Source: Klebsiella pneumoniae (GTDB lineage Bacteria; Myxococcota_A; UBA796; GCA-2862545). From it: a DNA stretch of 64,000 bases. Positions 1-64,000 of the stretch are shown here, piece by piece (positions within the stretch are counted from its first letter, which is position 1; the number at the start of each line of letters is the position of its first letter). A model generated the notes under the pieces. It did no database searches and was not told where the DNA came from. It saw only the letters and a program-made list of their open reading frames with translations. The stretch lies in NCBI GenBank assembly GCA_945861065.1, contig CAMASI010000008.1:1-64000 (forward strand), given 5' to 3'. A program made the translations under genes and the position numbers.

Positions 1-3
1 CCG

Positions 4-210
4 TCAGGGGGCTGCTGGCGGCCCTCGGGCGCAGACGAGCCGTTGTTGCCGCGACGGCCTTGCAAGGCTTGCGAGCACCCGGGTGGTCGCCCAAACACCC
101 TGCACCACGGCGTGGACGGTCATCCTTGTCCCACAATTCGTGCACACGAATGCGTCCAATCCAAACACCCGATGGAGGAGTGACGCCCACGGGATCCAGG
201 TAGGGCGCAT
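4..210 (-). pseudogene. IS91-like transposase C-terminal remnant
   Basis: The 68-residue frame contains a hydrophobic stretch followed by CTNCGTRMTVHAVV, which matches the short zinc-ribbon-like tail of IS91-family (putative Y2) transposases (RVFGxDxxxCxxCGxRM). The catalytic HUH part is absent: upstream (higher coordinates) the sequence runs into an unrelated gene, so only the C-terminal tail remains, and anything downstream of its stop lies beyond position 1. This is a degraded mobile element at the edge of an accessory region. Family assignment rests on the motif only. Confidence 0.55.
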
Positions 211-251
211 CAGCCCGTTTCGAGGCGCGCACCAACGCTTCCCGGCACGAC

Positions 252-551
252 CTAGTCTTCCAAACGTCTCGCGGCCGTACTTGCCGAGACCACCATTCCG
301 ATACCGATAAATGCGAGTACGCCCCCTCCCATGCGGATCTTCGGTACGCCCGCGCGAATCTGCTCGCGGGCAGCATTTCGCATCGACACTCCCAGCATAT
401 TCCCTACGTCATCTCGGCCACCGAACACCGTCTGGCCCGATTTAGCCGGATCGAACACCTCGTCCGGGTTGAGCAGGTATCGGCTGCCGCCGTAGAGCAT
501 CACGACCAGCCCCATCGCGACAATAAATCTTCCAAACACGCTAAAGTCCAT
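252..551 (-). CDS. small two-helix membrane protein, unknown function
   Basis: A 99-residue protein. The start was chosen at the ATG at 551 because GGAGG lies 7 bases upstream, and the longer frame to 578 has no such signal. It shows a hydrophobic N-terminal helix (about residues 4-25), a polar middle with charged residues, and a second hydrophobic helix (about residues 74-92), ending in a basic tail. It is probably an inner-membrane protein with two spans. I do not recognise a family. It sits alone between an IS91-like remnant and the nuclease-type genes, and nothing in the sequence links it to either. Confidence 0.55.
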   Translation of the reverse strand: MDFSVFGRFIVAMGLVVMLYGGSRYLLNPDEVFDPAKSGQTVFGGRDDVGNMLGVSMRNAAREQIRAGVPKIRMGGGVLAFIGIGMVVSASTAARRLED

Positions 552-786
552 CGTAAGACCTCCGGCTTTAGGCACCATCAGGACGCGTCACGAACGCTGC
601 AAGCGCCGGCGCCCGGTATTCCTACAACGAGACGAGCCTGGCAACAAGGAGGATAGGGGCTGAAAGTCATTCAGATTACGGCCCCCGACACGCAACCTAA
701 ATTCTAGAGGATAGCTGGGGCGCGTCCGGCGGTGATGAGGGGGTGCGGCTGGCGGGTTTCGGCTTCGGTTCGGGTGCGGGTGATGG

Positions 787-808
787 CGGAATCATGGCGG
801 TGATTCCG
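787..808 (-). terminator. stem-loop downstream of the PD-(D/E)XK gene
   Basis: A perfect 8-bp inverted repeat (CGGAATCA and TGATTCCG) is separated by a 6-base loop, and ends 26 bases beyond the stop of the minus-strand gene at 834. There is no T-run, so it is a weak candidate for a transcription end or mRNA 3' stabiliser. The surrounding 579-833 holds no convincing gene. Confidence 0.3.
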
Positions 809-833
809 TGGAATATTCAGAACGGGCACGGCG

Positions 834-1928
834 CTACGGTTTCGGATCGAGCTTCGGGTACCCGCGGACATGCATCAGGCATCGGCGAAGAAGCTCGTGC
901 TGGACCTCCGGCGGCTCAAAGTCGCCGAGCAGCGGCACCAGGTCGCTCCACAGCACAACGCGAAGGTCTCTCACGACCGCATCCACCTCGGACCGCAGCC
1001 GATGGGGAAGGAGCGCGTGAAGGGTGCCCGGATCGGCCCGGTACCGCGCCACGAGCTGCGTGTGGAAGCGGTCGGGTTGCCGGTCGAGCACGACGAGCGA
1101 CATAAGTGCGCGCCGCCCGGCTGCGCGTTCAAGGAGCACGTCGATGTTGCGCGCAAGCTGGTTGCGGGTCGGGTCGTAGGTAGTGCTGGCCGAAAGGTCG
1201 CTGTGCAGCTTGGCCTCCAGGAACCAGAGCACGTCGGCGGCCTCGATGACGATGTCCACCTCGGTGTCGCCCTCGACCGGCTTCGGATCGTCGGCGCGCT
1301 CACGGTGAAGGGCCTCGGTTGACGCCGCCATGCGAGCCCGACTCGCCTTCTCGTACGCGCGAGGCGAAGAAAGCGCGCGCCAGAGCTTCACGGTGGGGAT
1401 GGCCGCAGCGTCGATGTCCGCGAGGTTGGCGAGGCGAAGCAGGTTCGGCCACCACTCTGGCTGCCGCTCCAGGGTGCGGAAAACGGTCCAGCTCACCCAA
1501 TCCTCGCTCTTCGGGGAGGTCAGCATCCGATCCAGCGCCTTCCCGCTGCGCAGTCGTCGAAGCGTCGCCTCGTCGAGCACCGGGACCGAAGCCACGGCCG
1601 GCGCGCGGGCGGAGTCGGCCGAGGGCGGGCGCGCGCCTTCGGGGCGAGGGCGCAGCGCGGCGCGGTGTACGTCGTTCAGGCGGCGCGTCTCGCTCACCCA
1701 GTACCGATCGTCGACGGCAACCACGGGCGCGGCCTCCTCCCATCGGGCGCCAGCGAGGATCTGGGAGTGGGTCAAGTTGTGGTGCGTAGGGCCGCGCTCC
1801 TCTTTGCCGCCCGAGGAGTAGTCACGGATTCGCCATGATCTTCCAGGGGCTCGCGCGTCGTCCTTCCAGTAGAAGGACACGACGGAGTGAGGGAAGAGAT
1901 CGGGCAGAAGCAGCCAGTGTCGGCCCAT
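834..1928 (-). CDS. PD-(D/E)XK nuclease-like protein paired with the DUF262 gene
   Basis: A 364-residue protein. Residues 141-155 (SEDWVSWTVFRTLE) and the later VDIVIEAADVLWFLEAK (Asp225, Glu238-x-Lys240) give the spacing of a PD-(D/E)XK nuclease core: a helix Glu, a strand Asp, then the E-x-K strand. RNQLARNIDVLL follows as the helix after the core. Residues 1-100 look like a separate, poorly conserved domain. The gene starts 47 bases after the DUF262 gene ends on the same strand, so the two are probably one transcript. By position and fold it is probably a DNA-cleaving partner of a restriction-type system. The nuclease call is by motif, and the biological target is unknown. Confidence 0.6.
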   Translation of the reverse strand: MGRHWLLLPDLFPHSVVSFYWKDDARAPGRSWRIRDYSSGGKEERGPTHHNLTHSQILAGARWEEAAPVVAVDDRYWVSETRRLNDVHRAALRPRPEGARPPSADSARAPAVASVPVLDEATLRRLRSGKALDRMLTSPKSEDWVSWTVFRTLERQPEWWPNLLRLANLADIDAAAIPTVKLWRALSSPRAYEKASRARMAASTEALHRERADDPKPVEGDTEVDIVIEAADVLWFLEAKLHSDLSASTTYDPTRNQLARNIDVLLERAAGRRALMSLVVLDRQPDRFHTQLVARYRADPGTLHALLPHRLRSEVDAVVRDLRVVLWSDLVPLLGDFEPPEVQHELLRRCLMHVRGYPKLDPKP

Positions 1929-1974
1929 CGGGTGCGCTCGGGGAAGGGTGGTCTGTGGACGTGGGCGCTGCGTC

Positions 1975-3798
1975 TTACGCCAGGAGCTTGATCAGTCGGG
2001 CCTTGAGTAGCTCGCAACGTGCGTCGTAGAAGGGCAAGAACTCTGTAATGTCGGCCGGGACAACGGGCAGGAAATTGCGTTCGTCCCATGCCAAACGCTG
2101 CGCAGACGTCTTCAGGTGGGGAACGGAGCCCATCCATTCCGCCGGGAGCTTCGCGCTCTTCTCCTGGTTTTTCGGACCTTCCAGAAGTTGCAGGTTCGGG
2201 AGCTGATCACGGCAGGCGATGAATTCCTCGACATCGGACTCCGCCACGCCCGCGGCTTTGAGTCGAGCTGGCGTGAAACGGGAGCGCGGAAAGATGTGAT
2301 CCTCGTGGAAGATGTTGGCGAAGTCCAGCGACGGGTAGAGCAGCGCAAGGACGGAAAACGTCAACTGCTGGCCGTACTCAAGCTCAAGCAAGCCATCAAT
2401 CTCGGCCGCCTCGAACTTCAACGACTTTCCACGCTTGGCCATGTCGGCTTCGAGCGGTTCGAGCGGAAAGTCTCCAGGATTGTCCCGGATTACCCGACGG
2501 GTGGCGTGCAGTAGGGTGTCGGTCCCGCTCCCGAAGGTCCCCACCTTGAGGATCGCCCGAAGCAGCCAACTTCGGAGCGTCATGCGATCATCGTGAAAGG
2601 CTGCGGAGTCCACGTATCCGGGCGGGATCCCCCGCTGGAGGAGGTAGAAGGCGATAGGAATGAGCGCGTTGTTCGCCGTCAGGGTGGCGCCCGTGAATCC
2701 GAAGGACGCTGCAAGGTCGACAGCCGCTCGTAGGGCCTTCTTGATGTTGGGCCAGGCAGTCTCGATCGTCGCCATGTTCTTGGCGTTAAAGTTCGTCACC
2801 TTAAACTTGACGTCCGGGATATCCCCGAGCACGAGGCACGCCTTCAGCACGAAGTCCTTGGTGAGCCCGAAGCCGCCTTTGCCACGGTTGAGGCCGTCAA
2901 CAAGTTCGTGGATGGCCTCGCGGGCGTCAATCTTCGTCCACTGGGCGGTCGCGATGGAGAGCAGGATGTCGGAGTACCCCAGCACGGTCCCGGCGCTGTT
3001 CACGCGGATGAAGATGTTGAGCACCTTCTCGACGTCCTGTTCAGTCTCCTCAAAGAAGTTGATCAGCTTGTGCTCGCAGATCGCGCCATAGAGCACCGTA
3101 AGGCACTCCTGCGGGAATCGCTCCGCAAGCAACCCGTTGTTCCGCAGGTAGTCCACGATGTCCATCAGGCTGGCGAATTTCAGGACGTCGCCGACGGGGA
3201 ACCAGTACCCATCCGCTACGGCGGCCTTGCGTTCGTCGTCCGACAGGAAGCGAAGGTCGAACTTGTTGCTGTCCTCCGAGTCAGGGGCGAGTTTGGAAAG
3301 ATTTAGGTAGAGTCGGCGCTTTGGATAGGCGGCGTTGTTCTTTCGCCTCTGGTACTTCGTCTTCGACGAGTAGGTGCCCCTGAGGCCGATGTAGAGGCTG
3401 GTGAGGCGCTGTTGACCGTCCAGGATTGCCGTCACGGCTTCCTGCCCTGTGAGGTTGACGATCGGGTTGTGCTTCATGTCGCGCTCGTGAAACTCGCGGA
3501 GGAAGCCGTAGAACTTGAACTCGTTGACGTGCTCTTTGTCGACCTTCCAGAACAGGAACGAGCTGACGGGGTACCCGCGCATCAGGGAGTCGAACAGGCG
3601 CACGATCTGAACGTCGTGCCAGACGAATTCCCGCTGGATCGCCGGGAGGACGTACTCGTTCCGGAAGATGCGGTCGATGGCGGCGCGGACGGTGATCGGT
3701 GCCTGGAACGACGACGTGGACAGGGGGGCCTCGGGGGAACGGGAAGGTGGAGGGCGAGTATCGGAGGATAGGTAAAATAAGCCACCCCCGCCGTCCAT
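1975..3798 (-). CDS. DUF262/DUF1524 protein (GmrSD-type)
   Basis: About 607 residues from the ATG at 3798; a longer frame reaches 3873 but adds only low-complexity sequence. The N-terminal DUF262 domain shows VLPAIQREFVW and ILDGQQRLTSLY, the DGQQR loop (about residues 127-131) that binds and hydrolyses nucleotide in ParB/Srx-like folds. The C-terminal part has HEDHIFPRSRF and NLQLLEGPKNQEKS (about residues 498-548), the His-Me finger (HNH) nuclease of DUF1524. Single-chain DUF262-DUF1524 proteins include the type IV restriction enzyme GmrSD, which cuts glucosyl-hydroxymethylcytosine phage DNA. Here a PD-(D/E)XK protein follows, which is not part of classical GmrSD. No methyltransferase lies beside it. 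Function in phage defence is inferred from family and neighbours. Confidence 0.8.
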   Translation of the reverse strand: MDGGGGLFYLSSDTRPPPSRSPEAPLSTSSFQAPITVRAAIDRIFRNEYVLPAIQREFVWHDVQIVRLFDSLMRGYPVSSFLFWKVDKEHVNEFKFYGFLREFHERDMKHNPIVNLTGQEAVTAILDGQQRLTSLYIGLRGTYSSKTKYQRRKNNAAYPKRRLYLNLSKLAPDSEDSNKFDLRFLSDDERKAAVADGYWFPVGDVLKFASLMDIVDYLRNNGLLAERFPQECLTVLYGAICEHKLINFFEETEQDVEKVLNIFIRVNSAGTVLGYSDILLSIATAQWTKIDAREAIHELVDGLNRGKGGFGLTKDFVLKACLVLGDIPDVKFKVTNFNAKNMATIETAWPNIKKALRAAVDLAASFGFTGATLTANNALIPIAFYLLQRGIPPGYVDSAAFHDDRMTLRSWLLRAILKVGTFGSGTDTLLHATRRVIRDNPGDFPLEPLEADMAKRGKSLKFEAAEIDGLLELEYGQQLTFSVLALLYPSLDFANIFHEDHIFPRSRFTPARLKAAGVAESDVEEFIACRDQLPNLQLLEGPKNQEKSAKLPAEWMGSVPHLKTSAQRLAWDERNFLPVVPADITEFLPFYDARCELLKARLIKLLA

Positions 3799-3920
3799 CC
3801 GGCCTGCGTCCGGTGCCACGTCGACCCCTTGCGATGTCCTCAGCCTACCAGATGGATGGCCAGTTCGCGCCACGAAAGGGACGGGCGAGAGAGATTCCGC
3901 TCGTCATGAGCGCGCCGAGC

Positions 3921-4002
3921 CCGTTGTTGCCGCGTCGCCGCGCGTCGGGCGCACGTGTGCGTGGGCGCAGACGTTGTGACCCCGAACGCCGTCAGGGGGC
4001 TG
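3921..4002. repeat. three short words shared with the window start
   Basis: Words of 14, 11 and 14 bases at 3921-3934, 3963-3973 and 3989-4002 recur exactly at 40-53, 27-37 and 1-14, on the same strand but in the opposite order. The first set lies in and just past the end of the IS91-like transposase remnant. The second set lies between the DUF262 gene and the recombinase remnant. This may be a scrambled piece of the same mobile element's end. Confidence 0.3.
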
Positions 4003-4010
4003 TTGGGATA

Positions 4011-4151
4011 GTGACGCCGCTCGAACAGGTCGAACTCGGGATCGAGATGCTCGACAGCGTCACGCGGCAGGATCCGGAGTACCGCGGGGCCGGTGAGCGG
4101 GCGCAGATCCGCCTGGAGGCGATCCGGAAGCGGGTGTCGCCGGAGTCGTGA
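4011..4151 (+). CDS. 46-residue hypothetical protein beside a recombinase remnant
   Basis: Reads from GTG at 4011 to TGA at 4151: an acidic-basic, helix-prone 46-residue peptide (starts [15 protein letters not shown]). Codon third positions are strongly G/C as in real genes here, and the frame is free of low-complexity sequence. Its last bases overlap the recombinase remnant in another frame. No ribosome site is evident and I do not recognise a family. It could be the end of a larger broken gene. Confidence 0.35.
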
Positions 4152-4488
4152 GCCCGCGTCCGACGCGCTCGTGGCGCTGAGGCGCGAGATGGGGGTGGAC
4201 GACGGGCCAGTCTTTCGCGGCGTGCGCGGCGCGCGCCTCGTGGACCGCGTTGCGCGCAGGGCGGTTCGCGAGCACGGCATTCGGGCAGGTCGGCCGGAAT
4301 TGCACCCGCACGCGCTGCGGCACAGTTTTGCGACGCACCTGCTCGACGGCGGTGCCGATCTGCGGGCGATTCAGGAGATGCTGGGTCACGCGCGGCTGTC
4401 GACGACGCAGCGCTACACGGCGGTGTCGACGGCGAGGCTGCGAGACGTGTACCGGTCAGCACATCCGCGGGCGAAGGAAGAGGGCTGA
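4147..4488 (+). pseudogene. tyrosine recombinase (XerC/D-like), C-terminal remnant
   Basis: The frame encodes the second half of a phage-type integrase catalytic domain: [14 protein letters not shown] (the H-x-x-R motif), then [15 protein letters not shown] with the H/W position and the nucleophilic Tyr. The N-terminal core-binding domain, the first catalytic Arg and the beta-hairpin Lys are missing, since similarity begins abruptly near 4147. A full-length enzyme is about 300 residues, and this one keeps roughly 113. It therefore cannot recombine DNA on its own. Its stop codon lies inside the first copy of a repeat that recurs four more times downstream, so the break and the repeat array are probably connected. 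Confidence 0.75.
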
Positions 4489-5302
4489 CGCCACCCCCGC
4501 CCGCCGACCGCTTCGCCGAGCCCCCCTCGTTCGATAGGCCACTGTCGGGTCGGCCAGATCGCTGATGTACGGCCGCAGAAAGGGCCCTGCTGACGCCACC
4601 CCCGCCCGCCGACCGCATCGCCGAGCCCACCAGGCCTCGTCGGGCGAACCAGAGCGGTGACGTACGGCCGCAGAAAGGGGCCTGCTGACGCCACCCCCGG
4701 CTGCGCGGCCCCTTTCCGCGGCCTACACGGTCGCCGACCCAGGACGACCGATCGAAACGAGCGAGCCCGCCTCGCCCCTGGCGCCAAAGTTCGACAGGTC
4801 GAGACCACAGCGCCCGCCCCGCGTCAACGCCAAAGTCTCCTCCCCGCGGTCAGCGTCTTCACCCGATGGATCGAAACGACTGTGCCCTCGCCGCGGTCGC
4901 CAAAGCGGTGACGTACGGCCGCGGCACGTGGCCTGCTGACGCCACCCCCGGCTGCGCGGCCCCGTTCCGCGCCCTACGCGAGCGCCGCCCAGCTAGCACC
5001 GCCTGCCCGGGCCGACCCGCCCGCGCTGCAAGCCGACGGATCGAAACGACAGCGCCTACCCAGCAGCCTGCGCCGCTCCACGACGGATCGAAACGATACC
5101 GCCTGCCCCTCGGTCTGCGCCGCTCCTCGACGGATCGAAACGACAGCGCCCGCACCGCTGACTTCGCCGCTCCACGACGGATCGAAACGAAAGTCTCCGA
5201 AACGACTGTGCCTCGCCCCGGCCGCTAACCGGTGACGTACGGCCGCGGCAACGTGGCCTCCTGAAGCCGCCCCCGGCTGCGCGGCCCCGTTCCACGGCCT
5301 AC
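4485..5302. repeat. array of dispersed hairpin repeats behind the recombinase remnant
   Basis: A core starting CTGACGCCACCCCCG occurs at 4485, 4590, 4685 and 4936, with a diverged copy at 5261. Three units are complete inverted repeats: 4662-4726, 4913-4976 and 5237-5302. In the first, arm GGCCGCAGAAAGGGGCC (4666-4682) pairs with GGCCCCTTTCCGCGGCC (4707-4723) around a 24-base loop. The other two have different arm bases that still pair (AAAG/CTTT becomes ACG/CGT or AACG/CGTT). Most units are preceded by GGTGACGTACGGCC. I see no convincing gene in 4489-5329. The covarying arms suggest that the hairpin itself is maintained. Confidence 0.7.
5039..5190. repeat. 47-bp tandem repeat, four GATCGAAACGA copies
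   Basis: GATCGAAACGA begins at 5039, 5086, 5133 and 5180, giving an exact 47-base period. Each copy is preceded by a conserved CGCCGCTCCACGACG, with about 18-20 less conserved bases between. Two outlying copies sit at 4750 and 4869. The period is not a multiple of three, so it is not coding. The array lies between the second and third hairpin units. Confidence 0.75.
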
Positions 5303-5329
5303 CTGAGTGGTTCGCCTAGCTTTGCGTAA

Positions 5330-7399
5330 TCATGCGGCAGCGGCGCTCCAGGCGGGCCAGTCCGCCAAAGAGGACACGAGTGCGTCGTCGGCAATCACAC
5401 TCGCGAGGATCTCGAGCCAGTCCGCGTCGGGATTGCCATCGAGCCGCGCGCGCTCGACGTTGCGGGACAGGATCCATCCGGGCGAACGAACGCCGGCCAG
5501 CACCAACGCTTTGGCAGTACGCAAGGCGTCGGCGCGCTGATCGGGAGGACCGTGGGCCAGGAGGTAGAACGCACACTCCAGCTTGAGCGCGTCGGTACCT
5601 GATGGCGAATCAGTCGCTCGCTGCAAATATGGAAATCCAGCCGGGTTGCCGATGGCCAACAAGAGGCGTGCGTAGTTGCCGAGGTTGTTGGCGTGGCCTG
5701 GGTCCTCTTCAAGTGCGCGCTTGTGCATCTCCGCGGCGTCCTGGTCTCTTCGGATGTCCGTGAGCAGGCTCGCATAGTTGGAGAGCATGCTGGTGTTTCG
5801 CGGGTCCACGTCAAGGGCCCACTTGTACAACGACTCAGCGGCATTCAAGTCCTTTTTGACGGTCTTGAAGAAGCTCGCGAAGTTGCCAAGGATGCGGGAG
5901 TCTTTTGGGTTTGCTCCTAGTGCGCGCCGGTACATGACTTCAGCGGCGTCGTGGTCTTTTCGGATTTCCGTCAGGAAGAGCGCGTAGTTGCCTAGGATTA
6001 CCGCGTGCGTGGGGTTCGCCTCCAATGCCAGCCTGTACATCGACTCAGCGGCGTCGTAGTCCTTCTTAACCTCTCGGTGGAAGTTCGCGTAGTTGACGAG
6101 GACAATGTCGTGCCTCGGATCTGCGGCCATGGCACGCTGATACATCAACTCCGCGGCGTCGTGGTCTTTTCGAACCCTCGTGAGGAAGTTCGCGTAGGTC
6201 ACAAGCAGGGGCGCAGCCCTAGGAAACTGGGCCACGCCCTGGGCGTAAACCTCATTTGCGTGCTCAGCGTCGACGGGCTCCAGTCGGTGCGCTTCAACCA
6301 GAACCCTCCAATAGTCGGGCAAGTCCGCTTCCGTGTCCGCGAGCGCCTTCGTCATCGCGCCCAAGCCGACTGCGTCGGTGGGCTTCGCTTTTATCGCATC
6401 GCCAAGCTCTTGGAATCGTAGGTAGTACTCCTGAAAGATCCGGTCGAACCGTTTGCGGCTCGGGTGCGGCAGGCGGAGCTCCTCTCGCGCGAGGAGCATG
6501 ACTTCGTCGAACCATCCACTGCGCACCCAAACTCCGCCCCGGTCGATGAGCCAGCGGAGGATTTGGCCGGTCGGCTTTTGAGGATTTACCCAATACGCGC
6601 CATAGGGAACGGCCTCCGGCGGCAGGTGACCTAGCAGCTTTAGGACGCTGTTGTCGGCTCCCGCGTAGCCCATGAAGATGACTCCGCGGTCGTGCAGCAA
6701 CATCTTGGTATGGCGCTGGATTTCCTTTTCCAACGCATCGGTTTCCAGTGCAGTATTCCGGGGAGACAATCGGTGATCGCCATGGAGCTTGACTACGAGC
6801 GGGCGCGTCCGCGTGGGCCGAATGAACCTCGCCAACGACTCGTGGTGGATGACCAGGGGCCTTGCATCTGTGTAAAGGTACAACGCATCAGCGACGAGAT
6901 CGTCGAAATTGGTTGTCAGCACCACGTTGAAGCGCCCGTCGTAGAGTGCAATCATTTGTGCAAGGACGGCGTACCCAAACGACGGCGTGCACTGCTCGCA
7001 CAGGTCTTCGATTTCCCGCTGTCGATCCTCCGGCGTCAGGAACAATTGGCTTATCAGGTTCCCGTATGCGCCACCGGGATCGGCCGGGTCATAGCCTGGA
7101 ATCGATTCCCGGGCCCAGTTGTCCACGTCCGAACGCTCCGGCGCCTGTAGGCGGTGCAGCCGTGGAAGCCAGCGATGGGAAACGAGGTCGCCGGCGGTAG
7201 GGATACCGGAGCTCACAGAACAGCCCGCCCCGAGGAAGAGCGCGAAACGCCGGTCAGACTGGTTATCGGCGTGTAGGCGTCGCACAAATTCCCCCGCCGC
7301 CATTTCCCGAAGTTGGCTTTCGTTTGGTGGGTTTGTGCTTGTTTTGCGCGTAGCCCCCCCGCGGGCCCTTCCTGGTTTGGATATCGCCCGCTTGGCCAT
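5330..7399 (-). CDS. SIR2-domain protein with tetratricopeptide repeats
   Basis: A 689-residue protein. The SIR2 fold occupies about residues 50-300: GAGCSVSSGIP (57-67, NAD-binding loop), TTNFDD (162-167, catalytic Asn), KLHGD (204-208, catalytic His) and MGYAGADNSVLKLL. From about residue 355 to 600 there are at least six TPR-like units of roughly 35 residues built on the pattern LxNYAxFLxxxxKDxDAAExMYxxALxxxP. The SIR2-plus-sensor layout is that of bacterial NAD-depleting defence effectors (such as ThsA, DSR and Avs-type proteins), in which SIR2 destroys NAD on phage sensing. The TPR array would then be the sensing or assembly part. It stands alone between the hairpin array and an FGE-type gene. 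Defence function is inferred. Confidence 0.8.
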   Translation of the reverse strand: MAKRAISKPGRARGGATRKTSTNPPNESQLREMAAGEFVRRLHADNQSDRRFALFLGAGCSVSSGIPTAGDLVSHRWLPRLHRLQAPERSDVDNWARESIPGYDPADPGGAYGNLISQLFLTPEDRQREIEDLCEQCTPSFGYAVLAQMIALYDGRFNVVLTTNFDDLVADALYLYTDARPLVIHHESLARFIRPTRTRPLVVKLHGDHRLSPRNTALETDALEKEIQRHTKMLLHDRGVIFMGYAGADNSVLKLLGHLPPEAVPYGAYWVNPQKPTGQILRWLIDRGGVWVRSGWFDEVMLLAREELRLPHPSRKRFDRIFQEYYLRFQELGDAIKAKPTDAVGLGAMTKALADTEADLPDYWRVLVEAHRLEPVDAEHANEVYAQGVAQFPRAAPLLVTYANFLTRVRKDHDAAELMYQRAMAADPRHDIVLVNYANFHREVKKDYDAAESMYRLALEANPTHAVILGNYALFLTEIRKDHDAAEVMYRRALGANPKDSRILGNFASFFKTVKKDLNAAESLYKWALDVDPRNTSMLSNYASLLTDIRRDQDAAEMHKRALEEDPGHANNLGNYARLLLAIGNPAGFPYLQRATDSPSGTDALKLECAFYLLAHGPPDQRADALRTAKALVLAGVRSPGWILSRNVERARLDGNPDADWLEILASVIADDALVSSLADWPAWSAAAA

Positions 7400-7424
7400 G
7401 CCTGCCCCCGCGCCCCCGCAACCC

Positions 7425-7656
7425 TAATTCGACCAAATGCCCCGCGTGCGCCGACGCCCCCTCAATTGTCCCTGGCCGGGCGTGCTCCCCATGTCGAATG
7501 TACTGGCAAATACCTTCGCGAAGCCTTCGTCAGCGGCTGCGTTTGATTCCGATTCGGTACCGCCGTTCGTCCGAGTATTCTCCGGGCTCGCGCGCAATTC
7601 GTGGTTCTGCGGCGACAGGCGGGGTGGGAGAAGGACGCGAGGACAAGTGTGAGCAT
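7425..7656 (-). pseudogene. decayed partial copy of the FGE-type lipoprotein gene
   Basis: Reading from 7656, the segment reproduces the start of the intact gene about 1 kb upstream: a signal-peptide start (MLTLVLASFSHPAC), then after a frameshift TESES and TFDMGSTPGQ, which matches TFDMGSTPGQ of the intact protein. Homology ends just past that point, where the rest of the FGE domain is missing. Similarity also covers the bases before the start codon. This is a tandem partial duplication that has lost its frame. Confidence 0.7.
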
Positions 7657-7781
7657 TGAAGGACTCCGGTGGCGTTCTGGTGTAGCCGATGTGGCGCATG
7701 GTACCGCCGCCGCGCGCGCGGCGAGGAGCCTTGAGAGCCGCGGGCCGCGCTTTGTAAGCGAAGCTTTCGACGTGGGCGCGA

Positions 7782-8645
7782 TCAGGGGTCAGGGATCGAC
7801 CTCGCAACGCGGAACCCGATGCTGTAGTATGATGTGACTGGGTAGCCGCTGTTGCGCAAAGAGATGGGTGCGCCCGCGCCGCCGTAGTCCCAGCCGCCAC
7901 CGCGATTGACCCGGTGGGGGCCGGAGCTCGTGCCATAGGGGTCCGTGACCATTCCTGTCGGGTACTCGCCGTACCAGTCTTGTGTCCATTCCCACACGTT
8001 TCCACTCATGTCGTAGATGCCGCATCCGTTCGGCTCGAGACCCGCGACCGTGTGGGTGCTGGCTCCGCTGTTCTCTGAGGTCCAGGCCACATCCGTCGAG
8101 GTGTGCGACCCGGCGTACGCCGTATCGGTTCCGCACCGCGCGGCACCCTCCCACTCGGCCTCAGTCAGCAGCCGATAGCCGGTGCAGTCGTAGGGGTTCG
8201 GCCCGACGTCGCAGTAGACGCTTGTGCCGAGCCCGGTGCAGACGTAGCATTCCTGTAGGCCCGCTGCGCCGGAAACCGCGTTGGCATACGCCGCGGACTC
8301 ATACCAACTCACAGACTCGACGGGGCAGTCAAATGGATCTGGCCCGACGCAGTCCGTGAAGACCAAAGGGTTGTACCCCATGATCGCGGAGAACTGGCCC
8401 TGCGTCACTTCGGTCACGCCCACGTAGTAGGCGTTCGCAAGCGTGACGCTGTGAACGCCGTAGCCAAGGTCGGGCTGGCCGGGCGTGCTCCCCATATCGA
8501 AGGTAAGCGCAGGGACCGCCACAAAGCCTGCTTCCGACTCCGCGCCTGCAACCGAGCCAGCGGTCAGGTCTGTTTCGGCTGGGTCGTCAGGGGTGGGTGA
8601 CGTGCAGGCGGAGAAGGGGAGGGCCGCGAGAACCAGCATTAGCAT
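7782..8645 (-). CDS. FGE-sulfatase-family lipoprotein
   Basis: A 287-residue protein. The first 14 residues (MLMLVLAALPFSAC) form a signal peptide with a lipobox Cys at 14, so it is probably an outer-membrane or periplasmic lipoprotein. The rest is a formylglycine-generating-enzyme (SUMF1/EgtB-type, C-type-lectin fold) domain: FDMGSTPGQ, YYVGVTEVTQGQFSAIMG, RLLTEAEWEGAARCG, GIYDMSGNVWEWTQDWYG and the end RVNRGGGWDY...IGFRVAR. Aerobic FGE uses a Cys pair near the C-terminus; here that position reads RGGGWDYGGAG with no Cys, so sulfatase-activating chemistry is doubtful and a binding role is more likely. Extra Cys-rich inserts occur in the middle. Such lipoproteins are abundant in Myxococcota. 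Confidence 0.8.
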   Translation of the reverse strand: MLMLVLAALPFSACTSPTPDDPAETDLTAGSVAGAESEAGFVAVPALTFDMGSTPGQPDLGYGVHSVTLANAYYVGVTEVTQGQFSAIMGYNPLVFTDCVGPDPFDCPVESVSWYESAAYANAVSGAAGLQECYVCTGLGTSVYCDVGPNPYDCTGYRLLTEAEWEGAARCGTDTAYAGSHTSTDVAWTSENSGASTHTVAGLEPNGCGIYDMSGNVWEWTQDWYGEYPTGMVTDPYGTSSGPHRVNRGGGWDYGGAGAPISLRNSGYPVTSYYSIGFRVARSIPDP

Positions 8646-8899
8646 CGAACAACTCCGGGCCCGGGCGAGCGTATCCAGTCTTCACCTGGACCGATGCCGC
8701 CAGGCCATCCGTTTGGGGAAGCGGGTGGGGTTCAGAGCCGACCTGATCACCCGATGTGCCGCCTTCTTCCGCTCCTTCGTTCATCAACCGGGTCGCCCAG
8801 TCTGACGGAGGCCCGGCTGCATCCTCTCCGGTTCGGTTAGGGCACAGCGTGGCCGCGCCATGAAAGCCCAGCGATCTCGATCGGCTCCGCCGCGCGCTG

Positions 8900-9205
8900 A
8901 TGTATTGGCGAGTGCCGCGCGTCCGCTCCGCGGACGTGTGCGCACGGTACGGCGTCACGGCCGCGGAGTTGCGCCGCGCGCGCAAGGAGATCCCGATCGC
9001 GCTGACTGCCGCGGACACCGTTCTGATCGCGCTTGCACAGTCGGACGGGCGGCTCGACGTGCCAGGACTGATCGCGACGCTCGACTGGTTGGATCGCACG
9101 ACGTGGTCGCCCGACGACCTCCGCGCGGTTCTCGTCGGTCTGGAGGAAGCGGGCGTGGTTCAACGCAACGGCGACCATTGGGTGTTGTCGCCCGGCTGGC
9201 CCTGA
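8900..9205 (+). CDS. small hypothetical protein, possible helix-turn-helix
   Basis: A 101-residue frame from ATG at 8900. The N-terminal half (VRSADVCARYGVTAAELRRA) reads like a helix-turn-helix, and the C-terminal half (DDLRAVLVGLEEAGVVQRNG) like a winged-helix or short alpha domain. There is no recognisable family and no clear ribosome site. The frame stays open upstream of the ATG, so the true start could be earlier. The 250 bases on its left and the 177 bases on its right contain nothing else I can support. Confidence 0.4.
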   Translation: MYWRVPRVRSADVCARYGVTAAELRRARKEIPIALTAADTVLIALAQSDGRLDVPGLIATLDWLDRTTWSPDDLRAVLVGLEEAGVVQRNGDHWVLSPGWP

Positions 9206-9382
9206 AACCGGAGGTGCGAACCGGCGGCGCCAGGCCTATACGCCCGGGAGCAGTCAAGTTGATGCATCGGCTTCGTAGCCGGGTGTACCGATCCCGTTGC
9301 GTCGTCAGGCCACCCCTACGACGTGTTCCCGTACTTTCATGCACCCCCCCAGTTCGGCAATCGCAAAATTCTCGGTTTGCGC

Positions 9383-9918
9383 CTACAACGCCTTACGCAG
9401 GTCCTCGGAAAATGCCTTCCCGTCCTTGCATTGTAGGATCGCATCGAGACCAGCCGCTAGCGGATTGGAATCGTCCAATCGCCGAGCCTCACGTTTGCAC
9501 GCGGCTGCCCGCTTCGGTGGCCGATGCCCTGCCGCGCGCAGCAGCCAGGCCTCCGAGCAAGGCATCGGCGCGGCGAGCGCGGCGTTGGCTCGCTGACAGG
9601 CGCTGCGCATGGCGTTGATGTCACTCCTCACACTCTCGCCGTCGCGATGAAGGAGGACGAGCGCGTCGGGGTCAACGTGAAGGGCCACTGCGATCGCTTT
9701 GCAGGCCTCCGCCTCGTAGGGACGCAGCCCGCGTCGGAGGATGCGGATGCGGCACGCGTCGGCGAGGGACTTTACGCCTACCCAATCGATGAATCCCTGG
9801 TCCGTCCACGTCAGCTGTGGGAGGGACTCCCGCACGGCGAGGGCGTCCGCCACCTGGCGAAGACCGCGGCGTCGGACTGACCCTCGGCGACGCAGACCAC
9901 ATTGCGAGGTGCCATCAT
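9383..9918 (-). pseudogene. TOPRIM (DUF4276-like) partner of the ATPase, frameshifted
   Basis: ATG ATG at 9918/9915 overlaps the ATPase stop (ATGA). The first frame reads NVVCVAEGQSDAAVF, the classic TOPRIM Glu-Gly strand-loop. It then runs to an early stop. Near 9859 (within the bases for VFA) the family-like sequence continues one frame over: RQVADAL, VDPDALVLLHRDGES (the TOPRIM D-x-D-like strand) and PMPCSEAWLLRAAG (the EaW motif of DUF4276). A one-base gain or two-base loss explains it. Joined, the product would be about 178 residues. TOPRIM proteins cleave nucleic acid beside SMC-like ATPases in OLD, Gabija and PARIS. This copy is either truly inactivated or carries a sequencing error. 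Confidence 0.65.
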
Positions 9919-10808
9919 GTATTGGTGGCGGCCCAGTTCTCGCCGACGCTACCCCAGAACTCACCGGCGGTCAGCACGCGCAATGCGCGGTCCGCGTCTG
10001 GGTGCTCGGACAACGGGCGCGCCTCCGACCGGCCTTCCGCACCCTGGCCCAGCACGTACACGTTCTGCGGCCCGACGGCATCGACGACGAAGGGCGAGTG
10101 TGTCGCGAGCAGCACCTGCACGTCTGTAGCGGACGTAGCCGCGGTGAGGCAGTTGATCAACTCCACCTGTGCCGCTGGGTGGAGGGCTGTCTCAGGGTCG
10201 TCGATGAGCGCAAGCAATCCCGGTCGCCCGTGGGTCGCGGGTGCGTGCACCAGCACCAGGAGCGCCAGCGAGACCAGGGTACCTGTGCTGACCTCGGCCT
10301 GATGCACGTTCTTCGCGTTGTCGAAGTCGAATCGAAGTGTGAATTGCAACCCGTCGGGCAGCGATCGCACCGCCCGAAATCGGGGCACGATCCGGCCCAG
10401 GTCAGATTGAATTGCGGCGTGCGTCTCGGGTGCGCCAAGGATGATGCGGGTAACGGCCGACGCCAGCATCCCACCCTGCTCGTCGAGGTAGGTCGGCCCG
10501 TCGTTCAGAGCCGCGGCTTGGCGAAGCGCCCACGGCGAGGGCTGCAAGTAGGCGGGCGCTGGAAGCATCGAGAAGTCGTGTCCCTCGGTCAGGCTGCTCT
10601 GGTCCCCGACGCGATCCAAGACTATCGGACCTGCGCGCAAGAGGACTTTGCCGCCCGTTCGATTGTTCCGAAGGAGCGCCTGGATGGCGCGCAGCGCTGT
10701 CGTCTTTCCGGAGCCGCTCGTCCCCACGATGGCCGTCACGGCGCCGAGGGCCAATTCGGCGTGGCCAATCGGCCCGAGGTTCTCCAACAGGACGCGCTCA
10801 ATGCGCAT
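9915..10808 (-). CDS. AAA/ABC-type ATPase (AAA_21/OLD-like) of a two-gene system
   Basis: A 297-residue SMC/OLD-type ATPase: an N-terminal IERVLLENLGPIGHAELAL, Walker A GTSGSGKTT (about residues 29-37), signature-like VSTGTLVSLALL, Walker B LLALIDDPETALHP and the switch LLATHSPFVVDAV. There is no long coiled-coil insert, so it resembles the compact ATPases of PARIS (AriA) or other OLD-like pairs more than RecF or SMC. Its stop codon overlaps the start of a TOPRIM gene, so the two would be translated together. It runs divergently from a methyltransferase gene 59 bases away. An anti-phage or anti-plasmid role is inferred from the pair. Confidence 0.75.
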   Translation of the reverse strand: MRIERVLLENLGPIGHAELALGAVTAIVGTSGSGKTTALRAIQALLRNNRTGGKVLLRAGPIVLDRVGDQSSLTEGHDFSMLPAPAYLQPSPWALRQAAALNDGPTYLDEQGGMLASAVTRIILGAPETHAAIQSDLGRIVPRFRAVRSLPDGLQFTLRFDFDNAKNVHQAEVSTGTLVSLALLVLVHAPATHGRPGLLALIDDPETALHPAAQVELINCLTAATSATDVQVLLATHSPFVVDAVGPQNVYVLGQGAEGRSEARPLSEHPDADRALRVLTAGEFWGSVGENWAATNT

Positions 10809-10867
10809 GCGGTTGGCTATCCCGCGGATCGGGTGGGCTCGCCTTCCGCCCGGATAGCGGGTGGCTC

Positions 10868-11686
10868 ATGCCTGCTTCCCTCACGCCGGCCCAGCTCGCC
10901 GCGGTCGAGGCCAACCGCGATGCTTGGAACCAGCGCACGCCCTGGCATCTCCGCTCCGACTTCTACGATGTCGACGCCTTCCGGCGCGGCGTAGACTCGC
11001 TTCCAGCCCTCGACGTTGAAGCGATGGGCGACGTGGCCGGTCTTCGCCTGGTCCACCTGCAATGCCACTTCGGCCAGGACACGTTGAGCTGGGCCCGGCG
11101 TGGCGCGGTCGTCACCGGACTGGACCTCTCGGACGCGTCCGTCACTGCTGCGCGGCAGCTCGCGGCCGAACTGGGAATGCCAGCGCGTTTCGAGCGGGGC
11201 AACGTGTATGACGCGGTCGAGGTGCTGGGAGAGCGCTACGACCGCGTCTACACGTCGTATGGCGCGCTGGGTTGGCTGCCGGACATGGCCGGTTGGGCTC
11301 AGGTCGTCGCGGGGCTGCTCGTTCCGGGGGGCGAACTCGTTCTGGCCGAGTTTCATCCGTTCCTGTGGATCTACGATGACTCACTCGCCGAGGTCGTCTA
11401 CCCGTGGGACAGCCGAGGCGAGGCCGTCGCGACCGACGGAAACGGCACCTACGCGGAGCCCAGCGCGCCGATCCACTACCGCGACTACGGGTGGAATCAT
11501 GGCGTCGGCACGGTCGTACAGGCGCTCGTCGACGCGGGATTGCGCATCGAGCGGCTCTCGGAACACGACGCCTCGCCTTACGACGTCTTTCCCGACATGG
11601 TGGAAGATCGGCCTGGCGAGTTCGTGCATCGCCGGTGGGGGCGGAAGGTGCCCTATGTCTACGTGATCCGGGCTCGGTTGGGTTGA
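10868..11686 (+). CDS. class I SAM-dependent methyltransferase
   Basis: A 272-residue protein. Motif I is the variant LVHLQCHFGQDTLSWARRG, followed by VTGLDLSDASVTAARQLA (SAM ribose-binding acidic strand end), FERGNVYD and the post-core LLVPGGELVLAEFHPFLW. This is the Methyltransf_11/25 type that usually modifies small molecules. The C-terminal third (from about residue 175) has HYRDYGWNHGVGTVVQALVDAGL, typical of the same family. Nothing suggests a DNA target motif (there is no D/NPPY). It starts 59 bases from the divergent ATPase gene, so the two share a short promoter region. A link to the defence genes is not shown. Confidence 0.75.
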   Translation: MPASLTPAQLAAVEANRDAWNQRTPWHLRSDFYDVDAFRRGVDSLPALDVEAMGDVAGLRLVHLQCHFGQDTLSWARRGAVVTGLDLSDASVTAARQLAAELGMPARFERGNVYDAVEVLGERYDRVYTSYGALGWLPDMAGWAQVVAGLLVPGGELVLAEFHPFLWIYDDSLAEVVYPWDSRGEAVATDGNGTYAEPSAPIHYRDYGWNHGVGTVVQALVDAGLRIERLSEHDASPYDVFPDMVEDRPGEFVHRRWGRKVPYVYVIRARLG

Positions 11687-11826
11687 CGGTTGATGAGCGC
11701 GCTGAGGCGTATGGGAGGAAGCGCCGCCGCCGCTCGGCGACAGGAGCGCTGCTGGCCCCCGCCAGATGCACGATCAATCATGTAGCCCCTTGACAGGGCG
11801 GCGCCGGAGCATGAATATGCTGGAAT

Positions 11827-12081
11827 ATGAGCGATCGTGCAACCGCCCTCGCCGACATGGTTCGAGCCCGCCGCCTCCGCCTGGGCCTGCGGCAGGAGGA
11901 GCTCGCCGAATTGGCGGGCTGCTCGTCGCGGTTCGTACACACCGTGGAGGCGGGAAAACAGTCGTTGCGCCTCGACAAGGTGATGGCGGTGCTTCGGGCG
12001 CTCGGCCTCGGCCTCGTGGTGCGACGGGGAGCACCGGGGATCGCCGTGGGTCCCAACGACGGCGAGGAGCCGTCGCCGTGA
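11827..12081 (+). CDS. HipB-like antitoxin, XRE-type helix-turn-helix
   Basis: An 84-residue protein with one XRE/Cro helix-turn-helix: RLRLGLRQEELAELAGCSSRFVHTVE followed by GKQSLRLDKVMAVLRALGLGLVV. This is the typical HipB domain order, and the short C-terminal tail (VGPNDGEEPSP) would be the HipA-contacting part. Its stop overlaps the GTG start of hipA by 4 bases (GTGA), so the pair is translationally coupled. By family it binds operators in its own promoter and neutralises HipA. Confidence 0.8.
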   Translation: MSDRATALADMVRARRLRLGLRQEELAELAGCSSRFVHTVEAGKQSLRLDKVMAVLRALGLGLVVRRGAPGIAVGPNDGEEPSP

Positions 12082-13286
12082 GCGGGGCGCTCGAGGATCT
12101 GCGACAGGTACAGGAGGCCGAAGTCCGCAAGGCCGGACGGCGCGCCGGGCGGCTGGCGAGGACGCGTGAGGGGTGCGAGTTCGCCTACGACGCTGACTAC
12201 GATGGCCCAGCGGTAGCGACGACGCTGCCCCTAGGTGCCGCTCCGGTGCGGTCCTCAGCGGGCGCCGTGGCACCATTTTTTTCGGGTCTGCTGCCCGAGG
12301 GGCGGCGACTCGCTGCGATTCGGGCGGCGATCAAGACTTCGGCCGACGACGACTTCTCGCTGTTGATCGCGACCGCGGGCGACGCCATCGGCGATGTCCA
12401 GGTGCTGCCAGTCGGTTGGGAGGCGCCCGCTTCGCCTGTGCCCGAGTCCTTGGAGAGCGTTCGTTTTTCGGACCTGCTGACCCGGGTCCTGGGCCCCGAG
12501 GCCGCGGATCGGGTTGCCCTTCCCGGGGTGCAGGACAAGATTTCTAGCGGAATGATCTCACTGCCGGTGCACCTGGCCCGGGGTCCCTTCATCCTCAAGC
12601 TCAACCCTCGCGGGTTCCCCCATCTGGTCGAGAACGAGGTCTTCTTTCTGAATGCCGCACGGGCTGGCGGCGTACCGGCGGCCGACGCCGAGGTGGTGCA
12701 TGACCGTGACGGAGCTTCCGGCCTGCTGGTACGGCGTTTCGATCGCGTGCCCTGTGAAGGCGGGTGGCGTCCTGTCGCCCAGGAAGACGGTTGCCAGGTG
12801 TTGGGGCGCTACCCGGCCGACAAGTACCGGGTGTCGTCAGAAGAGGTTCTTTCCGCGCACGCGCGGGTCGCCGGAGCCCCTCTGGTCTGTGCCCGCAACA
12901 TGCTCCGCCAGCTTGCGTTCGCGTACCTGACGTGCAACGGGGACGCCCACGCCAAGAACTTCTCGGTGCTCCAGGCGCCAGACGGCGAGTGGGAGGCCAC
13001 CCCGGCCTACGACGTGCCCAGCTCCCACCCCTACGGGGATCACAGCATGGCCCTGACCATCAACGGCCGGTCGCGGGAAGACATTGGTCGAGCCGACTTC
13101 GTGACCCTCGGCGCAGGCCTGGGTCTACCGGCGAAAGCGACGATGCGGCTGCTGGATGCGCTGGTGGACGCAGCGCCCGCGTGGCTGGCGCGCCTGGACG
13201 AGTTGCCCTTCCACGGCCGCAAGGTCCACAAGTTGCGAAGGGCGGTGGCGTTTCGTCGAGACAGGATGGGTGCGTCGGCCGGGTGA
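12078..13286 (+). CDS. HipA-like serine/threonine kinase toxin
   Basis: About 402 residues from the GTG at 12078, which overlaps the antitoxin stop. The frame stays open upstream to 11766, but that part is antitoxin in another frame. Residues 1-100 form the HipA N1 (couple) domain (PFFSGLLPEGRRLAAIR). The kinase shows GVQDKISSGM (the phosphate loop whose Ser is autophosphorylated in HipA), FILKLNP, ENEVFFLNAARAGGVP, the catalytic loop LTCNGDAHAKNFS and the metal-binding PAYDVPSS. HipA toxins phosphorylate glutamyl-tRNA synthetase and induce dormancy. All key kinase residues are present, so the toxin looks intact. Confidence 0.85.
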   Translation: MSGALEDLRQVQEAEVRKAGRRAGRLARTREGCEFAYDADYDGPAVATTLPLGAAPVRSSAGAVAPFFSGLLPEGRRLAAIRAAIKTSADDDFSLLIATAGDAIGDVQVLPVGWEAPASPVPESLESVRFSDLLTRVLGPEAADRVALPGVQDKISSGMISLPVHLARGPFILKLNPRGFPHLVENEVFFLNAARAGGVPAADAEVVHDRDGASGLLVRRFDRVPCEGGWRPVAQEDGCQVLGRYPADKYRVSSEEVLSAHARVAGAPLVCARNMLRQLAFAYLTCNGDAHAKNFSVLQAPDGEWEATPAYDVPSSHPYGDHSMALTINGRSREDIGRADFVTLGAGLGLPAKATMRLLDALVDAAPAWLARLDELPFHGRKVHKLRRAVAFRRDRMGASAG

Positions 13287-13315
13287 AGCGATCGGACGGG
13301 TTCGCCTGCAACCGG

Positions 13316-15748
13316 TCAGTCGAGCCACGCGCCGAACGCGTCGGACAGGAAGAACAACTCGCCGATCAACCCACCCTTGAATTCGGTCGGGCTGCCGATC
13401 CACAAATCTACGGCGCCGTCACCGTCGAAGTCGTCGGCCGCGACCGCGTTCTCACTCAATCCGACGGCATCCGTCAGGATGCCGGTCGTCGGTGCCCCTT
13501 CGACGCCACCCCCCTCCCACCGGAATAGGTAGGTCAGGCCGTACTCGTCTGCGATTCCGAAGGCGGCATCGATGGCGCCGATGACGAACTCGGCGTCCCC
13601 GTCGCCGTCCGCGTCCGGAACGATGGTGATGCCGCCTCCGAGGGAGTCGCCCGCTCCCGCACCGATCCACTGGGCGTCGGCGTCCGGCGGCTCCCAGGCA
13701 CCCGCGCCCAGCCGCAGCCACACGGTGACCATGCCCTCGTCCGAGCCTCCGTCACCTGTCGCGCCGATCGCTAGATCGTATAGGCCGTCGCCGTCGATGT
13801 CTCCACCCGAAACGACGGTCCCGAAGTTGGCAGTCGGCTCGTCCGAGGAAAGCGTCGCGATGGCGACGTCGTTGAGCAAGGCGTCCCCGCTCACTGGACC
13901 CTCCAGGAAGTAAGCCTTGCCGCCCGGCCCGTCCTCGGGGTCCCCCACCGTCAGGTCCATCACACCGTCGCCGGTGACGTCGCCCGCGGCGAAACGCGAG
14001 GCGAAGTCGTCCAAGTCGTTGCCCGCCAGCGTGGTGGCCGCACTCCCCACAGAATCCGGCCCGGAAAATGGACCTTCCATCAAGTACACCTGACCGCGAT
14101 CCGCAGCCCGGCTCGCGCTGGTGATGAGGTCAGGCACCCCGTCGCCACTGAAGTCGCCTGGAGACGCGACGCGCGCCAGGTAGTCGCCGAATGCGAGACC
14201 CACCAGGCTGGCGTCGGCGTCCACAGCGGCCTCGACGTCTGCGGCCGGCAGGTGGGTGAACAAATAGACGGTGCCGCCGTCGACGTCGGGCTCGGAGATG
14301 GCGAAGTCGCCGACGCCGTCGCCGTCGAGGTCCGACAGGCCGCGGGCGATGTAGCCGAGTTCGCCGCCCAGGATGCTGCTGCCGAGGACGAGGTCGGCGT
14401 CGTCGTCCACCTCGGCGGTCACGGGGGAGAAGAAGACGTAGGCGCGGCCGGGAACCTCAGCCCCGAGGACGCCGTCCCCCGGTGCGCCGACGAGCAGTTC
14501 GGGCAGGCCGTCGCCGTTTCGGTCCGCGATGGACGCGGGCAGCCCGAAGTACGCGGACAAGAGCGGGTCGATCACGGCGTCGGCTTGGGCCGCGTTCACC
14601 AGGTCCACCTCGCCGTCGCACTCGTTGTCGATTCCGTCGCCCATCACCTCGATGGCGTCGGGGTGGATTTCCGGGTCGAAATCGTCGCAGTCATTGCCGC
14701 CGAGCAGCCGACTGGGCGCTCCGTCGCCGTCGGCATCGGTGCCGTCGACCTCGTCGCAGTTTTGGTCGATGCCGTCGCCCCAGACATCCGTGGCGAGCGG
14801 GTGGATGCCTGCGTTGCCGTCGTCGCAGTCCTCGGGGAACACGTACCCATCGAGGTCTTCGTCGAGCGGCAGGTCGGCGCCCGTGCAGTCCTGGTCGATG
14901 CCGTCGCCGGCGATTTCCGGCAGGCCCGGAGCACGCCCGGGGTCGAGGTCGTCGCAGTCGCCGGCCAGCACCACGTGGTCGGCGGGCGCTTCGCAGGCGT
15001 CGACGTGAACGGCGGCGTCGCCCCATCCGTCGCCATCGCCGTCCAGGTACCAAGTGGGGTCGAGCACGTCGGGGTCGTCGTCGTCCACCAGCAGGTCGCA
15101 GTCGTCGTCGGCCTCGTTGCAGGTCTCGTCGGCCAGGGGAGAGATGTGCTCGTCGAGGTCGTCGCAGTCGGACCCGTCGAGCAGCCAGTCTGGGTCTGGG
15201 TCGCAGGTTCCCACCGACGTGGCGACGTCGCCGAAGCCGTCACTATCGACGTCGGGATGCCAGACCGCCCAGCCCACCGCACCCTCCTCGTCGACGAGCA
15301 GGTCGCAGTCGTCGTCGATGTCGTTGCACCGCTCGACCGCGCCCGGAAACACGTCTGGGTCGAGGTCGTCGCAGTCGCCATGGACGAGCAGTCCCCACTT
15401 CGGCAGTGAGCAGCCACCCTCCTCGGACGCGTCTGCGCCCACGCCGTCGCCATCGCCGTCGGTCCACCACACTTGCCAACCTGGGGTGGAGGGTCCGTCG
15501 CCCGCGCCGTCGCAGTCGTCGTCGAGGTCGTTGCAGGACTCGGGCGCACCGGGGAAGGCGTCTGCCCGGAGGTCGTCACAGTCCCCGCCTTCTGCTGCGC
15601 TGGTGGGTTTCCCCGCGCCTTCTGCGATATTGAGTACGATCGACAAGGAGGCGCGTGACAGCTGATCACCGATGTGCGAGCGCCCCCGACGCAACCGCTC
15701 AACGACGCCGTTGGCGAGTACCAGGAAGTCCAAGGCGACGGCGTACAC
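13316..15748 (-). CDS. chimera: four-helix-bundle start fused to MopE/FG-GAP repeat protein
   Basis: 810 residues from the GTG at 15748. Residues 1-50 are the first half of a four-helix-bundle (23S rRNA intervening sequence, IVP-type) protein: YAVALDFLVLANGVVERL, DQLSRASLSIVLNIAEGAG. At about residue 52 it switches to MopE-type metal-binding repeats (GGDCDDLRADAFPGAPESC, CNDLDDDCDG, repeated to about residue 375). FG-GAP/integrin-like beta-propeller repeats (DLDGDGVGDFAIS, DVTGDGVMDLTVG) then continue to the end. Such repeat proteins are normally exported, but no signal peptide is present, so the exported protein has lost its own N-terminus to the fusion. The corresponding upstream CTG at 15775 replaces the ATG seen in the other copy of this 5' element. 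Probably non-functional or mislocalised. Confidence 0.7.
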   Translation of the reverse strand: MYAVALDFLVLANGVVERLRRGRSHIGDQLSRASLSIVLNIAEGAGKPTSAAEGGDCDDLRADAFPGAPESCNDLDDDCDGAGDGPSTPGWQVWWTDGDGDGVGADASEEGGCSLPKWGLLVHGDCDDLDPDVFPGAVERCNDIDDDCDLLVDEEGAVGWAVWHPDVDSDGFGDVATSVGTCDPDPDWLLDGSDCDDLDEHISPLADETCNEADDDCDLLVDDDDPDVLDPTWYLDGDGDGWGDAAVHVDACEAPADHVVLAGDCDDLDPGRAPGLPEIAGDGIDQDCTGADLPLDEDLDGYVFPEDCDDGNAGIHPLATDVWGDGIDQNCDEVDGTDADGDGAPSRLLGGNDCDDFDPEIHPDAIEVMGDGIDNECDGEVDLVNAAQADAVIDPLLSAYFGLPASIADRNGDGLPELLVGAPGDGVLGAEVPGRAYVFFSPVTAEVDDDADLVLGSSILGGELGYIARGLSDLDGDGVGDFAISEPDVDGGTVYLFTHLPAADVEAAVDADASLVGLAFGDYLARVASPGDFSGDGVPDLITSASRAADRGQVYLMEGPFSGPDSVGSAATTLAGNDLDDFASRFAAGDVTGDGVMDLTVGDPEDGPGGKAYFLEGPVSGDALLNDVAIATLSSDEPTANFGTVVSGGDIDGDGLYDLAIGATGDGGSDEGMVTVWLRLGAGAWEPPDADAQWIGAGAGDSLGGGITIVPDADGDGDAEFVIGAIDAAFGIADEYGLTYLFRWEGGGVEGAPTTGILTDAVGLSENAVAADDFDGDGAVDLWIGSPTEFKGGLIGELFFLSDAFGAWLD

Positions 15749-15888
15749 ATCGAGCTTCGCATGGTCGAACGGCAGCGCTGCCTCGGGTCGGGAGGGGGAT
15801 CGGGATCGGGAGGGGGATCGGGATCGGGATCGGGATCGGGATCGGGTGCGGGCAGGAGTATCGCGGAGCGGCTTTCGATCATCGCGCC
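15692..15888 (-). repeat. four-helix-bundle leader element, copy A
   Basis: On the minus strand this segment holds a leader (GCGATGATCGAAAGCC), a block of GATCCC hexamers (about 15789-15846), and the first 90 bases of a four-helix-bundle gene. It matches 31962-32129 in inverted orientation with only about four substitutions, plus an extra block of roughly 24 bases of hexamers. The substitution at the start codon (ATG to CTG) is in this copy. Its 3' end is where the two copies diverge. Confidence 0.8.
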
Positions 15889-15923
15889 CCCTCCGAGGTG
15901 CTCGACGACGATCGGTCCGAACG

Positions 15924-16154
15924 GTGATCTACGTCGATACCAGTGCGCTCCTCAAGCGGTACGTGCAGGCGCCGGACAGCAACCGGGCCGAGGGCTACCT
16001 GCTCGCCGACCCGACCTGGGTGACTGCGCGGCTGACCCTGGTCGAATTGCGCCGGAACCTACATCGGCTGTTGCCGCCGGACGCCCGCGGACGCCGCTCT
16101 ACGCATTCGGCTAGCGGTTCTTCCACAAACCCGCGTCCGCACGCTCGTCCTTGA
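15924..16154 (+). pseudogene. PIN-domain toxin (VapC-like), N-terminal remnant
   Basis: From GTG at 15924 the frame reads VIYVDTSALLKRYVQ (the first PIN acidic residue) and WVTARLTLVELRRNLHRLLPP (the second acidic position), then loses similarity near 16085 and stops at 16154. A PIN toxin is about 130 residues, and the C-terminal acidic residues are missing. The GTG overlaps a TGA that ends ...SEVLDDDRSER, which could be the tail of a lost antitoxin. Copy A of the four-helix-bundle leader begins just upstream. A broken toxin-antitoxin locus. Confidence 0.6.
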
Positions 16155-16425
16155 AATCGCAGGTCACCAGCGACTCACAGACCCGATTGATATGCTCTTG
16201 AACGCGCTTGTACGCCGTATGGGTGAGCAACTCCGAGTAGCCGGCGTAGTCGTCGAAGCGGAGGATCATCGCAACGTCAAAACTATTGGGCGTGCCCGAA
16301 CGATCGATACCGACCTCCACTTTGCGCAGCGAAGGCACGCGTCCGTCGAGGTTTGCAACCAAATCGACCGTTTGTTGGCGGTCCGCTATTTTCCGAAGCT
16401 TGAACAGCGACACATGAGAAAACAT
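16111..16425 (-). CDS. Dabb-family stress-response protein
   Basis: A 104-residue single-domain protein with the dimeric alpha-beta-barrel (Dabb, PF07876) pattern: an N-terminal MFSHVSLFKLR strand, a helix, RKVEVGIDRSGTPNSFDVAMILRFDDYAGYSELLTH with the conserved hydrophobic strand and LxxHxxY turn, and VQEHINRVCESLVTCDF at the end. Members are small cytoplasmic proteins induced by stress; most have no known reaction. Its end overlaps the tail of the broken PIN frame on the other strand. First of three minus-strand genes read toward the accessory region. Confidence 0.75.
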   Translation of the reverse strand: MFSHVSLFKLRKIADRQQTVDLVANLDGRVPSLRKVEVGIDRSGTPNSFDVAMILRFDDYAGYSELLTHTAYKRVQEHINRVCESLVTCDFKDERADAGLWKNR

Positions 16426-16455
16426 AAGGCTCCGGGGGCGCTGGTGTAGCCGGGA

Positions 16456-16869
16456 CTACGCCAAAGGCAACCCGTCCGCGCCTGTCTCTTCGGCAAAAAG
16501 CAGTTGAACCGTTGCGGTTGCGATCGGCCGATCCCTTCCACCGGACTGCCACGCCTCCACCAGGACCGTGCCCACCCGCTTTCCTCGTCGAACCACACGC
16601 CCCGCGGCGAACGTCTCCTCGGACCGTCCCGGACGCAGGTAGGCGACCGTCAAGCCAATGGTCCGCGGCTGCACCGAGGACGGCAACGCGGTCAGCGCCG
16701 CCTCAAACGCCGCTACCTCCAGCAACGCGCCGATCACGCCACCATGCAGCGCTGGAAGCAGGGGGTTTCCGACGTGCCCCTCCGCAAACGGCAAGACGAC
16801 CACGCCGCCCTCGCCGCTCCTCAACCCGAGAAACCGAGCGTAGGCGCACTGCAGGACGGAGGCGCTCAC
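16456..16869 (-). CDS. PaaI-type hotdog thioesterase (second of pair)
   Basis: A 137-residue hotdog-fold protein. GNPLLPALHGGVIGALLEVAAFEAAL is the HGGxxxxLxE helix in which the catalytic acidic residue sits in the YbgC/PaaI families. RTIGLTVAYLRPGR and GTVLVEAWQSG are the following strands. The start overlaps the stop of the preceding thioesterase gene by 4 bases, so the two are coupled and may form a heteromer. Substrate, presumably an acyl-CoA or aromatic acyl-CoA, cannot be told from the sequence. Confidence 0.75.
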   Translation of the reverse strand: MSASVLQCAYARFLGLRSGEGGVVVLPFAEGHVGNPLLPALHGGVIGALLEVAAFEAALTALPSSVQPRTIGLTVAYLRPGRSEETFAAGRVVRRGKRVGTVLVEAWQSGGRDRPIATATVQLLFAEETGADGLPLA

Positions 16870-17399
16870 GACAGCGTCTGTCGCGTCAGCGGTGTGTCGC
16901 GCATGAAAGTGGCCGCCGCAGTGGCGACTGGCTGCGCAGGGTCCGTGGTCCAGGCGGTGGCCGTCACGAACACCACGTGTCGCGCCACCCGGGTGGCAAT
17001 TGCATGGGCCATCAGGGCCTCGCCCGGCTCCGCGGGCCGAAGATAGTCGATTCGTAAGTCCAATGTCGCCGTGCCCTCGGGCGTCGGCAGCGCCATGAAG
17101 ACTGCAGCGCCGCAGGTCGCGTCGAGCAACGTCGTCACCACGCCGCCAGACACGATGCCGGTCGATTCATCCCCCACGAAGTTCGGCGACCAGGGCAGCC
17201 GCAGGGTCGCCTCCCGGTCCGAAAACGACACCAACTCCAAGCCCATCAACCGGTTGAACGGGATGAAGGTCGCAAATTCTCGCTGGAGACGCTCCAGCAG
17301 AGGGACGCGGTCGTCGGTCACAAGGCCCTCTACCGCGAAGACGGGCCGGGCGCGCGCCTCGTCGTCGTCCGACCCACCGGAGATCGGCGAAGAAAGCAA
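16866..17399 (-). CDS. PaaI-type hotdog thioesterase (first of pair)
   Basis: A 177-residue protein. After a polar N-terminal extension of about 45 residues comes a hotdog domain: LMGLELVSFSDREATLRLPW, GIVSGGVVTTLLDATCGAAVFM (the central helix with the Asp that polarises water in PaaI enzymes) and TLDLRIDYLRPAEPGEALMAHA. It is the first gene of a two-gene unit with a similar thioesterase. The intergenic region to the divergent HU gene (17400-17548) is 150 bases and would hold both promoters. Confidence 0.75.
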   Translation of the reverse strand: MLSSPISGGSDDDEARARPVFAVEGLVTDDRVPLLERLQREFATFIPFNRLMGLELVSFSDREATLRLPWSPNFVGDESTGIVSGGVVTTLLDATCGAAVFMALPTPEGTATLDLRIDYLRPAEPGEALMAHAIATRVARHVVFVTATAWTTDPAQPVATAAATFMRDTPLTRQTLS

Positions 17400-17548
17400 A
17401 CTTTTTCTTGTTCTAGATTAACTGGCCTGCAAAGCCAACTATCGACAACGATCCGCACCAGTACGCGATCGTACTTGTCAAATCCAAGTTGATGGGCGTG
17501 CGCCCGCGTGTAAGCTCCGGCTCGCCTGCCTCAGGCACGGAGGAATTC

Positions 17549-17842
17549 ATGAACAAGGGTGATATGGCCGGCAAGCTGGCTTCCAAGACCGGACTCTCGA
17601 AGGCAAAGGCCCTCGAAGTTCTCAACACAATCTTCAGCGCAGAAAAGGGCGAGGGCATCGTCGCCATCGAACTCGACGCTGGCGGGAAAGTCGTCATCCC
17701 GGGCTTCGGCACGTTTGGCACTCGCAAACGCGCCGCTCGCAAGGGCACCAACCCCGCAAACGGCAAGAAGCTGGACATCCCGTCCCGCAGCTACGCCTAC
17801 TTCAAAGCGGGCAAGACCCTGCGCGAGCGCGTCGAGAAGTAA
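17549..17842 (+). CDS. HU-family nucleoid DNA-binding protein
   Basis: A 97-residue protein. The ATG at 17549 is set by GGAGGA 5 bases upstream. The fold is complete: MNKGDMAGKLASKTGLSKAK (dimerisation helices), VVIPGFGTFGTRKRAARKG (the conserved GFGxF strand) and GTNPANGKKLDIPSRSYAYFKAGKTLRERV with the DNA-intercalating proline in NP. HU dimers bend and compact DNA. The gene stands alone with its own stem-loop downstream. It marks the start of ordinary core genes after the accessory region. Confidence 0.9.
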   Translation: MNKGDMAGKLASKTGLSKAKALEVLNTIFSAEKGEGIVAIELDAGGKVVIPGFGTFGTRKRAARKGTNPANGKKLDIPSRSYAYFKAGKTLRERVEK

Positions 17843-17853
17843 GCATCCACCGG

Positions 17854-17878
17854 CCTCGGCGTCCGAAAGGCGCCGGGG
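17854..17878 (+). terminator. GC-rich stem-loop after the HU gene
   Basis: CCTCGGCG (17854-17861) can pair with CGCCGGGG (17871-17878) across a 9-base loop, 12 bases past the HU stop. There is no T-run, so intrinsic termination would be weak. Placed by position and structure only. Confidence 0.35.
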
Positions 17879-17991
17879 TCCGGCGGCATGGCCTCAGGCC
17901 GTGCAACGTGTAGAAGCGTTTCTTCGGGCGTCCGGGCCACTTGCGAACGGCGTTCATCAGCGGTACAGCGGCGCCGTGTCCGCGAGGCCGA

Positions 17992-20010
17992 GTGTCGAAG
18001 AGCGACGAGGCCCCGGTTGCCCCCTCCGACGACGCGGGGCCCGGCGGAAGCCCAATCAGAGCGCCGTCTACTCCGCCCCCTTCCGCTGGTCATTCCTCCC
18101 ACGACACCTCGTGGTGGACCGCACTGGCCGCGCTCGGCGTGGTGTTCGGCGACATCGGCACCAGCCCGCTGTACACATGGAACGAGATCCGGAACCACGG
18201 AAGCCTGGACTCACCGGATGCCATCCTTGGGGTCATGGCCCTCATCTTCTGGTCCATGACGATTGCCATCACCCTAAAGTACGTCACCTACGTGCTGAGG
18301 GCGGACAACCATGGCGAAGGCGGTACCTTTGCCCTGATGGGCAACTTGATGGCGCTCAAGGTCCCCGGTCTCGGGGCGGTGTCGTTGATGCTCGCGGCCG
18401 CCGCCTGCCTGCTCTTCGCCGACGGCACGATCACGCCGGCGATTTCCGTGTTGTCTGCGATTGAAGGAATCACGGTTCGAAACCCCGGTCTTTCACCGCT
18501 CGTCGTGCCAGTGACGTTGATCGTTCTCACCGTGCTGTTCAAGGTGCAGTACCGCGGTACGGCCTCGGTCGGCCGTTTGTTCGGCCCCATTACGGCGGTG
18601 TGGTTCTTCTGCATCGGCGGGGCGGGGCTGTACGAACTCGTGCAACACCCTGCCATCCTCGCCGCCGTCAATCCGGCGTACGCCCTAGACTTCATCGCAC
18701 ACCACGGCTTGCACGGCAGCCTCGTGGTGATGGGCTCTGTCGTGTTGTGCCTGACGGGTGGCGAGGCGCTGTACGCGGACCTGGGTCACTTTGGCCGCAG
18801 CGCCATCCGCACCGCCTGGTACAGCATCGCCTACCCATGTTTGTTGCTCGCGTACTTCGGGCAGGGTGCCAGGCTCCTGTCGGGCGGGCCCGTGGCGGGC
18901 GACAACGTGTTCTACAGCCTGATTCCAGAGGCCGCGATTTATCCGATGGTTCTGCTCGCGACTGCGGCGACCATCATCGCCAGCCAAGCCATGATCACCG
19001 GCGCGTTCAGCGTCGCTCGCGCCGCCATCAACCTCGGGTTGCTCCCTCGGGTCCAGGTGTTGCACACGAATGACCGTGTCGAAGGGCAGATCTACATGCC
19101 CGTGGTGAACTGGAGCCTGTGGGCGGGGTGCTGCACCCTGGTGCTGGTCTTTGGGAGCTCTTCCGGTCTCGCTGCCGCGTACGGCTTCGCCGTCATGGGG
19201 ACCATGCTTGCCACAGGCGTCGGGACGGCGCTCCTGGCCCGATACGGCTGGAACTGGCCCGCGTGGCGCGTAGCACTCGTCTTCGGCGTGTTCATCCTTC
19301 TCGATCTCTCGTACCTGAGCGCGACCGCCCTCAAATTCTTCCAGGGCGCGTGGATGCCTGCGCTCATCGGCAGTTTCCTGTTGCTTGTGATGTTGACCTG
19401 GTCCCGGGGTCGGGACGCCCTGGGCGCCGCGTACCGCCAGGTCGACCGCATCACGGTGGCTGACCTCATCGCGCAAAAAGCCAGCCTCACCGAGTTGCCA
19501 CGCGCCATGGTCTTCCTCACGGCGGAGCGCGTGTCTCAAGCCAGCGACCCGGTTCCCGTGCTGCTGCTCAAGTTCATGGACCGGTACGGCGCGCTGCCCA
19601 AACACCTCACGATCTTCAATGTCGTCTTCGAAGCCAATGTTCCGTATTGGACAGGGGAGCGATTCAACGTCACCGAATTCGGCGAACACATCGTCGCCGT
19701 GCGCATGCACGTCGGTTTCATGGAATCTCCCGACGTCCGAAAGGCCTTGTGGACGCTCAGGCACGAACGCGCCATCCGCATTCACAGCAGCCGCTGGACC
19801 ATCGTGATGGGCAAGGAGTCCATCGTCATCGAAGGCGGAAGTTTGTGGTGGCGCCTGCGGGCAACGCTGTTCTCCCTGCTCCTACAAAGCGCCAGCCAAG
19901 CGCATGTGTGGTTCGGCCTGGGCGGGGACACGGGCCTGTCGAAGGAGATCATCCCGGTTCGTGTGCGACCCAAACGAGGCATGGAAGTCCAGGTGCGCCT
20001 GCAAGGCTGA
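17992..20010 (+). CDS. kup: Kup-family potassium transporter
   Basis: 672 residues from the GTG at 17992; a TTG at 17941 is possible but adds an unlikely leader. GVVFGDIGTSPLYTWNEI is the hallmark of the KUP/HAK/KT family. About twelve membrane helices follow to about residue 450 (for example SLMLAAAACLLFADGTITPAISVLSAIEG and ALYADLGHFGRSAI, the conserved Glu/Asp regions). A cytoplasmic C-terminal domain begins near QVDRITVADLIAQKASLTELP. Members take up K+ by proton symport in the inner membrane. There is no operon partner, and the next gene starts 60 bases later with its own leader. Confidence 0.9.
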   Translation: MSKSDEAPVAPSDDAGPGGSPIRAPSTPPPSAGHSSHDTSWWTALAALGVVFGDIGTSPLYTWNEIRNHGSLDSPDAILGVMALIFWSMTIAITLKYVTYVLRADNHGEGGTFALMGNLMALKVPGLGAVSLMLAAAACLLFADGTITPAISVLSAIEGITVRNPGLSPLVVPVTLIVLTVLFKVQYRGTASVGRLFGPITAVWFFCIGGAGLYELVQHPAILAAVNPAYALDFIAHHGLHGSLVVMGSVVLCLTGGEALYADLGHFGRSAIRTAWYSIAYPCLLLAYFGQGARLLSGGPVAGDNVFYSLIPEAAIYPMVLLATAATIIASQAMITGAFSVARAAINLGLLPRVQVLHTNDRVEGQIYMPVVNWSLWAGCCTLVLVFGSSSGLAAAYGFAVMGTMLATGVGTALLARYGWNWPAWRVALVFGVFILLDLSYLSATALKFFQGAWMPALIGSFLLLVMLTWSRGRDALGAAYRQVDRITVADLIAQKASLTELPRAMVFLTAERVSQASDPVPVLLLKFMDRYGALPKHLTIFNVVFEANVPYWTGERFNVTEFGEHIVAVRMHVGFMESPDVRKALWTLRHERAIRIHSSRWTIVMGKESIVIEGGSLWWRLRATLFSLLLQSASQAHVWFGLGGDTGLSKEIIPVRVRPKRGMEVQVRLQG

Positions 20011-20070
20011 AAGTTTGGCGCTTCACCGCTGGGCACAGATGGGCTATTCTGCGACCGCGTAGTGGAGACG

Positions 20071-23000
20071 ATGATGCATTGGCGTTTTTGCGTAGCAATG
20101 GCTGCGACATTGACAATGACGGCCTGTGGCAACGATCCGGGCAAAGACACGAGCGCGGACTCGGACACGAGCCCCTACGGAGAGGGCGAGCCGCCATTCG
20201 TGGGCGCCCTGCAATTCACCACCCCCGAAGACACGCCCCTGAACTTCGCGCTTGTCGCTTCTGACGTGGACGGCGATGCGCTCACCTTCGCGTGGACCGG
20301 TACGCCCACCTTCGGCGTCATCACCGGCACGCTTCCGGACGTGACCTACACGCCCAACGCCAACGCCAACGGGACCGACGTCGTGGCGTTTACCGTGTCC
20401 GACGGCGCCAACGTCGTGGACGCCTCCGTGACCGTCAACATCAACGCAGTCAACGACGCCCCAACGTTCACGCCTGTGCCGGAAGTCGTCACCGAAGAAG
20501 ACACGCCCGTACAGATCTCGCTCGTTGTCACTGACGTAGACGGAGACTCACTCACGGTCGAAGCGGTCAACCCGCCCGATTTTGGTTCCATGTCCGGCCA
20601 GGTGCCAACGCTGCTCTTTGAGCCTCAGAGCAACTGGTTTGGCACGGACGCGGTCGTATTCCAGCTGTCTGACGGCATCGACACGCTGGACATCGCCTTC
20701 GACCTTCGGGTCACCCCCGTCAACGATGCGCCCGTAGTCGTCGACAACTACTACGTCGGCGTCGAGGACGTCGAGTTCTTCGCAGCCGAGAGCGACCTTC
20801 TCGCCGACGATCTCGACCAGGAAGGCCACGCACTTACTATCGTGTCGGTAGGACCTTCCACGCCTCCCGTGAACCTAGGCTTGGTGGCCGGTTCCTGGCG
20901 CGTCACGCCCGACGTCGGATTCGTCGGCGAAATCGTTGTGCCGTACACCATCAGTGACGGTGCCCTGACCGGCGAGGGCAAGTTCGTCGTGACCTTTGAA
21001 GCCGCCAACGACGGCCCCACCGGCGTCGGTGACGCCTACGACGGCACCGAGGACCAGATCCTCTCCATCCCCGCGCCTGGGGTCCTGGAAAACGACACCG
21101 ACTTTGAGGGCGATGGTTTGTCCGCCGTTGTTGTGGACGGACCCGTCAACGGCACGCTTGACCTCGCGGACGACGGCAGCTTTGAATACACGCCCGACCC
21201 CGATTTCAACGGTGCCGACAGCTTCAGCTACACGGTGAGCGACGGCATGTTGACCCACGGCCCCATCGCGGTGTCGCTCAACGTTGTGCCGGTCAACGAC
21301 GACCCGCTCGCCTTTGATGACAATTACGTTTCCGGTGAAGACCTGACGCTCGCCGTCGATGCGGTGGACGGCGTGCTCGCCAACGATGACGACATCGACG
21401 GCGATCAGATGTACGCCGAGTTGCTCCTGGGCGTGCTTCATGGCACGCTGGACCTTGAGCCCGACGGAAGCTTCGTGTACCAGCCCGACCCCGGGTACTC
21501 GGGCGCGGACGACTTCGTGTACCAAGTCACCGACGACTTTGGCGGCCTGTCCTTCGGCGGCGCCGTGACGCTCACCGTCAACGCCCTCGAAGACGTGCCC
21601 GCGGCCAATGACGACACGTACGCCGCGACCGAAGACGCGGCCCTCGTCGTGCCCGCGCTGACCGGCCTGCTCGCCAACGACAGCGACGGCGACGGCGACC
21701 CGTTGTCGGTGTCCGGCGTCGGTTCGCCCCCTTCGCACGGGACCGTCGATGTCGCGAGCGATGGCAGTTTCACCTACACGCCTGCGCCTGACTGGTTCGG
21801 AACCGACAGCTTCTCCGTGGACGTGACCGACGGAAAGGGGACCAGCGCGTCCTTGACGACCGTGAATGTCGCCTCCGTAGACGACGCGCCCGTCGCTTCG
21901 GACGATTCCTATTTGGCCGTGACCGGCGCCCTGGTCGTAGACGTCGCCTCTGGCGTTCTGGCGAACGACACGGACCTCGAAGGGGACCCTCTCACCGCGG
22001 TTCTCGGGACCGGGCCAGACCACGGCGACCTTGTACTCGCCGTCGATGGTTCCTTCGTGTACACGCCCGACGCCGGCTACGGGGGCTTCGATTTCTTCAG
22101 CTACGCGGCCAACGACGGGCTGTTGAACTCGAACAACGCCGTCGTCATGATCGAAGTCACGCCGCCGAACGAGGCGCCTGAGGCCACCAACGACTTCTAC
22201 AGCGCGACCGGCGGCGTCCTGCTCATCGTGGACGGCGCTGACGGCGTATTGTCCAACGACATCGATCCCGAGGGCCTGCCGCTAGAGGCCATCCTCGTGG
22301 ATCCGCCAGAACACGGCGTGCTCGCGCTCCACATCGAAGGAAGCTTCGACTACGCACCCGAGGCCGACTTCGCAGGAATCGACGAAGCGACCTACATCGC
22401 CGTGGACGTAGAGGGTGCGACGTCAGAGTTGACCACCATCATCTTCCTCGTGGACCCCGCACCCGTCAGCCCGCCCGTGGCCGTCGCAGACAGCTACGAC
22501 GGGTTTGAAGACACCGAAATGGACATCGACGCACCCGGCGTGTTGGAAAACGACGTCGGCGACAATCTGGCGGCAGCCCTCATGGCGCTGCCCCTCCACG
22601 GTGCCGTGACGCTCAACGCCGATGGCAGCTTTCATTATGGCGCTCGCTCGCCGCTCCCGGAAGACTACGACGGCGTGGACACGTTCTCGTACGTCGCCAC
22701 CAACGTAGACGGCGTGTCCAACATGGCGAGCGTCAGCCTGGTGCTCGCGGCCGTGGACGATGCCCCGCGCGGCAACGACGACTTCTACGCCGTCGCGCTC
22801 GGAGACCTGCTCGACGTGGCCGCGCCCGGCGTGCTCGAAAACGACGTCGATCCGGAAGGCGACCCGCTGTCCGCAACGGCGTACTCGGCGCCAGTGGCTG
22901 GCGTCTTCCTCGGGCAGACGGACGGGTCCTTCACGTATGAGCCGCCATTGGTCCCCGGGGACTATGTGCTCACGTACACCCCAACCGCCAACGGCTTGTT

Positions 23001-24087
23001 GGGCGCCCCCAACACCGTCCACATCACTGTGTTCGATTCCGAAGCGCTGGAAGGCGATCGCGCAGCGCGCACCCGGAAGGACGAGTTTGTGTCCACGGGC
23101 AACTTCCTGCTGCAAGTCAGCGCAGCATCCGGTCTCCTCGCCAATGATTTCGATCCCGACGGCGATGACATGGTGGTCACAGCAGGCACCTTCGTCACAG
23201 ACCTCGGCGGCACCGTAGACATCGACGCAGACGGCGCCTTCACCTACGCACCGGCAACCGGCCTCGGCGACGCGGTGGACAGCTTCCGTTACGAAGTAGC
23301 TTCGGGCGTCAGCTTCAGCTCTGGCAGTGTGGATGTGCACCTCGTTGGCCGGGCCTGGTGGGTCGACAACACCGCCTCAGGCGACGGACGCTCGGACCGT
23401 CCGTTCAGCAGCCTAGATGAGGCCCTGGCGGCGGCGACCGCAGGCGACGTCGTCCGAGTGCTGTCTGGCGACGGTTCGTCCTGGGGGCTCAGTTTCGGTC
23501 TCCTGCCGGAAGCCGGCATCACCGTACAGGGCGCTGGCCTGCCTCTACTCGCGCAGGGTCGCGTGCTGGAAGCGGCGGGCGTCGTACCCGAGCTCTATGC
23601 GCCCGGCGGCCTCGTGCTGCCCGTCGGCGTGTCCATCGGCGGCGCCTTGCTCGATTTGGACGGCAGTCGCCTCGTGGCCGACCGCGGCGTGCGCCTCCAA
23701 GCCGTGGACCTCGTCGGCGCGGGCGTCGTTGCTGTGTCCGGCTCGTCGGCGCGCGCCAACCTGTACAGCTTTGTGGACACCACGGCCGACGGCAGCTTGG
23801 ACCTCGTCAGCACCCAGGGCTTCAGCGCAGTGACACTGGTTGGGTCAACGTTTACCGCGTTCGCAGGTCTGTCTGCCCCCGACGGGACGCTGCTGCTCGA
23901 CGCGACGGATTCGAGCGCCGACTTGTGGACGTTGACGGCGGACGGGGCGTTTGTCCTCGCGTCGCTAGAAGACGGCGAATGCATGGACACCGATCTCGGA
24001 ACGCTTGCGGACCGCGGCAATACGGCCCGCGATGGCGGCGAGCCCATTGTCACCGTTCATGGCGCGCTGGAACTGCGCGCCCGCTGA
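20071..24087 (+). CDS. giant surface lipoprotein of tandem cadherin-like repeats
   Basis: About 1338 residues. Starts are possible at GTG 20062, ATG 20071 or ATG 20074. The N-terminus HWRFCVAMAATLTMTAC is a lipoprotein signal with Cys in the lipobox, followed by an Asp/Ser/Thr linker. Then come about eleven repeats of roughly 90-100 residues with the pattern EDxxLxxxxxGVLxNDxDxEGDxL and DGSFxYxPxxxxxGxDxFxY, which is the cadherin-like/VCBS-type beta-sandwich with Ca-binding NDxD motifs. The last 250 residues (WWVDNTASGDGRSDRPFSSL onward) look like a DUF1565-type right-handed beta-helix start. It is probably an outer-surface adhesin. It converges with the minus-strand gene, leaving no gap. Confidence 0.8.
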   Translation: MMHWRFCVAMAATLTMTACGNDPGKDTSADSDTSPYGEGEPPFVGALQFTTPEDTPLNFALVASDVDGDALTFAWTGTPTFGVITGTLPDVTYTPNANANGTDVVAFTVSDGANVVDASVTVNINAVNDAPTFTPVPEVVTEEDTPVQISLVVTDVDGDSLTVEAVNPPDFGSMSGQVPTLLFEPQSNWFGTDAVVFQLSDGIDTLDIAFDLRVTPVNDAPVVVDNYYVGVEDVEFFAAESDLLADDLDQEGHALTIVSVGPSTPPVNLGLVAGSWRVTPDVGFVGEIVVPYTISDGALTGEGKFVVTFEAANDGPTGVGDAYDGTEDQILSIPAPGVLENDTDFEGDGLSAVVVDGPVNGTLDLADDGSFEYTPDPDFNGADSFSYTVSDGMLTHGPIAVSLNVVPVNDDPLAFDDNYVSGEDLTLAVDAVDGVLANDDDIDGDQMYAELLLGVLHGTLDLEPDGSFVYQPDPGYSGADDFVYQVTDDFGGLSFGGAVTLTVNALEDVPAANDDTYAATEDAALVVPALTGLLANDSDGDGDPLSVSGVGSPPSHGTVDVASDGSFTYTPAPDWFGTDSFSVDVTDGKGTSASLTTVNVASVDDAPVASDDSYLAVTGALVVDVASGVLANDTDLEGDPLTAVLGTGPDHGDLVLAVDGSFVYTPDAGYGGFDFFSYAANDGLLNSNNAVVMIEVTPPNEAPEATNDFYSATGGVLLIVDGADGVLSNDIDPEGLPLEAILVDPPEHGVLALHIEGSFDYAPEADFAGIDEATYIAVDVEGATSELTTIIFLVDPAPVSPPVAVADSYDGFEDTEMDIDAPGVLENDVGDNLAAALMALPLHGAVTLNADGSFHYGARSPLPEDYDGVDTFSYVATNVDGVSNMASVSLVLAAVDDAPRGNDDFYAVALGDLLDVAAPGVLENDVDPEGDPLSATAYSAPVAGVFLGQTDGSFTYEPPLVPGDYVLTYTPTANGLLGAPNTVHITVFDSEALEGDRAARTRKDEFVSTGNFLLQVSAASGLLANDFDPDGDDMVVTAGTFVTDLGGTVDIDADGAFTYAPATGLGDAVDSFRYEVASGVSFSSGSVDVHLVGRAWWVDNTASGDGRSDRPFSSLDEALAAATAGDVVRVLSGDGSSWGLSFGLLPEAGITVQGAGLPLLAQGRVLEAAGVVPELYAPGGLVLPVGVSIGGALLDLDGSRLVADRGVRLQAVDLVGAGVVAVSGSSARANLYSFVDTTADGSLDLVSTQGFSAVTLVGSTFTAFAGLSAPDGTLLLDATDSSADLWTLTADGAFVLASLEDGECMDTDLGTLADRGNTARDGGEPIVTVHGALELRAR

Positions 24088-25005
24088 TTACAACTCGTCG
24101 ATGGTGGCTGCGTTGAGCTTGAGCTCACCGATGGCCACACCCTTCCCAGCGCCGCCCGGGTAAGTATCGACGACCTCCACACGAATGTCGCCAAAGGCCG
24201 ATCCGGTGTACCCGATGATGGCGGGCAACAAGAACCACTGCATGACGGCCTTGTCGTCCATGGTGTAGGTGATGCTGGTGTCATTCGCCGCGACCGCAAT
24301 GGTCTTGGGCCGAGCATAAGGCGCGCTTCCAGGACGGATGCCGACGGTCGCCAAGCCGTAGCCGGGCGCACGAAGGATCAGAAACGACGGTTCCGTGTCC
24401 GAGGCGGCGGCCCAAAACGTCGCGTCTTTGCCATCGACCAGGTTGTCTGCGGGATGACCCGCTTCCTCCGAGCCAGGCGGGGTCTTGAGCGTGATCGTGC
24501 TCGCCTCGAACTCCTTCATGTACACCCGGAATTCGGACACCGCGAGGTTCGGGAAGTCATGGCCCGGGTACACTTCGTTGATCGTGATTCGCACGCGACC
24601 GCCCTTCAAGTCGCTGCCTACCTTCGAATCGACGAGATCGATAATCTGCCAGCCGCGTTTGTCTTCCAACGGGAAGGTCTCGTCCACCTTGACCGCGTCC
24701 CCGTTTCCACTGTCGATAACCTCGACCCGGATGGTCTTGGCACGGGCGTAGTCGCTGAAGGTAGACTCGTCTTTGTCCCAGCCAATGACCAGACCGATCT
24801 TGTCGATCTCACCCGCCGGAACGTCCAACGCAATCCAGCTTCCAGCGTTCTCCTGCTCGGGATCGATCATCCAGCACGTTTCCGGTCGGCTGTCCAACGC
24901 TGCGGAAGCCCCCCAAAATGCCGCTCCGCGCTTTGCATCTGACCGTTGAGAGGACGCCTCGAATCCGGCAATCGCTAGCGAGGCCAGCAGCAGCAACGAC
25001 GACAT
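24088..25005 (-). CDS. secreted discoidin-like (F5/8 type C) protein
   Basis: A 305-residue protein with a short signal peptide (MSSLLLLASLAIAGFEASS). Two galactose-binding-like (discoidin/NedA) jelly-roll domains are visible: residues 25-165 (SAALDSRPETCWMID, SWIALDVPAGEIDKIGLV) and 175-300 (PADNLVDGKDATFWAA, YGLATVGIRPGS). DxxxxTxW is the usual first-strand motif. Such domains bind glycans or lipids. It is the last gene of a minus-strand run behind the OmpA-type gene, 43 bases from it. Confidence 0.65.
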   Translation of the reverse strand: MSSLLLLASLAIAGFEASSQRSDAKRGAAFWGASAALDSRPETCWMIDPEQENAGSWIALDVPAGEIDKIGLVIGWDKDESTFSDYARAKTIRVEVIDSGNGDAVKVDETFPLEDKRGWQIIDLVDSKVGSDLKGGRVRITINEVYPGHDFPNLAVSEFRVYMKEFEASTITLKTPPGSEEAGHPADNLVDGKDATFWAAASDTEPSFLILRAPGYGLATVGIRPGSAPYARPKTIAVAANDTSITYTMDDKAVMQWFLLPAIIGYTGSAFGDIRVEVVDTYPGGAGKGVAIGELKLNAATIDEL

Positions 25006-25048
25006 CGTACCCTCCGAACGGAGCGGCTAACCCCTATCGGGCCACGTC

Positions 25049-26980
25049 TCATCCGCCGTCGTTGTCGCGCTCCACGATGACGAACTCGACGCGGCGGTTG
25101 CGGTGCCGTCCCTCGGGCGTCTTGTTCGTGTCGATCGGCATTTGCTCGCCGAATCCCTGCGCGTCGAGGCGCCCGGCGTCTACGCCAGCGCCGATGAGGA
25201 AGTCACGCACCGCTTCCGCCCGGGCCTGCGACAGCCTAAAGTTGTAAGCATCGGGGCCATCGGAATCGGTATGCCCCTCCACGCGAAGGCGGGTCACGTC
25301 CGGGTTGTCCACGATGGCGGAGGCAATTTCTTGCAACAGCTCAAAGCTGAGCGGCTGGAGGACGGCCTTGTCTACCTCAAAGTAGATTCGGTCGTCGATA
25401 CGAATCCGCGTCCGCTCTACGACGACGCGGGCGGGCGCATCGTCCGGGCAGCCATCTTCGTCTAGGTACGCATTGAGCGTTTCAGGGTCGAACGGACACT
25501 GGTCCATCGTGTCGAAGATGCCGTCCTGGTCGTTGTCGGGATCCGGGCAGCCGTCTTCGTCCTGGAACGAATCGAAGTCCTCTGGATCGTTGGGGCAACC
25601 ATCCTCATCGTCGTCGATTCCGTCACCGTCGGTGTCGACAAAGGGCTTGTCGTCCGGGCAGCCATCCTGGTCTTCGAACCCATTGACCGTTTCCGCGGCG
25701 TTGGGACAAGCATCCGCCGTGTCCACGATCCCATCACCATCGTTGTCCGGCTCCGGACAGCCATCCAGGTCCTGCCACCCGTCGAAGTCTTCGGGGTCGT
25801 TCGGGCAGCTATCCACAACATCTACGATGGTGTCTCTGTCGTTGTCCTCTTCCGGACAGCCATCTCGATCCTGGTAATCGTCAAAGTCCTCTGGATTGTT
25901 CGGACAGCGGTCGTTGACGTCCAGAATGGTGTCCTTGTCGTTGTCATCCTCGGGGCAGCCATCGTCGTCTTCAAAGCCGTCGAGGTCCTCGGGGATGTTC
26001 GGGCACTGATCCAACTTGTTGGGAACGCCGTCTTTGTCGCGGTCGAGCGTGAGCGGATCAAAGGCTGGCGCCAGGGTCGCGCCGCCAAACACGCGAAAAT
26101 CTGGGGATCCGACGCCCGGTGTCAGCCCAAAACCGGCGCCGCCGACCAACGAAACGAAGGGCACAGGAAGCACCTTCAACCACGGAAGGATTTCTACAGG
26201 TGTCTGTGAAATCCTGCGCCCGCCGACCGTTCCCGCTACGTCCCCACCCAACTCGATGGCAGGTGCCGGATGGGCGGCCAAGCCCGCGCCATACACGAAC
26301 TCTGTGCCAAGCGTCAGGCCCCGAAACGTATCGGCCTGTTTGATTCGGGCGCCGCCATTGATCGCGAAACGGACCCGGTACTCACGTCCATGTACGCTGC
26401 CATCAGCAACTTCCAGCGCAGCCAATGGGGTCACCGTCGCGTTGCCTTCGCCGACAAACGAACGCGTTCCGCCGGTCGGAAGCGTCGTTTTAACCATGAC
26501 TGCCAGGCCCACCGGGTAGCCTTTGTGAATGTCGACAATGACGAACTTGGGCATGACCCGAACGTCGCCGATGCTGGAGGCCTCAAGCTCCGACGTGGGC
26601 TCGGGTGACGAAGAATCGGCAGGCTCAAAACCCTTCTGCCAGGTCACGATGGGGAGATCCGCCGTGAAGCTGAAGATGTCGCCGAGCCCGAACCCCGCCT
26701 GCAAGTCCACGACAGAGCGTTCGTCGACCAACGCATCGGGAAAATCAGGCCCAGGCCCGAGCACACGGTCGCCATCCCACGAGAGCACGAGCATGTCCTG
26801 CCCGTACATGCCCCAAAAGCCGGCACCCGCCTGCAGATGCCACAGGGTCGTGCTCGACTCCACCACGGCATACCCAAACGGGTCCATAGCGGGCCGAAAC
26901 CGTTCGATGTCGATGGGGTAGTCGGTGGGGATCGAGGCCTCTTGGGCCCAACCGGTCGCCAAAAGCAGGCACAGCATCAT
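25049..26980 (-). CDS. OmpA-family porin with thrombospondin type-3 repeats
   Basis: A 643-residue protein with a short signal peptide (MMLCLLLATGWAQEA). Residues 20-325 form an outer-membrane beta-barrel (alternating strands, for example DIFSFTADLPIVTW). Residues 325-520 hold about six thrombospondin type-3 Ca-binding repeats (DxDxDxxxDxxDxCPxxPEDxD). Residues 530-640 are the OmpA peptidoglycan-binding domain: YFEVDKAVLQPLSFELL, LRVEGHTDSDGPDAYN and LSQARAEAVRDFL. The Asp and Arg that grip diaminopimelate are present. The start codon overlaps the stop of the preceding MYXO-CTERM-like gene by 4 bases, so the two are translationally coupled. Confidence 0.85.
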   Translation of the reverse strand: MMLCLLLATGWAQEASIPTDYPIDIERFRPAMDPFGYAVVESSTTLWHLQAGAGFWGMYGQDMLVLSWDGDRVLGPGPDFPDALVDERSVVDLQAGFGLGDIFSFTADLPIVTWQKGFEPADSSSPEPTSELEASSIGDVRVMPKFVIVDIHKGYPVGLAVMVKTTLPTGGTRSFVGEGNATVTPLAALEVADGSVHGREYRVRFAINGGARIKQADTFRGLTLGTEFVYGAGLAAHPAPAIELGGDVAGTVGGRRISQTPVEILPWLKVLPVPFVSLVGGAGFGLTPGVGSPDFRVFGGATLAPAFDPLTLDRDKDGVPNKLDQCPNIPEDLDGFEDDDGCPEDDNDKDTILDVNDRCPNNPEDFDDYQDRDGCPEEDNDRDTIVDVVDSCPNDPEDFDGWQDLDGCPEPDNDGDGIVDTADACPNAAETVNGFEDQDGCPDDKPFVDTDGDGIDDDEDGCPNDPEDFDSFQDEDGCPDPDNDQDGIFDTMDQCPFDPETLNAYLDEDGCPDDAPARVVVERTRIRIDDRIYFEVDKAVLQPLSFELLQEIASAIVDNPDVTRLRVEGHTDSDGPDAYNFRLSQARAEAVRDFLIGAGVDAGRLDAQGFGEQMPIDTNKTPEGRHRNRRVEFVIVERDNDGG

Positions 26981-27303
26981 CGCCGACGCCGCCTTCCGAG
27001 AATTGGGAGCACGATCAGCCAGGCGCCTAGGTTGTCACCGCCCGTACACCCGCCACCACCCTGGAGTTGTCCGTAGGCCACACCCCCGTCGCAACCTTCG
27101 TCGTACAACCCATCGCAATTGTTGTCGATTCCGTCGCCGCACAGTTCATCGCGGCCCGGCCGAACGCTGCGATCCGAATCGTCGCAGTCGCCCTCGAGGG
27201 CGCTGTACCCGTCCAGGTCGCAGTCCTCGTCCGTCCCGGTGTCACACAACCCGAGCGCCCAGGCACGAGGCCAAACGGCAAGTAGAAAGCCGACGAGGTG
27301 CAT
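26977..27303 (-). CDS. MopE-type metal-binding protein with MYXO-CTERM-like tail
   Basis: 108 residues from ATG 27303 (GTG 27312 overlapping the upstream stop is also possible). It has a signal peptide (MHLVGFLLAVWPRAWALG), a single MopE-type motif (EDCDLDGYSALEGDCDDSD, CGDGIDNNCDG), a Gly-rich linker, and a C-terminus GGCTGGDNLGAWLIVLPILG followed by five Arg. The Cys motif, helix and Arg cluster are the MYXO-CTERM pattern recognised by myxosortases for transfer to the cell surface. Its end is fused by overlap to an OmpA-type gene. A surface calcium-binding role is inferred. Confidence 0.65.
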   Translation of the reverse strand: MHLVGFLLAVWPRAWALGLCDTGTDEDCDLDGYSALEGDCDDSDRSVRPGRDELCGDGIDNNCDGLYDEGCDGGVAYGQLQGGGGCTGGDNLGAWLIVLPILGRRRRR

Positions 27304-27308
27304 GGCGC

Positions 27309-28133
27309 TCACTTGGCTGCGCTATACTCGATGGCCATATGATGCTCAAGCCGAGCTTCGACCTTGTACTTGTTGTCGGTCAGTTCGGTATCGTTGATCA
27401 TCAGCTGAATTTTCCCGTGGTCCGGCGCGAGGAATTCCATTTGCAAACCCACGGGCAACACCGTGCTGACGCCCGTCGCGGAGGTGTACTTCAGGATCAA
27501 CATGCCCGCGTAGCAGCCTTCGAGGTTGCACGGATAGGCCCCGGAAGTCGATGCGCTGGTGTCCCCAGCGGCGTTGACCCACAGGCCTTTGGGTTCCAGT
27601 TGGTAGTAGTCCATCTCAGAACCCTTGACCTTGACGCGATCGCCTTTGCACACGTGGCCCGTAAACTGCCAATCATTGTTGATGCTGAGGTAATCGTACA
27701 TCGTATAGTCAAGGGGCGGGGTCATACACTCCCCGACCGTCAACTGGCCTGGAACGGCTGACAACCAAGTGCCCCACTCCGCCATTGACCCGGCAGCCAT
27801 CCCGGCTTTGCACTTTTCTAGGTTGTCCTTTGCCACGAGTTCCAGCCGCTCCATCTTGGCCAGAATGGTCGTCTCGACGTTTTCCGACACATTGGAGGGG
27901 AAAGACACGCCGTCATTGCGCTCCCCACGCCACTGCGACATCATTGCTTCGAGCGTCTTTTGCCGTGCTTCCTTCCGCGGACCGGTCAGGAGTACGGCGA
28001 AATCGGGCGGGTAGTAACAAAAACCCGCCCAGCCGAGCTCCTGGTGCCAGCCCTCGATCACAGGAGGTGGCCCCTTTTGCTTCTTGGCATGCGCAGACCC
28101 AGCCCACAAGAACAGGGCACTTATGGTCAACAT
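27309..28133 (-). CDS. exported protein of unknown function
   Basis: 274 residues from ATG at 28133, chosen because GAGGAGG lies 6 bases upstream and a signal peptide follows (MLTISALFLWAGSAHA). The mature part begins KKQKGPPPVIEGWHQELGW and contains scattered Cys (CYYPPDF, CKAG, CMTPP, CKGD, CNLEGCYAG), probably forming disulfides, and a C-terminal strand-rich region (KIQLMINDTELTDNKYKVEARLEHH). I do not recognise a family. Its stop overlaps the next gene's GTG, so it may be co-translated with the MYXO-CTERM-like protein. Confidence 0.6.
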   Translation of the reverse strand: MLTISALFLWAGSAHAKKQKGPPPVIEGWHQELGWAGFCYYPPDFAVLLTGPRKEARQKTLEAMMSQWRGERNDGVSFPSNVSENVETTILAKMERLELVAKDNLEKCKAGMAAGSMAEWGTWLSAVPGQLTVGECMTPPLDYTMYDYLSINNDWQFTGHVCKGDRVKVKGSEMDYYQLEPKGLWVNAAGDTSASTSGAYPCNLEGCYAGMLILKYTSATGVSTVLPVGLQMEFLAPDHGKIQLMINDTELTDNKYKVEARLEHHMAIEYSAAK

Positions 28134-28224
28134 CGGCGCCTCCTCAGCGAGGCGGCTATCCCGCGACCCGCTGCGCCGCATGAACCCACGGGCCGGCAGA
28201 CCATTCCGTCTGCCGGACGCCGCT

Positions 28225-28509
28225 CTAGATGCCGTTGACGAAGATGGCGAGCAGCGCAATGGATTCCATGAGCGCCATGCCGATGATGAACGGAACAAAC
28301 AGCGCGCCAGCCGCGGCCGGGTTGCGGCCGATGCTCTCGTTCATGCCACGTGCGGCCAAGCCCTGGCCGAGACCTACACCCAGCGCGGCAAAGCCGATCG
28401 CAATGCCTTTCCCAACGGGCGCGTAGTTGGCGGCCTCCTGGGCGTAGGCGACGTCGCCGACAAGCAGGACCGCAGTCGCAACTGCGACGACCGGAATGAA
28501 CTTCTTCAT
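28225..28509 (-). CDS. atpE: ATP synthase F0 subunit c
   Basis: 94 residues from ATG 28509 (GGAGA 6 bases upstream). The N-terminus (MKKFIPVVAVATAVLLVGDVA) is a cleavable signal-like extension found in c-subunits of several delta-type bacteria. Helix 1 is GIAIGFAALGVGLGQGLA, the loop GMNESIGRNPAA, and helix 2 holds the ion-binding Glu in GMALMESIALLAIF. The c-ring carries ions through the membrane and turns the rotor. The Gln in GQG and the Glu-Ser pair match sodium-type rings, but Tyr of the sodium site is replaced by Leu. It is 31 bases downstream of atpB. Confidence 0.9.
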   Translation of the reverse strand: MKKFIPVVAVATAVLLVGDVAYAQEAANYAPVGKGIAIGFAALGVGLGQGLAARGMNESIGRNPAAAGALFVPFIIGMALMESIALLAIFVNGI

Positions 28510-28540
28510 GACTTCTCCAATTTCCGCCTCAGCGGGGTGC

Positions 28541-29320
28541 TCAGTGAGACTCGTGACCGTGTGCACCATCGTCGTGTGCCACATGGGGCAGCGCGAGGCT
28601 GATGTACACCGTCGACAACAACGAGAAAACGAAGGCCTGAACGACACACACCAGCAGGGCGAGCATGATCAGGGGAACTTGCGGTCCGGGCAGCCACCAC
28701 GGGACCATGTCGCTCATCTTGGTGAAGACCTGGTGATCGCCAAACATGTTCGCCGACAAACGAACCATGAGGGCAAACGGCCGAATGAGTAGGCTCACCA
28801 CTTCTATCGGGAACAACAAAGGCGCGAGCCACCAGACCGGGCCAAACAGGTGCTTGATGTAGCCCACGGGATCCCGCGAAAGACCGACCGCGTTGAACAG
28901 CAGGAAGCTTCCGATCGCCAACCCGACGTTGGTGTTGACGTTGTCCGTGGGGGACAGAAACCCCGGAATCAGACCCAACAGGTTGCTCACGAGGAGGTAC
29001 AGGAAACAGCTGACGATGATCGGCAAGAAGACCCGAGCGTCTTTTGCGGACATCATCGAGGCCATGTTGCCCTGCCAAAACTCCACGACAGCCTCGGCAA
29101 ACACCCTGGGCGTCAACCGGTCGTCAGTCGCATACCGGTCAACCCCTGTGCGCGCCTTTGTTGCCTCGATTCCCATTCGCGCCAACAACGCAAATCCGAG
29201 AAGCAAGAAGACCGCCAGCCACACGTGCAAGAACGTGGCGTCCATCTGGCCAACGCCGATGAGCTCATTGCGGTCTACGGCTTCAATCAGGTGAAACCAG
29301 GAGAACCCTGACGCGATCAT
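28541..29320 (-). CDS. atpB: ATP synthase F0 subunit a
   Basis: 259 residues from ATG 29320, where it overlaps the upstream AtpI-like stop (ATGA). It is a multi-span inner-membrane protein. The essential region SLLIRPFALMVRLSANMFGDH includes the Arg that faces the c-ring half-channels. The His-rich tail (HVAHDDGAHGHESH) is unusual and could bind metal. F1 genes and subunit b are not nearby, which fits the split F0/F1 arrangement of Myxococcota. Part of the run AtpZ-like, AtpI-like, a, c. Confidence 0.9.
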   Translation of the reverse strand: MIASGFSWFHLIEAVDRNELIGVGQMDATFLHVWLAVFLLLGFALLARMGIEATKARTGVDRYATDDRLTPRVFAEAVVEFWQGNMASMMSAKDARVFLPIIVSCFLYLLVSNLLGLIPGFLSPTDNVNTNVGLAIGSFLLFNAVGLSRDPVGYIKHLFGPVWWLAPLLFPIEVVSLLIRPFALMVRLSANMFGDHQVFTKMSDMVPWWLPGPQVPLIMLALLVCVVQAFVFSLLSTVYISLALPHVAHDDGAHGHESH

Positions 29321-29616
29321 TGGGCCACCACAGGACGCCGGGTCCATGCCACGCCAAGGCCCAGGGTCCACACGAACATCAGGCCCACCAAGAGAGGAAG
29401 GTGCGGGAAAACTTTGCCCAACAGCGCGAGCACCACAACCGCCAACGGTAAGTGCGCTGGCAACAACACGACGGGCCACCGGAAGCGGCCATCGAGCGTC
29501 GTCGCAATCCACGCCTCGGTCCCAAACCACAGGGCGGCCAACAACAATGCGCCTATCAACGCACCTGCAACGAGCGCGGCGACCATCAGCGTTTCAACGG
29601 GGGGAAGCAGGGCCAT
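29317..29616 (-). CDS. AtpI-like membrane protein upstream of atpB
   Basis: 99 residues from ATG 29616 (AAGGA about 10 bases upstream); a longer frame starts at 29673 but overlaps the previous gene more. Four hydrophobic stretches (VETLMVAALVAGALIGALLLAALWFG, WPVVLLPAHLPLAVVVLALLG, LLVGLMFVWTLGLGVAW) fit an ATP synthase subunit I/AtpI protein, which helps assemble the c-ring. Sequence motifs are weak, so the call rests largely on position between AtpZ-like and AtpB. Confidence 0.55.
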   Translation of the reverse strand: MALLPPVETLMVAALVAGALIGALLLAALWFGTEAWIATTLDGRFRWPVVLLPAHLPLAVVVLALLGKVFPHLPLLVGLMFVWTLGLGVAWTRRPVVAQ

Positions 29617-29830
29617 CCGGCGGAGATCCTTGCGAACGAGCGAGACTGAGAGCGTCCACCACACTGAGAGCAAACCCGACGAAGGTAAGCAAGCCCGGCA
29701 ACCAAGGACCGGTTTCCCACCGATCCGCCAACCACCGCCCGATCAGCGCACCGGCCAGCGGATACGCCATGATCCGCGATGCCGTCGCTGCCGCGACCGC
29801 GAAACTTCGCCCAGCACCCTCCGTGGCCAC
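29594..29830 (-). CDS. AtpZ-like small membrane protein
   Basis: 78 residues from GTG 29830. Two helices are seen: ASRIMAYPLAGALIGRWLADRW (containing the GALIGRWLxD signature of AtpZ/F0F1-ATPase subunit) and GPWLPGLLTFVGFALSVVDAL. It heads the F0 cluster and overlaps the AtpI-like gene by 23 bases. AtpZ-type proteins are thought to accompany AtpI in ATP synthase assembly or Mg transport. The 75 bases on the upstream side separate it from hemL. Confidence 0.6.
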   Translation of the reverse strand: MATEGAGRSFAVAAATASRIMAYPLAGALIGRWLADRWETGPWLPGLLTFVGFALSVVDALSLARSQGSPPDGPASPR

Positions 29831-29905
29831 GCCCTCCCGGCCCCGCGAGCTAGCCGCAGGGCTCGGCTGCGATCAAGCTGAGCGCAACGGATTGGTGCGG
29901 ACCCG

Positions 29906-31192
29906 TCATCGTGGGGCCATCGCCCCGTCGATCGCCGCGCTGAGCCCGTCGATGACAACCTCAACGTCGTCATCGGACATCGCGGCGTTGAGAAATGCGG
30001 CTTCGAATTGACTTGGAGGCAACGAAATCCCGGCCTCAAGGGCGCCTCGGAAGAATCGAGCGAAGGCGCCCACGTCACACTGACGCGCTTCGTCGAGGTT
30101 CATCGGTGCTTCCTTCCGGAACCACACCGTACACATGGCGCCCACCCGCGTCATGGAACAACCGGCGGCTTGAAGCGCGTTGGCGAGGCCGGCGTCGAGA
30201 CGGGCCCCGATCTCGTCTAGCCGGGCGTACACGTCTGGGTTGAGCGCCGCTAGCGTCGCACGACCGGCTGCCACCGCAACTGGATTGCCGGACAACGTGC
30301 CCGCCTGGTACACCGGTCCGAGCGGCGCCAACTGGTCCATCAATGCGGCACCCCCGCCAAAAGCGGCCAACGGGAACCCACCGCCCACAATCTTTCCGAG
30401 ACAGGTCAAGTCACCGTACACGCCGTATTTGCCTTGTGCGCCGCGCGGTCCAACCCGAAAGCCGGTCATCACCTCGTCCACGATGAAGACCGAGCCTGCG
30501 CGGTCACAGGCAGCGCGCAACGCCTCTAGGAACCCAGGCTTTGGCGGCACCGTGCCCATATTGCCGACCACCGGCTCGACGATGACCGCGGCAATCTGAG
30601 CGCCCTGCGATTCAAAACACCGCAGCACGGCGCTTACGTCGTTGTACGGCAACACCACTGTCAACGCAGCAACCGCTGCCGGCACGCCGGCGGAATCCGG
30701 CACGCCAAAGGTGAGGCCGCCCGAGCCAGCCCCCACAAGAACCGCGTCGTGGGCTCCGTGGTAGCAGCCATCGAACTTGACGACGAGGTCTCGGCCCGTC
30801 GCTCCGCGTGCCAGCCGGATGGCGTGTGCCGTCGCCTCAGAACCCGAGGAACACAGGCGAACCTTTTCCAGCCACGGCAAGCGGTCGCACAGGGCCTCCG
30901 CCAGCTCAACCTCGCCCGCCGTCGGCGCGCCGAACGTCGAGCCCAACCGCAGCGCACGGGTGGCGGCCTCCACCACCGACGGCTCCGCATGCCCGAGCAA
31001 CAGGGCGCCCCAAGACCCGACGAGGTCCACGTAGCGTCGACCGTCTTCGTCCCACACGTAGGCGCCTTGTCCCCGCGCCACGAAGAGCGGATCCCCACCG
31101 ACGGCACGGAACGCCCGAACGGGACTGTTCACCCCACCTGGAATTCGTTGCTTCGCGCGCTCAAGCCACGCCGCAGACCTCGGACCACTCAT
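29906..31192 (-). CDS. hemL: glutamate-1-semialdehyde 2,1-aminomutase
   Basis: 428 residues from ATG 31192, which overlaps the upstream stop by 4 bases. It is a class III aminotransferase: IPGGVNSPVRAFRAVGGDP at the start, SSGSEATAHAIRLARGATGR, FIVDEVMTGFRVGPRG (the Asp that holds the PLP pyridine) and CLGKIVGGGFPLAAFGG (the Schiff-base Lys). The family length of about 430 is met. It makes 5-aminolevulinate from glutamate-1-semialdehyde for haem synthesis. It sits between a TPR gene and the F0 genes on one strand. Confidence 0.92.
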   Translation of the reverse strand: MSGPRSAAWLERAKQRIPGGVNSPVRAFRAVGGDPLFVARGQGAYVWDEDGRRYVDLVGSWGALLLGHAEPSVVEAATRALRLGSTFGAPTAGEVELAEALCDRLPWLEKVRLCSSGSEATAHAIRLARGATGRDLVVKFDGCYHGAHDAVLVGAGSGGLTFGVPDSAGVPAAVAALTVVLPYNDVSAVLRCFESQGAQIAAVIVEPVVGNMGTVPPKPGFLEALRAACDRAGSVFIVDEVMTGFRVGPRGAQGKYGVYGDLTCLGKIVGGGFPLAAFGGGAALMDQLAPLGPVYQAGTLSGNPVAVAAGRATLAALNPDVYARLDEIGARLDAGLANALQAAGCSMTRVGAMCTVWFRKEAPMNLDEARQCDVGAFARFFRGALEAGISLPPSQFEAAFLNAAMSDDDVEVVIDGLSAAIDGAMAPR

Positions 31193-31887
31193 TTGTGCAC
31201 CTGCGCATCGGCGACGGCGGCGTCGCCCGTTTCTCCTCTTCGCGTCGCGCACACGGCGATGCCTTGCGCGGCGGCCTGCTCCAACAATGCGTCGCCGTCT
31301 ACGCCGCGAAAGGCGTTTTCGGCCTCGTCGAGCTCACCGAGTTCCAGCAACAAATTTCCTTCGCGAAGCCAACTCACGCCCGCCATTTGCGGACACGACC
31401 TGCGAATCCCGAGGAAACGCTCCCGCGCATAGTTCGCCGCGAGGTCCGAATTCGCAGCTTCGGAAGCCGCTCGCCGGGCGGCCTCAAGCTGAAAGTCGCA
31501 GGCCCTGGCCGGATCGGAAATTCCGGCGCCGTCGAGCCAAACCAACGCATCTTCCACATCGACAAGGGAGGCCAGGCGCTCGAACACGTCGGCCCTCACC
31601 ACCGGATCGTCCGTGAACGCGGTCAAATAGAGCAACCAGTCCGCCGCTGCATCGTAGGCCCTCCGATCCGACCACAACACCGCTGCTACCCGCTCCACCG
31701 CCGCCCTGCGTGTCTCCTTCAACAAACCGGCCGCGGCCACCTGCTCATAGAGCGCAACGGCCCCGATCACGTCGCCCGCCGCGAGTCTGGCATCCGCCCG
31801 CCACAGCGCAACTGGCGACTGTGGGCTGAACCACGCCAATGCGGACAGCACGACTGCACAGGCCAAGGACGCCGTCCAACGAACCAC
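31189..31887 (-). CDS. TPR-like exported or membrane-anchored protein
   Basis: 232 residues. The N-terminus (TASLACAVVLSALAWFSPQSP) is a signal peptide or anchor. The remainder is alpha-helical with repeated Ala-rich helix pairs (LAAGDVIGAVALYEQVAAAGL, LREGNLLLELGELDEAENAFRGV) typical of TPR/Sel1-like folds. Its stop overlaps hemL, so the two are coupled. Function unknown; probably a periplasmic scaffold. The promoter would lie in 31888-31961, next to the copy B leader. Confidence 0.6.
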   Translation of the reverse strand: MVRWTASLACAVVLSALAWFSPQSPVALWRADARLAAGDVIGAVALYEQVAAAGLLKETRRAAVERVAAVLWSDRRAYDAAADWLLYLTAFTDDPVVRADVFERLASLVDVEDALVWLDGAGISDPARACDFQLEAARRAASEAANSDLAANYARERFLGIRRSCPQMAGVSWLREGNLLLELGELDEAENAFRGVDGDALLEQAAAQGIAVCATRRGETGDAAVADAQVHK

Positions 31888-31961
31888 ACGCCCTCCGACA
31901 CCGCAAAGTAACCGGGTCAGCCGTCGCGCCCTGTCTTACGGTGTCGGAATCCGTCGCCTAC

Positions 31962-32129
31962 GGGCGCGATGATCGAAAGCCGCTCCGCGATACTCCTACC
32001 CGCACCCGATCCCGATCCCGATCCCCCTCCCGACCCGAGGCAGCGATGCCGTTCGACCATGAGAAGCTCGATGTGTACGCCGTCGCCATGGACTTCCTGG
32101 TACTCGCCAACGGCGTCGTTGAGCGGTTG
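31962..32129 (+). repeat. four-helix-bundle leader element, copy B
   Basis: Inverted near-duplicate of 15692-15888: the same leader, three GATCCC hexamers (about 32008-32026) and the first 84 coding bases of the four-helix-bundle gene, with about four substitutions. This copy keeps the ATG at 32046. The two copies lie about 16 kb apart in opposite orientation. Confidence 0.8.
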
Positions 32130-32266
32130 ACTGCGCGGCGATCCTCGACGCGTGCCGTCGCCTCAACCTCGTCGAGGACGCAACGCATCGGTCCGGTAAG
32201 GAGCAGCTCGATCGCGTCGTGGCGATGCTCGTAGCCTTGGCGAAGAAGCTCCAGAATGATCGCTGA
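32046..32266 (+). pseudogene. four-helix-bundle (IVP-type) gene with internal deletion
   Basis: The ATG frame reads MPFDHEKLDVYAVAMDFLV and VVERL, the N-terminal helix of a 23S rRNA intervening-sequence/four-helix-bundle protein, then changes frame near 32130. In the other frame AILDACRRLNLVEDATH, LDRVVAMLVALAKKL and a stop at 32264-32266 give the family's C-terminal helix. About 45 central residues are lost and the halves are out of frame. The normal size is 110-130 residues. Its N-terminal half is intact in the chimera at 15.7 kb, where the C-terminal half is lost instead. Confidence 0.65.
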
Positions 32267-32285
32267 CGCTTCCAGGGGCGACGCC

Positions 32286-32331
32286 GGGAGCGGGGTCGGG
32301 AGCGGGAGCGGGACCGGGAGCGGGCCGGGCC
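32286..32331 (+). repeat. GGGAGC-type hexamer tract
   Basis: Six or so degenerate hexamers (GGGAGC, GGGTC, GGGACC) begin 20 bases after the four-helix-bundle stop. Together with the GATCCC tract in the leader they bracket the remnant gene. Non-coding. Confidence 0.5.
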
Positions 32332-32443
32332 CGGCTTGTGGGGATCGCGCCCGACCGTGGGTCGCGGGTCCGGTCTGCGTGTGGTTTACACCCGGGACAC
32401 TGCCTTTTTCCTGGTGGATCCACAACTGGTATTCCGCACGCCC

Positions 32444-32860
32444 ATGTCGGCGTCGAGCGTCACCGACGGCATCCGATCACACACGTACCTGGATGGGCGA
32501 GCGGTGCTGGTGGCCCGGCTGGAACGGGGCGTGACGGTGGAGGTCCGATACAGCGACGACCAAGTCGTGGGGCGTTCATGGACGGGCGACGGGCACTACG
32601 CCGACGTGGCTTTGTGGCATCCGATGTCCGACAATTCGGTGAAGTGGTGCAGTACCGTCCTTACGAATGGTCAGTCGAGAGCAGCGAGACGCCCGCACCG
32701 CGCCCGTCCTATCCTCCGGAGCCGGTGATTCCTGGGCCGGTGTTCGTTGGGGACACGGAAGTGGTAGTGGTTGGGGTGGTGCCTGGTTCCGCGGTCGAGT
32801 TGTGGTGGAGCGAGGGGGACGAGGAGGTAGCGGTGCTGCCGGAAACGCCGGTCAGGTTGG
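32444..32860 (+). pseudogene. frameshifted remnant of a surface-type protein
   Basis: One frame from ATG 32444 reads DGIRSHTYLDGRAVLVARLERGVTVEV-like coding with an acidic loop, then a second frame from about 32640 reads GDTEVVVVGVVPGSAVELWW, which looks like a PGAxVEL beta-sandwich repeat of extracellular proteins. A frameshift separates them. Both ends are cut: the left by the hexamer tract, the right by the PIN fragment. The whole 32.27-32.93 kb stretch holds only such pieces. Confidence 0.25.
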
Positions 32861-32930
32861 GCAGCCGAGAACCGACGCCGCCCATCCCCTTGAAGAAGTA
32901 CGCGACTGTGTTCGTGTCCAGGGCGTACAT
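32709..32930 (-). pseudogene. PIN-domain toxin (VapC), N-terminal remnant
   Basis: The frame starts at an ATG that overlaps the antitoxin stop (TGATG). Its first 24 residues, MYALDTNTVAYFFKGMGGV, are the start of a VapC PIN domain with the first catalytic Asp. After about 32861 the frame runs into low-complexity Thr/Ser/Pro-rich sequence that is not PIN. The toxin has lost about 80% of its length and three of four acidic residues, so it should be inactive. Confidence 0.65.
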
Positions 32931-33163
32931 CAGAGCGGCTCGCGGGCCAAGTCACCGCCCTTTGCGGCATCACGGTCAGGGCCGTCGTCTTGGGGTCGCC
33001 AGCTTCCGGCAAACGCGGCGATGTCGGCGGGCCACGCGGCACCCACGCGAGACCGGAGCACATCCGCGATCCACCGGCTCACGGAGACCCCAGCGGCCCT
33101 CGCGGCTGCCCTTGTCCCCGCCTCGGTTTCGTCATCGATGTAGATCGTCAACTGGGACATCAT
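32930..33163 (-). CDS. ribbon-helix-helix antitoxin (VapB/CopG-like)
   Basis: 77 residues from ATG 33163 (GGAG 4 bases upstream; the next ATG at 33160 is also possible). SQLTIYIDDETEAGTRAAARAAGVSVSRWIADVLRSR is an Arc/MetJ/CopG ribbon-helix-helix: the beta strand that reads DNA, then two helices. The tail (AWPADIAAFAGSWRPQDD) is the flexible toxin-binding part. The gene appears intact although its toxin is broken. The palindrome in its promoter would be its own binding site. Orphan antitoxins can still regulate or protect against related toxins. Confidence 0.7.
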   Translation of the reverse strand: MMSQLTIYIDDETEAGTRAAARAAGVSVSRWIADVLRSRVGAAWPADIAAFAGSWRPQDDGPDRDAAKGGDLAREPL

Positions 33164-33172
33164 TTTGCTCCA

Positions 33173-33192
33173 CGTATATGTGGGAGTATACG
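33173..33192 (-). promoter_or_regulatory. palindromic operator of the antitoxin promoter
   Basis: A perfect inverted repeat CGTATA-N8-TATACG lies 10 bases upstream of the antitoxin ATG. Read on the minus strand, TATACT inside it fits a -10 box, so a bound antitoxin would block its own promoter. Predicted from symmetry and position. Confidence 0.55.
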
Positions 33193-33284
33193 CGCCTCGG
33201 GTCGTCACGCAGCCGCCGAGTTGTCTCCAGTTGAGCCACCGTGGTCACGCCCCCCGGCGCGGCGGAACGAGGACGCAGGTGCGC

Positions 33285-36432
<3,148 letters not shown>

Positions 36433-36452
<20 letters not shown>

Positions 36453-37584
36453 CCATCTCCGCCTTGGCGAGCTCGCTCTTGAGCGTGAACGCGCCCTTTA
36501 CGACGATGGGCTCACCGGGCTGGATCCCGGTGAGGATCTGCACCTCGACTGCGTTTCTCTCGCCGAGCGTGACGGCGCGCGCCTCGAACGCAGCGCCCTC
36601 CTCCACGAACACCGACGGCCGACCCTCGACGTCCTGGATCGCCTCGGCAGGAACAACGACGGTCGGTGCCGAGAGCGTTGCGCCGGCCCCAAGGTCGGCG
36701 CGGCCGAACATGCCCGGCTTGAGGCGATGTTCGGGGTTGTCCACCACGAGTCGCACCTCGATCGTGCGCGAGTCGGACTCGACGACGGAGCCCACCCAGT
36801 CGATCACCCCAGCGAACGCCTCGCCTGGCCAGGCGTCCACGGTGAAGCGCACCTGCTGCCCGCGGCTGACCCGGGACAGGTCCCGTTCGAACACGTCAAG
36901 CACCACCCAAACGAGGTCGAGGTTGCCGACGTGGAAGAGCTGCGTGCCGGGAGCCACGGCTTCGCCGACGGACACCTCCGCCGAGAGAACTTCGCCGGCC
37001 ACGGGGCTCTTGACGGGGAACCGCGACGGGAAGTGTTCACCGTCGAGTGCGCCCGGGTTCACCCCGAGCACGCGGAGGCGCTCCTCGGCCGCCTCGTAGG
37101 AGGCGCTAGCTCCCGACGCCTGCGCAGACGCCTCGGCGAGTTGGGCCTTCGACGTCGAGCCGCTCGCTTCGAGCTCCCGGAGCCGCTCGACCCGCGCCAG
37201 CGCGACGTCTCGGTCGGCCATCCGCGCGTGGTAGGTGCCGATGGCCTCGCCAAGAGCGGGTGAGCGCACTTCGGCCAGAACGGTGCCCACGACGACCGGA
37301 TCTCCGGGCTGGAGGAGAATGCGCTCCACTTGCCCTTCCGCGGACACGCCGACACGTGCCTCGCGACGAGGGTCGAGCTGAACCCGCGCGGTGGTGCCGA
37401 AGCCCTCGGACCAGGCACGGCTCTCCGCGGGTTGGACCACGAGCGCGGCGGCGGCGCGCGCCGCAGGGGACAGGCTCACGCGCTCAGCGTGGCCGCCTTC
37501 TTCGGCGTGGTCGTCGTGGTCCTCGTGTTCGGGGTCCGTACCGGAAAAGAGGGAGCAACCAAGGACAAGCAGGAGGGGGATCAT
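36433..37584 (-). CDS. CzcB-type membrane fusion lipoprotein
   Basis: 383 residues from ATG 37584, which overlaps the TolC-like stop. MIPLLLVLGCS is a lipoprotein signal (Cys 10). A His/Asp-rich stretch after it (HEDHDDHAEEGGHAE) looks metal-binding. The domains follow the adaptor order: a barrel-sandwich (VSAEGQVERILLQPGDPV), a coiled-coil hairpin (about residues 115-165), a lipoyl half (FPVKSPVAGEVLSAEVS) and a beta-barrel with membrane-proximal domain. It bridges CzcA and the outer-membrane channel and may hand metal to the pump. Confidence 0.85.
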
Positions 37585-38780
37585 GGCGCAACCCCGCCGA
37601 GGAGGGCGTCGTCTTCGGTGGCAAGCAGGAGGGTGATTCGGGCGAGCGCGAGGTCCGCGCGGGCGGCAGCGAGTGCGGCCTGGCCGGAGAAGACCTCGCC
37701 GCGGAGAAGGATGGTGGTGACCAGGTCCAACTCCCCCGCCCTGGAACCGGCCTCGATCGACGCGAGCGCTGCGAGGGCGTCCTCGTGGGTCGCCGGCACC
37801 GCTGACATGGTGGTGACCGCGCTCGCGTTCGCGGCAGACGCGGTGCGGACGTCGGCGTCGGCGCGGGCAATGGCGGCTGTGAGACGGGCATTCGCCACGC
37901 TGACGTCGCCTCTTGCTACGGCGATCGCAGCGCCGTTCTGGTGCCATAGGGGAACCGTGATGCCGACCGCCGGGCCGGCGGTGACGGTGCTCCCTTCCAC
38001 TTCGTAGAAGGCACCCAGGGAGAGTGCCGGAAACGCGGCGGCGTGTTCTCGGAAAGCGGCCGCCTCGGCCGCACGAAGTTCTTGGCGGGCCGCAACCACG
38101 TCGGACCGCTCCTCGACCGCCATGGCCTCCGGAAGGGGCGCCGCGTCGAGCGGGTCGGCAACGAGGTCGTCCCCGACCACCGGTCGGCCGGCGAGTGTGG
38201 AAAGGCGGGCGAAGGACGCGGCCTCCTCGGCGCCTACTGCGAGGAACTCGCCTGCTGCCGTCGCCTGCGCCAGGCGGGCGAGCCGCAATTCGAGGTCGGA
38301 CGATTCTCCGACGCGGACCCGCGCTTCGGTCGCCGCGAGTTGGTGCGACGCCAGGTCAAAGCCCGCTTTCGCGAAGCCTGCGGTCTGGTGGGCGAGGACC
38401 GCTTCGACATAGGCGGCACGGGTGTCAGCGGCGACTTCGAGGCGCGCGCGCCGGACTCCCGCCTCGGCGGCGCTCCTCCGGGCGCGGGCGCTTCGGTGGT
38501 CCGCAAGGCCTTCGCCCGTGATGGACAAGGCCTGCGAAACGGAAGCGTCCAACCGGTCGCCGATGACGGCCCAGCCGCCCTCCACCTCGGGGTTCTCCCG
38601 AAAAAAGGACGATTGGCGGACATTGCCGCTCGCCGCTGTCAGCTCAGCCTGGGCAACGGCGAGGTCGGGATTGGAAGAAAGGGCCGCGGCGACGGCGTCG
38701 TCGGGCGAAAGGGACGCGGCAAGCGCGCCCCCGCACAAGAGGTACGACAAGGTGGCTCCGAACAGATGAGGGACCAGCAT
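37581..38780 (-). CDS. CzcC/TolC-family outer-membrane efflux channel
   Basis: 399 residues from ATG 38780. A signal peptide (LVPHLFGATLSYLLCGGALA) is followed by SLSPDDAVAAALSSNPDLAVAQAEL, the usual OEP opening. Two internally repeated helical halves (for example SRAGELDLVTTILLRGEVFSG matching GESSDLELRLARLAQATA) form the trimeric tunnel. Third of four coupled genes. The stop overlaps the adaptor gene start. Confidence 0.82.
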   Translation of the reverse strand: MLVPHLFGATLSYLLCGGALAASLSPDDAVAAALSSNPDLAVAQAELTAASGNVRQSSFFRENPEVEGGWAVIGDRLDASVSQALSITGEGLADHRSARARRSAAEAGVRRARLEVAADTRAAYVEAVLAHQTAGFAKAGFDLASHQLAATEARVRVGESSDLELRLARLAQATAAGEFLAVGAEEAASFARLSTLAGRPVVGDDLVADPLDAAPLPEAMAVEERSDVVAARQELRAAEAAAFREHAAAFPALSLGAFYEVEGSTVTAGPAVGITVPLWHQNGAAIAVARGDVSVANARLTAAIARADADVRTASAANASAVTTMSAVPATHEDALAALASIEAGSRAGELDLVTTILLRGEVFSGQAALAAARADLALARITLLLATEDDALLGGVAP

Positions 38781-38830
38781 GATGCCGGCTGGGCGCACAC
38801 GACGGCGTGCACGCAGGACTCACGCGTCGG

Positions 38831-39214
38831 TCAGGCGTTCGGAGGGGGTGTCGGGGGCGCATTCGCGCCGACAGCGCGTTGGGTGTCGTTCGACGAAGGG
38901 GTCCGGCCGACGGCGGCGTAGCGCACCGGGTCCGGTTCCAGCATGAGGGTGAGCCACTGCTCAGCGGCTGGGCTCTGACTGAAGCTGGCCAAGGCGATGC
39001 TCTGGCTCTCGTGGCAAGGGCAGTGGTGCTGGAGCGGGGTGCAGCCGTGTTCGGCCGCGAGGGCGTCGTGCTCGCCGGCCACTGAGTGCGCGGCGTGCCC
39101 ATGGGCGATCCGCTCGACAAGCTGTTCCAGAGCGCCGTTCGCGCCAGGCACCAAGCCGAGAACCCCGACCAGAAGGAAGAGAGTACGGAAGAGTCGACGG
39201 ACCACGATGGTCAT
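38831..39214 (-). CDS. His/Cys-rich exported protein leading the metal efflux operon
   Basis: 127 residues from ATG 39214. Residues 1-28 are a signal peptide (TIVVRRLFRTLFLLVGVLG). The mature part carries HGHAAHS, EHDALAAEHG, and CTPLQHHCPCHES, a dense cluster of His and three Cys suited to bind soft or borderline metals. It is the first gene of a minus-strand unit with CzcCBA, 50 bases before the channel gene. Probably a periplasmic metal chaperone or sensor (CzcE/CopM-like in role); no homologous family recognised. Confidence 0.6.
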   Translation of the reverse strand: MTIVVRRLFRTLFLLVGVLGLVPGANGALEQLVERIAHGHAAHSVAGEHDALAAEHGCTPLQHHCPCHESQSIALASFSQSPAAEQWLTLMLEPDPVRYAAVGRTPSSNDTQRAVGANAPPTPPPNA

Positions 39215-39261
39215 TCGGTACCCTGCGTCCAGCCCCAACGCAACGGTTCGTTCGGTGCCAC

Positions 39262-40566
39262 TTAAGGCAGAACCGCGGCTCCCCAACCTAAACCCTCGGC
39301 GTTGGGGTCTGGGGGTGTCACGGGCCGCGCCATGGGCGGGTCGTCGCCTCGAACCACCGATGCCAGCGCGACGAGCAGTTCCCCCGCGGTCCACAACCGG
39401 TCACCCACGGGCATCGCTGCTGGAATCTCCGTAGGAGCGGCTCCGACAAACTCGTGGATGACGGCGGACAACGCGGCCGGGTCAATCGCCAAGGGTCCCG
39501 TCAACGTCGCAGGTGCATCGGAGCGCGGTCCTGCGAGTGCTCCCAGCCGCACCATGTCACCCTCCGCCCGCCCGGCGACGACCAAAGCAAAGGCCTGAAA
39601 CGCCTCGGAAAGCGACAAGTCACCGGGCAACACGCGGGGCAAGGCGTCGATTTCGATCAGCGCAGCGGCCGCCAATTGGATGTCGCTCAACCCTACGAGA
39701 CGGCCTCCCAGGTCCGTCGCCTCCGGGGCTTGCGCCAACTGTCCGGGGCGCCTAAATCCCACCATGGCGGATTTCTGAGCGGTCGACGCGGAGACGACAC
39801 CCACACCGGCAGGCGCGAGCACCTCGTCCAACCAACGGGCAAACACCTCTGCCTCCTCGGCTTGGCCGTGGTCGTCCAACCCCAAGCGGACGATCGGTGT
39901 GCCCGGGATCCGGGAGGCACCATGCAGGGACTGTGCGGCCCGATCTGCCATCAGCGGCGTGAACGGACCCAAATCATAGGCGCGACCGCAAGGCCCTGCC
40001 CACGGGCCTGCCATCAAGATGGCCGTGACGCGCGGTTGCCCGTCAAAGACCATGCCGAGCCTCGGGGTCGGGGTCGCTGGACCCGCGGTGGTCAGAATGG
40101 CTCGAAACCCCGCGCGGGACAGGTGGCTCTCTTGCACCTTTCCCCAAGCATCGGTGACGACGGCGCGCACCCGTCCGTCGACCGCTTGCTCCACCGCTTT
40201 GCGGCGTTTGCGCAAAGGACCGTCGACCGCGTACGGGTCGGTGGACACCTCGCTGTCGTCGATTCGGACCGCCACTTCGTGGCCTGCCAGAACGGCTTGG
40301 GAGCCGAGCGAAACTGCGGCGTCGGTCAGCTGTTGACCTTGGGCGGGCAAATCGATCACCAGGGTTCCCGCGAGGCCGCGCGCGCTCAAGGCAGCGAGGA
40401 TGCCCTGGACCAGCGCCGGGTCTCCGTCCTGGTACCGAATCTCGACCACGAGATCGACGACACCGACGGCGGGCGGGAGCGGGTGGTGAAACGGGGCGTC
40501 GGCCGCGGCCTCCACCACGCATTCCGATGCGGCCAACGCAAGCGCTGCGAAGGTCGAGACGATCAT
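39262..40566 (-). CDS. secreted polysaccharide-deacetylase-like protein
   Basis: 434 residues with a short signal (MIVSTFAALALAASE). Residues 35-290 have the strand order of a NodB-like barrel (VDLVVEIRYQDGDPALVQGILAAL, GHEVAVRIDDSEVS, RAGFRAILTT), but the DD/H metal triad of active deacetylases is not clear. Two C-terminal repeats (SLSEAFQAFALVVAG, ALSAVIHEFVGAAPTEIP) resemble pseudomurein-binding or SLH-type cell-wall modules. It may act on envelope glycans or only bind them. The overlap with rimI at 40563-40566 couples it to that gene. Confidence 0.4.
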   Translation of the reverse strand: MIVSTFAALALAASECVVEAAADAPFHHPLPPAVGVVDLVVEIRYQDGDPALVQGILAALSARGLAGTLVIDLPAQGQQLTDAAVSLGSQAVLAGHEVAVRIDDSEVSTDPYAVDGPLRKRRKAVEQAVDGRVRAVVTDAWGKVQESHLSRAGFRAILTTAGPATPTPRLGMVFDGQPRVTAILMAGPWAGPCGRAYDLGPFTPLMADRAAQSLHGASRIPGTPIVRLGLDDHGQAEEAEVFARWLDEVLAPAGVGVVSASTAQKSAMVGFRRPGQLAQAPEATDLGGRLVGLSDIQLAAAALIEIDALPRVLPGDLSLSEAFQAFALVVAGRAEGDMVRLGALAGPRSDAPATLTGPLAIDPAALSAVIHEFVGAAPTEIPAAMPVGDRLWTAGELLVALASVVRGDDPPMARPVTPPDPNAEGLGWGAAVLP

Positions 40567-40991
40567 GAAGACTCCCAGATGAGGTGGGCTGCGTCCGCAC
40601 CGTCGGCGTAGTAGCCGAGCCTGATACCGACGGTGCGCCAGCCCATCGACTCGTACAGTGCACGCGCCGCGTCATTGCCGGCCCGAACTTCTAGAAAGGC
40701 CTTGGTCACGCCGCAAGCGTTCCAGTCAGTAACGGCCGCGAGCAGAAGCGCCCGCGCCAAGCCCCGTCGACGAGCGGAAACGTCCACAACGAGGTCGAGA
40801 ATGCTGCATTCGTCGGCGGCGATGGCGACGAGCAGGACCCCGGCGAGACGACCCTCGTGCTCGGCGACAAAGCTGCGAGTTGCGGGCGCGTCGAGCGTTC
40901 CGTACACCGACAGCGCACTCCATCCGGCGCCATGGTGCCGAACAAGGTGCGCGATAGAAGCGCGGTCGCCGTCGGAAGCCAGTCGGATCAC
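40563..40991 (-). CDS. rimI: RimI-type GNAT acetyltransferase
   Basis: 142 residues from GTG 40991, which overlaps the upstream gene's stop. The GNAT fold shows LVVDVSARRRGLARALLLAAV (the R/Q-x-x-G-x-G/A acetyl-CoA pyrophosphate loop) and AFLEVRAGNDAARALYESMGWRTVGIRLGYY, the RimI signature (EVRxxNxxAxxLYxxxGF). RimI acetylates ribosomal protein bS18. In many bacteria it lies beside tsaB; here tsaB is 19 kb away. Confidence 0.75.
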   Translation of the reverse strand: MIRLASDGDRASIAHLVRHHGAGWSALSVYGTLDAPATRSFVAEHEGRLAGVLLVAIAADECSILDLVVDVSARRRGLARALLLAAVTDWNACGVTKAFLEVRAGNDAARALYESMGWRTVGIRLGYYADGADAAHLIWESS

Positions 40992-41485
40992 GGGCGCGGC
41001 TCTACCCGACGGACAGCAGCAGACGCCACCAAATCCGCGATGACGCCGCTGGCGGTCGCTACTTGGCGGTCGCGGGGGAGCCCGCTCACTTGGCGATCGA
41101 TCCAGCGAGACACGATCAGGCGCCGGCGCGTCCAAACGAAAAGGCCCGCTTCGTCCAAGCCAAAACGGTCTAGGAACGCCGCCCATTCTGCGGTGCCTTG
41201 GAAACCAAGTCGCACCCGCTCGACTTCGGCCCTCAACAGGTCGTCCGAAGGCTGGTTGAGTGCAATGCGTTCGGCAGCGTGTCGAACGGCGGCTCGGTGA
41301 ATCGCCCGGTCCAAGGGGTCAGACCCGAGGCCGGGATCGATGTACCCGAGCCGAGCATCGAGTTCGGCGTCGAATGCGACTTCGCTCTCGAGTACCGGCT
41401 GCCCATCCACGACCGCGACGACACGGTCAATGACGTCCGCGGCGAGCGCGTGTTCAACAACGACGAGATCGAGGGTCCACAGCAT
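40988..41485 (-). CDS. SurA-N-like periplasmic chaperone fragment-size protein
   Basis: 165 residues from ATG 41485. DRVVAVVDGQPVLESEV is the opening of the SurA/PpiD N-terminal domain, followed by ALDRAIHRAAVRHAAERIALN helices. There is no parvulin (PPIase) domain, so it may be only a chaperone. Its ATG shares bases with a possible ATG of the divergent ABC gene (CATG palindrome), so at least one of the two starts lies further in. The N-terminus (LWTLDLVVVEHALA) is weakly signal-like. Confidence 0.5.
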   Translation of the reverse strand: MLWTLDLVVVEHALAADVIDRVVAVVDGQPVLESEVAFDAELDARLGYIDPGLGSDPLDRAIHRAAVRHAAERIALNQPSDDLLRAEVERVRLGFQGTAEWAAFLDRFGLDEAGLFVWTRRRLIVSRWIDRQVSGLPRDRQVATASGVIADLVASAAVRRVEPRP

Positions 41486-41513
41486 GGCGCAAGCGGGATA
41501 TCCGGCACTGGCC

Positions 41514-42431
41514 GTGATCGAAGCCAGATCCCTGACCAAACGTTTTGAAGCCGTCGTCGCCGTGGACGGAATTGACCTGTCCGTTGGGAGCCACGGGATC
41601 GTCGGATTCTTGGGACCCAACGGCGCGGGGAAGACCACAACGATGCGCTTGTTGACGGGCTACCTCCCGGCGACGAGTGGCACCGCGGTGGTCTGTGGCC
41701 ACGACGTGTTCGAGGACCCCATCGCTGTGAAAGCCCGCGTCGGGTACCTGCCCGAGGCGCCCCCGCTCTATCCTGAGCTTACCGTTGGCGAATACCTGGC
41801 GTTTGTGGCGGAAATACGAGGTGTGGCTAGCGGTGCCGTAGCACGAACCGTAGGTTTGGCGATGGAGCGGGTGGGGCTGAGCGGCTGGGAGCGCAAGCTG
41901 ACCGGAGCGCTGTCGAAGGGGTACCGGCAGCGCGTAGGCTTGGCGCAGGCGATCTTGCACAACCCGCCGCTACTCATCCTCGATGAGCCGACGTCGGGCT
42001 TGGACCCGGCCCAATTGCCGGCGATTCGGCGTCTCATTCAAGACTTGGCCGTGGACCGCGTTGTCCTGTTGTCCACGCACATATTGCCGGAAGTGGAAGC
42101 CCTGTGCGAAAGGGTTGTGTTGGTGAACAAGGGCAAGATCGCCGGCGACGGGACCGTGCAAGAACTGGCCGAGAAGACGGGGCGCGGCGCGTGGACGGAG
42201 TTGCATGTGATGGGCGACCCGGCGGAGGCCTCTGGCAGAATTGCGGCACTGGCTTCTGTGACGCGTGTGACCCCGTTGGGTGGTGGTCGTTTTCGTGTCG
42301 AGGGCGGCGCTCACGCGGCTGCCGACGCCGTGTTCGCCTGTGTCTCCGCCGGTTGGCGCGTGCCGGTGGCGGCGCCGCGCGTGGCCACACTCGAAGACGT
42401 GTTCTTAGCGTTGGTCGGAGGTGAGACGTGA
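41514..42431 (+). CDS. ABC transporter ATP-binding protein (GldA-like)
   Basis: 305 residues from GTG 41514; an ATG at 41484 collides with the divergent gene's start. It has Walker A GPNGAGKTT, the signature LSKGYRQRVGLAQAILHNP, Walker B LLILDEPTSGLDP and switch His in LLSTHILPEVEALCERV. The C-terminal extension (about residues 215-300) is the type seen in ABC-2 exporters. The gene order ATPase, permease, GldG-like and DUF4340 matches the gliding-type ABC unit of Bacteroidota, also found in Myxococcota. Confidence 0.85.
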   Translation: MIEARSLTKRFEAVVAVDGIDLSVGSHGIVGFLGPNGAGKTTTMRLLTGYLPATSGTAVVCGHDVFEDPIAVKARVGYLPEAPPLYPELTVGEYLAFVAEIRGVASGAVARTVGLAMERVGLSGWERKLTGALSKGYRQRVGLAQAILHNPPLLILDEPTSGLDPAQLPAIRRLIQDLAVDRVVLLSTHILPEVEALCERVVLVNKGKIAGDGTVQELAEKTGRGAWTELHVMGDPAEASGRIAALASVTRVTPLGGGRFRVEGGAHAAADAVFACVSAGWRVPVAAPRVATLEDVFLALVGGET

Positions 42432-43156
42432 ACGGACCTGGCTTTCGCCTTGCGGCGTGGGCCGTGCTCAAGAAGGAGCTGCGGGTCTTATTTCTTTCCC
42501 CGTTGGCAACGGTCTTTCTCACGGCCTGGTTGCTTTTGGGTGGCCTTTTTTTCTATCTCGGGGTCGCACTGACGGGTGAAGCGTCCCTTCGCGGCACGAT
42601 GGCGAACCTCGGCGTGACGCTGTTGTTCTGTGTGCCGCTCGTGACGATGCGTTCGTTCGCCGAAGAACAGCGCTCTGGAACGCTCGAACTCTTGCTCACT
42701 GCGCCTGTTCCCCTTGGGGCGCTCATCGTCGGCAAATGGGCGGCCGTTGCGGTCCTGAACTCGGTCCTGCTTGGGTTTGCCTGCATTTGGGGCCTGCTGC
42801 TCGTCATCTACGGCGACCCGGATTTGGGCGTGCTGTTCACCAGCTACGTCGGCTTGTGGTTGTGCGCGGGCACCTTCGCGGCGGCCGGTTTGTTCGCGTC
42901 GTCGTTGACGAAGGACCAAATGGTTGCGGGTGTGGTTGCCGTACTGATGCTGCTGCCGTCGTGGCTTGCAAGCGCGGCGCGCGACCTTGCGCCAGAGGCG
43001 TGGCTACCCGTGCTCGACCGCTTGTCCTTCACGGAGCACTTGAGGAGTTTTGCTCAGGGTGTGGTGGACTCCGCCGACTTGGCTTGGTTCGCGGGCGTGA
43101 CCTTCGTCTTCTTGTTTTTGACCTGGCGTTCGTTGGAATCGCGGAGGTGGAGGTGA
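42428..43156 (+). CDS. ABC-2 permease (GldF-like)
   Basis: 242 residues starting 4 bases inside the ATPase stop. Six membrane helices include ATVFLTAWLLLGGLFFYLGV and VAGVVAVLMLLPSWLASAA. FAEEQRSGTLELLLTAPV is the ABC-2 permease hallmark loop. It partners the ATPase and the following GldG-like protein. Substrate unknown; GldF/GldG units affect gliding and surface-component export in their studied hosts. Confidence 0.8.
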   Translation: MNGPGFRLAAWAVLKKELRVLFLSPLATVFLTAWLLLGGLFFYLGVALTGEASLRGTMANLGVTLLFCVPLVTMRSFAEEQRSGTLELLLTAPVPLGALIVGKWAAVAVLNSVLLGFACIWGLLLVIYGDPDLGVLFTSYVGLWLCAGTFAAAGLFASSLTKDQMVAGVVAVLMLLPSWLASAARDLAPEAWLPVLDRLSFTEHLRSFAQGVVDSADLAWFAGVTFVFLFLTWRSLESRRWR

Positions 43157-44598
43157 GCCAGGGATTGCAGAGGCGCTTTGCGACTGGCCTCAATGCGGTG
43201 TTGGTGGGGGCATTGGTCGTGGCTGTCACGGCGACGTTGGTTGTGCTCGCCGAACGTTGGCGCTCCCGACTGGACCTCAGCCAGGATGGCGCGGCGACGT
43301 TGGCGCCCGAAACAATCGCCGCTGTTTCCCGCGTTTCTGGCAGTGGAGAATGGGTTCGGGTGACGGCATTTTCCGCACAGCGCAAGGATGCGGAGTCGTG
43401 GGAGCGCGACCGGTTGGTCCGAGACCTGTTGCGAGAGCTGCATTTGCGATCCGAGGCCGTCACCGTGCGGTTTGCCGACTTCGACCGCGATCGCTTGTTG
43501 GCGGAGTCGTTGGGCGTCGATCGGTACGGTACGGTGGTCGTCGAGAGCCGCGACGACCGGGTGGACATCATCGATCGCGAACTGTTCCGGCATCAGGGGA
43601 AAGGCAAGGAGCGTCGGGTTGAGTTCGTCGGAGAGGCGCCCATCACAGCGGCGATCGAGCAGGTCCTCGCAAAACACACCTTCAAACTCTACTCCCTCAA
43701 GGGTCACGGCGAACACGAGTTGTTCGATCGAGGGCTCGGAGAGTGGAAAGCGATGGCGACCCTCATCGATGGCCAGGGGTTCACCGTCAAGACGATCGAC
43801 CTGCTGAGAGACGCGGAGGATGGCGCCGCCCCGGCCGTGCCCGACGACGCCAGTGCGGTCATCTTGCTGGGTCCAAAGGTGCAGCTCGCAGTCAGCGAGG
43901 ATGCCGCGCTGCGCGAATACCTTGGGCGTGGCGGATCGATCGGCTTCTTCCTCGACCCCGGAAACGCAGTCCCGGACCTGCTGAGCGACCTGGGCGTGGT
44001 GATCCCTACTGGGATCGTGTTGGACAAGGAAGTGGTGTACCCGTTTGTGGACCGGCCTCTGCTTCGATACCGGAACCATCCGATTACCGCGCCGCTTGCC
44101 GCGGATGAGGCAAGCACGGTGGTGGCGCGTGCGGCTTCGATCGCCCTCACGACGCTCGATGGCATCACGGCGTCGCCTTTGCTGTCCACCGGTCGCGGAG
44201 GATGGCTCGAACGGGGCGACCTCCGTGAACCGACCTACGACCCGAGCGAGGACGGTGAGGGCCCGGTCGACGTCGCGGTTGCGCTGCAAATTCAGCGGCC
44301 GCACCCCTTGATTCGGCATGCGCCAAGTGCGCGTGTGTTGGTGGTGGGCGACGCCGATTTGGCGAGCGACGAAGTCTTGGCAGAAGGTCCGGGAAACCCG
44401 ACCTTTCTTGGAAACTCGCTCCGGTGGTTGGCGCATGCCGACGAACGAATGGGCCGTGTCGGACGACCCAGTCGGGTCCGTAGGGTGGCCTTGACGCCGG
44501 AGCAGTTGACAGTCGTTCAAGTCGCTGCCATCGGCGGCCCGGCGGGATTTGCGTTGGTATTGGGCCTCGGCATCCTCGCGGTTCGGAGGCGCTGGTGA
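43153..44598 (+). CDS. GldG-like ABC-accessory protein (ABC_transp_aux)
   Basis: 481 residues from GTG 43153 (overlaps the permease stop). One N-terminal helix (GLNAVLVGALVVAVTATLVVLAE), a large periplasmic part (residues 35-450: WVRVTAFSAQRKD, SLKGHGEHELFDRG) with an ABC_transp_aux beta-alpha fold, and a C-terminal helix (PAGFALVLGLGILAVRRRW). It closely follows the order of GldF and GldG. GHGEHEL is the conserved family motif. Confidence 0.75.
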   Translation: MSQGLQRRFATGLNAVLVGALVVAVTATLVVLAERWRSRLDLSQDGAATLAPETIAAVSRVSGSGEWVRVTAFSAQRKDAESWERDRLVRDLLRELHLRSEAVTVRFADFDRDRLLAESLGVDRYGTVVVESRDDRVDIIDRELFRHQGKGKERRVEFVGEAPITAAIEQVLAKHTFKLYSLKGHGEHELFDRGLGEWKAMATLIDGQGFTVKTIDLLRDAEDGAAPAVPDDASAVILLGPKVQLAVSEDAALREYLGRGGSIGFFLDPGNAVPDLLSDLGVVIPTGIVLDKEVVYPFVDRPLLRYRNHPITAPLAADEASTVVARAASIALTTLDGITASPLLSTGRGGWLERGDLREPTYDPSEDGEGPVDVAVALQIQRPHPLIRHAPSARVLVVGDADLASDEVLAEGPGNPTFLGNSLRWLAHADERMGRVGRPSRVRRVALTPEQLTVVQVAAIGGPAGFALVLGLGILAVRRRW

Positions 44599-46037
44599 AC
44601 GCTACGCTGCGGCGTTTCCGAGGTGCGCTGGTGGCGCTGATCGCCCTCGGGGCCGTTGGCGCAACACTGGGCATCGTGGATGCGATGAGGCCGAAGCTGC
44701 CCACGTCAGATGAACTTAAGCCGATGTTGTATCGCTTCGAGAAGGATGATCTCGTCGGTGCCAAGATCGTGCGACCGGACCAGTCCCTCGAATTGACCAA
44801 GGTGGAGGGTGAGTGGCTGATCGCAGGTCAACCGTGGCGGCCGGCACGCTCGATGACCCGAAAAATCGCCCACCAGCTTCACGACCTGACCGCCCGCGCC
44901 GAGGTGATCGAACACGAGGAAAATCTGTCCGTGTACGGCCTAGGCGAGGACGCGATCCACGTGCTTTTGACGATGAGAGATGGCGACACGCACGAGTTTG
45001 AGGTCGGCGACCCGAATCCAACATCCGTGAGCTTTTATATTCGGCCCCTGCCTGCGGGTCGGGTCTTTGTCGTGAAGAAGTCCTCCATGGATTTTTGGCG
45101 GGTGGACATCGACGCCTTCCGTGAGACGAAGTTCGCAACCTTCGACGCGGACGACGCCGTTGGAATCGACGCAACCGTGGACAGCCGCCAGTTGAGCCTG
45201 CATCGCACAGGTGAATTGACGTGGGAAATGACGGCGCCCGTGACCCAGAGGGCAAGCCGAGACGCTGCGCGGATGATGCTGGGCCGCGTGGCGGCCCTGA
45301 CCGCCCAAGATGTGGTGCAAGAAGGGCGCAATGGGCTCGTGCGATTGGGCGCCGACCCCCCGAAACACATCGTGCGCATCACGATGGCGACGGGCGACTC
45401 CGTCACCCTGCACTTCGGCGACCCGATTCCGGAGACCGACCCGAGCCAGTCATACGTCTACAGTGTAGAGGAAGACGCCGTTTTCGTGGTCAAGGATGGC
45501 CTTTTGGATGCCTACCGGAAGACCGTGGAAGAATACCGAAACGAGGTGCTATTCCCCGGAAACCATGAATGGACGGTGGAAAGGATGGTGGTTCGGCAGG
45601 GCACCGTGAACGAGTTGGCCCTCGAACGAACTTCAGATGGTTGGCGGTGGCCAGATGGCCAATCGATTCCGGGATCTACGCCCAAGCGCGTCGCGGGCGC
45701 GGCGGCGGATCTACGAGCGGTCGGATTTCACGACGTGGTTCCAAAGGGTGCGAGCCTGGAGGTGCCTACGGCCACTGTGGTGTTGACGTTTCAGGACGGC
45801 AACACGGCGCGTGTCGACGTCGGCAGCAGTTTTGACGTCATGGTTCGTGACCGAACCGCGAAACGATCGTTTGTGCGCATTGAGGGTGACCCCACCGTCT
45901 ACGAAGTCGACGGCATGCTGTCGGAGGTGTGTGCGGACCTGTTTCGTGAGTACGGTCGCAAGACGGAGCGAGACGCAGAGAGGCACCTCGATTTGGCCCC
46001 TTCACCCCCCGTTGAGCCTGCGGCCCCGTCGGAGTAG
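44595..46037 (+). CDS. DUF4340 protein
   Basis: 480 residues overlapping the previous stop by 4 bases. An N-terminal helix (GALVALIALGAVGATLGIVDA) is followed by a repeated beta-rich region: VEGEWLIAGQPWRPAR, GELTWEMTAPVTQRAS and TSDGWRWPDGQSIP, the W-x-(I/M)-x-x-P pattern of DUF4340. Acts with the ABC unit by position. Periplasmic domain; function unknown. Confidence 0.75.
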   Translation: MNATLRRFRGALVALIALGAVGATLGIVDAMRPKLPTSDELKPMLYRFEKDDLVGAKIVRPDQSLELTKVEGEWLIAGQPWRPARSMTRKIAHQLHDLTARAEVIEHEENLSVYGLGEDAIHVLLTMRDGDTHEFEVGDPNPTSVSFYIRPLPAGRVFVVKKSSMDFWRVDIDAFRETKFATFDADDAVGIDATVDSRQLSLHRTGELTWEMTAPVTQRASRDAARMMLGRVAALTAQDVVQEGRNGLVRLGADPPKHIVRITMATGDSVTLHFGDPIPETDPSQSYVYSVEEDAVFVVKDGLLDAYRKTVEEYRNEVLFPGNHEWTVERMVVRQGTVNELALERTSDGWRWPDGQSIPGSTPKRVAGAAADLRAVGFHDVVPKGASLEVPTATVVLTFQDGNTARVDVGSSFDVMVRDRTAKRSFVRIEGDPTVYEVDGMLSEVCADLFREYGRKTERDAERHLDLAPSPPVEPAAPSE

Positions 46038-46046
46038 AGGGGCCGC

Positions 46047-47555
46047 GTGAACGACGCCGACCTCGCCATGACCACCCGGCCTCCCGTGCCTGTCGGGGAG
46101 GGGCGGTATCTGGTGTACGGCAACTTGGGGACCGGTGGCGCCGCCGGCGTGTACGTGGCCTGGGACAATGTCGGGTCCCAATGGGTCGCAGTGAAGGCCC
46201 TGTCTACGTCTGTGTTGAATGACGCGGCGATGCGATCCCGATTTGAGCGCGAAGCCGAAACAATGAAGCGGCTGCGCAACCCGCACATCACGAGGCTCTT
46301 CGACGCGCGACTCGATCATGTGCCTCCGTTCATCGTGATGGAGCTCGCTCGGGGCGGTTCGGCAATGGACTGGGTTCGGAGGCATGGGCCGATGCCTGCT
46401 GCCTTGGCGGTCGATTTAGCGATCGCCATCTGTGCCGGGCTCGCGGCAGCCCATGGCGCGGGCGTCGTTCACCGGGACGTCAAGCCCCACAACTTCCTGA
46501 TTCACGAAGATGGCACCTGTAGAATCACGGATTTCGGTATCGCACGAACCGACGAGCAGGGCCTGACCCTGACTGGCGTGCAAATCGGAACTTTTTCGTA
46601 CATGGCGCCGGAGCAGCGCAGCAACACGAAAAACGTCGACAATCGGGCGGATGTGTACGGTGTGGGCGCGTCGTTGTTCACGCTGTTGACGGGCACGGCC
46701 TCCTCCGAATTGTTTGTGGCCGACCAGGACGACACCTTGTTGGAGGCGGTGCCCGAGGCACTCAAGCGCGTGATCCTCACGGCAACGCAGTACAATCCAG
46801 AGGATCGTTACGAAGGGGTCACGCAGCTTTCTCAGGCCTTGCGCCGTGTGCGCAGCACCATCACCGAGCCGCCCCGGTCCGTTGGACTTGCTCGCGGCCT
46901 GTTGGATTTGCCGGCCACCCCACCGGAAACGGTATTTCCGGGCGCGGACCTCGACGATCTGGATCGGTCCTTGCTCGGGGCCCCCGACAACAGCGGTGTT
47001 CGCAACATTCGAAAGGTGGGGGAAACGGCGCCTCGTCCTGCGGACCGAACGTCCGAGCCGGGTCGTCGCAGAGCGAAGCGGCCGGTCCGTTCGCCTGGAC
47101 CCCAATTGTCGCCAGGAAGCATGTATGCATTGATGGGCGCAATTGCCGTCACCACCATGTGTTCTGTTGGCGCCATTGCCTTTGGCAGCTGGGTCGTGGG
47201 TCAGGCGCGTTCTGAGGCGGAGGATGCGCGTGACCAAATGCTCGAGATCATCGAGACGCAGGGCCTGTACGTCGCTCAGGTGGGGCATGACGGGCGGTTG
47301 GAGAGGATGTACTTCGACTTTAAGGATGCCGCGGGACCCGAGCGTACCGTCCGTGGTTTGTCCATGGTTGACGCGCTGGAGGACTTTGCTGGGGCCCGTC
47401 GTTTGCCTGCTGACTTGCAGCCTCGAATGGCCGAGATCACGGAGGCGCGGACCCAGTACGCAACGTCGATGGATCGCTGGGCATTGGCCTCGAATACCCG
47501 GCTGGGAACCCTGGCGGTGGCGCTCGGAACTGTGCCTCGCCCCGACGCCCGTTGA
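46047..47555 (+). CDS. Hanks-type Ser/Thr kinase with membrane anchor
   Basis: 502 residues from GTG 46047 (ATG 46068 is an alternative). LGTGGAAGVYVAWD is the Gly loop, VAVKAL holds the catalytic Lys, HRDVKPHN (142-149) the catalytic loop, DFG (162-164) and GTFSYMAPEQ the activation segment. A disordered, basic linker (about 270-365) leads to one helix (MYALMGAIAVTTMCSVGAIAFGSWVV, split over this region) and a periplasmic tail. It probably senses envelope state and phosphorylates cytosolic targets. A PP2C phosphatase two genes downstream can reverse it. Confidence 0.85.
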   Translation: MNDADLAMTTRPPVPVGEGRYLVYGNLGTGGAAGVYVAWDNVGSQWVAVKALSTSVLNDAAMRSRFEREAETMKRLRNPHITRLFDARLDHVPPFIVMELARGGSAMDWVRRHGPMPAALAVDLAIAICAGLAAAHGAGVVHRDVKPHNFLIHEDGTCRITDFGIARTDEQGLTLTGVQIGTFSYMAPEQRSNTKNVDNRADVYGVGASLFTLLTGTASSELFVADQDDTLLEAVPEALKRVILTATQYNPEDRYEGVTQLSQALRRVRSTITEPPRSVGLARGLLDLPATPPETVFPGADLDDLDRSLLGAPDNSGVRNIRKVGETAPRPADRTSEPGRRRAKRPVRSPGPQLSPGSMYALMGAIAVTTMCSVGAIAFGSWVVGQARSEAEDARDQMLEIIETQGLYVAQVGHDGRLERMYFDFKDAAGPERTVRGLSMVDALEDFAGARRLPADLQPRMAEITEARTQYATSMDRWALASNTRLGTLAVALGTVPRPDAR

Positions 47556-48514
47556 TGCGCGTCCTCGGGATCGAAACGAGTTGCGACGAAACGGCGGCAG
47601 CGGTGGTGGGTATTGCGGGGATTGAGTCGGACGTCGTGTGGACGCAACTCGACCACTCCGCGTACGGGGGAATTGTGCCGGAAGTCGCGGCGCGCGCCCA
47701 TATCGTTCACCTCCCGGGAATCGTCGAGCAGGCGCTCTCGGAGGCGTCTGGGCCGATCGACGCGGTGGCCTGTACCGTTGGCCCGGGACTGATCGGCGCG
47801 CTGCTGGTAGGCGTCGCATTCGGTCGAGCCCTAGCGGCGGCGAAGGGCGTGCCTTTTGTACCGGTACACCATGTGGAGGCGCATGCGCTGGCCCCGCAGT
47901 TGTGCGACCCGGCGCCGGCGTTGCCCTACTTGGCGCTGGTCGTCAGCGGGGGACATACGGCGTTATTTCGAGTGGACGATCCGGAGCGGATTCAACTGTT
48001 GGCGACGACTGTGGACGATGCGGCAGGTGAGGCGTTCGACAAGGTTGCTCGGCTGCTCGGTCTGGGTTGGCCTGGCGGTCCGGAGATCGATCGACTCGCT
48101 GCGACCGGCAACCCAGCTGCGGTGCCGCTTCCTCGGCCGACGGCCACCGGGTTGGACTGGTCCTTCGCCGGGCTGAAGACGGCGGTTCGGACTGCATTGA
48201 AGGCCAATCCCGCACCTGCGGACGTCGCGGCGAGCTTTCAAGCAGCGGTGGTGGATGTGCTGCTGGATCGTTGCCGCAAGGCCATGGCAACGACGGGCTT
48301 GAGGCAACTGGCTCTCGGGGGCGGCGTGGCTGCCAACAGCCTGTTGCGCACACGTGCCGCTGCCGAGCTTCCGGGCGAGGTTTTCATTCCGCCCGGACGC
48401 CATTGTACGGACAATGCGGCGATGATCGCTCATGCAGGCCGCTTGTCGCTGCTCCGAGGCACGACGAGAACGTCGGTCGTGGCGCGCCCGTCTTGGGCCG
48501 TGGGTCAACGGTGA
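47555..48514 (+). CDS. tsaD: tRNA t6A synthesis protein TsaD
   Basis: 319 residues; the ATG overlaps the kinase stop by one base. VLGIETSCDETAAAVV, HHVEAHALAPQL (His106 and His110 for the metal), YLALVVSGGHTALF and CTDNAAMIAHAG are TsaD hallmarks. With TsaB and TsaE it transfers threonylcarbamoyl to A37 of ANN-decoding tRNAs. tsaB lies at 59.9 kb in the same run. The 319-residue length is slightly short of the usual 335. Confidence 0.92.
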   Translation: MRVLGIETSCDETAAAVVGIAGIESDVVWTQLDHSAYGGIVPEVAARAHIVHLPGIVEQALSEASGPIDAVACTVGPGLIGALLVGVAFGRALAAAKGVPFVPVHHVEAHALAPQLCDPAPALPYLALVVSGGHTALFRVDDPERIQLLATTVDDAAGEAFDKVARLLGLGWPGGPEIDRLAATGNPAAVPLPRPTATGLDWSFAGLKTAVRTALKANPAPADVAASFQAAVVDVLLDRCRKAMATTGLRQLALGGGVAANSLLRTRAAAELPGEVFIPPGRHCTDNAAMIAHAGRLSLLRGTTRTSVVARPSWAVGQR

Positions 48515-49308
48515 CGGCTCCAAAAAAGCGCTATGGACAGCATTTTCTCGTGGACCCTTCGTGCGCTGCACGAATTGTACGTTCGGCCGCAGTCGTGCCT
48601 GGCGAAAAGGTGCTTGAGGTGGGCCCTGGACGGGGGATCCTCACGCAGAGCCTGCTCGCGGCGGGCGCACAACTTCGCGCGGTCGAGATCGACAAGGACT
48701 TGCTTGGGCCACTCCGCCAACGGTTCCCAGACCTCGACCTGATCGAGGGAGATGCGACGACGCTCGATTGGTCTGTGGTCTGTCCTGGTTCTGGCTGGCA
48801 GGTTGTGGCGAACCTTCCTTACAACGTGGCGACGCCGCTCGTGGTGGGCTGGGTTTCACAACCAGAAACGTTTTCCCGGCTCACGGTCATGCTTCAGCAC
48901 GAGGTTGCAGAACGGCTCGTGGCCAAGGTCGGGGACGAGGCCTGGGGCCGTCTGTCCATTGCAATCGCCATTCGGGCGCAAGTGACGTGGGTCATGTCGC
49001 TGCCGCCCGGTGCCTTTAAGCCGCCGCCAAAGGTGCGGTCGGCCGTCGTGCGAATCGAACCTCGCCCGGCGCCGGACTTCGGACCGGCCGGCGAAGCAGC
49101 GTTCGAGAAGGTGGTGCAAGTCGCCTTTGGTCAGCGTCGAAAGACACTTCGTAACGCTCTGATGGCATCGTTTCCGGCGTCCGTCGTGGACGAGGCCCTG
49201 TCGTCCATCGTTTTGGACGGCACGCGGCGTGCCGAGACCTTGGAGATCGACATCTTCCGTCACCTCGCAGCTGCCCTGCGTCGCGGCCTGGAGGACCGCC
49301 CGTTATGA
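48511..49308 (+). CDS. rsmA: 16S rRNA dimethyladenosine transferase
   Basis: 265 residues from GTG 48511 (overlaps the tsaD stop). KKRYGQHFLVDPS at the start, VLEVGPGRGILTQ as the SAM-binding loop, VEIDKDL, and VVANLPYNVATPLV with the NLPY catalytic motif. KsgA/RsmA dimethylates A1518 and A1519 of 16S rRNA. Coupled to tsaD. Confidence 0.92.
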   Translation: MTAPKKRYGQHFLVDPSCAARIVRSAAVVPGEKVLEVGPGRGILTQSLLAAGAQLRAVEIDKDLLGPLRQRFPDLDLIEGDATTLDWSVVCPGSGWQVVANLPYNVATPLVVGWVSQPETFSRLTVMLQHEVAERLVAKVGDEAWGRLSIAIAIRAQVTWVMSLPPGAFKPPPKVRSAVVRIEPRPAPDFGPAGEAAFEKVVQVAFGQRRKTLRNALMASFPASVVDEALSSIVLDGTRRAETLEIDIFRHLAAALRRGLEDRPL

Positions 49309-49338
49309 CAACCTTGCGTCCGCGGGGCGCATGATGGG

Positions 49339-50103
49339 GTGTGCGTGCGCGTTCTCTCCTGTGGCATCACCGATGTGGGTCTCAAACGCGGCCACAATGA
49401 AGACAACTACCTGATCAACGAGGAGTTGAACCTGTTTGTGGTCGCCGATGGCATGGGCGGACATGCAGGTGGGGAGTACGCTTCTGCGATCGCCGTCAAC
49501 ACGGTCGAGGAGGTGGTCACCTCGATTGAAGTTCAGGGCGCGCCGGCCGGGGTCGAGGACGACCCGGTCGAGTTGACCAGGTACAAGATTCGGGAGGCCA
49601 TTCGCCTTGCAGGTCGTCGCATCTTCGACAAAGCGAGGGAACAACCCGAATACCACGGGATGGGTACCACCGCAGTCGTGCTGCTTCTCGAACATGGCTC
49701 TGCGTTCATCGCACATGTGGGTGACAGTCGGGTCTACATGGTTCGGGATGGCAAGATCGAGCAGGTCACGGAGGATCATTCGCTGATCGCCGAAAAGCTG
49801 CGGCACGGTCTGCTCACCGCAGACGAGGCCAAGAATCACCGGATGCGGAACGTCATCACGCGCAGCCTTGGGTACCAGGAAGACGTGGAAGTGGACCTGA
49901 CCGTGAAGGCTTCTCGCAAAGGCGACACGTTTCTGTTGTGTTCCGATGGTTTGTCGGGCCACGTCAATGCCGACGAAATGGCGGACTTGTTGGGCCGACA
50001 TGGTCCCCAGGGCGCGGCGCGCCGGCTGGTCGCGCTGGCCTGTGAACGTGGGGGTGACGACAACATCACTGTCGTCGTCGCGACCGTGGAGGACCTGCGG
50101 TGA
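49339..50103 (+). CDS. PP2C-family Ser/Thr phosphatase
   Basis: 254 residues from GTG 49339. Motifs in order: RGHNEDNYL, VADGMGGHAGGEYAS, TTAVVLLL, AHVGDSRVYMVRDG, LCSDGLSGHV and RGGDDNITVVVA, all Asp metal ligands present. It is the likely antagonist of the membrane kinase encoded 1.8 kb upstream, separated by tsaD and rsmA. No membrane part. Confidence 0.88.
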   Translation: MCVRVLSCGITDVGLKRGHNEDNYLINEELNLFVVADGMGGHAGGEYASAIAVNTVEEVVTSIEVQGAPAGVEDDPVELTRYKIREAIRLAGRRIFDKAREQPEYHGMGTTAVVLLLEHGSAFIAHVGDSRVYMVRDGKIEQVTEDHSLIAEKLRHGLLTADEAKNHRMRNVITRSLGYQEDVEVDLTVKASRKGDTFLLCSDGLSGHVNADEMADLLGRHGPQGAARRLVALACERGGDDNITVVVATVEDLR

Positions 50104-50969
50104 ACGCTGGGGACGTTTCCCCGCCGGCGCCGGATCCGAGATTTATTCGGGTCTCGTCGCCCCCCGTCAATCCATTGCCCGTTCGGCTGCTGCTGTTCGT
50201 GTGTTTCCTGGCCGCCGCGTTGCTCGCGGTCAGTGTTCCTCGGGCGATTCGCCTCGGACCGCTGGTCGCGGAAAATCGGATTCTGACAGAGGAACTTCGG
50301 TCACAGTTGACCGGATATGAGCAGTTTGAAGAAGACTTCAACCGCTGGGAGGGTCAACTCAAGCAATTTGATTCGTTGTTTCAGTCCAGATGTGTGCAAC
50401 CCGCTGCGGACGCTGTGCCTCGGGTCGTGGTGCCACCGGTTGAGGGCACGGCCGATGTTCTTATGGCGAGATTACCGGCTGTCGTGAGGCGGTTGAGCGA
50501 CAAACCAGGCCATGACGGGCGATCCGTGCAGGACGTGATCGATGAGATTGAGCAGAGCCTCGGGAAGGTGCGCGCGGCGCCGTCGCGGGACCCCGTCCCG
50601 GGTAACTTTGTGACGTCCGATTTTGGGCGTCGTCGGGATCCGCTGGACGGTCGTGTGGCGCATCATGGCGGCGTCGACATCGACGGAGCCTACGGCGAAC
50701 CTGTGATGGCCACAGCGCCCGGTCGGGTCATTGAGGCGGACTGGCACGAGGGCTACGGAAAACGGGTGCAGTTGGAACACGGCTACGGGATGGGAACCGT
50801 GTACGCGCATTTGCAGGATCTGGACGTGAACGAAGGGGATTGGGTGCTGATTGGGCAGCAAATCGGCACCGTCGGCAGCACGGGACAATCCACAGGAAGC
50901 CATTTGCACTACGAGGTTTGGGAGTACGGACGTGCCCGAGACCCTTTGCCTTTCTTGTCGGGTGATTAG
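50100..50969 (+). CDS. M23 (LytM) peptidase with membrane anchor
   Basis: 289 residues overlapping the phosphatase stop. One helix near residues 28-50 (RLLLFVCFLAAALLAVSV), a short coiled-coil (about 55-95), then the M23 domain: SDFGRRRDPLDGRVAHHGGVDI (zinc His and Asp), and GSHLHYEVW (HLH). It probably cleaves peptidoglycan cross-links; the coiled-coil region resembles EnvC/MepM activators. All zinc ligands look present. Confidence 0.85.
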   Translation: MNAGDVSPPAPDPRFIRVSSPPVNPLPVRLLLFVCFLAAALLAVSVPRAIRLGPLVAENRILTEELRSQLTGYEQFEEDFNRWEGQLKQFDSLFQSRCVQPAADAVPRVVVPPVEGTADVLMARLPAVVRRLSDKPGHDGRSVQDVIDEIEQSLGKVRAAPSRDPVPGNFVTSDFGRRRDPLDGRVAHHGGVDIDGAYGEPVMATAPGRVIEADWHEGYGKRVQLEHGYGMGTVYAHLQDLDVNEGDWVLIGQQIGTVGSTGQSTGSHLHYEVWEYGRARDPLPFLSGD

Positions 50970-51029
50970 CGACGGCACGCCCACGGCGCCGGACTGTCCG
51001 GATTAGCTGGCGTGGCCTTCGGACCGGTC

Positions 51030-53744
51030 ATGATCGACAAGTTGACGAACCTGGTCAAGCGCGTGTTTGGCGACGCCAACGAACGGGAATTGAAGCGCAT
51101 TGCGCCGCTCGTTCAGAAAATCGCGGCGCTTGAACCGTCGATGAAAGCCCTCAATGACGACGCGCTTCGAGCGAAAACGGACGAGTTCCGCGCACGACTC
51201 GCGGCGGGTGCGGCGTTGGACTCCCTGCTGCCCGAGGCCTTTGCCGTCGTCCGCGAAGCCAGCATTCGTTTCCTCAAGATGCGCCCCTACGATTGCCAGA
51301 TGATCGGCGGAATCGTGCTGCACCAGGGCAAGATCGCGGAGATGAAGACGGGGGAGGGGAAAACGCTTGTCGCGACCGCACCCGCCTACCTCAACGCCCT
51401 GACCGGAAAGGGCGTTCACGTCGTGACCGTCAACGACTACCTGGCGCAACGGGACGCGGACTGGATGCGCCCGCTGTACTCGGGCCTCGGCGTGTCCGTC
51501 GGCGTCATCTTGTCGGGCCATCGGCCAGAGAAAGAGAAACGGGCAGCCTACGCAAGTGACATTACCTACGGCACCAACAACGAATTCGGCTTCGATTACC
51601 TGCGCGACAACATGAAGTACAGCTTCGACGACATGGTTCAGCGCGGGCACGTGTTCGGAATCGTGGACGAAGTGGACAGCATCCTCATCGACGAGGCGCG
51701 TACGCCGCTCATCATTTCGGGCGAAGCGCAGGGTTCGTTGGACCTGTACGCCATCAGTGACGCGGTCATTCCGAGCCTTCGTTCCGCCATCGACTTCGTC
51801 ATCGACGAAAAGGCCAAGGCGGTCACCCTCACCGAAGACGGCATGCAGCGGGTTGAATCCAAACTCGGTTTGGACAACCTATACGACCCGGCGAATATGG
51901 AGATCAATCACCACATCCATCAGTCGCTACGTGCCCACCACCTGTACCGGCGCGACGGTGAGTACGTCGTTCGAGACGGCAAAGTCATCATCGTGGACGA
52001 GTTTACCGGCCGCCTGATGACCGGCCGAAGGTGGTCAGACGGCCTGCATCAAGCCGTCGAAGCGAAAGAAAAGGTGAACGTCGAGCGGGAATCGCAGGTG
52101 TACGCCACAATTACGTTCCAGAATTTGTTTCGTATGTATGGGCGTTTGTCAGGCATGACTGGAACCGCCGCAACGGAAGCTGCGGAGTTCGCCAACATCT
52201 ACAATCTGGACACGGTGGTCATCCCGACCAACCAAGCGGTCGCGCGAACGGACCGAGACGACATCATCTTCCGGACGATGACGGAGAAGTTTGAAGCGGT
52301 CACCAACGAAATCGTAGACTGCCACGGGCGAGGTCAGCCGGTGCTGGTGGGCACAACATCCGTCGAGAAGAGCGAGTTGTTGTCGCGCGAGTTGGGCAAG
52401 AAGGGCGTGCCGCACGAAGTGCTCAATGCGAAGAATCACCATCGGGAAGCGCTCATTGTGGCGAACGCAGGCCGAAAGGGCGCCGTCACGATCTCGACGA
52501 ATATGGCCGGTCGTGGAACCGACATCAAACTCGGAGGCAACCCAGAGGCGTTGGCGAGGCTGGAGAATCCAACGGCGCCGACGTCCGAACTCGCCTCCTT
52601 GATCGAACGGTACGAATCCACCTGCAAGGCAGAAGCGGACGTCGTTCGAGGCGTAGGCGGCCTGCATATTCTTGGGACCGAGCGGCACGAGTCGCGTCGC
52701 GTAGACAACCAGTTGCGCGGGCGTTCCGGGCGTCAGGGGGATCCTGGATCCTCGCGGTTTTACCTTTCGCTAGAAGACGACCTGCTTCGTATCTTCGGGT
52801 CCGACAAGATTACCCTTTGGATGGAGCGCATGGGCCTCAAAGACGATGAGCCCGTTGAAAACAAGTGGGTCACGCGGTCGATCGAGAACGCACAGGTCAA
52901 GGTCGAGGCGCAGAACTTCAACATGCGCAAGAACCTGCTCGAGTACGACGACGTCATGAACTACCAACGAAAGGGCGTGTACGACCTTCGTCGGCGCGCG
53001 CTCGCGTCGGAGGGCATTCGTGAGCTGGTGGACGACTCGGTGAACGGCGTCGTGACCGACGTCATGGACGATTTTGTTGGCGAGGGCGTCAACCCAGAGA
53101 ATTGGAATACGGTGTCGATCCGCGAGAATCTCGAACGTGTGTTTGGCATTGTCTGGGAGGACGCGGACAACAAGTTGCGGGACTTGTCTCGGGAGGAACT
53201 TCGCGCGCGGCTCCAACGGGAGACCAGTGAACGGGTCGCAACGACAGTGGATCGGATGGGCGAGGCGATGTTTGTCGAGGTGGCGCGGTACGGCCTCCTG
53301 CAACTCACCGACTCGTTGTGGAAGGACCACCTGTTGGCCTTGGACCGCCTGCGCCAGGGTGTAAGCCTTCGCGGCTATGGGCAACGCAACCCGTTGTTGG
53401 AGTACAAACGCGAAGCGCTACAAATGTACCTGATGATGAATGCCTACCGTGATGAGCAGCTCATCGCTCAGTTGCTTCGCGTGGAGCCTGACGCTGCTGC
53501 GGCGGCGACGCCGAAGCCGACTCGGCAACAGGCTCGCCGACCGGACCCCGCCGAGTTGCAGCTCACGTTGCCCGCAGTACCTGAAGAGGCCCCAGTGGCG
53601 GCCCCGGCACGGGGCGCGGAAGCGCGGGAATTCGCTGCGCTTCACGGTGTTCGACGCAACGACTTGTGCCCGTGCGGGTCGGGGAACAAGTTCAAGAAGT
53701 GTTGTGCCGGCGCCGGCGAAGAGGCAGAAAGCGCCGCGGGCTAA
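51030..53744 (+). CDS. secA: protein translocase ATPase SecA
   Basis: 904 residues from ATG 51030 (GTG 51012 gives six more). MKTGEGKTLVA is Walker A; VDEVDSILIDEARTPL is Walker B; SRRVDNQLRGRSGRQGDPGS and NMAGRGTDIKL are the DEAD-like motor motifs. The C-terminus has the zinc-binding LCPCGSGNKFKKCC that contacts SecB and ribosomes, after an Ala/Pro linker. It drives preproteins through SecYEG. Confidence 0.97.
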   Translation: MIDKLTNLVKRVFGDANERELKRIAPLVQKIAALEPSMKALNDDALRAKTDEFRARLAAGAALDSLLPEAFAVVREASIRFLKMRPYDCQMIGGIVLHQGKIAEMKTGEGKTLVATAPAYLNALTGKGVHVVTVNDYLAQRDADWMRPLYSGLGVSVGVILSGHRPEKEKRAAYASDITYGTNNEFGFDYLRDNMKYSFDDMVQRGHVFGIVDEVDSILIDEARTPLIISGEAQGSLDLYAISDAVIPSLRSAIDFVIDEKAKAVTLTEDGMQRVESKLGLDNLYDPANMEINHHIHQSLRAHHLYRRDGEYVVRDGKVIIVDEFTGRLMTGRRWSDGLHQAVEAKEKVNVERESQVYATITFQNLFRMYGRLSGMTGTAATEAAEFANIYNLDTVVIPTNQAVARTDRDDIIFRTMTEKFEAVTNEIVDCHGRGQPVLVGTTSVEKSELLSRELGKKGVPHEVLNAKNHHREALIVANAGRKGAVTISTNMAGRGTDIKLGGNPEALARLENPTAPTSELASLIERYESTCKAEADVVRGVGGLHILGTERHESRRVDNQLRGRSGRQGDPGSSRFYLSLEDDLLRIFGSDKITLWMERMGLKDDEPVENKWVTRSIENAQVKVEAQNFNMRKNLLEYDDVMNYQRKGVYDLRRRALASEGIRELVDDSVNGVVTDVMDDFVGEGVNPENWNTVSIRENLERVFGIVWEDADNKLRDLSREELRARLQRETSERVATTVDRMGEAMFVEVARYGLLQLTDSLWKDHLLALDRLRQGVSLRGYGQRNPLLEYKREALQMYLMMNAYRDEQLIAQLLRVEPDAAAAATPKPTRQQARRPDPAELQLTLPAVPEEAPVAAPARGAEAREFAALHGVRRNDLCPCGSGNKFKKCCAGAGEEAESAAG

Positions 53745-53846
53745 GGGTGTTCGGCGGATCATCCTCCAGGCTCGACTGGGGCCAGCCTCCGTGCTAGTCG
53801 CGCGGCCCTCCGAGCGAATCGCGCGGAGAGATCACACGCCGCGATT

Positions 53847-53876
53847 TTGACGGTCAGCCTGGGTGCCTCGTATCTA
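53847..53876 (+). promoter_or_regulatory. sigma70-type promoter of rpsB-tsf
   Basis: TTGACG (53847-53852) and TATCTA (53871-53876) are spaced by 18 bases, in the 180-base gap after secA. Transcription would start near 53883, about 40 bases before rpsB. A leader hairpin is also possible here. Confidence 0.5.
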
Positions 53877-53925
53877 CGGGGCTGGCGAGGCCACGCGGCG
53901 GAGGACCAACCCAAAGGAGTGCCCC

Positions 53926-54741
53926 ATGAACATCTCATTGCGCGACCTGCTGCAGGCCGGCGTGCATTTTGGTCACCAGACCCGTCGTTGGAACCCCAAG
54001 ATGAAGCCGTACATCTACGGCGCCAAGAACGGGGTCCACGTCATCGATCTGCAACGCACCGCACGCGGGCTCGTAGATGCCGTGCGCTTTGCCAGTGCGA
54101 CCGTGTCGCATGGCGGTCAGGTGTTGTTTGTCGGGACCAAGCGTGCCGCGCGCGAGATCGTGCAGGAAGAAGCCAAGCGCTGCGGGATGTTCTACGTGAA
54201 CCACCGTTGGCTCGGAGGCACGCTGACCAACTGGGTCACCGTGAAGAAGTCGATCGAGAAGCTCACCCAGTACGAGAAGGCACGGGATGAGGGTCGTTTC
54301 GAACTGCTGACCAAGCGGGAAGCCCTGGAGCTGACGCGCGAAATCGGAAAGCTGGAAGAGTCGTTGGGCGGCATCAAAACGCTGCGCGACCGGCCGGCCG
54401 CCTTGTTTGTTGTGGACCCGAAGAAGGAGCACATCGCTGTCAAGGAGGCCCGTACGTTGGGAATCCCGGTGATCGGTTTGTGCGACACCAACTGCGACCC
54501 CTCGGGCATCCAGCACGTCATCCCCGGCAATGACGACGCCATCAAGTCCATTCGCCTGTTCACCGCCGCAATTGCCGACGCCATCGCCGAAGGGCGCCGG
54601 CTCAGCACCGGTCGGGCTTCGGCAGCCTCCGTCTTCGTGGGTGCCCGCGATGACGACGAAGTCGTGGATGTGGAAGAAATGGGCCGTCGCGCCCGCTTCA
54701 GCCACGCTGATCCCGCCGAAGAACGCGACGCCGAATCCTGA
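53926..54741 (+). CDS. rpsB: 30S ribosomal protein uS2
   Basis: 271 residues; AAGGAG 6 bases before the ATG at 53926 fixes the start. [42 protein letters not shown] and [12 protein letters not shown] are the S2 signatures. An acidic C-terminal tail of about 40 residues is extra relative to E. coli. Head of the rpsB-tsf-pyrH-frr group. Confidence 0.96.
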
Positions 54742-54750
54742 GAGGAACCC

Positions 54751-55395
54751 ATGTTGGACAGTATCAAGACGCTCCGCGAACGAACGGGCGCGGGCATGAT
54801 GGATTGTAAGAAAGCGCTCACCGAGTCGCAAGGCGACATGGAGAAAGCTGTCGATTGGCTTCGCGCCAAAGGCATTGCCAGCGCCGCGAAGAAAGCGGGC
54901 CGAGCCGCCACCGAGGGGTCGGTCCACGCCTACATCCACGCGGGTGGTAAGGTTGGCGTATTGGTCGAGATCAACTGCGAAACCGATTTCGCGGCGATGA
55001 ACGAGGGGTTCCAAACCCTGGTGCGCGACGTCGCCCTGCACATCGCAGCCTCGAACCCGCAGTACCTGGTCCGTGAAGACGTACCGGCGCACGCGCTAGC
55101 CCACGAGCGAGAAGTGCAGAAGCAACGGGTGATCGAAGAAGGAAAGCCCGCGGCTGTGGCCGAACGAATCGTCGAAGGACGCATGTCCAAGTTCTACGAG
55201 GACGTGTGCCTCATGGAACAGAAGTTCGTGAAGGACGACGCGAAGACGATCAAGGATGTCGTGTCTGACGCCGTCGCGAGAATCGGCGAAAACATTCAAA
55301 TCCGTCGTTTCGCTCGGTTTGAGTTGGGCGAGGGGCTGGCGAAACGGACCGACGACTTCGCAGCCGAAGTCGCAGCGGCTGCCGGCGTCAGCTGA
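54751..55395 (+). CDS. tsf: elongation factor Ts
   Basis: 214 residues, 9 bases after rpsB with GAGAGGAA before the [19 protein letters not shown] and [13 protein letters not shown] are the EF-Tu-contacting motifs (TDFV-like). It is shorter than the 280-residue E. coli protein, as in many non-enteric bacteria with a single core repeat. It recycles EF-Tu-GDP. Confidence 0.95.
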
Positions 55396-56120
55396 TGTCG
55401 AACACCCCGCGCTACCGCCGCATCCTGCTCAAAGTGTCAGGGGAGATGCTGGGGGGTGACGAGGGGCAGGGCATCGAGTCGCATGTACTCGACGCCTTTG
55501 CGCAAGAGATTCACGCTGTCCGAGACCTCGGTTGTGAGACCGCTGTTGTCATCGGCGGCGGGAATATCTTCCGCGGTATTTTTGGCGCAAAACGCGGAAT
55601 GGACCGGGCGACCGCCGACACAATGGGGATGCTCGCGACCTGCATCAATGCGCTCGCTTTGCAGGACGCATTGGAGCGACGGGGTTGCCATACCCGCGTG
55701 ATGAGTGCCATTCAGATGCATCAGGTGAGCGAGCCGTACATTCGGCGTCGGGCCACCCGACATCTGGAAAAGGGCCGCGTCGTCGTGTTCGCGGCGGGAA
55801 CAGGTCAACCGTTTTTCAGCACCGACACCGCGGCCGCCCTGCGGGCTGCAGAAATTGGCGCGGACCTCATCATCAAAGCGACCAAGGTCGACGGCGTATA
55901 TGACCGCGACCCGTTGAAATTCCCGGACGCGACGCGATTCGACCGGCTCGATTACGTCGAAGTTCTTAAGCGCGACCTTCATGTGATGGACCAAACGGCC
56001 ATCACCATGTGCCGCGAAAATCACATCCCAATCCTAGTGATTGCGTTCGGCGCAGGCCGCGTGGTTCGCGCGGTCAGCGGCGAACCCATGGGGACCCTCG
56101 TCAGCGACCCGATGCGTTAG
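55395..56120 (+). CDS. pyrH: UMP kinase
   Basis: 241 residues; its ATG overlaps the tsf stop (TGATG). [33 protein letters not shown] and [18 protein letters not shown] are PyrH amino-acid-kinase-fold motifs. It phosphorylates UMP to UDP and is usually allosterically controlled by GTP and UTP. Confidence 0.95.
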
Positions 56121-56147
56121 GGCGGCTGGACGGAGGATTGCTGCCCG

Positions 56148-56708
56148 ATGGATGAGTATCTGGAGGCTCTCGCCGACGACATGAAGGGCGCTTTGGAGGC
56201 GCTCGGGCGTGAACTCGCCAAAGTGCGAACGGGCAGGGCGAGTCCTAAACTCGTGGACGGCGTGGTGGTCCTTGTTCATTCCTACGGCGCGACGATGCCG
56301 CTCAATCAATTGGGTACGGTTCAGGCGCCAGATGCACGCCTGATTACCGTCTCGCCGTGGGACAAATCCACCATCGTGGACATCGAAAAGGGCATCATGG
56401 CTGCGGGATTGGGCCTCAACCCGAGCAACGACGGCCAAATCATTCGAATTCCGGTGCCGCCGCTGTCGCAACAACGACGCGTCGAGTTGCAAAAACTGGT
56501 ACGAAAGGATGGCGAAGACAGCAAGGTCCGCGTGCGCGCCATTCGTCGTGAGTACAACGAAACGTTCAAGGCGGGCGAAAAGGACGGCGATTGCACGGAA
56601 GATGAGTGCCGTCGCTTACTTGAAAAGGTTCAATTGGCCACGGATAAGGCCATTGAGCAGATTGAGAAGCTCGTGACGGCGAAAGAGGCCGAGGTGATGG
56701 AAGTGTGA
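56148..56708 (+). CDS. frr: ribosome recycling factor
   Basis: 186 residues with GGAGG upstream. It has the two-domain RRF form: LGRELAKVRTGRASPKLVD, the beta domain with PLNQLGTV and WDKSTIVDIEKGI, then EDECRRLLEKVQLATDKAIEQIEKL, the long C-terminal helix. It splits post-termination ribosomes with EF-G. 27 bases after pyrH. Confidence 0.95.
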   Translation: MDEYLEALADDMKGALEALGRELAKVRTGRASPKLVDGVVVLVHSYGATMPLNQLGTVQAPDARLITVSPWDKSTIVDIEKGIMAAGLGLNPSNDGQIIRIPVPPLSQQRRVELQKLVRKDGEDSKVRVRAIRREYNETFKAGEKDGDCTEDECRRLLEKVQLATDKAIEQIEKLVTAKEAEVMEV

Positions 56709-57442
56709 CGACCGAACCGCGCCAACAAGGGCCGCGCCATGTCGCCATCATCATGGACGGCAACGGACGGTGGGCTCATTCGCGTGGCCTGCCACGTCAA
56801 GACGGTCACGAGGCGGGTGCCGAATCGGTGCGTGAAATTGTGCGCGCGGCCGGCGAACTCGGAATCGACGTGCTCACATTGTATAGTTTTTCGACCGAGA
56901 ATTGGGCGCGTCCTGAGGCAGAGGTCGACGCGCTGATGCGCCTGTTGGGTCGGTTCCTGGTGGATGAACGCGACGAGATGATGCGAAATCGCGTGAGACT
57001 CGGCGCGATTGGGGATTTGGAACGGTTGGATCCGGTCGTGAAGAGCCTGCTGGACGTTGCCATCGCCGCTACCGAAAGCAACGATGGGCTTCGGCTCTTC
57101 CTCGCGCTGTCCTATGGTGCCCGAAGCGAAATCGTACATGCTGCGAAAGCCGTCGCGGCTGAGGTCGTTGCGGGTCGTTTGACCGTGGATGAGATCGATC
57201 AGGGCCACCTAGAGCGTCACCTGTCGATGGCCGGCCTGCCGCATCCCGACCTGCTGATTCGCACGAGTGGGGAAATGCGGCTGAGCAACTTCTTGCTCTG
57301 GCAGGTCGCCTACGCGGAAATCGTGGTGACCGATGTGCCGTGGCCCGACTTTCGACGCGAACACTTGGTCGCCGCGTTGGACGAATATGGGCGGCGGCAA
57401 AGGCGGTTCGGGCGAACCGGCGCCCAGTTGTCCTCGTGCTGA
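56705..57442 (+). CDS. uppS: undecaprenyl diphosphate synthase
   Basis: 245 residues from GTG 56705, overlapping the frr stop by 4 bases. HVAIIMDGNGRWAHSRG holds the catalytic Asp; GHEAGAESVREIVRAA, LYSFSTENWARP, and the C-terminal DLLIRTSGEMRLSNFLLWQ with AYAEIVVTD are diagnostic. It makes the lipid carrier for cell-wall and O-antigen sugars. Confidence 0.95.
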   Translation: MTTEPRQQGPRHVAIIMDGNGRWAHSRGLPRQDGHEAGAESVREIVRAAGELGIDVLTLYSFSTENWARPEAEVDALMRLLGRFLVDERDEMMRNRVRLGAIGDLERLDPVVKSLLDVAIAATESNDGLRLFLALSYGARSEIVHAAKAVAAEVVAGRLTVDEIDQGHLERHLSMAGLPHPDLLIRTSGEMRLSNFLLWQVAYAEIVVTDVPWPDFRREHLVAALDEYGRRQRRFGRTGAQLSSC

Positions 57443-58242
57443 TTCGCACGGTAGCCGCTGCGTTTGCGCTTGCGATCGTCCTTCCGCTGTTGGTGTGGGG
57501 AGGCGTTGCGGGTACGGCCGCGCTGGTCGCGGTGGCGTCGGCGATTTGTATTCACGAATTTGTCGGGATGGCGCTGCCGTCTTGGCGCGGCTGGGGCCAC
57601 ATTGCCGTGGGATTGCCGTGGCTCTGCATTGCGGTCGCGGGGTGGACGGTCGGGGCAATCGGCGCATTGGTGACGGCATCGATTGCCTTCGTCGTGCTGT
57701 TTGGCTCGATCGCGCTTCGTCCGGGAGCAGATCTGCCGGTGGCGGTAGAGCGCCTCGCTCGCGTGACCCTTGGACTTGCGTGGATCGGTCAACTTGGTTG
57801 GGTGATTCCGATCCGGAATGAAGCGTCGGGAGGGGCCTGGCTTGCGCTTGCGCTGGTGGTGCCGTGGTGTGGCGACACGGGCGGGTACATTGCCGGCCGT
57901 TGGTTGGGTCGAACGCCCATGCATCCCGCGGTCAGCCCGAAAAAAACGATGGAAGGCGCTGCCGGATCGATCATGTCTGCCGCGGTCGGGGCCGAAGTCG
58001 TGCGTTGGTTGTGGCTCTCTGAACTCCCGCTTGGGTCTGGGGTTCTTCTGGGGGCCATGCTCGCTGCTGTGGCCATTGTTGGAGACCTGGCGGAGTCGAT
58101 GCTCAAGCGAGCGTGGGGCGTGAAAGACACAGGCGCGATCTTGCCAGGGCACGGAGGTCTGCTTGATCGCATCGATTCCGTGCTCTTCGTGGCACCATGG
58201 GTGTACTTGGTGTGTACAATCGCTGGGGAAAAGCACGGATGA
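57436..58242 (+). CDS. cdsA: phosphatidate cytidylyltransferase
   Basis: 268 residues from GTG 57436, which overlaps uppS by 7 bases. Eight or so hydrophobic helices precede the CDS signature: CGDTGGYIAGRWLGR, VSPKKTMEGAAGS and the ending KRAWGVKDTGAILPGHGG plus LDRIDS. It makes CDP-diacylglycerol from phosphatidate and CTP. In many genomes dxr follows; here rseP follows directly. Confidence 0.92.
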   Translation: MLIRTVAAAFALAIVLPLLVWGGVAGTAALVAVASAICIHEFVGMALPSWRGWGHIAVGLPWLCIAVAGWTVGAIGALVTASIAFVVLFGSIALRPGADLPVAVERLARVTLGLAWIGQLGWVIPIRNEASGGAWLALALVVPWCGDTGGYIAGRWLGRTPMHPAVSPKKTMEGAAGSIMSAAVGAEVVRWLWLSELPLGSGVLLGAMLAAVAIVGDLAESMLKRAWGVKDTGAILPGHGGLLDRIDSVLFVAPWVYLVCTIAGEKHG

Positions 58243-59879
58243 TCGTCGTCGCCGGTCTCGTCATGTTGGGTCTGCTCGTCGTGATCCACGAAGGCGGGCA
58301 CATGATCGCAGCCAAGCTGTTGGGAATCGGCGTGCCCGTGTTCTCCGTGGGCATGGGCCCGCGAATCGCTGGAATTCGACTGTGGGGCACAGACTTTCGC
58401 CTCTCTGCCATTCCTGTTGGCGGGTACGTTCGAATGACCGGCGCGGATCCGTTTGGAGACGCTGAGGAGAGTGGTGAGGTGTTCGAGCGCCAGAATTTCA
58501 TGGCGCGCCCGGTTTGGCAGCGACTCATTGTCATGGCGGCCGGCCCTGGTGCAAACCTGTTGCTCCCCATCGTGTTGTTTTCTGCCGTGCTGATGGGCGG
58601 CGAGCCGCAGCCAGACGCGTCGGTCGGCTTTGTGACAGCCGAATCGCCGGCCTTCGTCGCGGGGGTGCGTGAAGGAGACATGGTCCGTCGTATTGGCGGG
58701 AACGCCGTTCTCTCCTGGGGCGACGTGATCGACGAATTGCTGGCGCGACCCGGCCAAACAACGAAAATTGATTTGGAACGAGACGGCGTCGCGATGGACG
58801 TCACGGTCCCAGGGTCCGCGATCGTTACGGTGGACGGATTGCTCGACGGCGACGCGCTGGGGATAGCAAGCGAGCGCCTTTCTTCGTCGATCGGGGTCGA
58901 TGATCCCTCGAGCCCTGCGTTCAGGTCTGGGCTTCGGACGGCCGATCGGGTGGTTTCTGTGGACGGGGTCGAGGTCCGTGACTGGCGAGGCCTGATTCGC
59001 GCCATCGGCCCAGGTGCGCACGCTGTTGTCGTGGACCGTGTCGCCGGCGCGGCGATCGAGCGCATCGAGGTCAAGTTGCTGGCGGACGCTTGGGCTTCGG
59101 CACGCCCCGACCCGTGGGCAAACGGTTGGGGAATCGTCCCGTTGCAGATGTTTGTCCGGCACGTCGTTCCCGAGGGCGCCGCGGTGGCTGCGGGGATCCT
59201 GCCGAATGATCGCCTGTGGTCGGTGGACGGGTCAATATTGCCAGATTGGAGAGGATTGACGCAGCGAATCATGGCGACCGTAGACGAACAGGCCGAGGCT
59301 GGGGCGCCAAGACCCGTGCGTGTCGAAGTCGTTCGCGAAGGTGCCATTGTTGGCGTTCAACTGGTGCCGACGTTGGTTCGGGAATTGGTACGTGTCGAAG
59401 CCAGGTATCGACCGATGATTGGGGTTCAGCGGTGGGATGGCGCGTTCGTGACGGCTCCGGAAGTGCGCCGCTACTACGGTCCATGGGAGGCGGTGGTCCG
59501 CTCTGTGCAGACCAGTCGGAGGGTGCTGAGCGATACGCTTCAACTGTTCGGCAACCTGTCGATCGGCAACGTCAAGGTCGACGAGGGCCTGGGAGGACCG
59601 GTCGAAATCTTCCGGCATGCAGCCGCCAGCGCGGAGGAAGGGATCTTTGCGTTTGCGCGGATGATGGGCATGATCAGCTTCAGCCTTGGGATTGTGAATC
59701 TGCTCCCGGTGCCGGTGCTGGACGGCGGACACATCCTGTTCTACACGTTGGAAGCGATTCGAGGTCGGCCGCTGTCGTTGGTCGTCCGAGAGCGATTGCA
59801 GATGGCGGGCGTGCTCGCGCTGGTTGCGTTGATGCTCTACGTGACGTGGGGCGAGGTGCTTGACGTCGTGTTCGGGTGA
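58239..59879 (+). CDS. rseP: RseP-type site-2 protease
   Basis: 546 residues from ATG 58239, overlapping cdsA by 4 bases. VIHEGGHMIA holds the zinc HExxH (His17, Glu18, His21); VPVLDGGHILF gives the LDG motif. At least two PDZ-like domains lie between (SPAFVAGVREGDMV, PEGAAVAAGILPNDRLWSVD). It is longer than the usual 450 residues, with an extra PDZ-like segment (SPAFRSGLRTADRV). It cuts membrane-anchored anti-sigma factors. Confidence 0.92.
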   Translation: MIVVAGLVMLGLLVVIHEGGHMIAAKLLGIGVPVFSVGMGPRIAGIRLWGTDFRLSAIPVGGYVRMTGADPFGDAEESGEVFERQNFMARPVWQRLIVMAAGPGANLLLPIVLFSAVLMGGEPQPDASVGFVTAESPAFVAGVREGDMVRRIGGNAVLSWGDVIDELLARPGQTTKIDLERDGVAMDVTVPGSAIVTVDGLLDGDALGIASERLSSSIGVDDPSSPAFRSGLRTADRVVSVDGVEVRDWRGLIRAIGPGAHAVVVDRVAGAAIERIEVKLLADAWASARPDPWANGWGIVPLQMFVRHVVPEGAAVAAGILPNDRLWSVDGSILPDWRGLTQRIMATVDEQAEAGAPRPVRVEVVREGAIVGVQLVPTLVRELVRVEARYRPMIGVQRWDGAFVTAPEVRRYYGPWEAVVRSVQTSRRVLSDTLQLFGNLSIGNVKVDEGLGGPVEIFRHAAASAEEGIFAFARMMGMISFSLGIVNLLPVPVLDGGHILFYTLEAIRGRPLSLVVRERLQMAGVLALVALMLYVTWGEVLDVVFG

Positions 59880-60523
59880 TCGTGCTTGCGGTGGACACAA
59901 CGGCGCCGGTCATCGGCGTCGCGGCGAGCGATGGGTTGCGCACGTTTAGCCGCGTGGGGCGCGTAGAAAGAGGAGCCGAGGCTGTTCTCGTCGAATGGTC
60001 CTGTGAGGCTCTGGCGGCTCTGGGCGCGTCGTTGCGTGACGTAGCTGGGGTTGGCGTCGCGATGGGGCCCGGCACGTTTACGGGAACGCGCGTGGGGCTC
60101 GCACACGGCCTGGGGATTGGCATCGCGAATGGGGCGCAGATGTGGCCTGGGGATGGCCTTGCGTGCCGTGCGCGCGCCGTCGGTGGGACCATGTCGGTGC
60201 TGACGCTGCTGGATGCCCGCCGGGGTCGGGCGTATGCGTCAGCTTTCTCGCCGGACGGGACTTGCACCCATGCTGCGGCCGATGCGCCGCTGAGCGATGC
60301 GCTCGGGTGGATGGTTGCCCCCTTCGTGGCAACCGGCGAAGGTGCCTTGTTGTGGAAAGACGATGTCGAGCGCGCCGGCGGGTGTGTGGCGCAGAATGCA
60401 GACGACCCAGCTGTCCACGTGCTTGTCGCGGACTCCTTTGCGACGATCAGCGCTGGCCAGGGCGTTCCTGTGAGTCGAATGACCCCGCGTTACCTCCGCG
60501 CCCCAGGTGTGGAGGCGCGTTGA
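59876..60523 (+). CDS. tsaB: tRNA t6A synthesis protein TsaB
   Basis: 215 residues from GTG 59876, overlapping rseP by 4 bases. IVLAVDTTAPVIGVAA and GVGVAMGPGTFTGTRVGLAHGLGIG are the TsaB motifs (GPGSFTGLR). It dimerises with TsaD as inactive chaperone half. The Cys/Ala-rich middle is less conserved, as expected. Confidence 0.85.
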   Translation: MIVLAVDTTAPVIGVAASDGLRTFSRVGRVERGAEAVLVEWSCEALAALGASLRDVAGVGVAMGPGTFTGTRVGLAHGLGIGIANGAQMWPGDGLACRARAVGGTMSVLTLLDARRGRAYASAFSPDGTCTHAAADAPLSDALGWMVAPFVATGEGALLWKDDVERAGGCVAQNADDPAVHVLVADSFATISAGQGVPVSRMTPRYLRAPGVEAR

Positions 60524-61527
60524 CGGTAGCGGGAAGTGGAAGCCTGTCGGTGGCGGTCCTTGGCGCTACCGGGTTGCTCGGCGCCGAAATCGTGCGTGTG
60601 TTGGACGCGGCGCCATGGCGGCCTGCCCGACTCGTACCGCTAAGCAGCGGCCGGTCGTCTACAACACATGTGGACTGGGGTGAGGACCGGGTTGTGGTGG
60701 ACGATTTGTCCGATCAGGCGCTCGGGGAAGTCGACTTGGTCATTCTGGCCGCTCCGAGCGCGGTGTCGCTGGAGGCGGGCCGCGATGCGCTCAAACAGGG
60801 TGTGTCGGTCGTGGATTGTTCCGGTGCGCTCGCGGCGGAGTTGCCGGTCTTGGTGCCATGGATCACCCCGGAGCTGCTGCCTCGTTTGGAACGCGGCGCG
60901 GTGATTCCAGCGGCGCCTGCGCTGCTTGTGGCGAGTATTGTGGCACCACTTCGCCGTTTGGGCGTCGATGCGCCGGTGTCGGCGACAGTCATGTTGCCTG
61001 CGTCGACCGCGGGTCGAGCAGGACTCGATGAACTGTCCAAGCAGGTGGTGGGCCTGCTCAACGGCAGCGCCCCGCCGCGCAAAGTATTCGAGGGTGGCCT
61101 CGCTTTTGATCTTGTTCCGACGGTTGGAACGGTCACGCCGGGTGGGTGGACGACGCGCGAGAGAGACGTTGCGGCCCTCGTCCTTCGGCTGACGGGTGGG
61201 GAGGCCGCCATCGACGTCACCCTGGTCCAGGTGCCGGTCTTCAGCGGTATGGCAGCGGCCATCCATTTGATGGCGCGCGTGCCCGTGGACAAGGTCCGGG
61301 AGGCGTTGGAGGCTTCGGGCTTGGTGTTGTCAGAGACGCGCTCAGGGCCTCGGCCTCGACGAATGGATGGGTTGGCATTTCCGCACGTGGGGCGGGTCCG
61401 CGCCGGCGCTGACGGCTCGGTGCATCTTTGGGTTGCGATGGACAACCTTCGTTGCGTCGCGACCGCAGCCGTACACGTCGCCGGTGCACTTTTGGCCCGG
61501 TCGGGCGCCCTACAAGCCCCGTCCTGA
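60520..61527 (+). CDS. aspartate-semialdehyde-dehydrogenase-like protein without catalytic Cys (USG-1-like)
   Basis: 335 residues from TTG 60520 (GGAGG 4 bases before; overlaps tsaB). VAVLGATGLLGAEIVRVL is the NADP-binding loop and VVDCSGALA fits ASADH. At the place of the active-site NCS the sequence reads VIPAAPALLVASIVAPL, and the later catalytic His region reads VPVFSGMAAAIHLMA instead of VPxxxGHxxAV. Both key residues are therefore gone. This is how E. coli USG-1 differs from Asd. It is unlikely to reduce aspartyl phosphate; a structural or regulatory role is more likely. Confidence 0.7.
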   Translation: MTVAGSGSLSVAVLGATGLLGAEIVRVLDAAPWRPARLVPLSSGRSSTTHVDWGEDRVVVDDLSDQALGEVDLVILAAPSAVSLEAGRDALKQGVSVVDCSGALAAELPVLVPWITPELLPRLERGAVIPAAPALLVASIVAPLRRLGVDAPVSATVMLPASTAGRAGLDELSKQVVGLLNGSAPPRKVFEGGLAFDLVPTVGTVTPGGWTTRERDVAALVLRLTGGEAAIDVTLVQVPVFSGMAAAIHLMARVPVDKVREALEASGLVLSETRSGPRPRRMDGLAFPHVGRVRAGADGSVHLWVAMDNLRCVATAAVHVAGALLARSGALQAPS

Positions 61528-61646
61528 CAGGTTGTCGCTGGTCCGTCGGCGGTTGTGAGTCCGTTGACAACGTGTCCGATCCGCGGCGGCTGACCCTGCT
61601 GATTGGGGGCCGGGCAACGCGGCACGCTTCCTGCTAGTGTTCGCGC

Positions 61647-64000
61647 ATGTGGCTCTCGATCCTGATTCCCTCGGCGTTTGCCCTGCCGCCGGACCGGCAA
61701 ACAGGCAAGGTGGACGTTGGGTCCAACGACGTAGAGCGGTTTGCGGTGTCGTCGGACGGCCGTTGGGTCGGGGGGCGTGACAAAGGGACGAAGGACCTCT
61801 TTGTGATCGACGTCGAAGACTGGTCGGTGCTTTCGGCGGCGCCCTGCGATGTGAGCGGTGTGGCCTTTGCCCCTGACGGCGTGGACGTCGACGTTTGGGT
61901 TGCGTGCGAGGACGGTTTTCTGCTGTTGTTCGGCGTGGATGACGGCGCCTTGGTTGCGCAGGAAGACAATGAGGGCGCGGCAATCTCGATTGACGTCGGC
62001 GAGGGTACGGGACTCGTCGGCGTGTGGCTGTACGACAACAGCACCGCCTCTACGCTGGTGCTCGCCAGTTGGGATTTGGCCGACACGTCCCCCGTAGGGA
62101 TTTACACGCTCGATTCTGGTGGTGCCAAAGCGGGCAGTCTACCGGTCAAGACGTCGGACACGGCGTCGGCCAAGTTCCAGGAAGGTGTTGTCGCCGGCTC
62201 GTATTTGATCATCGCACATGGCGGAGAAGACATGTCGGCGGTGAGCTTGCCGGCGGGTGCGGCGATCGCTTTTCCGATTTCCGCGATTCAGCCGGTAGAC
62301 ATCGCTGCGGGTGGCGCGGGTTTCGCCTACGGGGTGGATGATTCAGGCGTGCTCGGACGCTATTCCGCCTACGACGGCGATTTTCCAACACTTTTGACGG
62401 GTTTGCCCAGCCCGCAGGCCGTGGCGGCCAACATCTCCGACGACGGAACGGACGACTGGTTGGTCGTGTATGGCGACGACGTTCAGATCTTTAGTTTCAA
62501 CCAATATATCCTCGATACCGAGCCGCTCCACGTTTTCCCGATCGAGGACGAAGACGGCAGCACTGTGCAAGACGCAGTCGTCTCCGATGGGTACGTGTTT
62601 GGCGGGGGCGAGGGCGGCAAGGTCAAAGTCGCCAGCGCGCGCCCGTGGGTGTACCCGGACCTGTTGTTCCTGGCCTCGGTGGGCACGCCCGGTGGAACCG
62701 ACGGCGAACATGTGCCGGGCGATGAGATCACGCTGACCTTTCAAGTCGACACCGACGCCACCTGCGACGTGCATCTGGGCGGAAGCCGCGTGGGCGATGG
62801 GGTGGTGCTCGACGGTGGAATCGAAGCGCTGACAGACATCCCGGTGGCGTCCAACATCACGGTCGACGAGACGTGGGACGAAGGCGACAACTTCGTTTAC
62901 ATCGTTTGTGTCGACGACACGACGCTGCTGACTGGCCACGCGGCCGCGCACGTGGATGTGGATGCGCCGCCACAGCCTCCCGTGCTGACGGGCGCAAACT
63001 TGTTGTTTGCCGACGAAGCGCTTGAGCTGACCTTTGAGGGCATCGACGACGAGGACCTCGACCACTACACCGTCTACGTGTCCGATTCGTCGTTTACAGC
63101 GAGCGACTGGGCGACGGGCGGTCCTGCATTCACAGAAGGTACGTTTTCGGCGCCACTCGATGTGAACGCGGCTGCCGAGGAATCGATAGACTTGCGGCTC
63201 GAACCGTTGACTAACTACAAAGAATATTGGGTGGCCGTCCGCGCTTTTGACGCGGGAGGCAAGGAAGGTCCGATGAGTGTTGTGTTGTCAGAGACGCCTC
63301 GCCCTACGTTCACCGCGGCCCAGCTCGCCGGCGAACGCGGCGGCACGCCTTGGTGCGGAACGACGGGTGCGCTTGCGACTCCCTGGTGGCTTGTTGGTGG
63401 CTTCTTGGCGATGGTCCGTCGACGAGGTCGCTCTGGGGTCGTCGGGGCTGCCCTTGCGGTCGCCCTGGTGCCAGGGGTGGCATTCGCTGGCGAAAATGGC
63501 GACATGGAGCGCCGATCGCATGGAAATTTCGAGGCCCGATATGGCACTGTTGGCTTCGCGACCGTCGACGGGAAAAAGAACCCGATCGACAAGGTCTACA
63601 CCGAAGCGCCCGATGACATCCTGTGGATCGAAGCGGGGCCGCAGCTGTTCCACATCGTAGAAATCGACTTCGGTACGGGATTTCTGCAGAGCCTCGCCAA
63701 GACCATAGACGGTTCGGGTTCGCAGTCGGCGGACAAGACGATGTTGACTTGGTGGCCGTTCATGGTGGACGGCACGCTAAGGCTTGAGATCGTGGACGAG
63801 CAATGGGTCGTTCCGTTTGCGCGCGGCGGATTTGACTACATCATTTACAGCGAGAGTTCCGACAACGGCTCGGGCGGAAAGGACAAACTCCATGGTGCCA
63901 AGATCGGCAACCACTATGGGTTTGGAACCAACTTGTTGCTCGATCCGCTGGCCCGAGCGCGGGCGAGTAAACTCGAAGCCCAGACTGGAATCAACGACAC
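61647..64000 (+). CDS. surface protein with MYXO-CTERM-like tail fused to an outer-membrane barrel (partial)
   Basis: Open from ATG 61647 to the window end (784 residues seen), with a signal peptide (WLSILIPSAFALP). Residues 20-400 look like a beta-propeller-type repeat region (SSDGRWVGGRDKG, GVAFAPDGVD). Residues 470-560 resemble a fibronectin type-III domain (YWVAVRAFDAGGKEG). At 570 comes CGTTGALATPWWLVGGF with an Arg cluster (591-595), a MYXO-CTERM-like sorting tail. Without a stop the chain continues SGVVGAALAVALVPGVAFA, a signal peptide with an AFA cut at 614/615, then an outer-membrane beta-barrel (NHYGFGTNLLLDPL, SKLEAQTGIND). One chain thus carries two exportable proteins. Internal ATG 63411 lacks a good ribosome site. 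Confidence 0.7.
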   Translation, partial: MWLSILIPSAFALPPDRQTGKVDVGSNDVERFAVSSDGRWVGGRDKGTKDLFVIDVEDWSVLSAAPCDVSGVAFAPDGVDVDVWVACEDGFLLLFGVDDGALVAQEDNEGAAISIDVGEGTGLVGVWLYDNSTASTLVLASWDLADTSPVGIYTLDSGGAKAGSLPVKTSDTASAKFQEGVVAGSYLIIAHGGEDMSAVSLPAGAAIAFPISAIQPVDIAAGGAGFAYGVDDSGVLGRYSAYDGDFPTLLTGLPSPQAVAANISDDGTDDWLVVYGDDVQIFSFNQYILDTEPLHVFPIEDEDGSTVQDAVVSDGYVFGGGEGGKVKVASARPWVYPDLLFLASVGTPGGTDGEHVPGDEITLTFQVDTDATCDVHLGGSRVGDGVVLDGGIEALTDIPVASNITVDETWDEGDNFVYIVCVDDTTLLTGHAAAHVDVDAPPQPPVLTGANLLFADEALELTFEGIDDEDLDHYTVYVSDSSFTASDWATGGPAFTEGTFSAPLDVNAAAEESIDLRLEPLTNYKEYWVAVRAFDAGGKEGPMSVVLSETPRPTFTAAQLAGERGGTPWCGTTGALATPWWLVGGFLAMVRRRGRSGVVGAALAVALVPGVAFAGENGDMERRSHGNFEARYGTVGFATVDGKKNPIDKVYTEAPDDILWIEAGPQLFHIVEIDFGTGFLQSLAKTIDGSGSQSADKTMLTWWPFMVDGTLRLEIVDEQWVVPFARGGFDYIIYSESSDNGSGGKDKLHGAKIGNHYGFGTNLLLDPLARARASKLEAQTGIND

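Follow-up and report, generated by a model that had tools for sequence, protein, structure and literature searches.

The window, a stretch of 64,000 nucleotides, ends inside a long open reading frame on the forward strand that starts at an ATG at position 61647, remains open beyond the window end and continues on the contig to position 64124, encoding 826 residues (stop codon at 64125-64127). An aspartate-semialdehyde dehydrogenase-like gene is its upstream neighbour and truA begins 12 bases after it. The translation starts with a short putative signal peptide (MWLSILIPSAFAL, 61647-61685), judged by eye and matched by comparable hydrophobic leaders in homologues; eye and hydropathy likewise served for every other assignment of a signal peptide, of topology or of a cleavage site. 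It is followed on the same strand by a predicted beta-propeller (residues ~14-335, 61686-62651), whose AlphaFold2 model had WD40-type propellers as its best Foldseek matches, and by two Ig/FN3-like beta-sandwich domains (residues ~336-550, 62652-63296) recognised in the model and through NCBIfam matches. An internal MYXO-CTERM-like tail (63345-63431) comprises Cys570 (63354-63356), a helix at about residues 571-590 and the Arg cluster RRRGR (residues 591-595, 63417-63431). A second, internal signal peptide (SGVVGAALAVALVPGVAFA, residues 596-614, 63432-63488) ends in A-F-A, with a predicted signal peptidase I site after A614, and the remainder (residues 615-826, from 63489 to the window end at 64000 and onward to 64124) was assigned to the MXAN_2562 family of 8-stranded outer-membrane barrels from model NF040596, structure models and a fold search. 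Sequence and model thus confirmed the original prediction, which had placed a tail at residues 570-595, a signal peptide ending in AFA at 596-614 and then a barrel. The MYXO-CTERM-like tail is not at the very C-terminus, as 231 residues lie downstream of the Arg cluster.

The AlphaFold2 model of the fusion protein (mean pLDDT 89.5) contained the propeller, the two Ig/FN3-like domains and an 8-stranded barrel at residues 626-825, with a low-confidence linker at residues 571-580 and 593-620. When the barrel was modelled alone (pLDDT 91), its best PDB folds were OmpA, NspA, Ail, OmpX and OmpW, and these models identify the C-terminal half as an OmpA/OmpW-like outer-membrane beta-barrel of 8 strands. 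The Pfam search gave no significant family for the fusion protein and the PDB search gave no sequence relative of the barrel. Counting matches at E values up to 1, NF040596 (MXAN_2562 family barrel) matched 55/55 members from the order of the window genome, with a best E of 1.2e-31, and NF045522 (MXAN_2561 family MYXO-CTERM protein) matched 53/55. The window protein itself scored 79.8 bits with NF040596, whose curated cut-off is 100 bits and which some fused relatives matched with 106.6 to 219.3 bits, and 28.8 bits with NF045522, below the curated cut-off of 150. Judged by the latter score, the first half is a distant relative of the MXAN_2561 family and not a member. The NF045522 match spanned residues 424-592 and stopped one model position short of the family end, so that the join sits where a separate protein would stop.

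The distribution of this gene was studied by searching 94 genomes with the window protein and the whole order with a junction-barrel profile. It was present in 60 of the 63 genomes of this uncultured myxobacterial order, in one frame in 55 and in two frames in five; contig ends cut three of the 55 one-frame loci. The open fused frame was retained across six families, and the five split loci all belonged to a single genus, g20; there the upstream frame ends in a stop codon past the Arg cluster, and the barrel gene, after a gap of 9-10 bases in four loci, begins with a start codon and a signal peptide of its own. Because g20 falls within an otherwise fused order, its sequences are most simply read as a fusion that has split again. 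Comparison with homologues, which could have revealed a stop codon at the junction in every one of them, therefore upheld the original prediction, the stop being confined to one genus. Its statement that the frame is open without internal stop and is no obvious assembly error stood as well: the frame runs to 64124, and the same junction occurs in 55 genomes of the order and at 20 loci outside it, far more than chance could explain. Most of the genomes compared are draft assemblies, and that of the window is a draft in 147 contigs, which might speak for an artefact of assembly, binning or sequencing; this explanation, whose probability we put close to zero, was ruled out by selection on the frame and by dozens of independent assemblies that have the same fusion, one of them a single contig (L108).

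The junction was also conserved in detail. Across the 55 aligned members of the order, which are 24 to 51% identical to the window protein, C570 was invariant (55/55; one of 11 invariant columns) and R592 nearly so. The succession of a Cys, about 20 hydrophobic residues, an Arg/Lys cluster, a second hydrophobic stretch and an AxA-like site recurred in the 75 fused ORFs examined, in agreement with the proposal of two hydrophobic helices with an Arg loop between them. Hydropathy and position in the fused ORFs placed a transmembrane helix after the Cys, as in a MYXO-CTERM protein, and the RRRGR of the window protein corresponded to 3 to 6 Arg/Lys in most relatives. The second segment had the pattern of a signal peptidase I substrate, with a positive n-region, a hydrophobic h-region and an AxA-like site; the latter was found in 75/75 fused ORFs, although this loose motif is by itself a weak test in Ala-rich segments, and one Ala column at the predicted cleavage site was invariant in 13/13. 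The second h-region usually lay directly after the Arg cluster, so that the sharing of the cluster by both signals would be literal, as had been proposed when the cluster was taken for both sorting tail and n-region. In close pairs, pooled pN/pS was 0.42 for the helix plus Arg cluster and 0.53 for the second signal, versus 0.35 and 0.21 in the flanking domains, and the excess of third-position substitutions continued across the join. These substitution patterns indicate that the reading-frame constraint extends through the junction. The MYXO-CTERM model TIGR03901 matched 12 of the 55 members, weakly (best E 0.00084), and no match to it was listed for the window protein.

When 379 genomes of the phylum were searched, the same join appeared in other families too, and 20 further fused loci were found outside the order, one of them in the single-contig 5.85 Mb genome L108. 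A scan with a 13-row junction-barrel alignment gave 17 loci in metagenome-assembled genomes whose labels were mostly Deltaproteobacteria, Myxococcales or Proteobacteria and in a few cases odd; viral contigs gave no relative. In the split relatives, the upstream gene stops just past the Arg cluster, and a barrel gene with a separate signal peptide follows, usually with an ATGA overlap (four bases in nine loci, one base in three and seven in one). On a tree of 104 barrels, the fused or split label required at least 14 changes, seven of them forced by well-supported (starred) branches, and a single grouping of all fused rows was rejected (p-AU 5.9e-70). This was a quick tree with hand-picked loci outside the order, two split loci (L132 and L133) had no recognisable partner adjacent and adjacency was not checked for six more (L067, L138, L141, L143, L145 and L147), so that the count of changes is a guide and not a census. 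With that reservation, the sequences suggest that the MXAN_2561/MXAN_2562-like pair has alternated repeatedly between overlapping genes and in-frame fusion across the phylum. In four loci (L121, L125, L127 and L136), the MXAN_2561-like half ends in a CFI-box-CTERM-like region, from which the frame continues through basic residues and a signal peptide into the MXAN_2562 barrel; scores were above the cut-off in both of the two such loci that were scanned.

The split relatives are coupled genes, and this could mean that in the fused ORFs ribosomes reinitiate in frame next to the Arg cluster, the long frame being incidental. In the window, an ATG (Met589, 63411-63413) lies ahead of the cluster and is the sole candidate ATG for such initiation, without a Shine-Dalgarno sequence of at least four bases, and 61/75 fused ORFs had an ATG, GTG or TTG within the cluster or in the 12 codons before it. 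However, that interval held an ATG in only 17/75 and no start codon at all in 14/75. A start preceded by a Shine-Dalgarno sequence (at least four bases) was found in 2/75 fused ORFs, compared with 25/43 N-terminal ATG starts and 14/19 split barrel starts, and the frame stays open in six families of the order. The start-codon and Shine-Dalgarno counts led us to reject internal initiation as a conserved mechanism, and we regard it as very unlikely to explain the fused frame.

The sequences show that one conserved frame joins an MXAN_2561-like MYXO-CTERM-type surface protein to an MXAN_2562-family barrel. We consider it probable that this gene encodes a two-destination precursor, cut by a myxosortase and by signal peptidase, in which one Arg cluster serves both signals. 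The N-terminal signal peptide would initiate export, and the first helix, that of the MYXO-CTERM tail, would halt transfer and hold the Arg cluster on the cytoplasmic side. This cluster would then also act as the n-region orienting the second signal, which would resume export. Signal peptidase I, whose presence was assumed, would cleave after A614 and free the barrel, which would reach the outer membrane via BAM (also assumed to be present). The myxosortase would cleave near Cys570, probably lipidated (Lgt being assumed), and the propeller protein would proceed to the surface via type II secretion. After both cuts a two-helix hairpin of about 45 residues would remain, and the fusion would fix a 1:1 ratio of partners that are elsewhere encoded by translationally coupled genes. 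RseP-type proteases can clear membrane remnants, and a link between the leftover hairpin and the RseP-like M50 protease with PDZ domains that is encoded, together with cdsA-like, tsaB-like and asd-like genes, ahead of the fusion (57340-61527) is thus conceivable.

Both cleavages at the join are inferred, and parts of the machinery were recognised in the genomes. The genome of the window encodes a myxosortase (L074) that scored 113.1 bits with Mrt_core (cut-off 100) and 171 bits with MrtP, below the MrtP cut-off of 250, and it also encodes GspD (488.7 bits). The myxosortase core was matched in 63/63 genomes of the order; it scored above the cut-off in 59 of them and in 0/14 control genomes. The same genome also has a CPBP-family protease (L076:1438-2217, minus strand), whose best NCBIfam match was the archaeomyxosortase MrtA with 59.9 bits (cut-off 200).

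Two readings with fewer cuts were considered. Signal peptidase alone might free the barrel, leaving the first half held in the inner membrane by the helix or hairpin, with a Cys motif that is no myxosortase substrate; the weak or absent TIGR03901 matches and the chance that a tail within a hairpin is a poor substrate are consistent with this. Nevertheless, the Cys invariant in 55/55, the myxosortase core in every genome of the order and the true C-terminal position of the tail in split relatives make it unlikely, as does the dependence of TraA cleavage by myxosortase on the conserved cysteines (PMC11980579). Alternatively, the continuous frame could yield a chain that is never cut and works as a single two-part envelope protein. 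Such a chain would be anchored in the inner membrane by its two-helix hairpin and in the outer membrane by its barrel and would have to span the periplasm, and split and fused forms interchange repeatedly, so we regard it as highly improbable. This interchange is easiest to understand if cleavage of the fused product yields the two proteins that the split genes encode, and as a pattern in the sequences it is the main, though indirect, argument that the chain of the proposed precursor is cut at the join.

The reading suggests that a single bacterial precursor can give rise to two proteins with different targets; to our knowledge, hardly any bacterial precursors are known whose two products go to different sites of the envelope. 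The FbcH cytochrome b/c1 polyprotein of Bradyrhizobium japonicum is divided into two envelope proteins by signal peptidase acting at an internal signal sequence, as proposed here; unlike in the present fusion, both products belong to one inner-membrane complex, and neither a sorting tail nor a second protease is involved. Literature searches on bacterial polyproteins with internal signal peptides found no relevant work, and no mention of MXAN_2561/MXAN_2562 was found in the literature searched. These two families match the two halves of the fusion and correspond to two overlapping genes in many relatives. TraA and TraB of M. xanthus, whose ORFs overlap by four bases (PMC3325183), resemble the split pairs in this overlap and in placing an outer-membrane protein after a MYXO-CTERM surface protein; unlike the fusion, they are two genes, and their domains differ (PA14, Cys-rich repeats and OmpA). 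Another close parallel is MXAN_5598 of Myxococcus xanthus, where an internal MYXO-CTERM is followed by a beta-barrel and an OmpA domain (Guo, Haft and Wall 2025, PMC11980579); its authors suggest that the protein arose by gene fusion and that its N-terminal part is processed, and they compare it with TraA plus TraB. It shares with our fusion a mid-protein MYXO-CTERM motif that has a surface region before it and an outer-membrane barrel after it, but it is one atypical ORF of another protein family. The passage on it describes no second signal peptide, shared Arg cluster, order-wide conservation or fusion and fission. The concept of an internal MYXO-CTERM was thus already published, while the order-wide conservation, the recurrence in the phylum, the sharing of one Arg cluster with a second signal peptide and the series of fusions and fissions appear to be new.

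The fusion is well conserved and real, and the mechanism is likely but unproven. We lean towards a general bacterial architecture, with rather less confidence than for the single gene, in which a sorting tail and a signal peptide stand back to back on one Arg cluster and two membrane proteases would release a surface and an outer-membrane protein; it would have been gained or lost repeatedly in the phylum and would occur also with a CFI-box tail and with OmpA/TraB-like barrels. Overlapping genes, fusion and re-split fusion form a natural series of one pair, which allows testing of a sorting tail away from the C-terminus, of one Arg cluster for two signals and of which of the two enzymes, myxosortase or signal peptidase, cuts first. 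A further prediction from the fusion is a joint role at the cell surface for the uncharacterised proteins of the MXAN_2561 and MXAN_2562 families.

OmpA/TraB-like fusions of the general kind of MXAN_5598 were present in this order too. This second fused family (L094, L095, L097-L101, L103, L104 and L107; frames of about 600 to 1700 residues) has a surface region, an internal MYXO-CTERM, an Arg cluster, a signal peptide, a barrel and an OmpA domain, and in genome G018 the two parts are in separate adjacent frames. A further frame of 969 aa (L096, in G042 C124) contained FG-GAP-like repeats, an internal MYXO-CTERM-like tail and a second stretch resembling a signal peptide, and its C-terminal part, which is unrelated, may be a barrel. 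Finally, in family f7 (L063, L064, L068 and L071) a barrel-less MXAN_2561-like gene lies directly before truA, as the fusion does in the window contig, and the barrel pair is located elsewhere.
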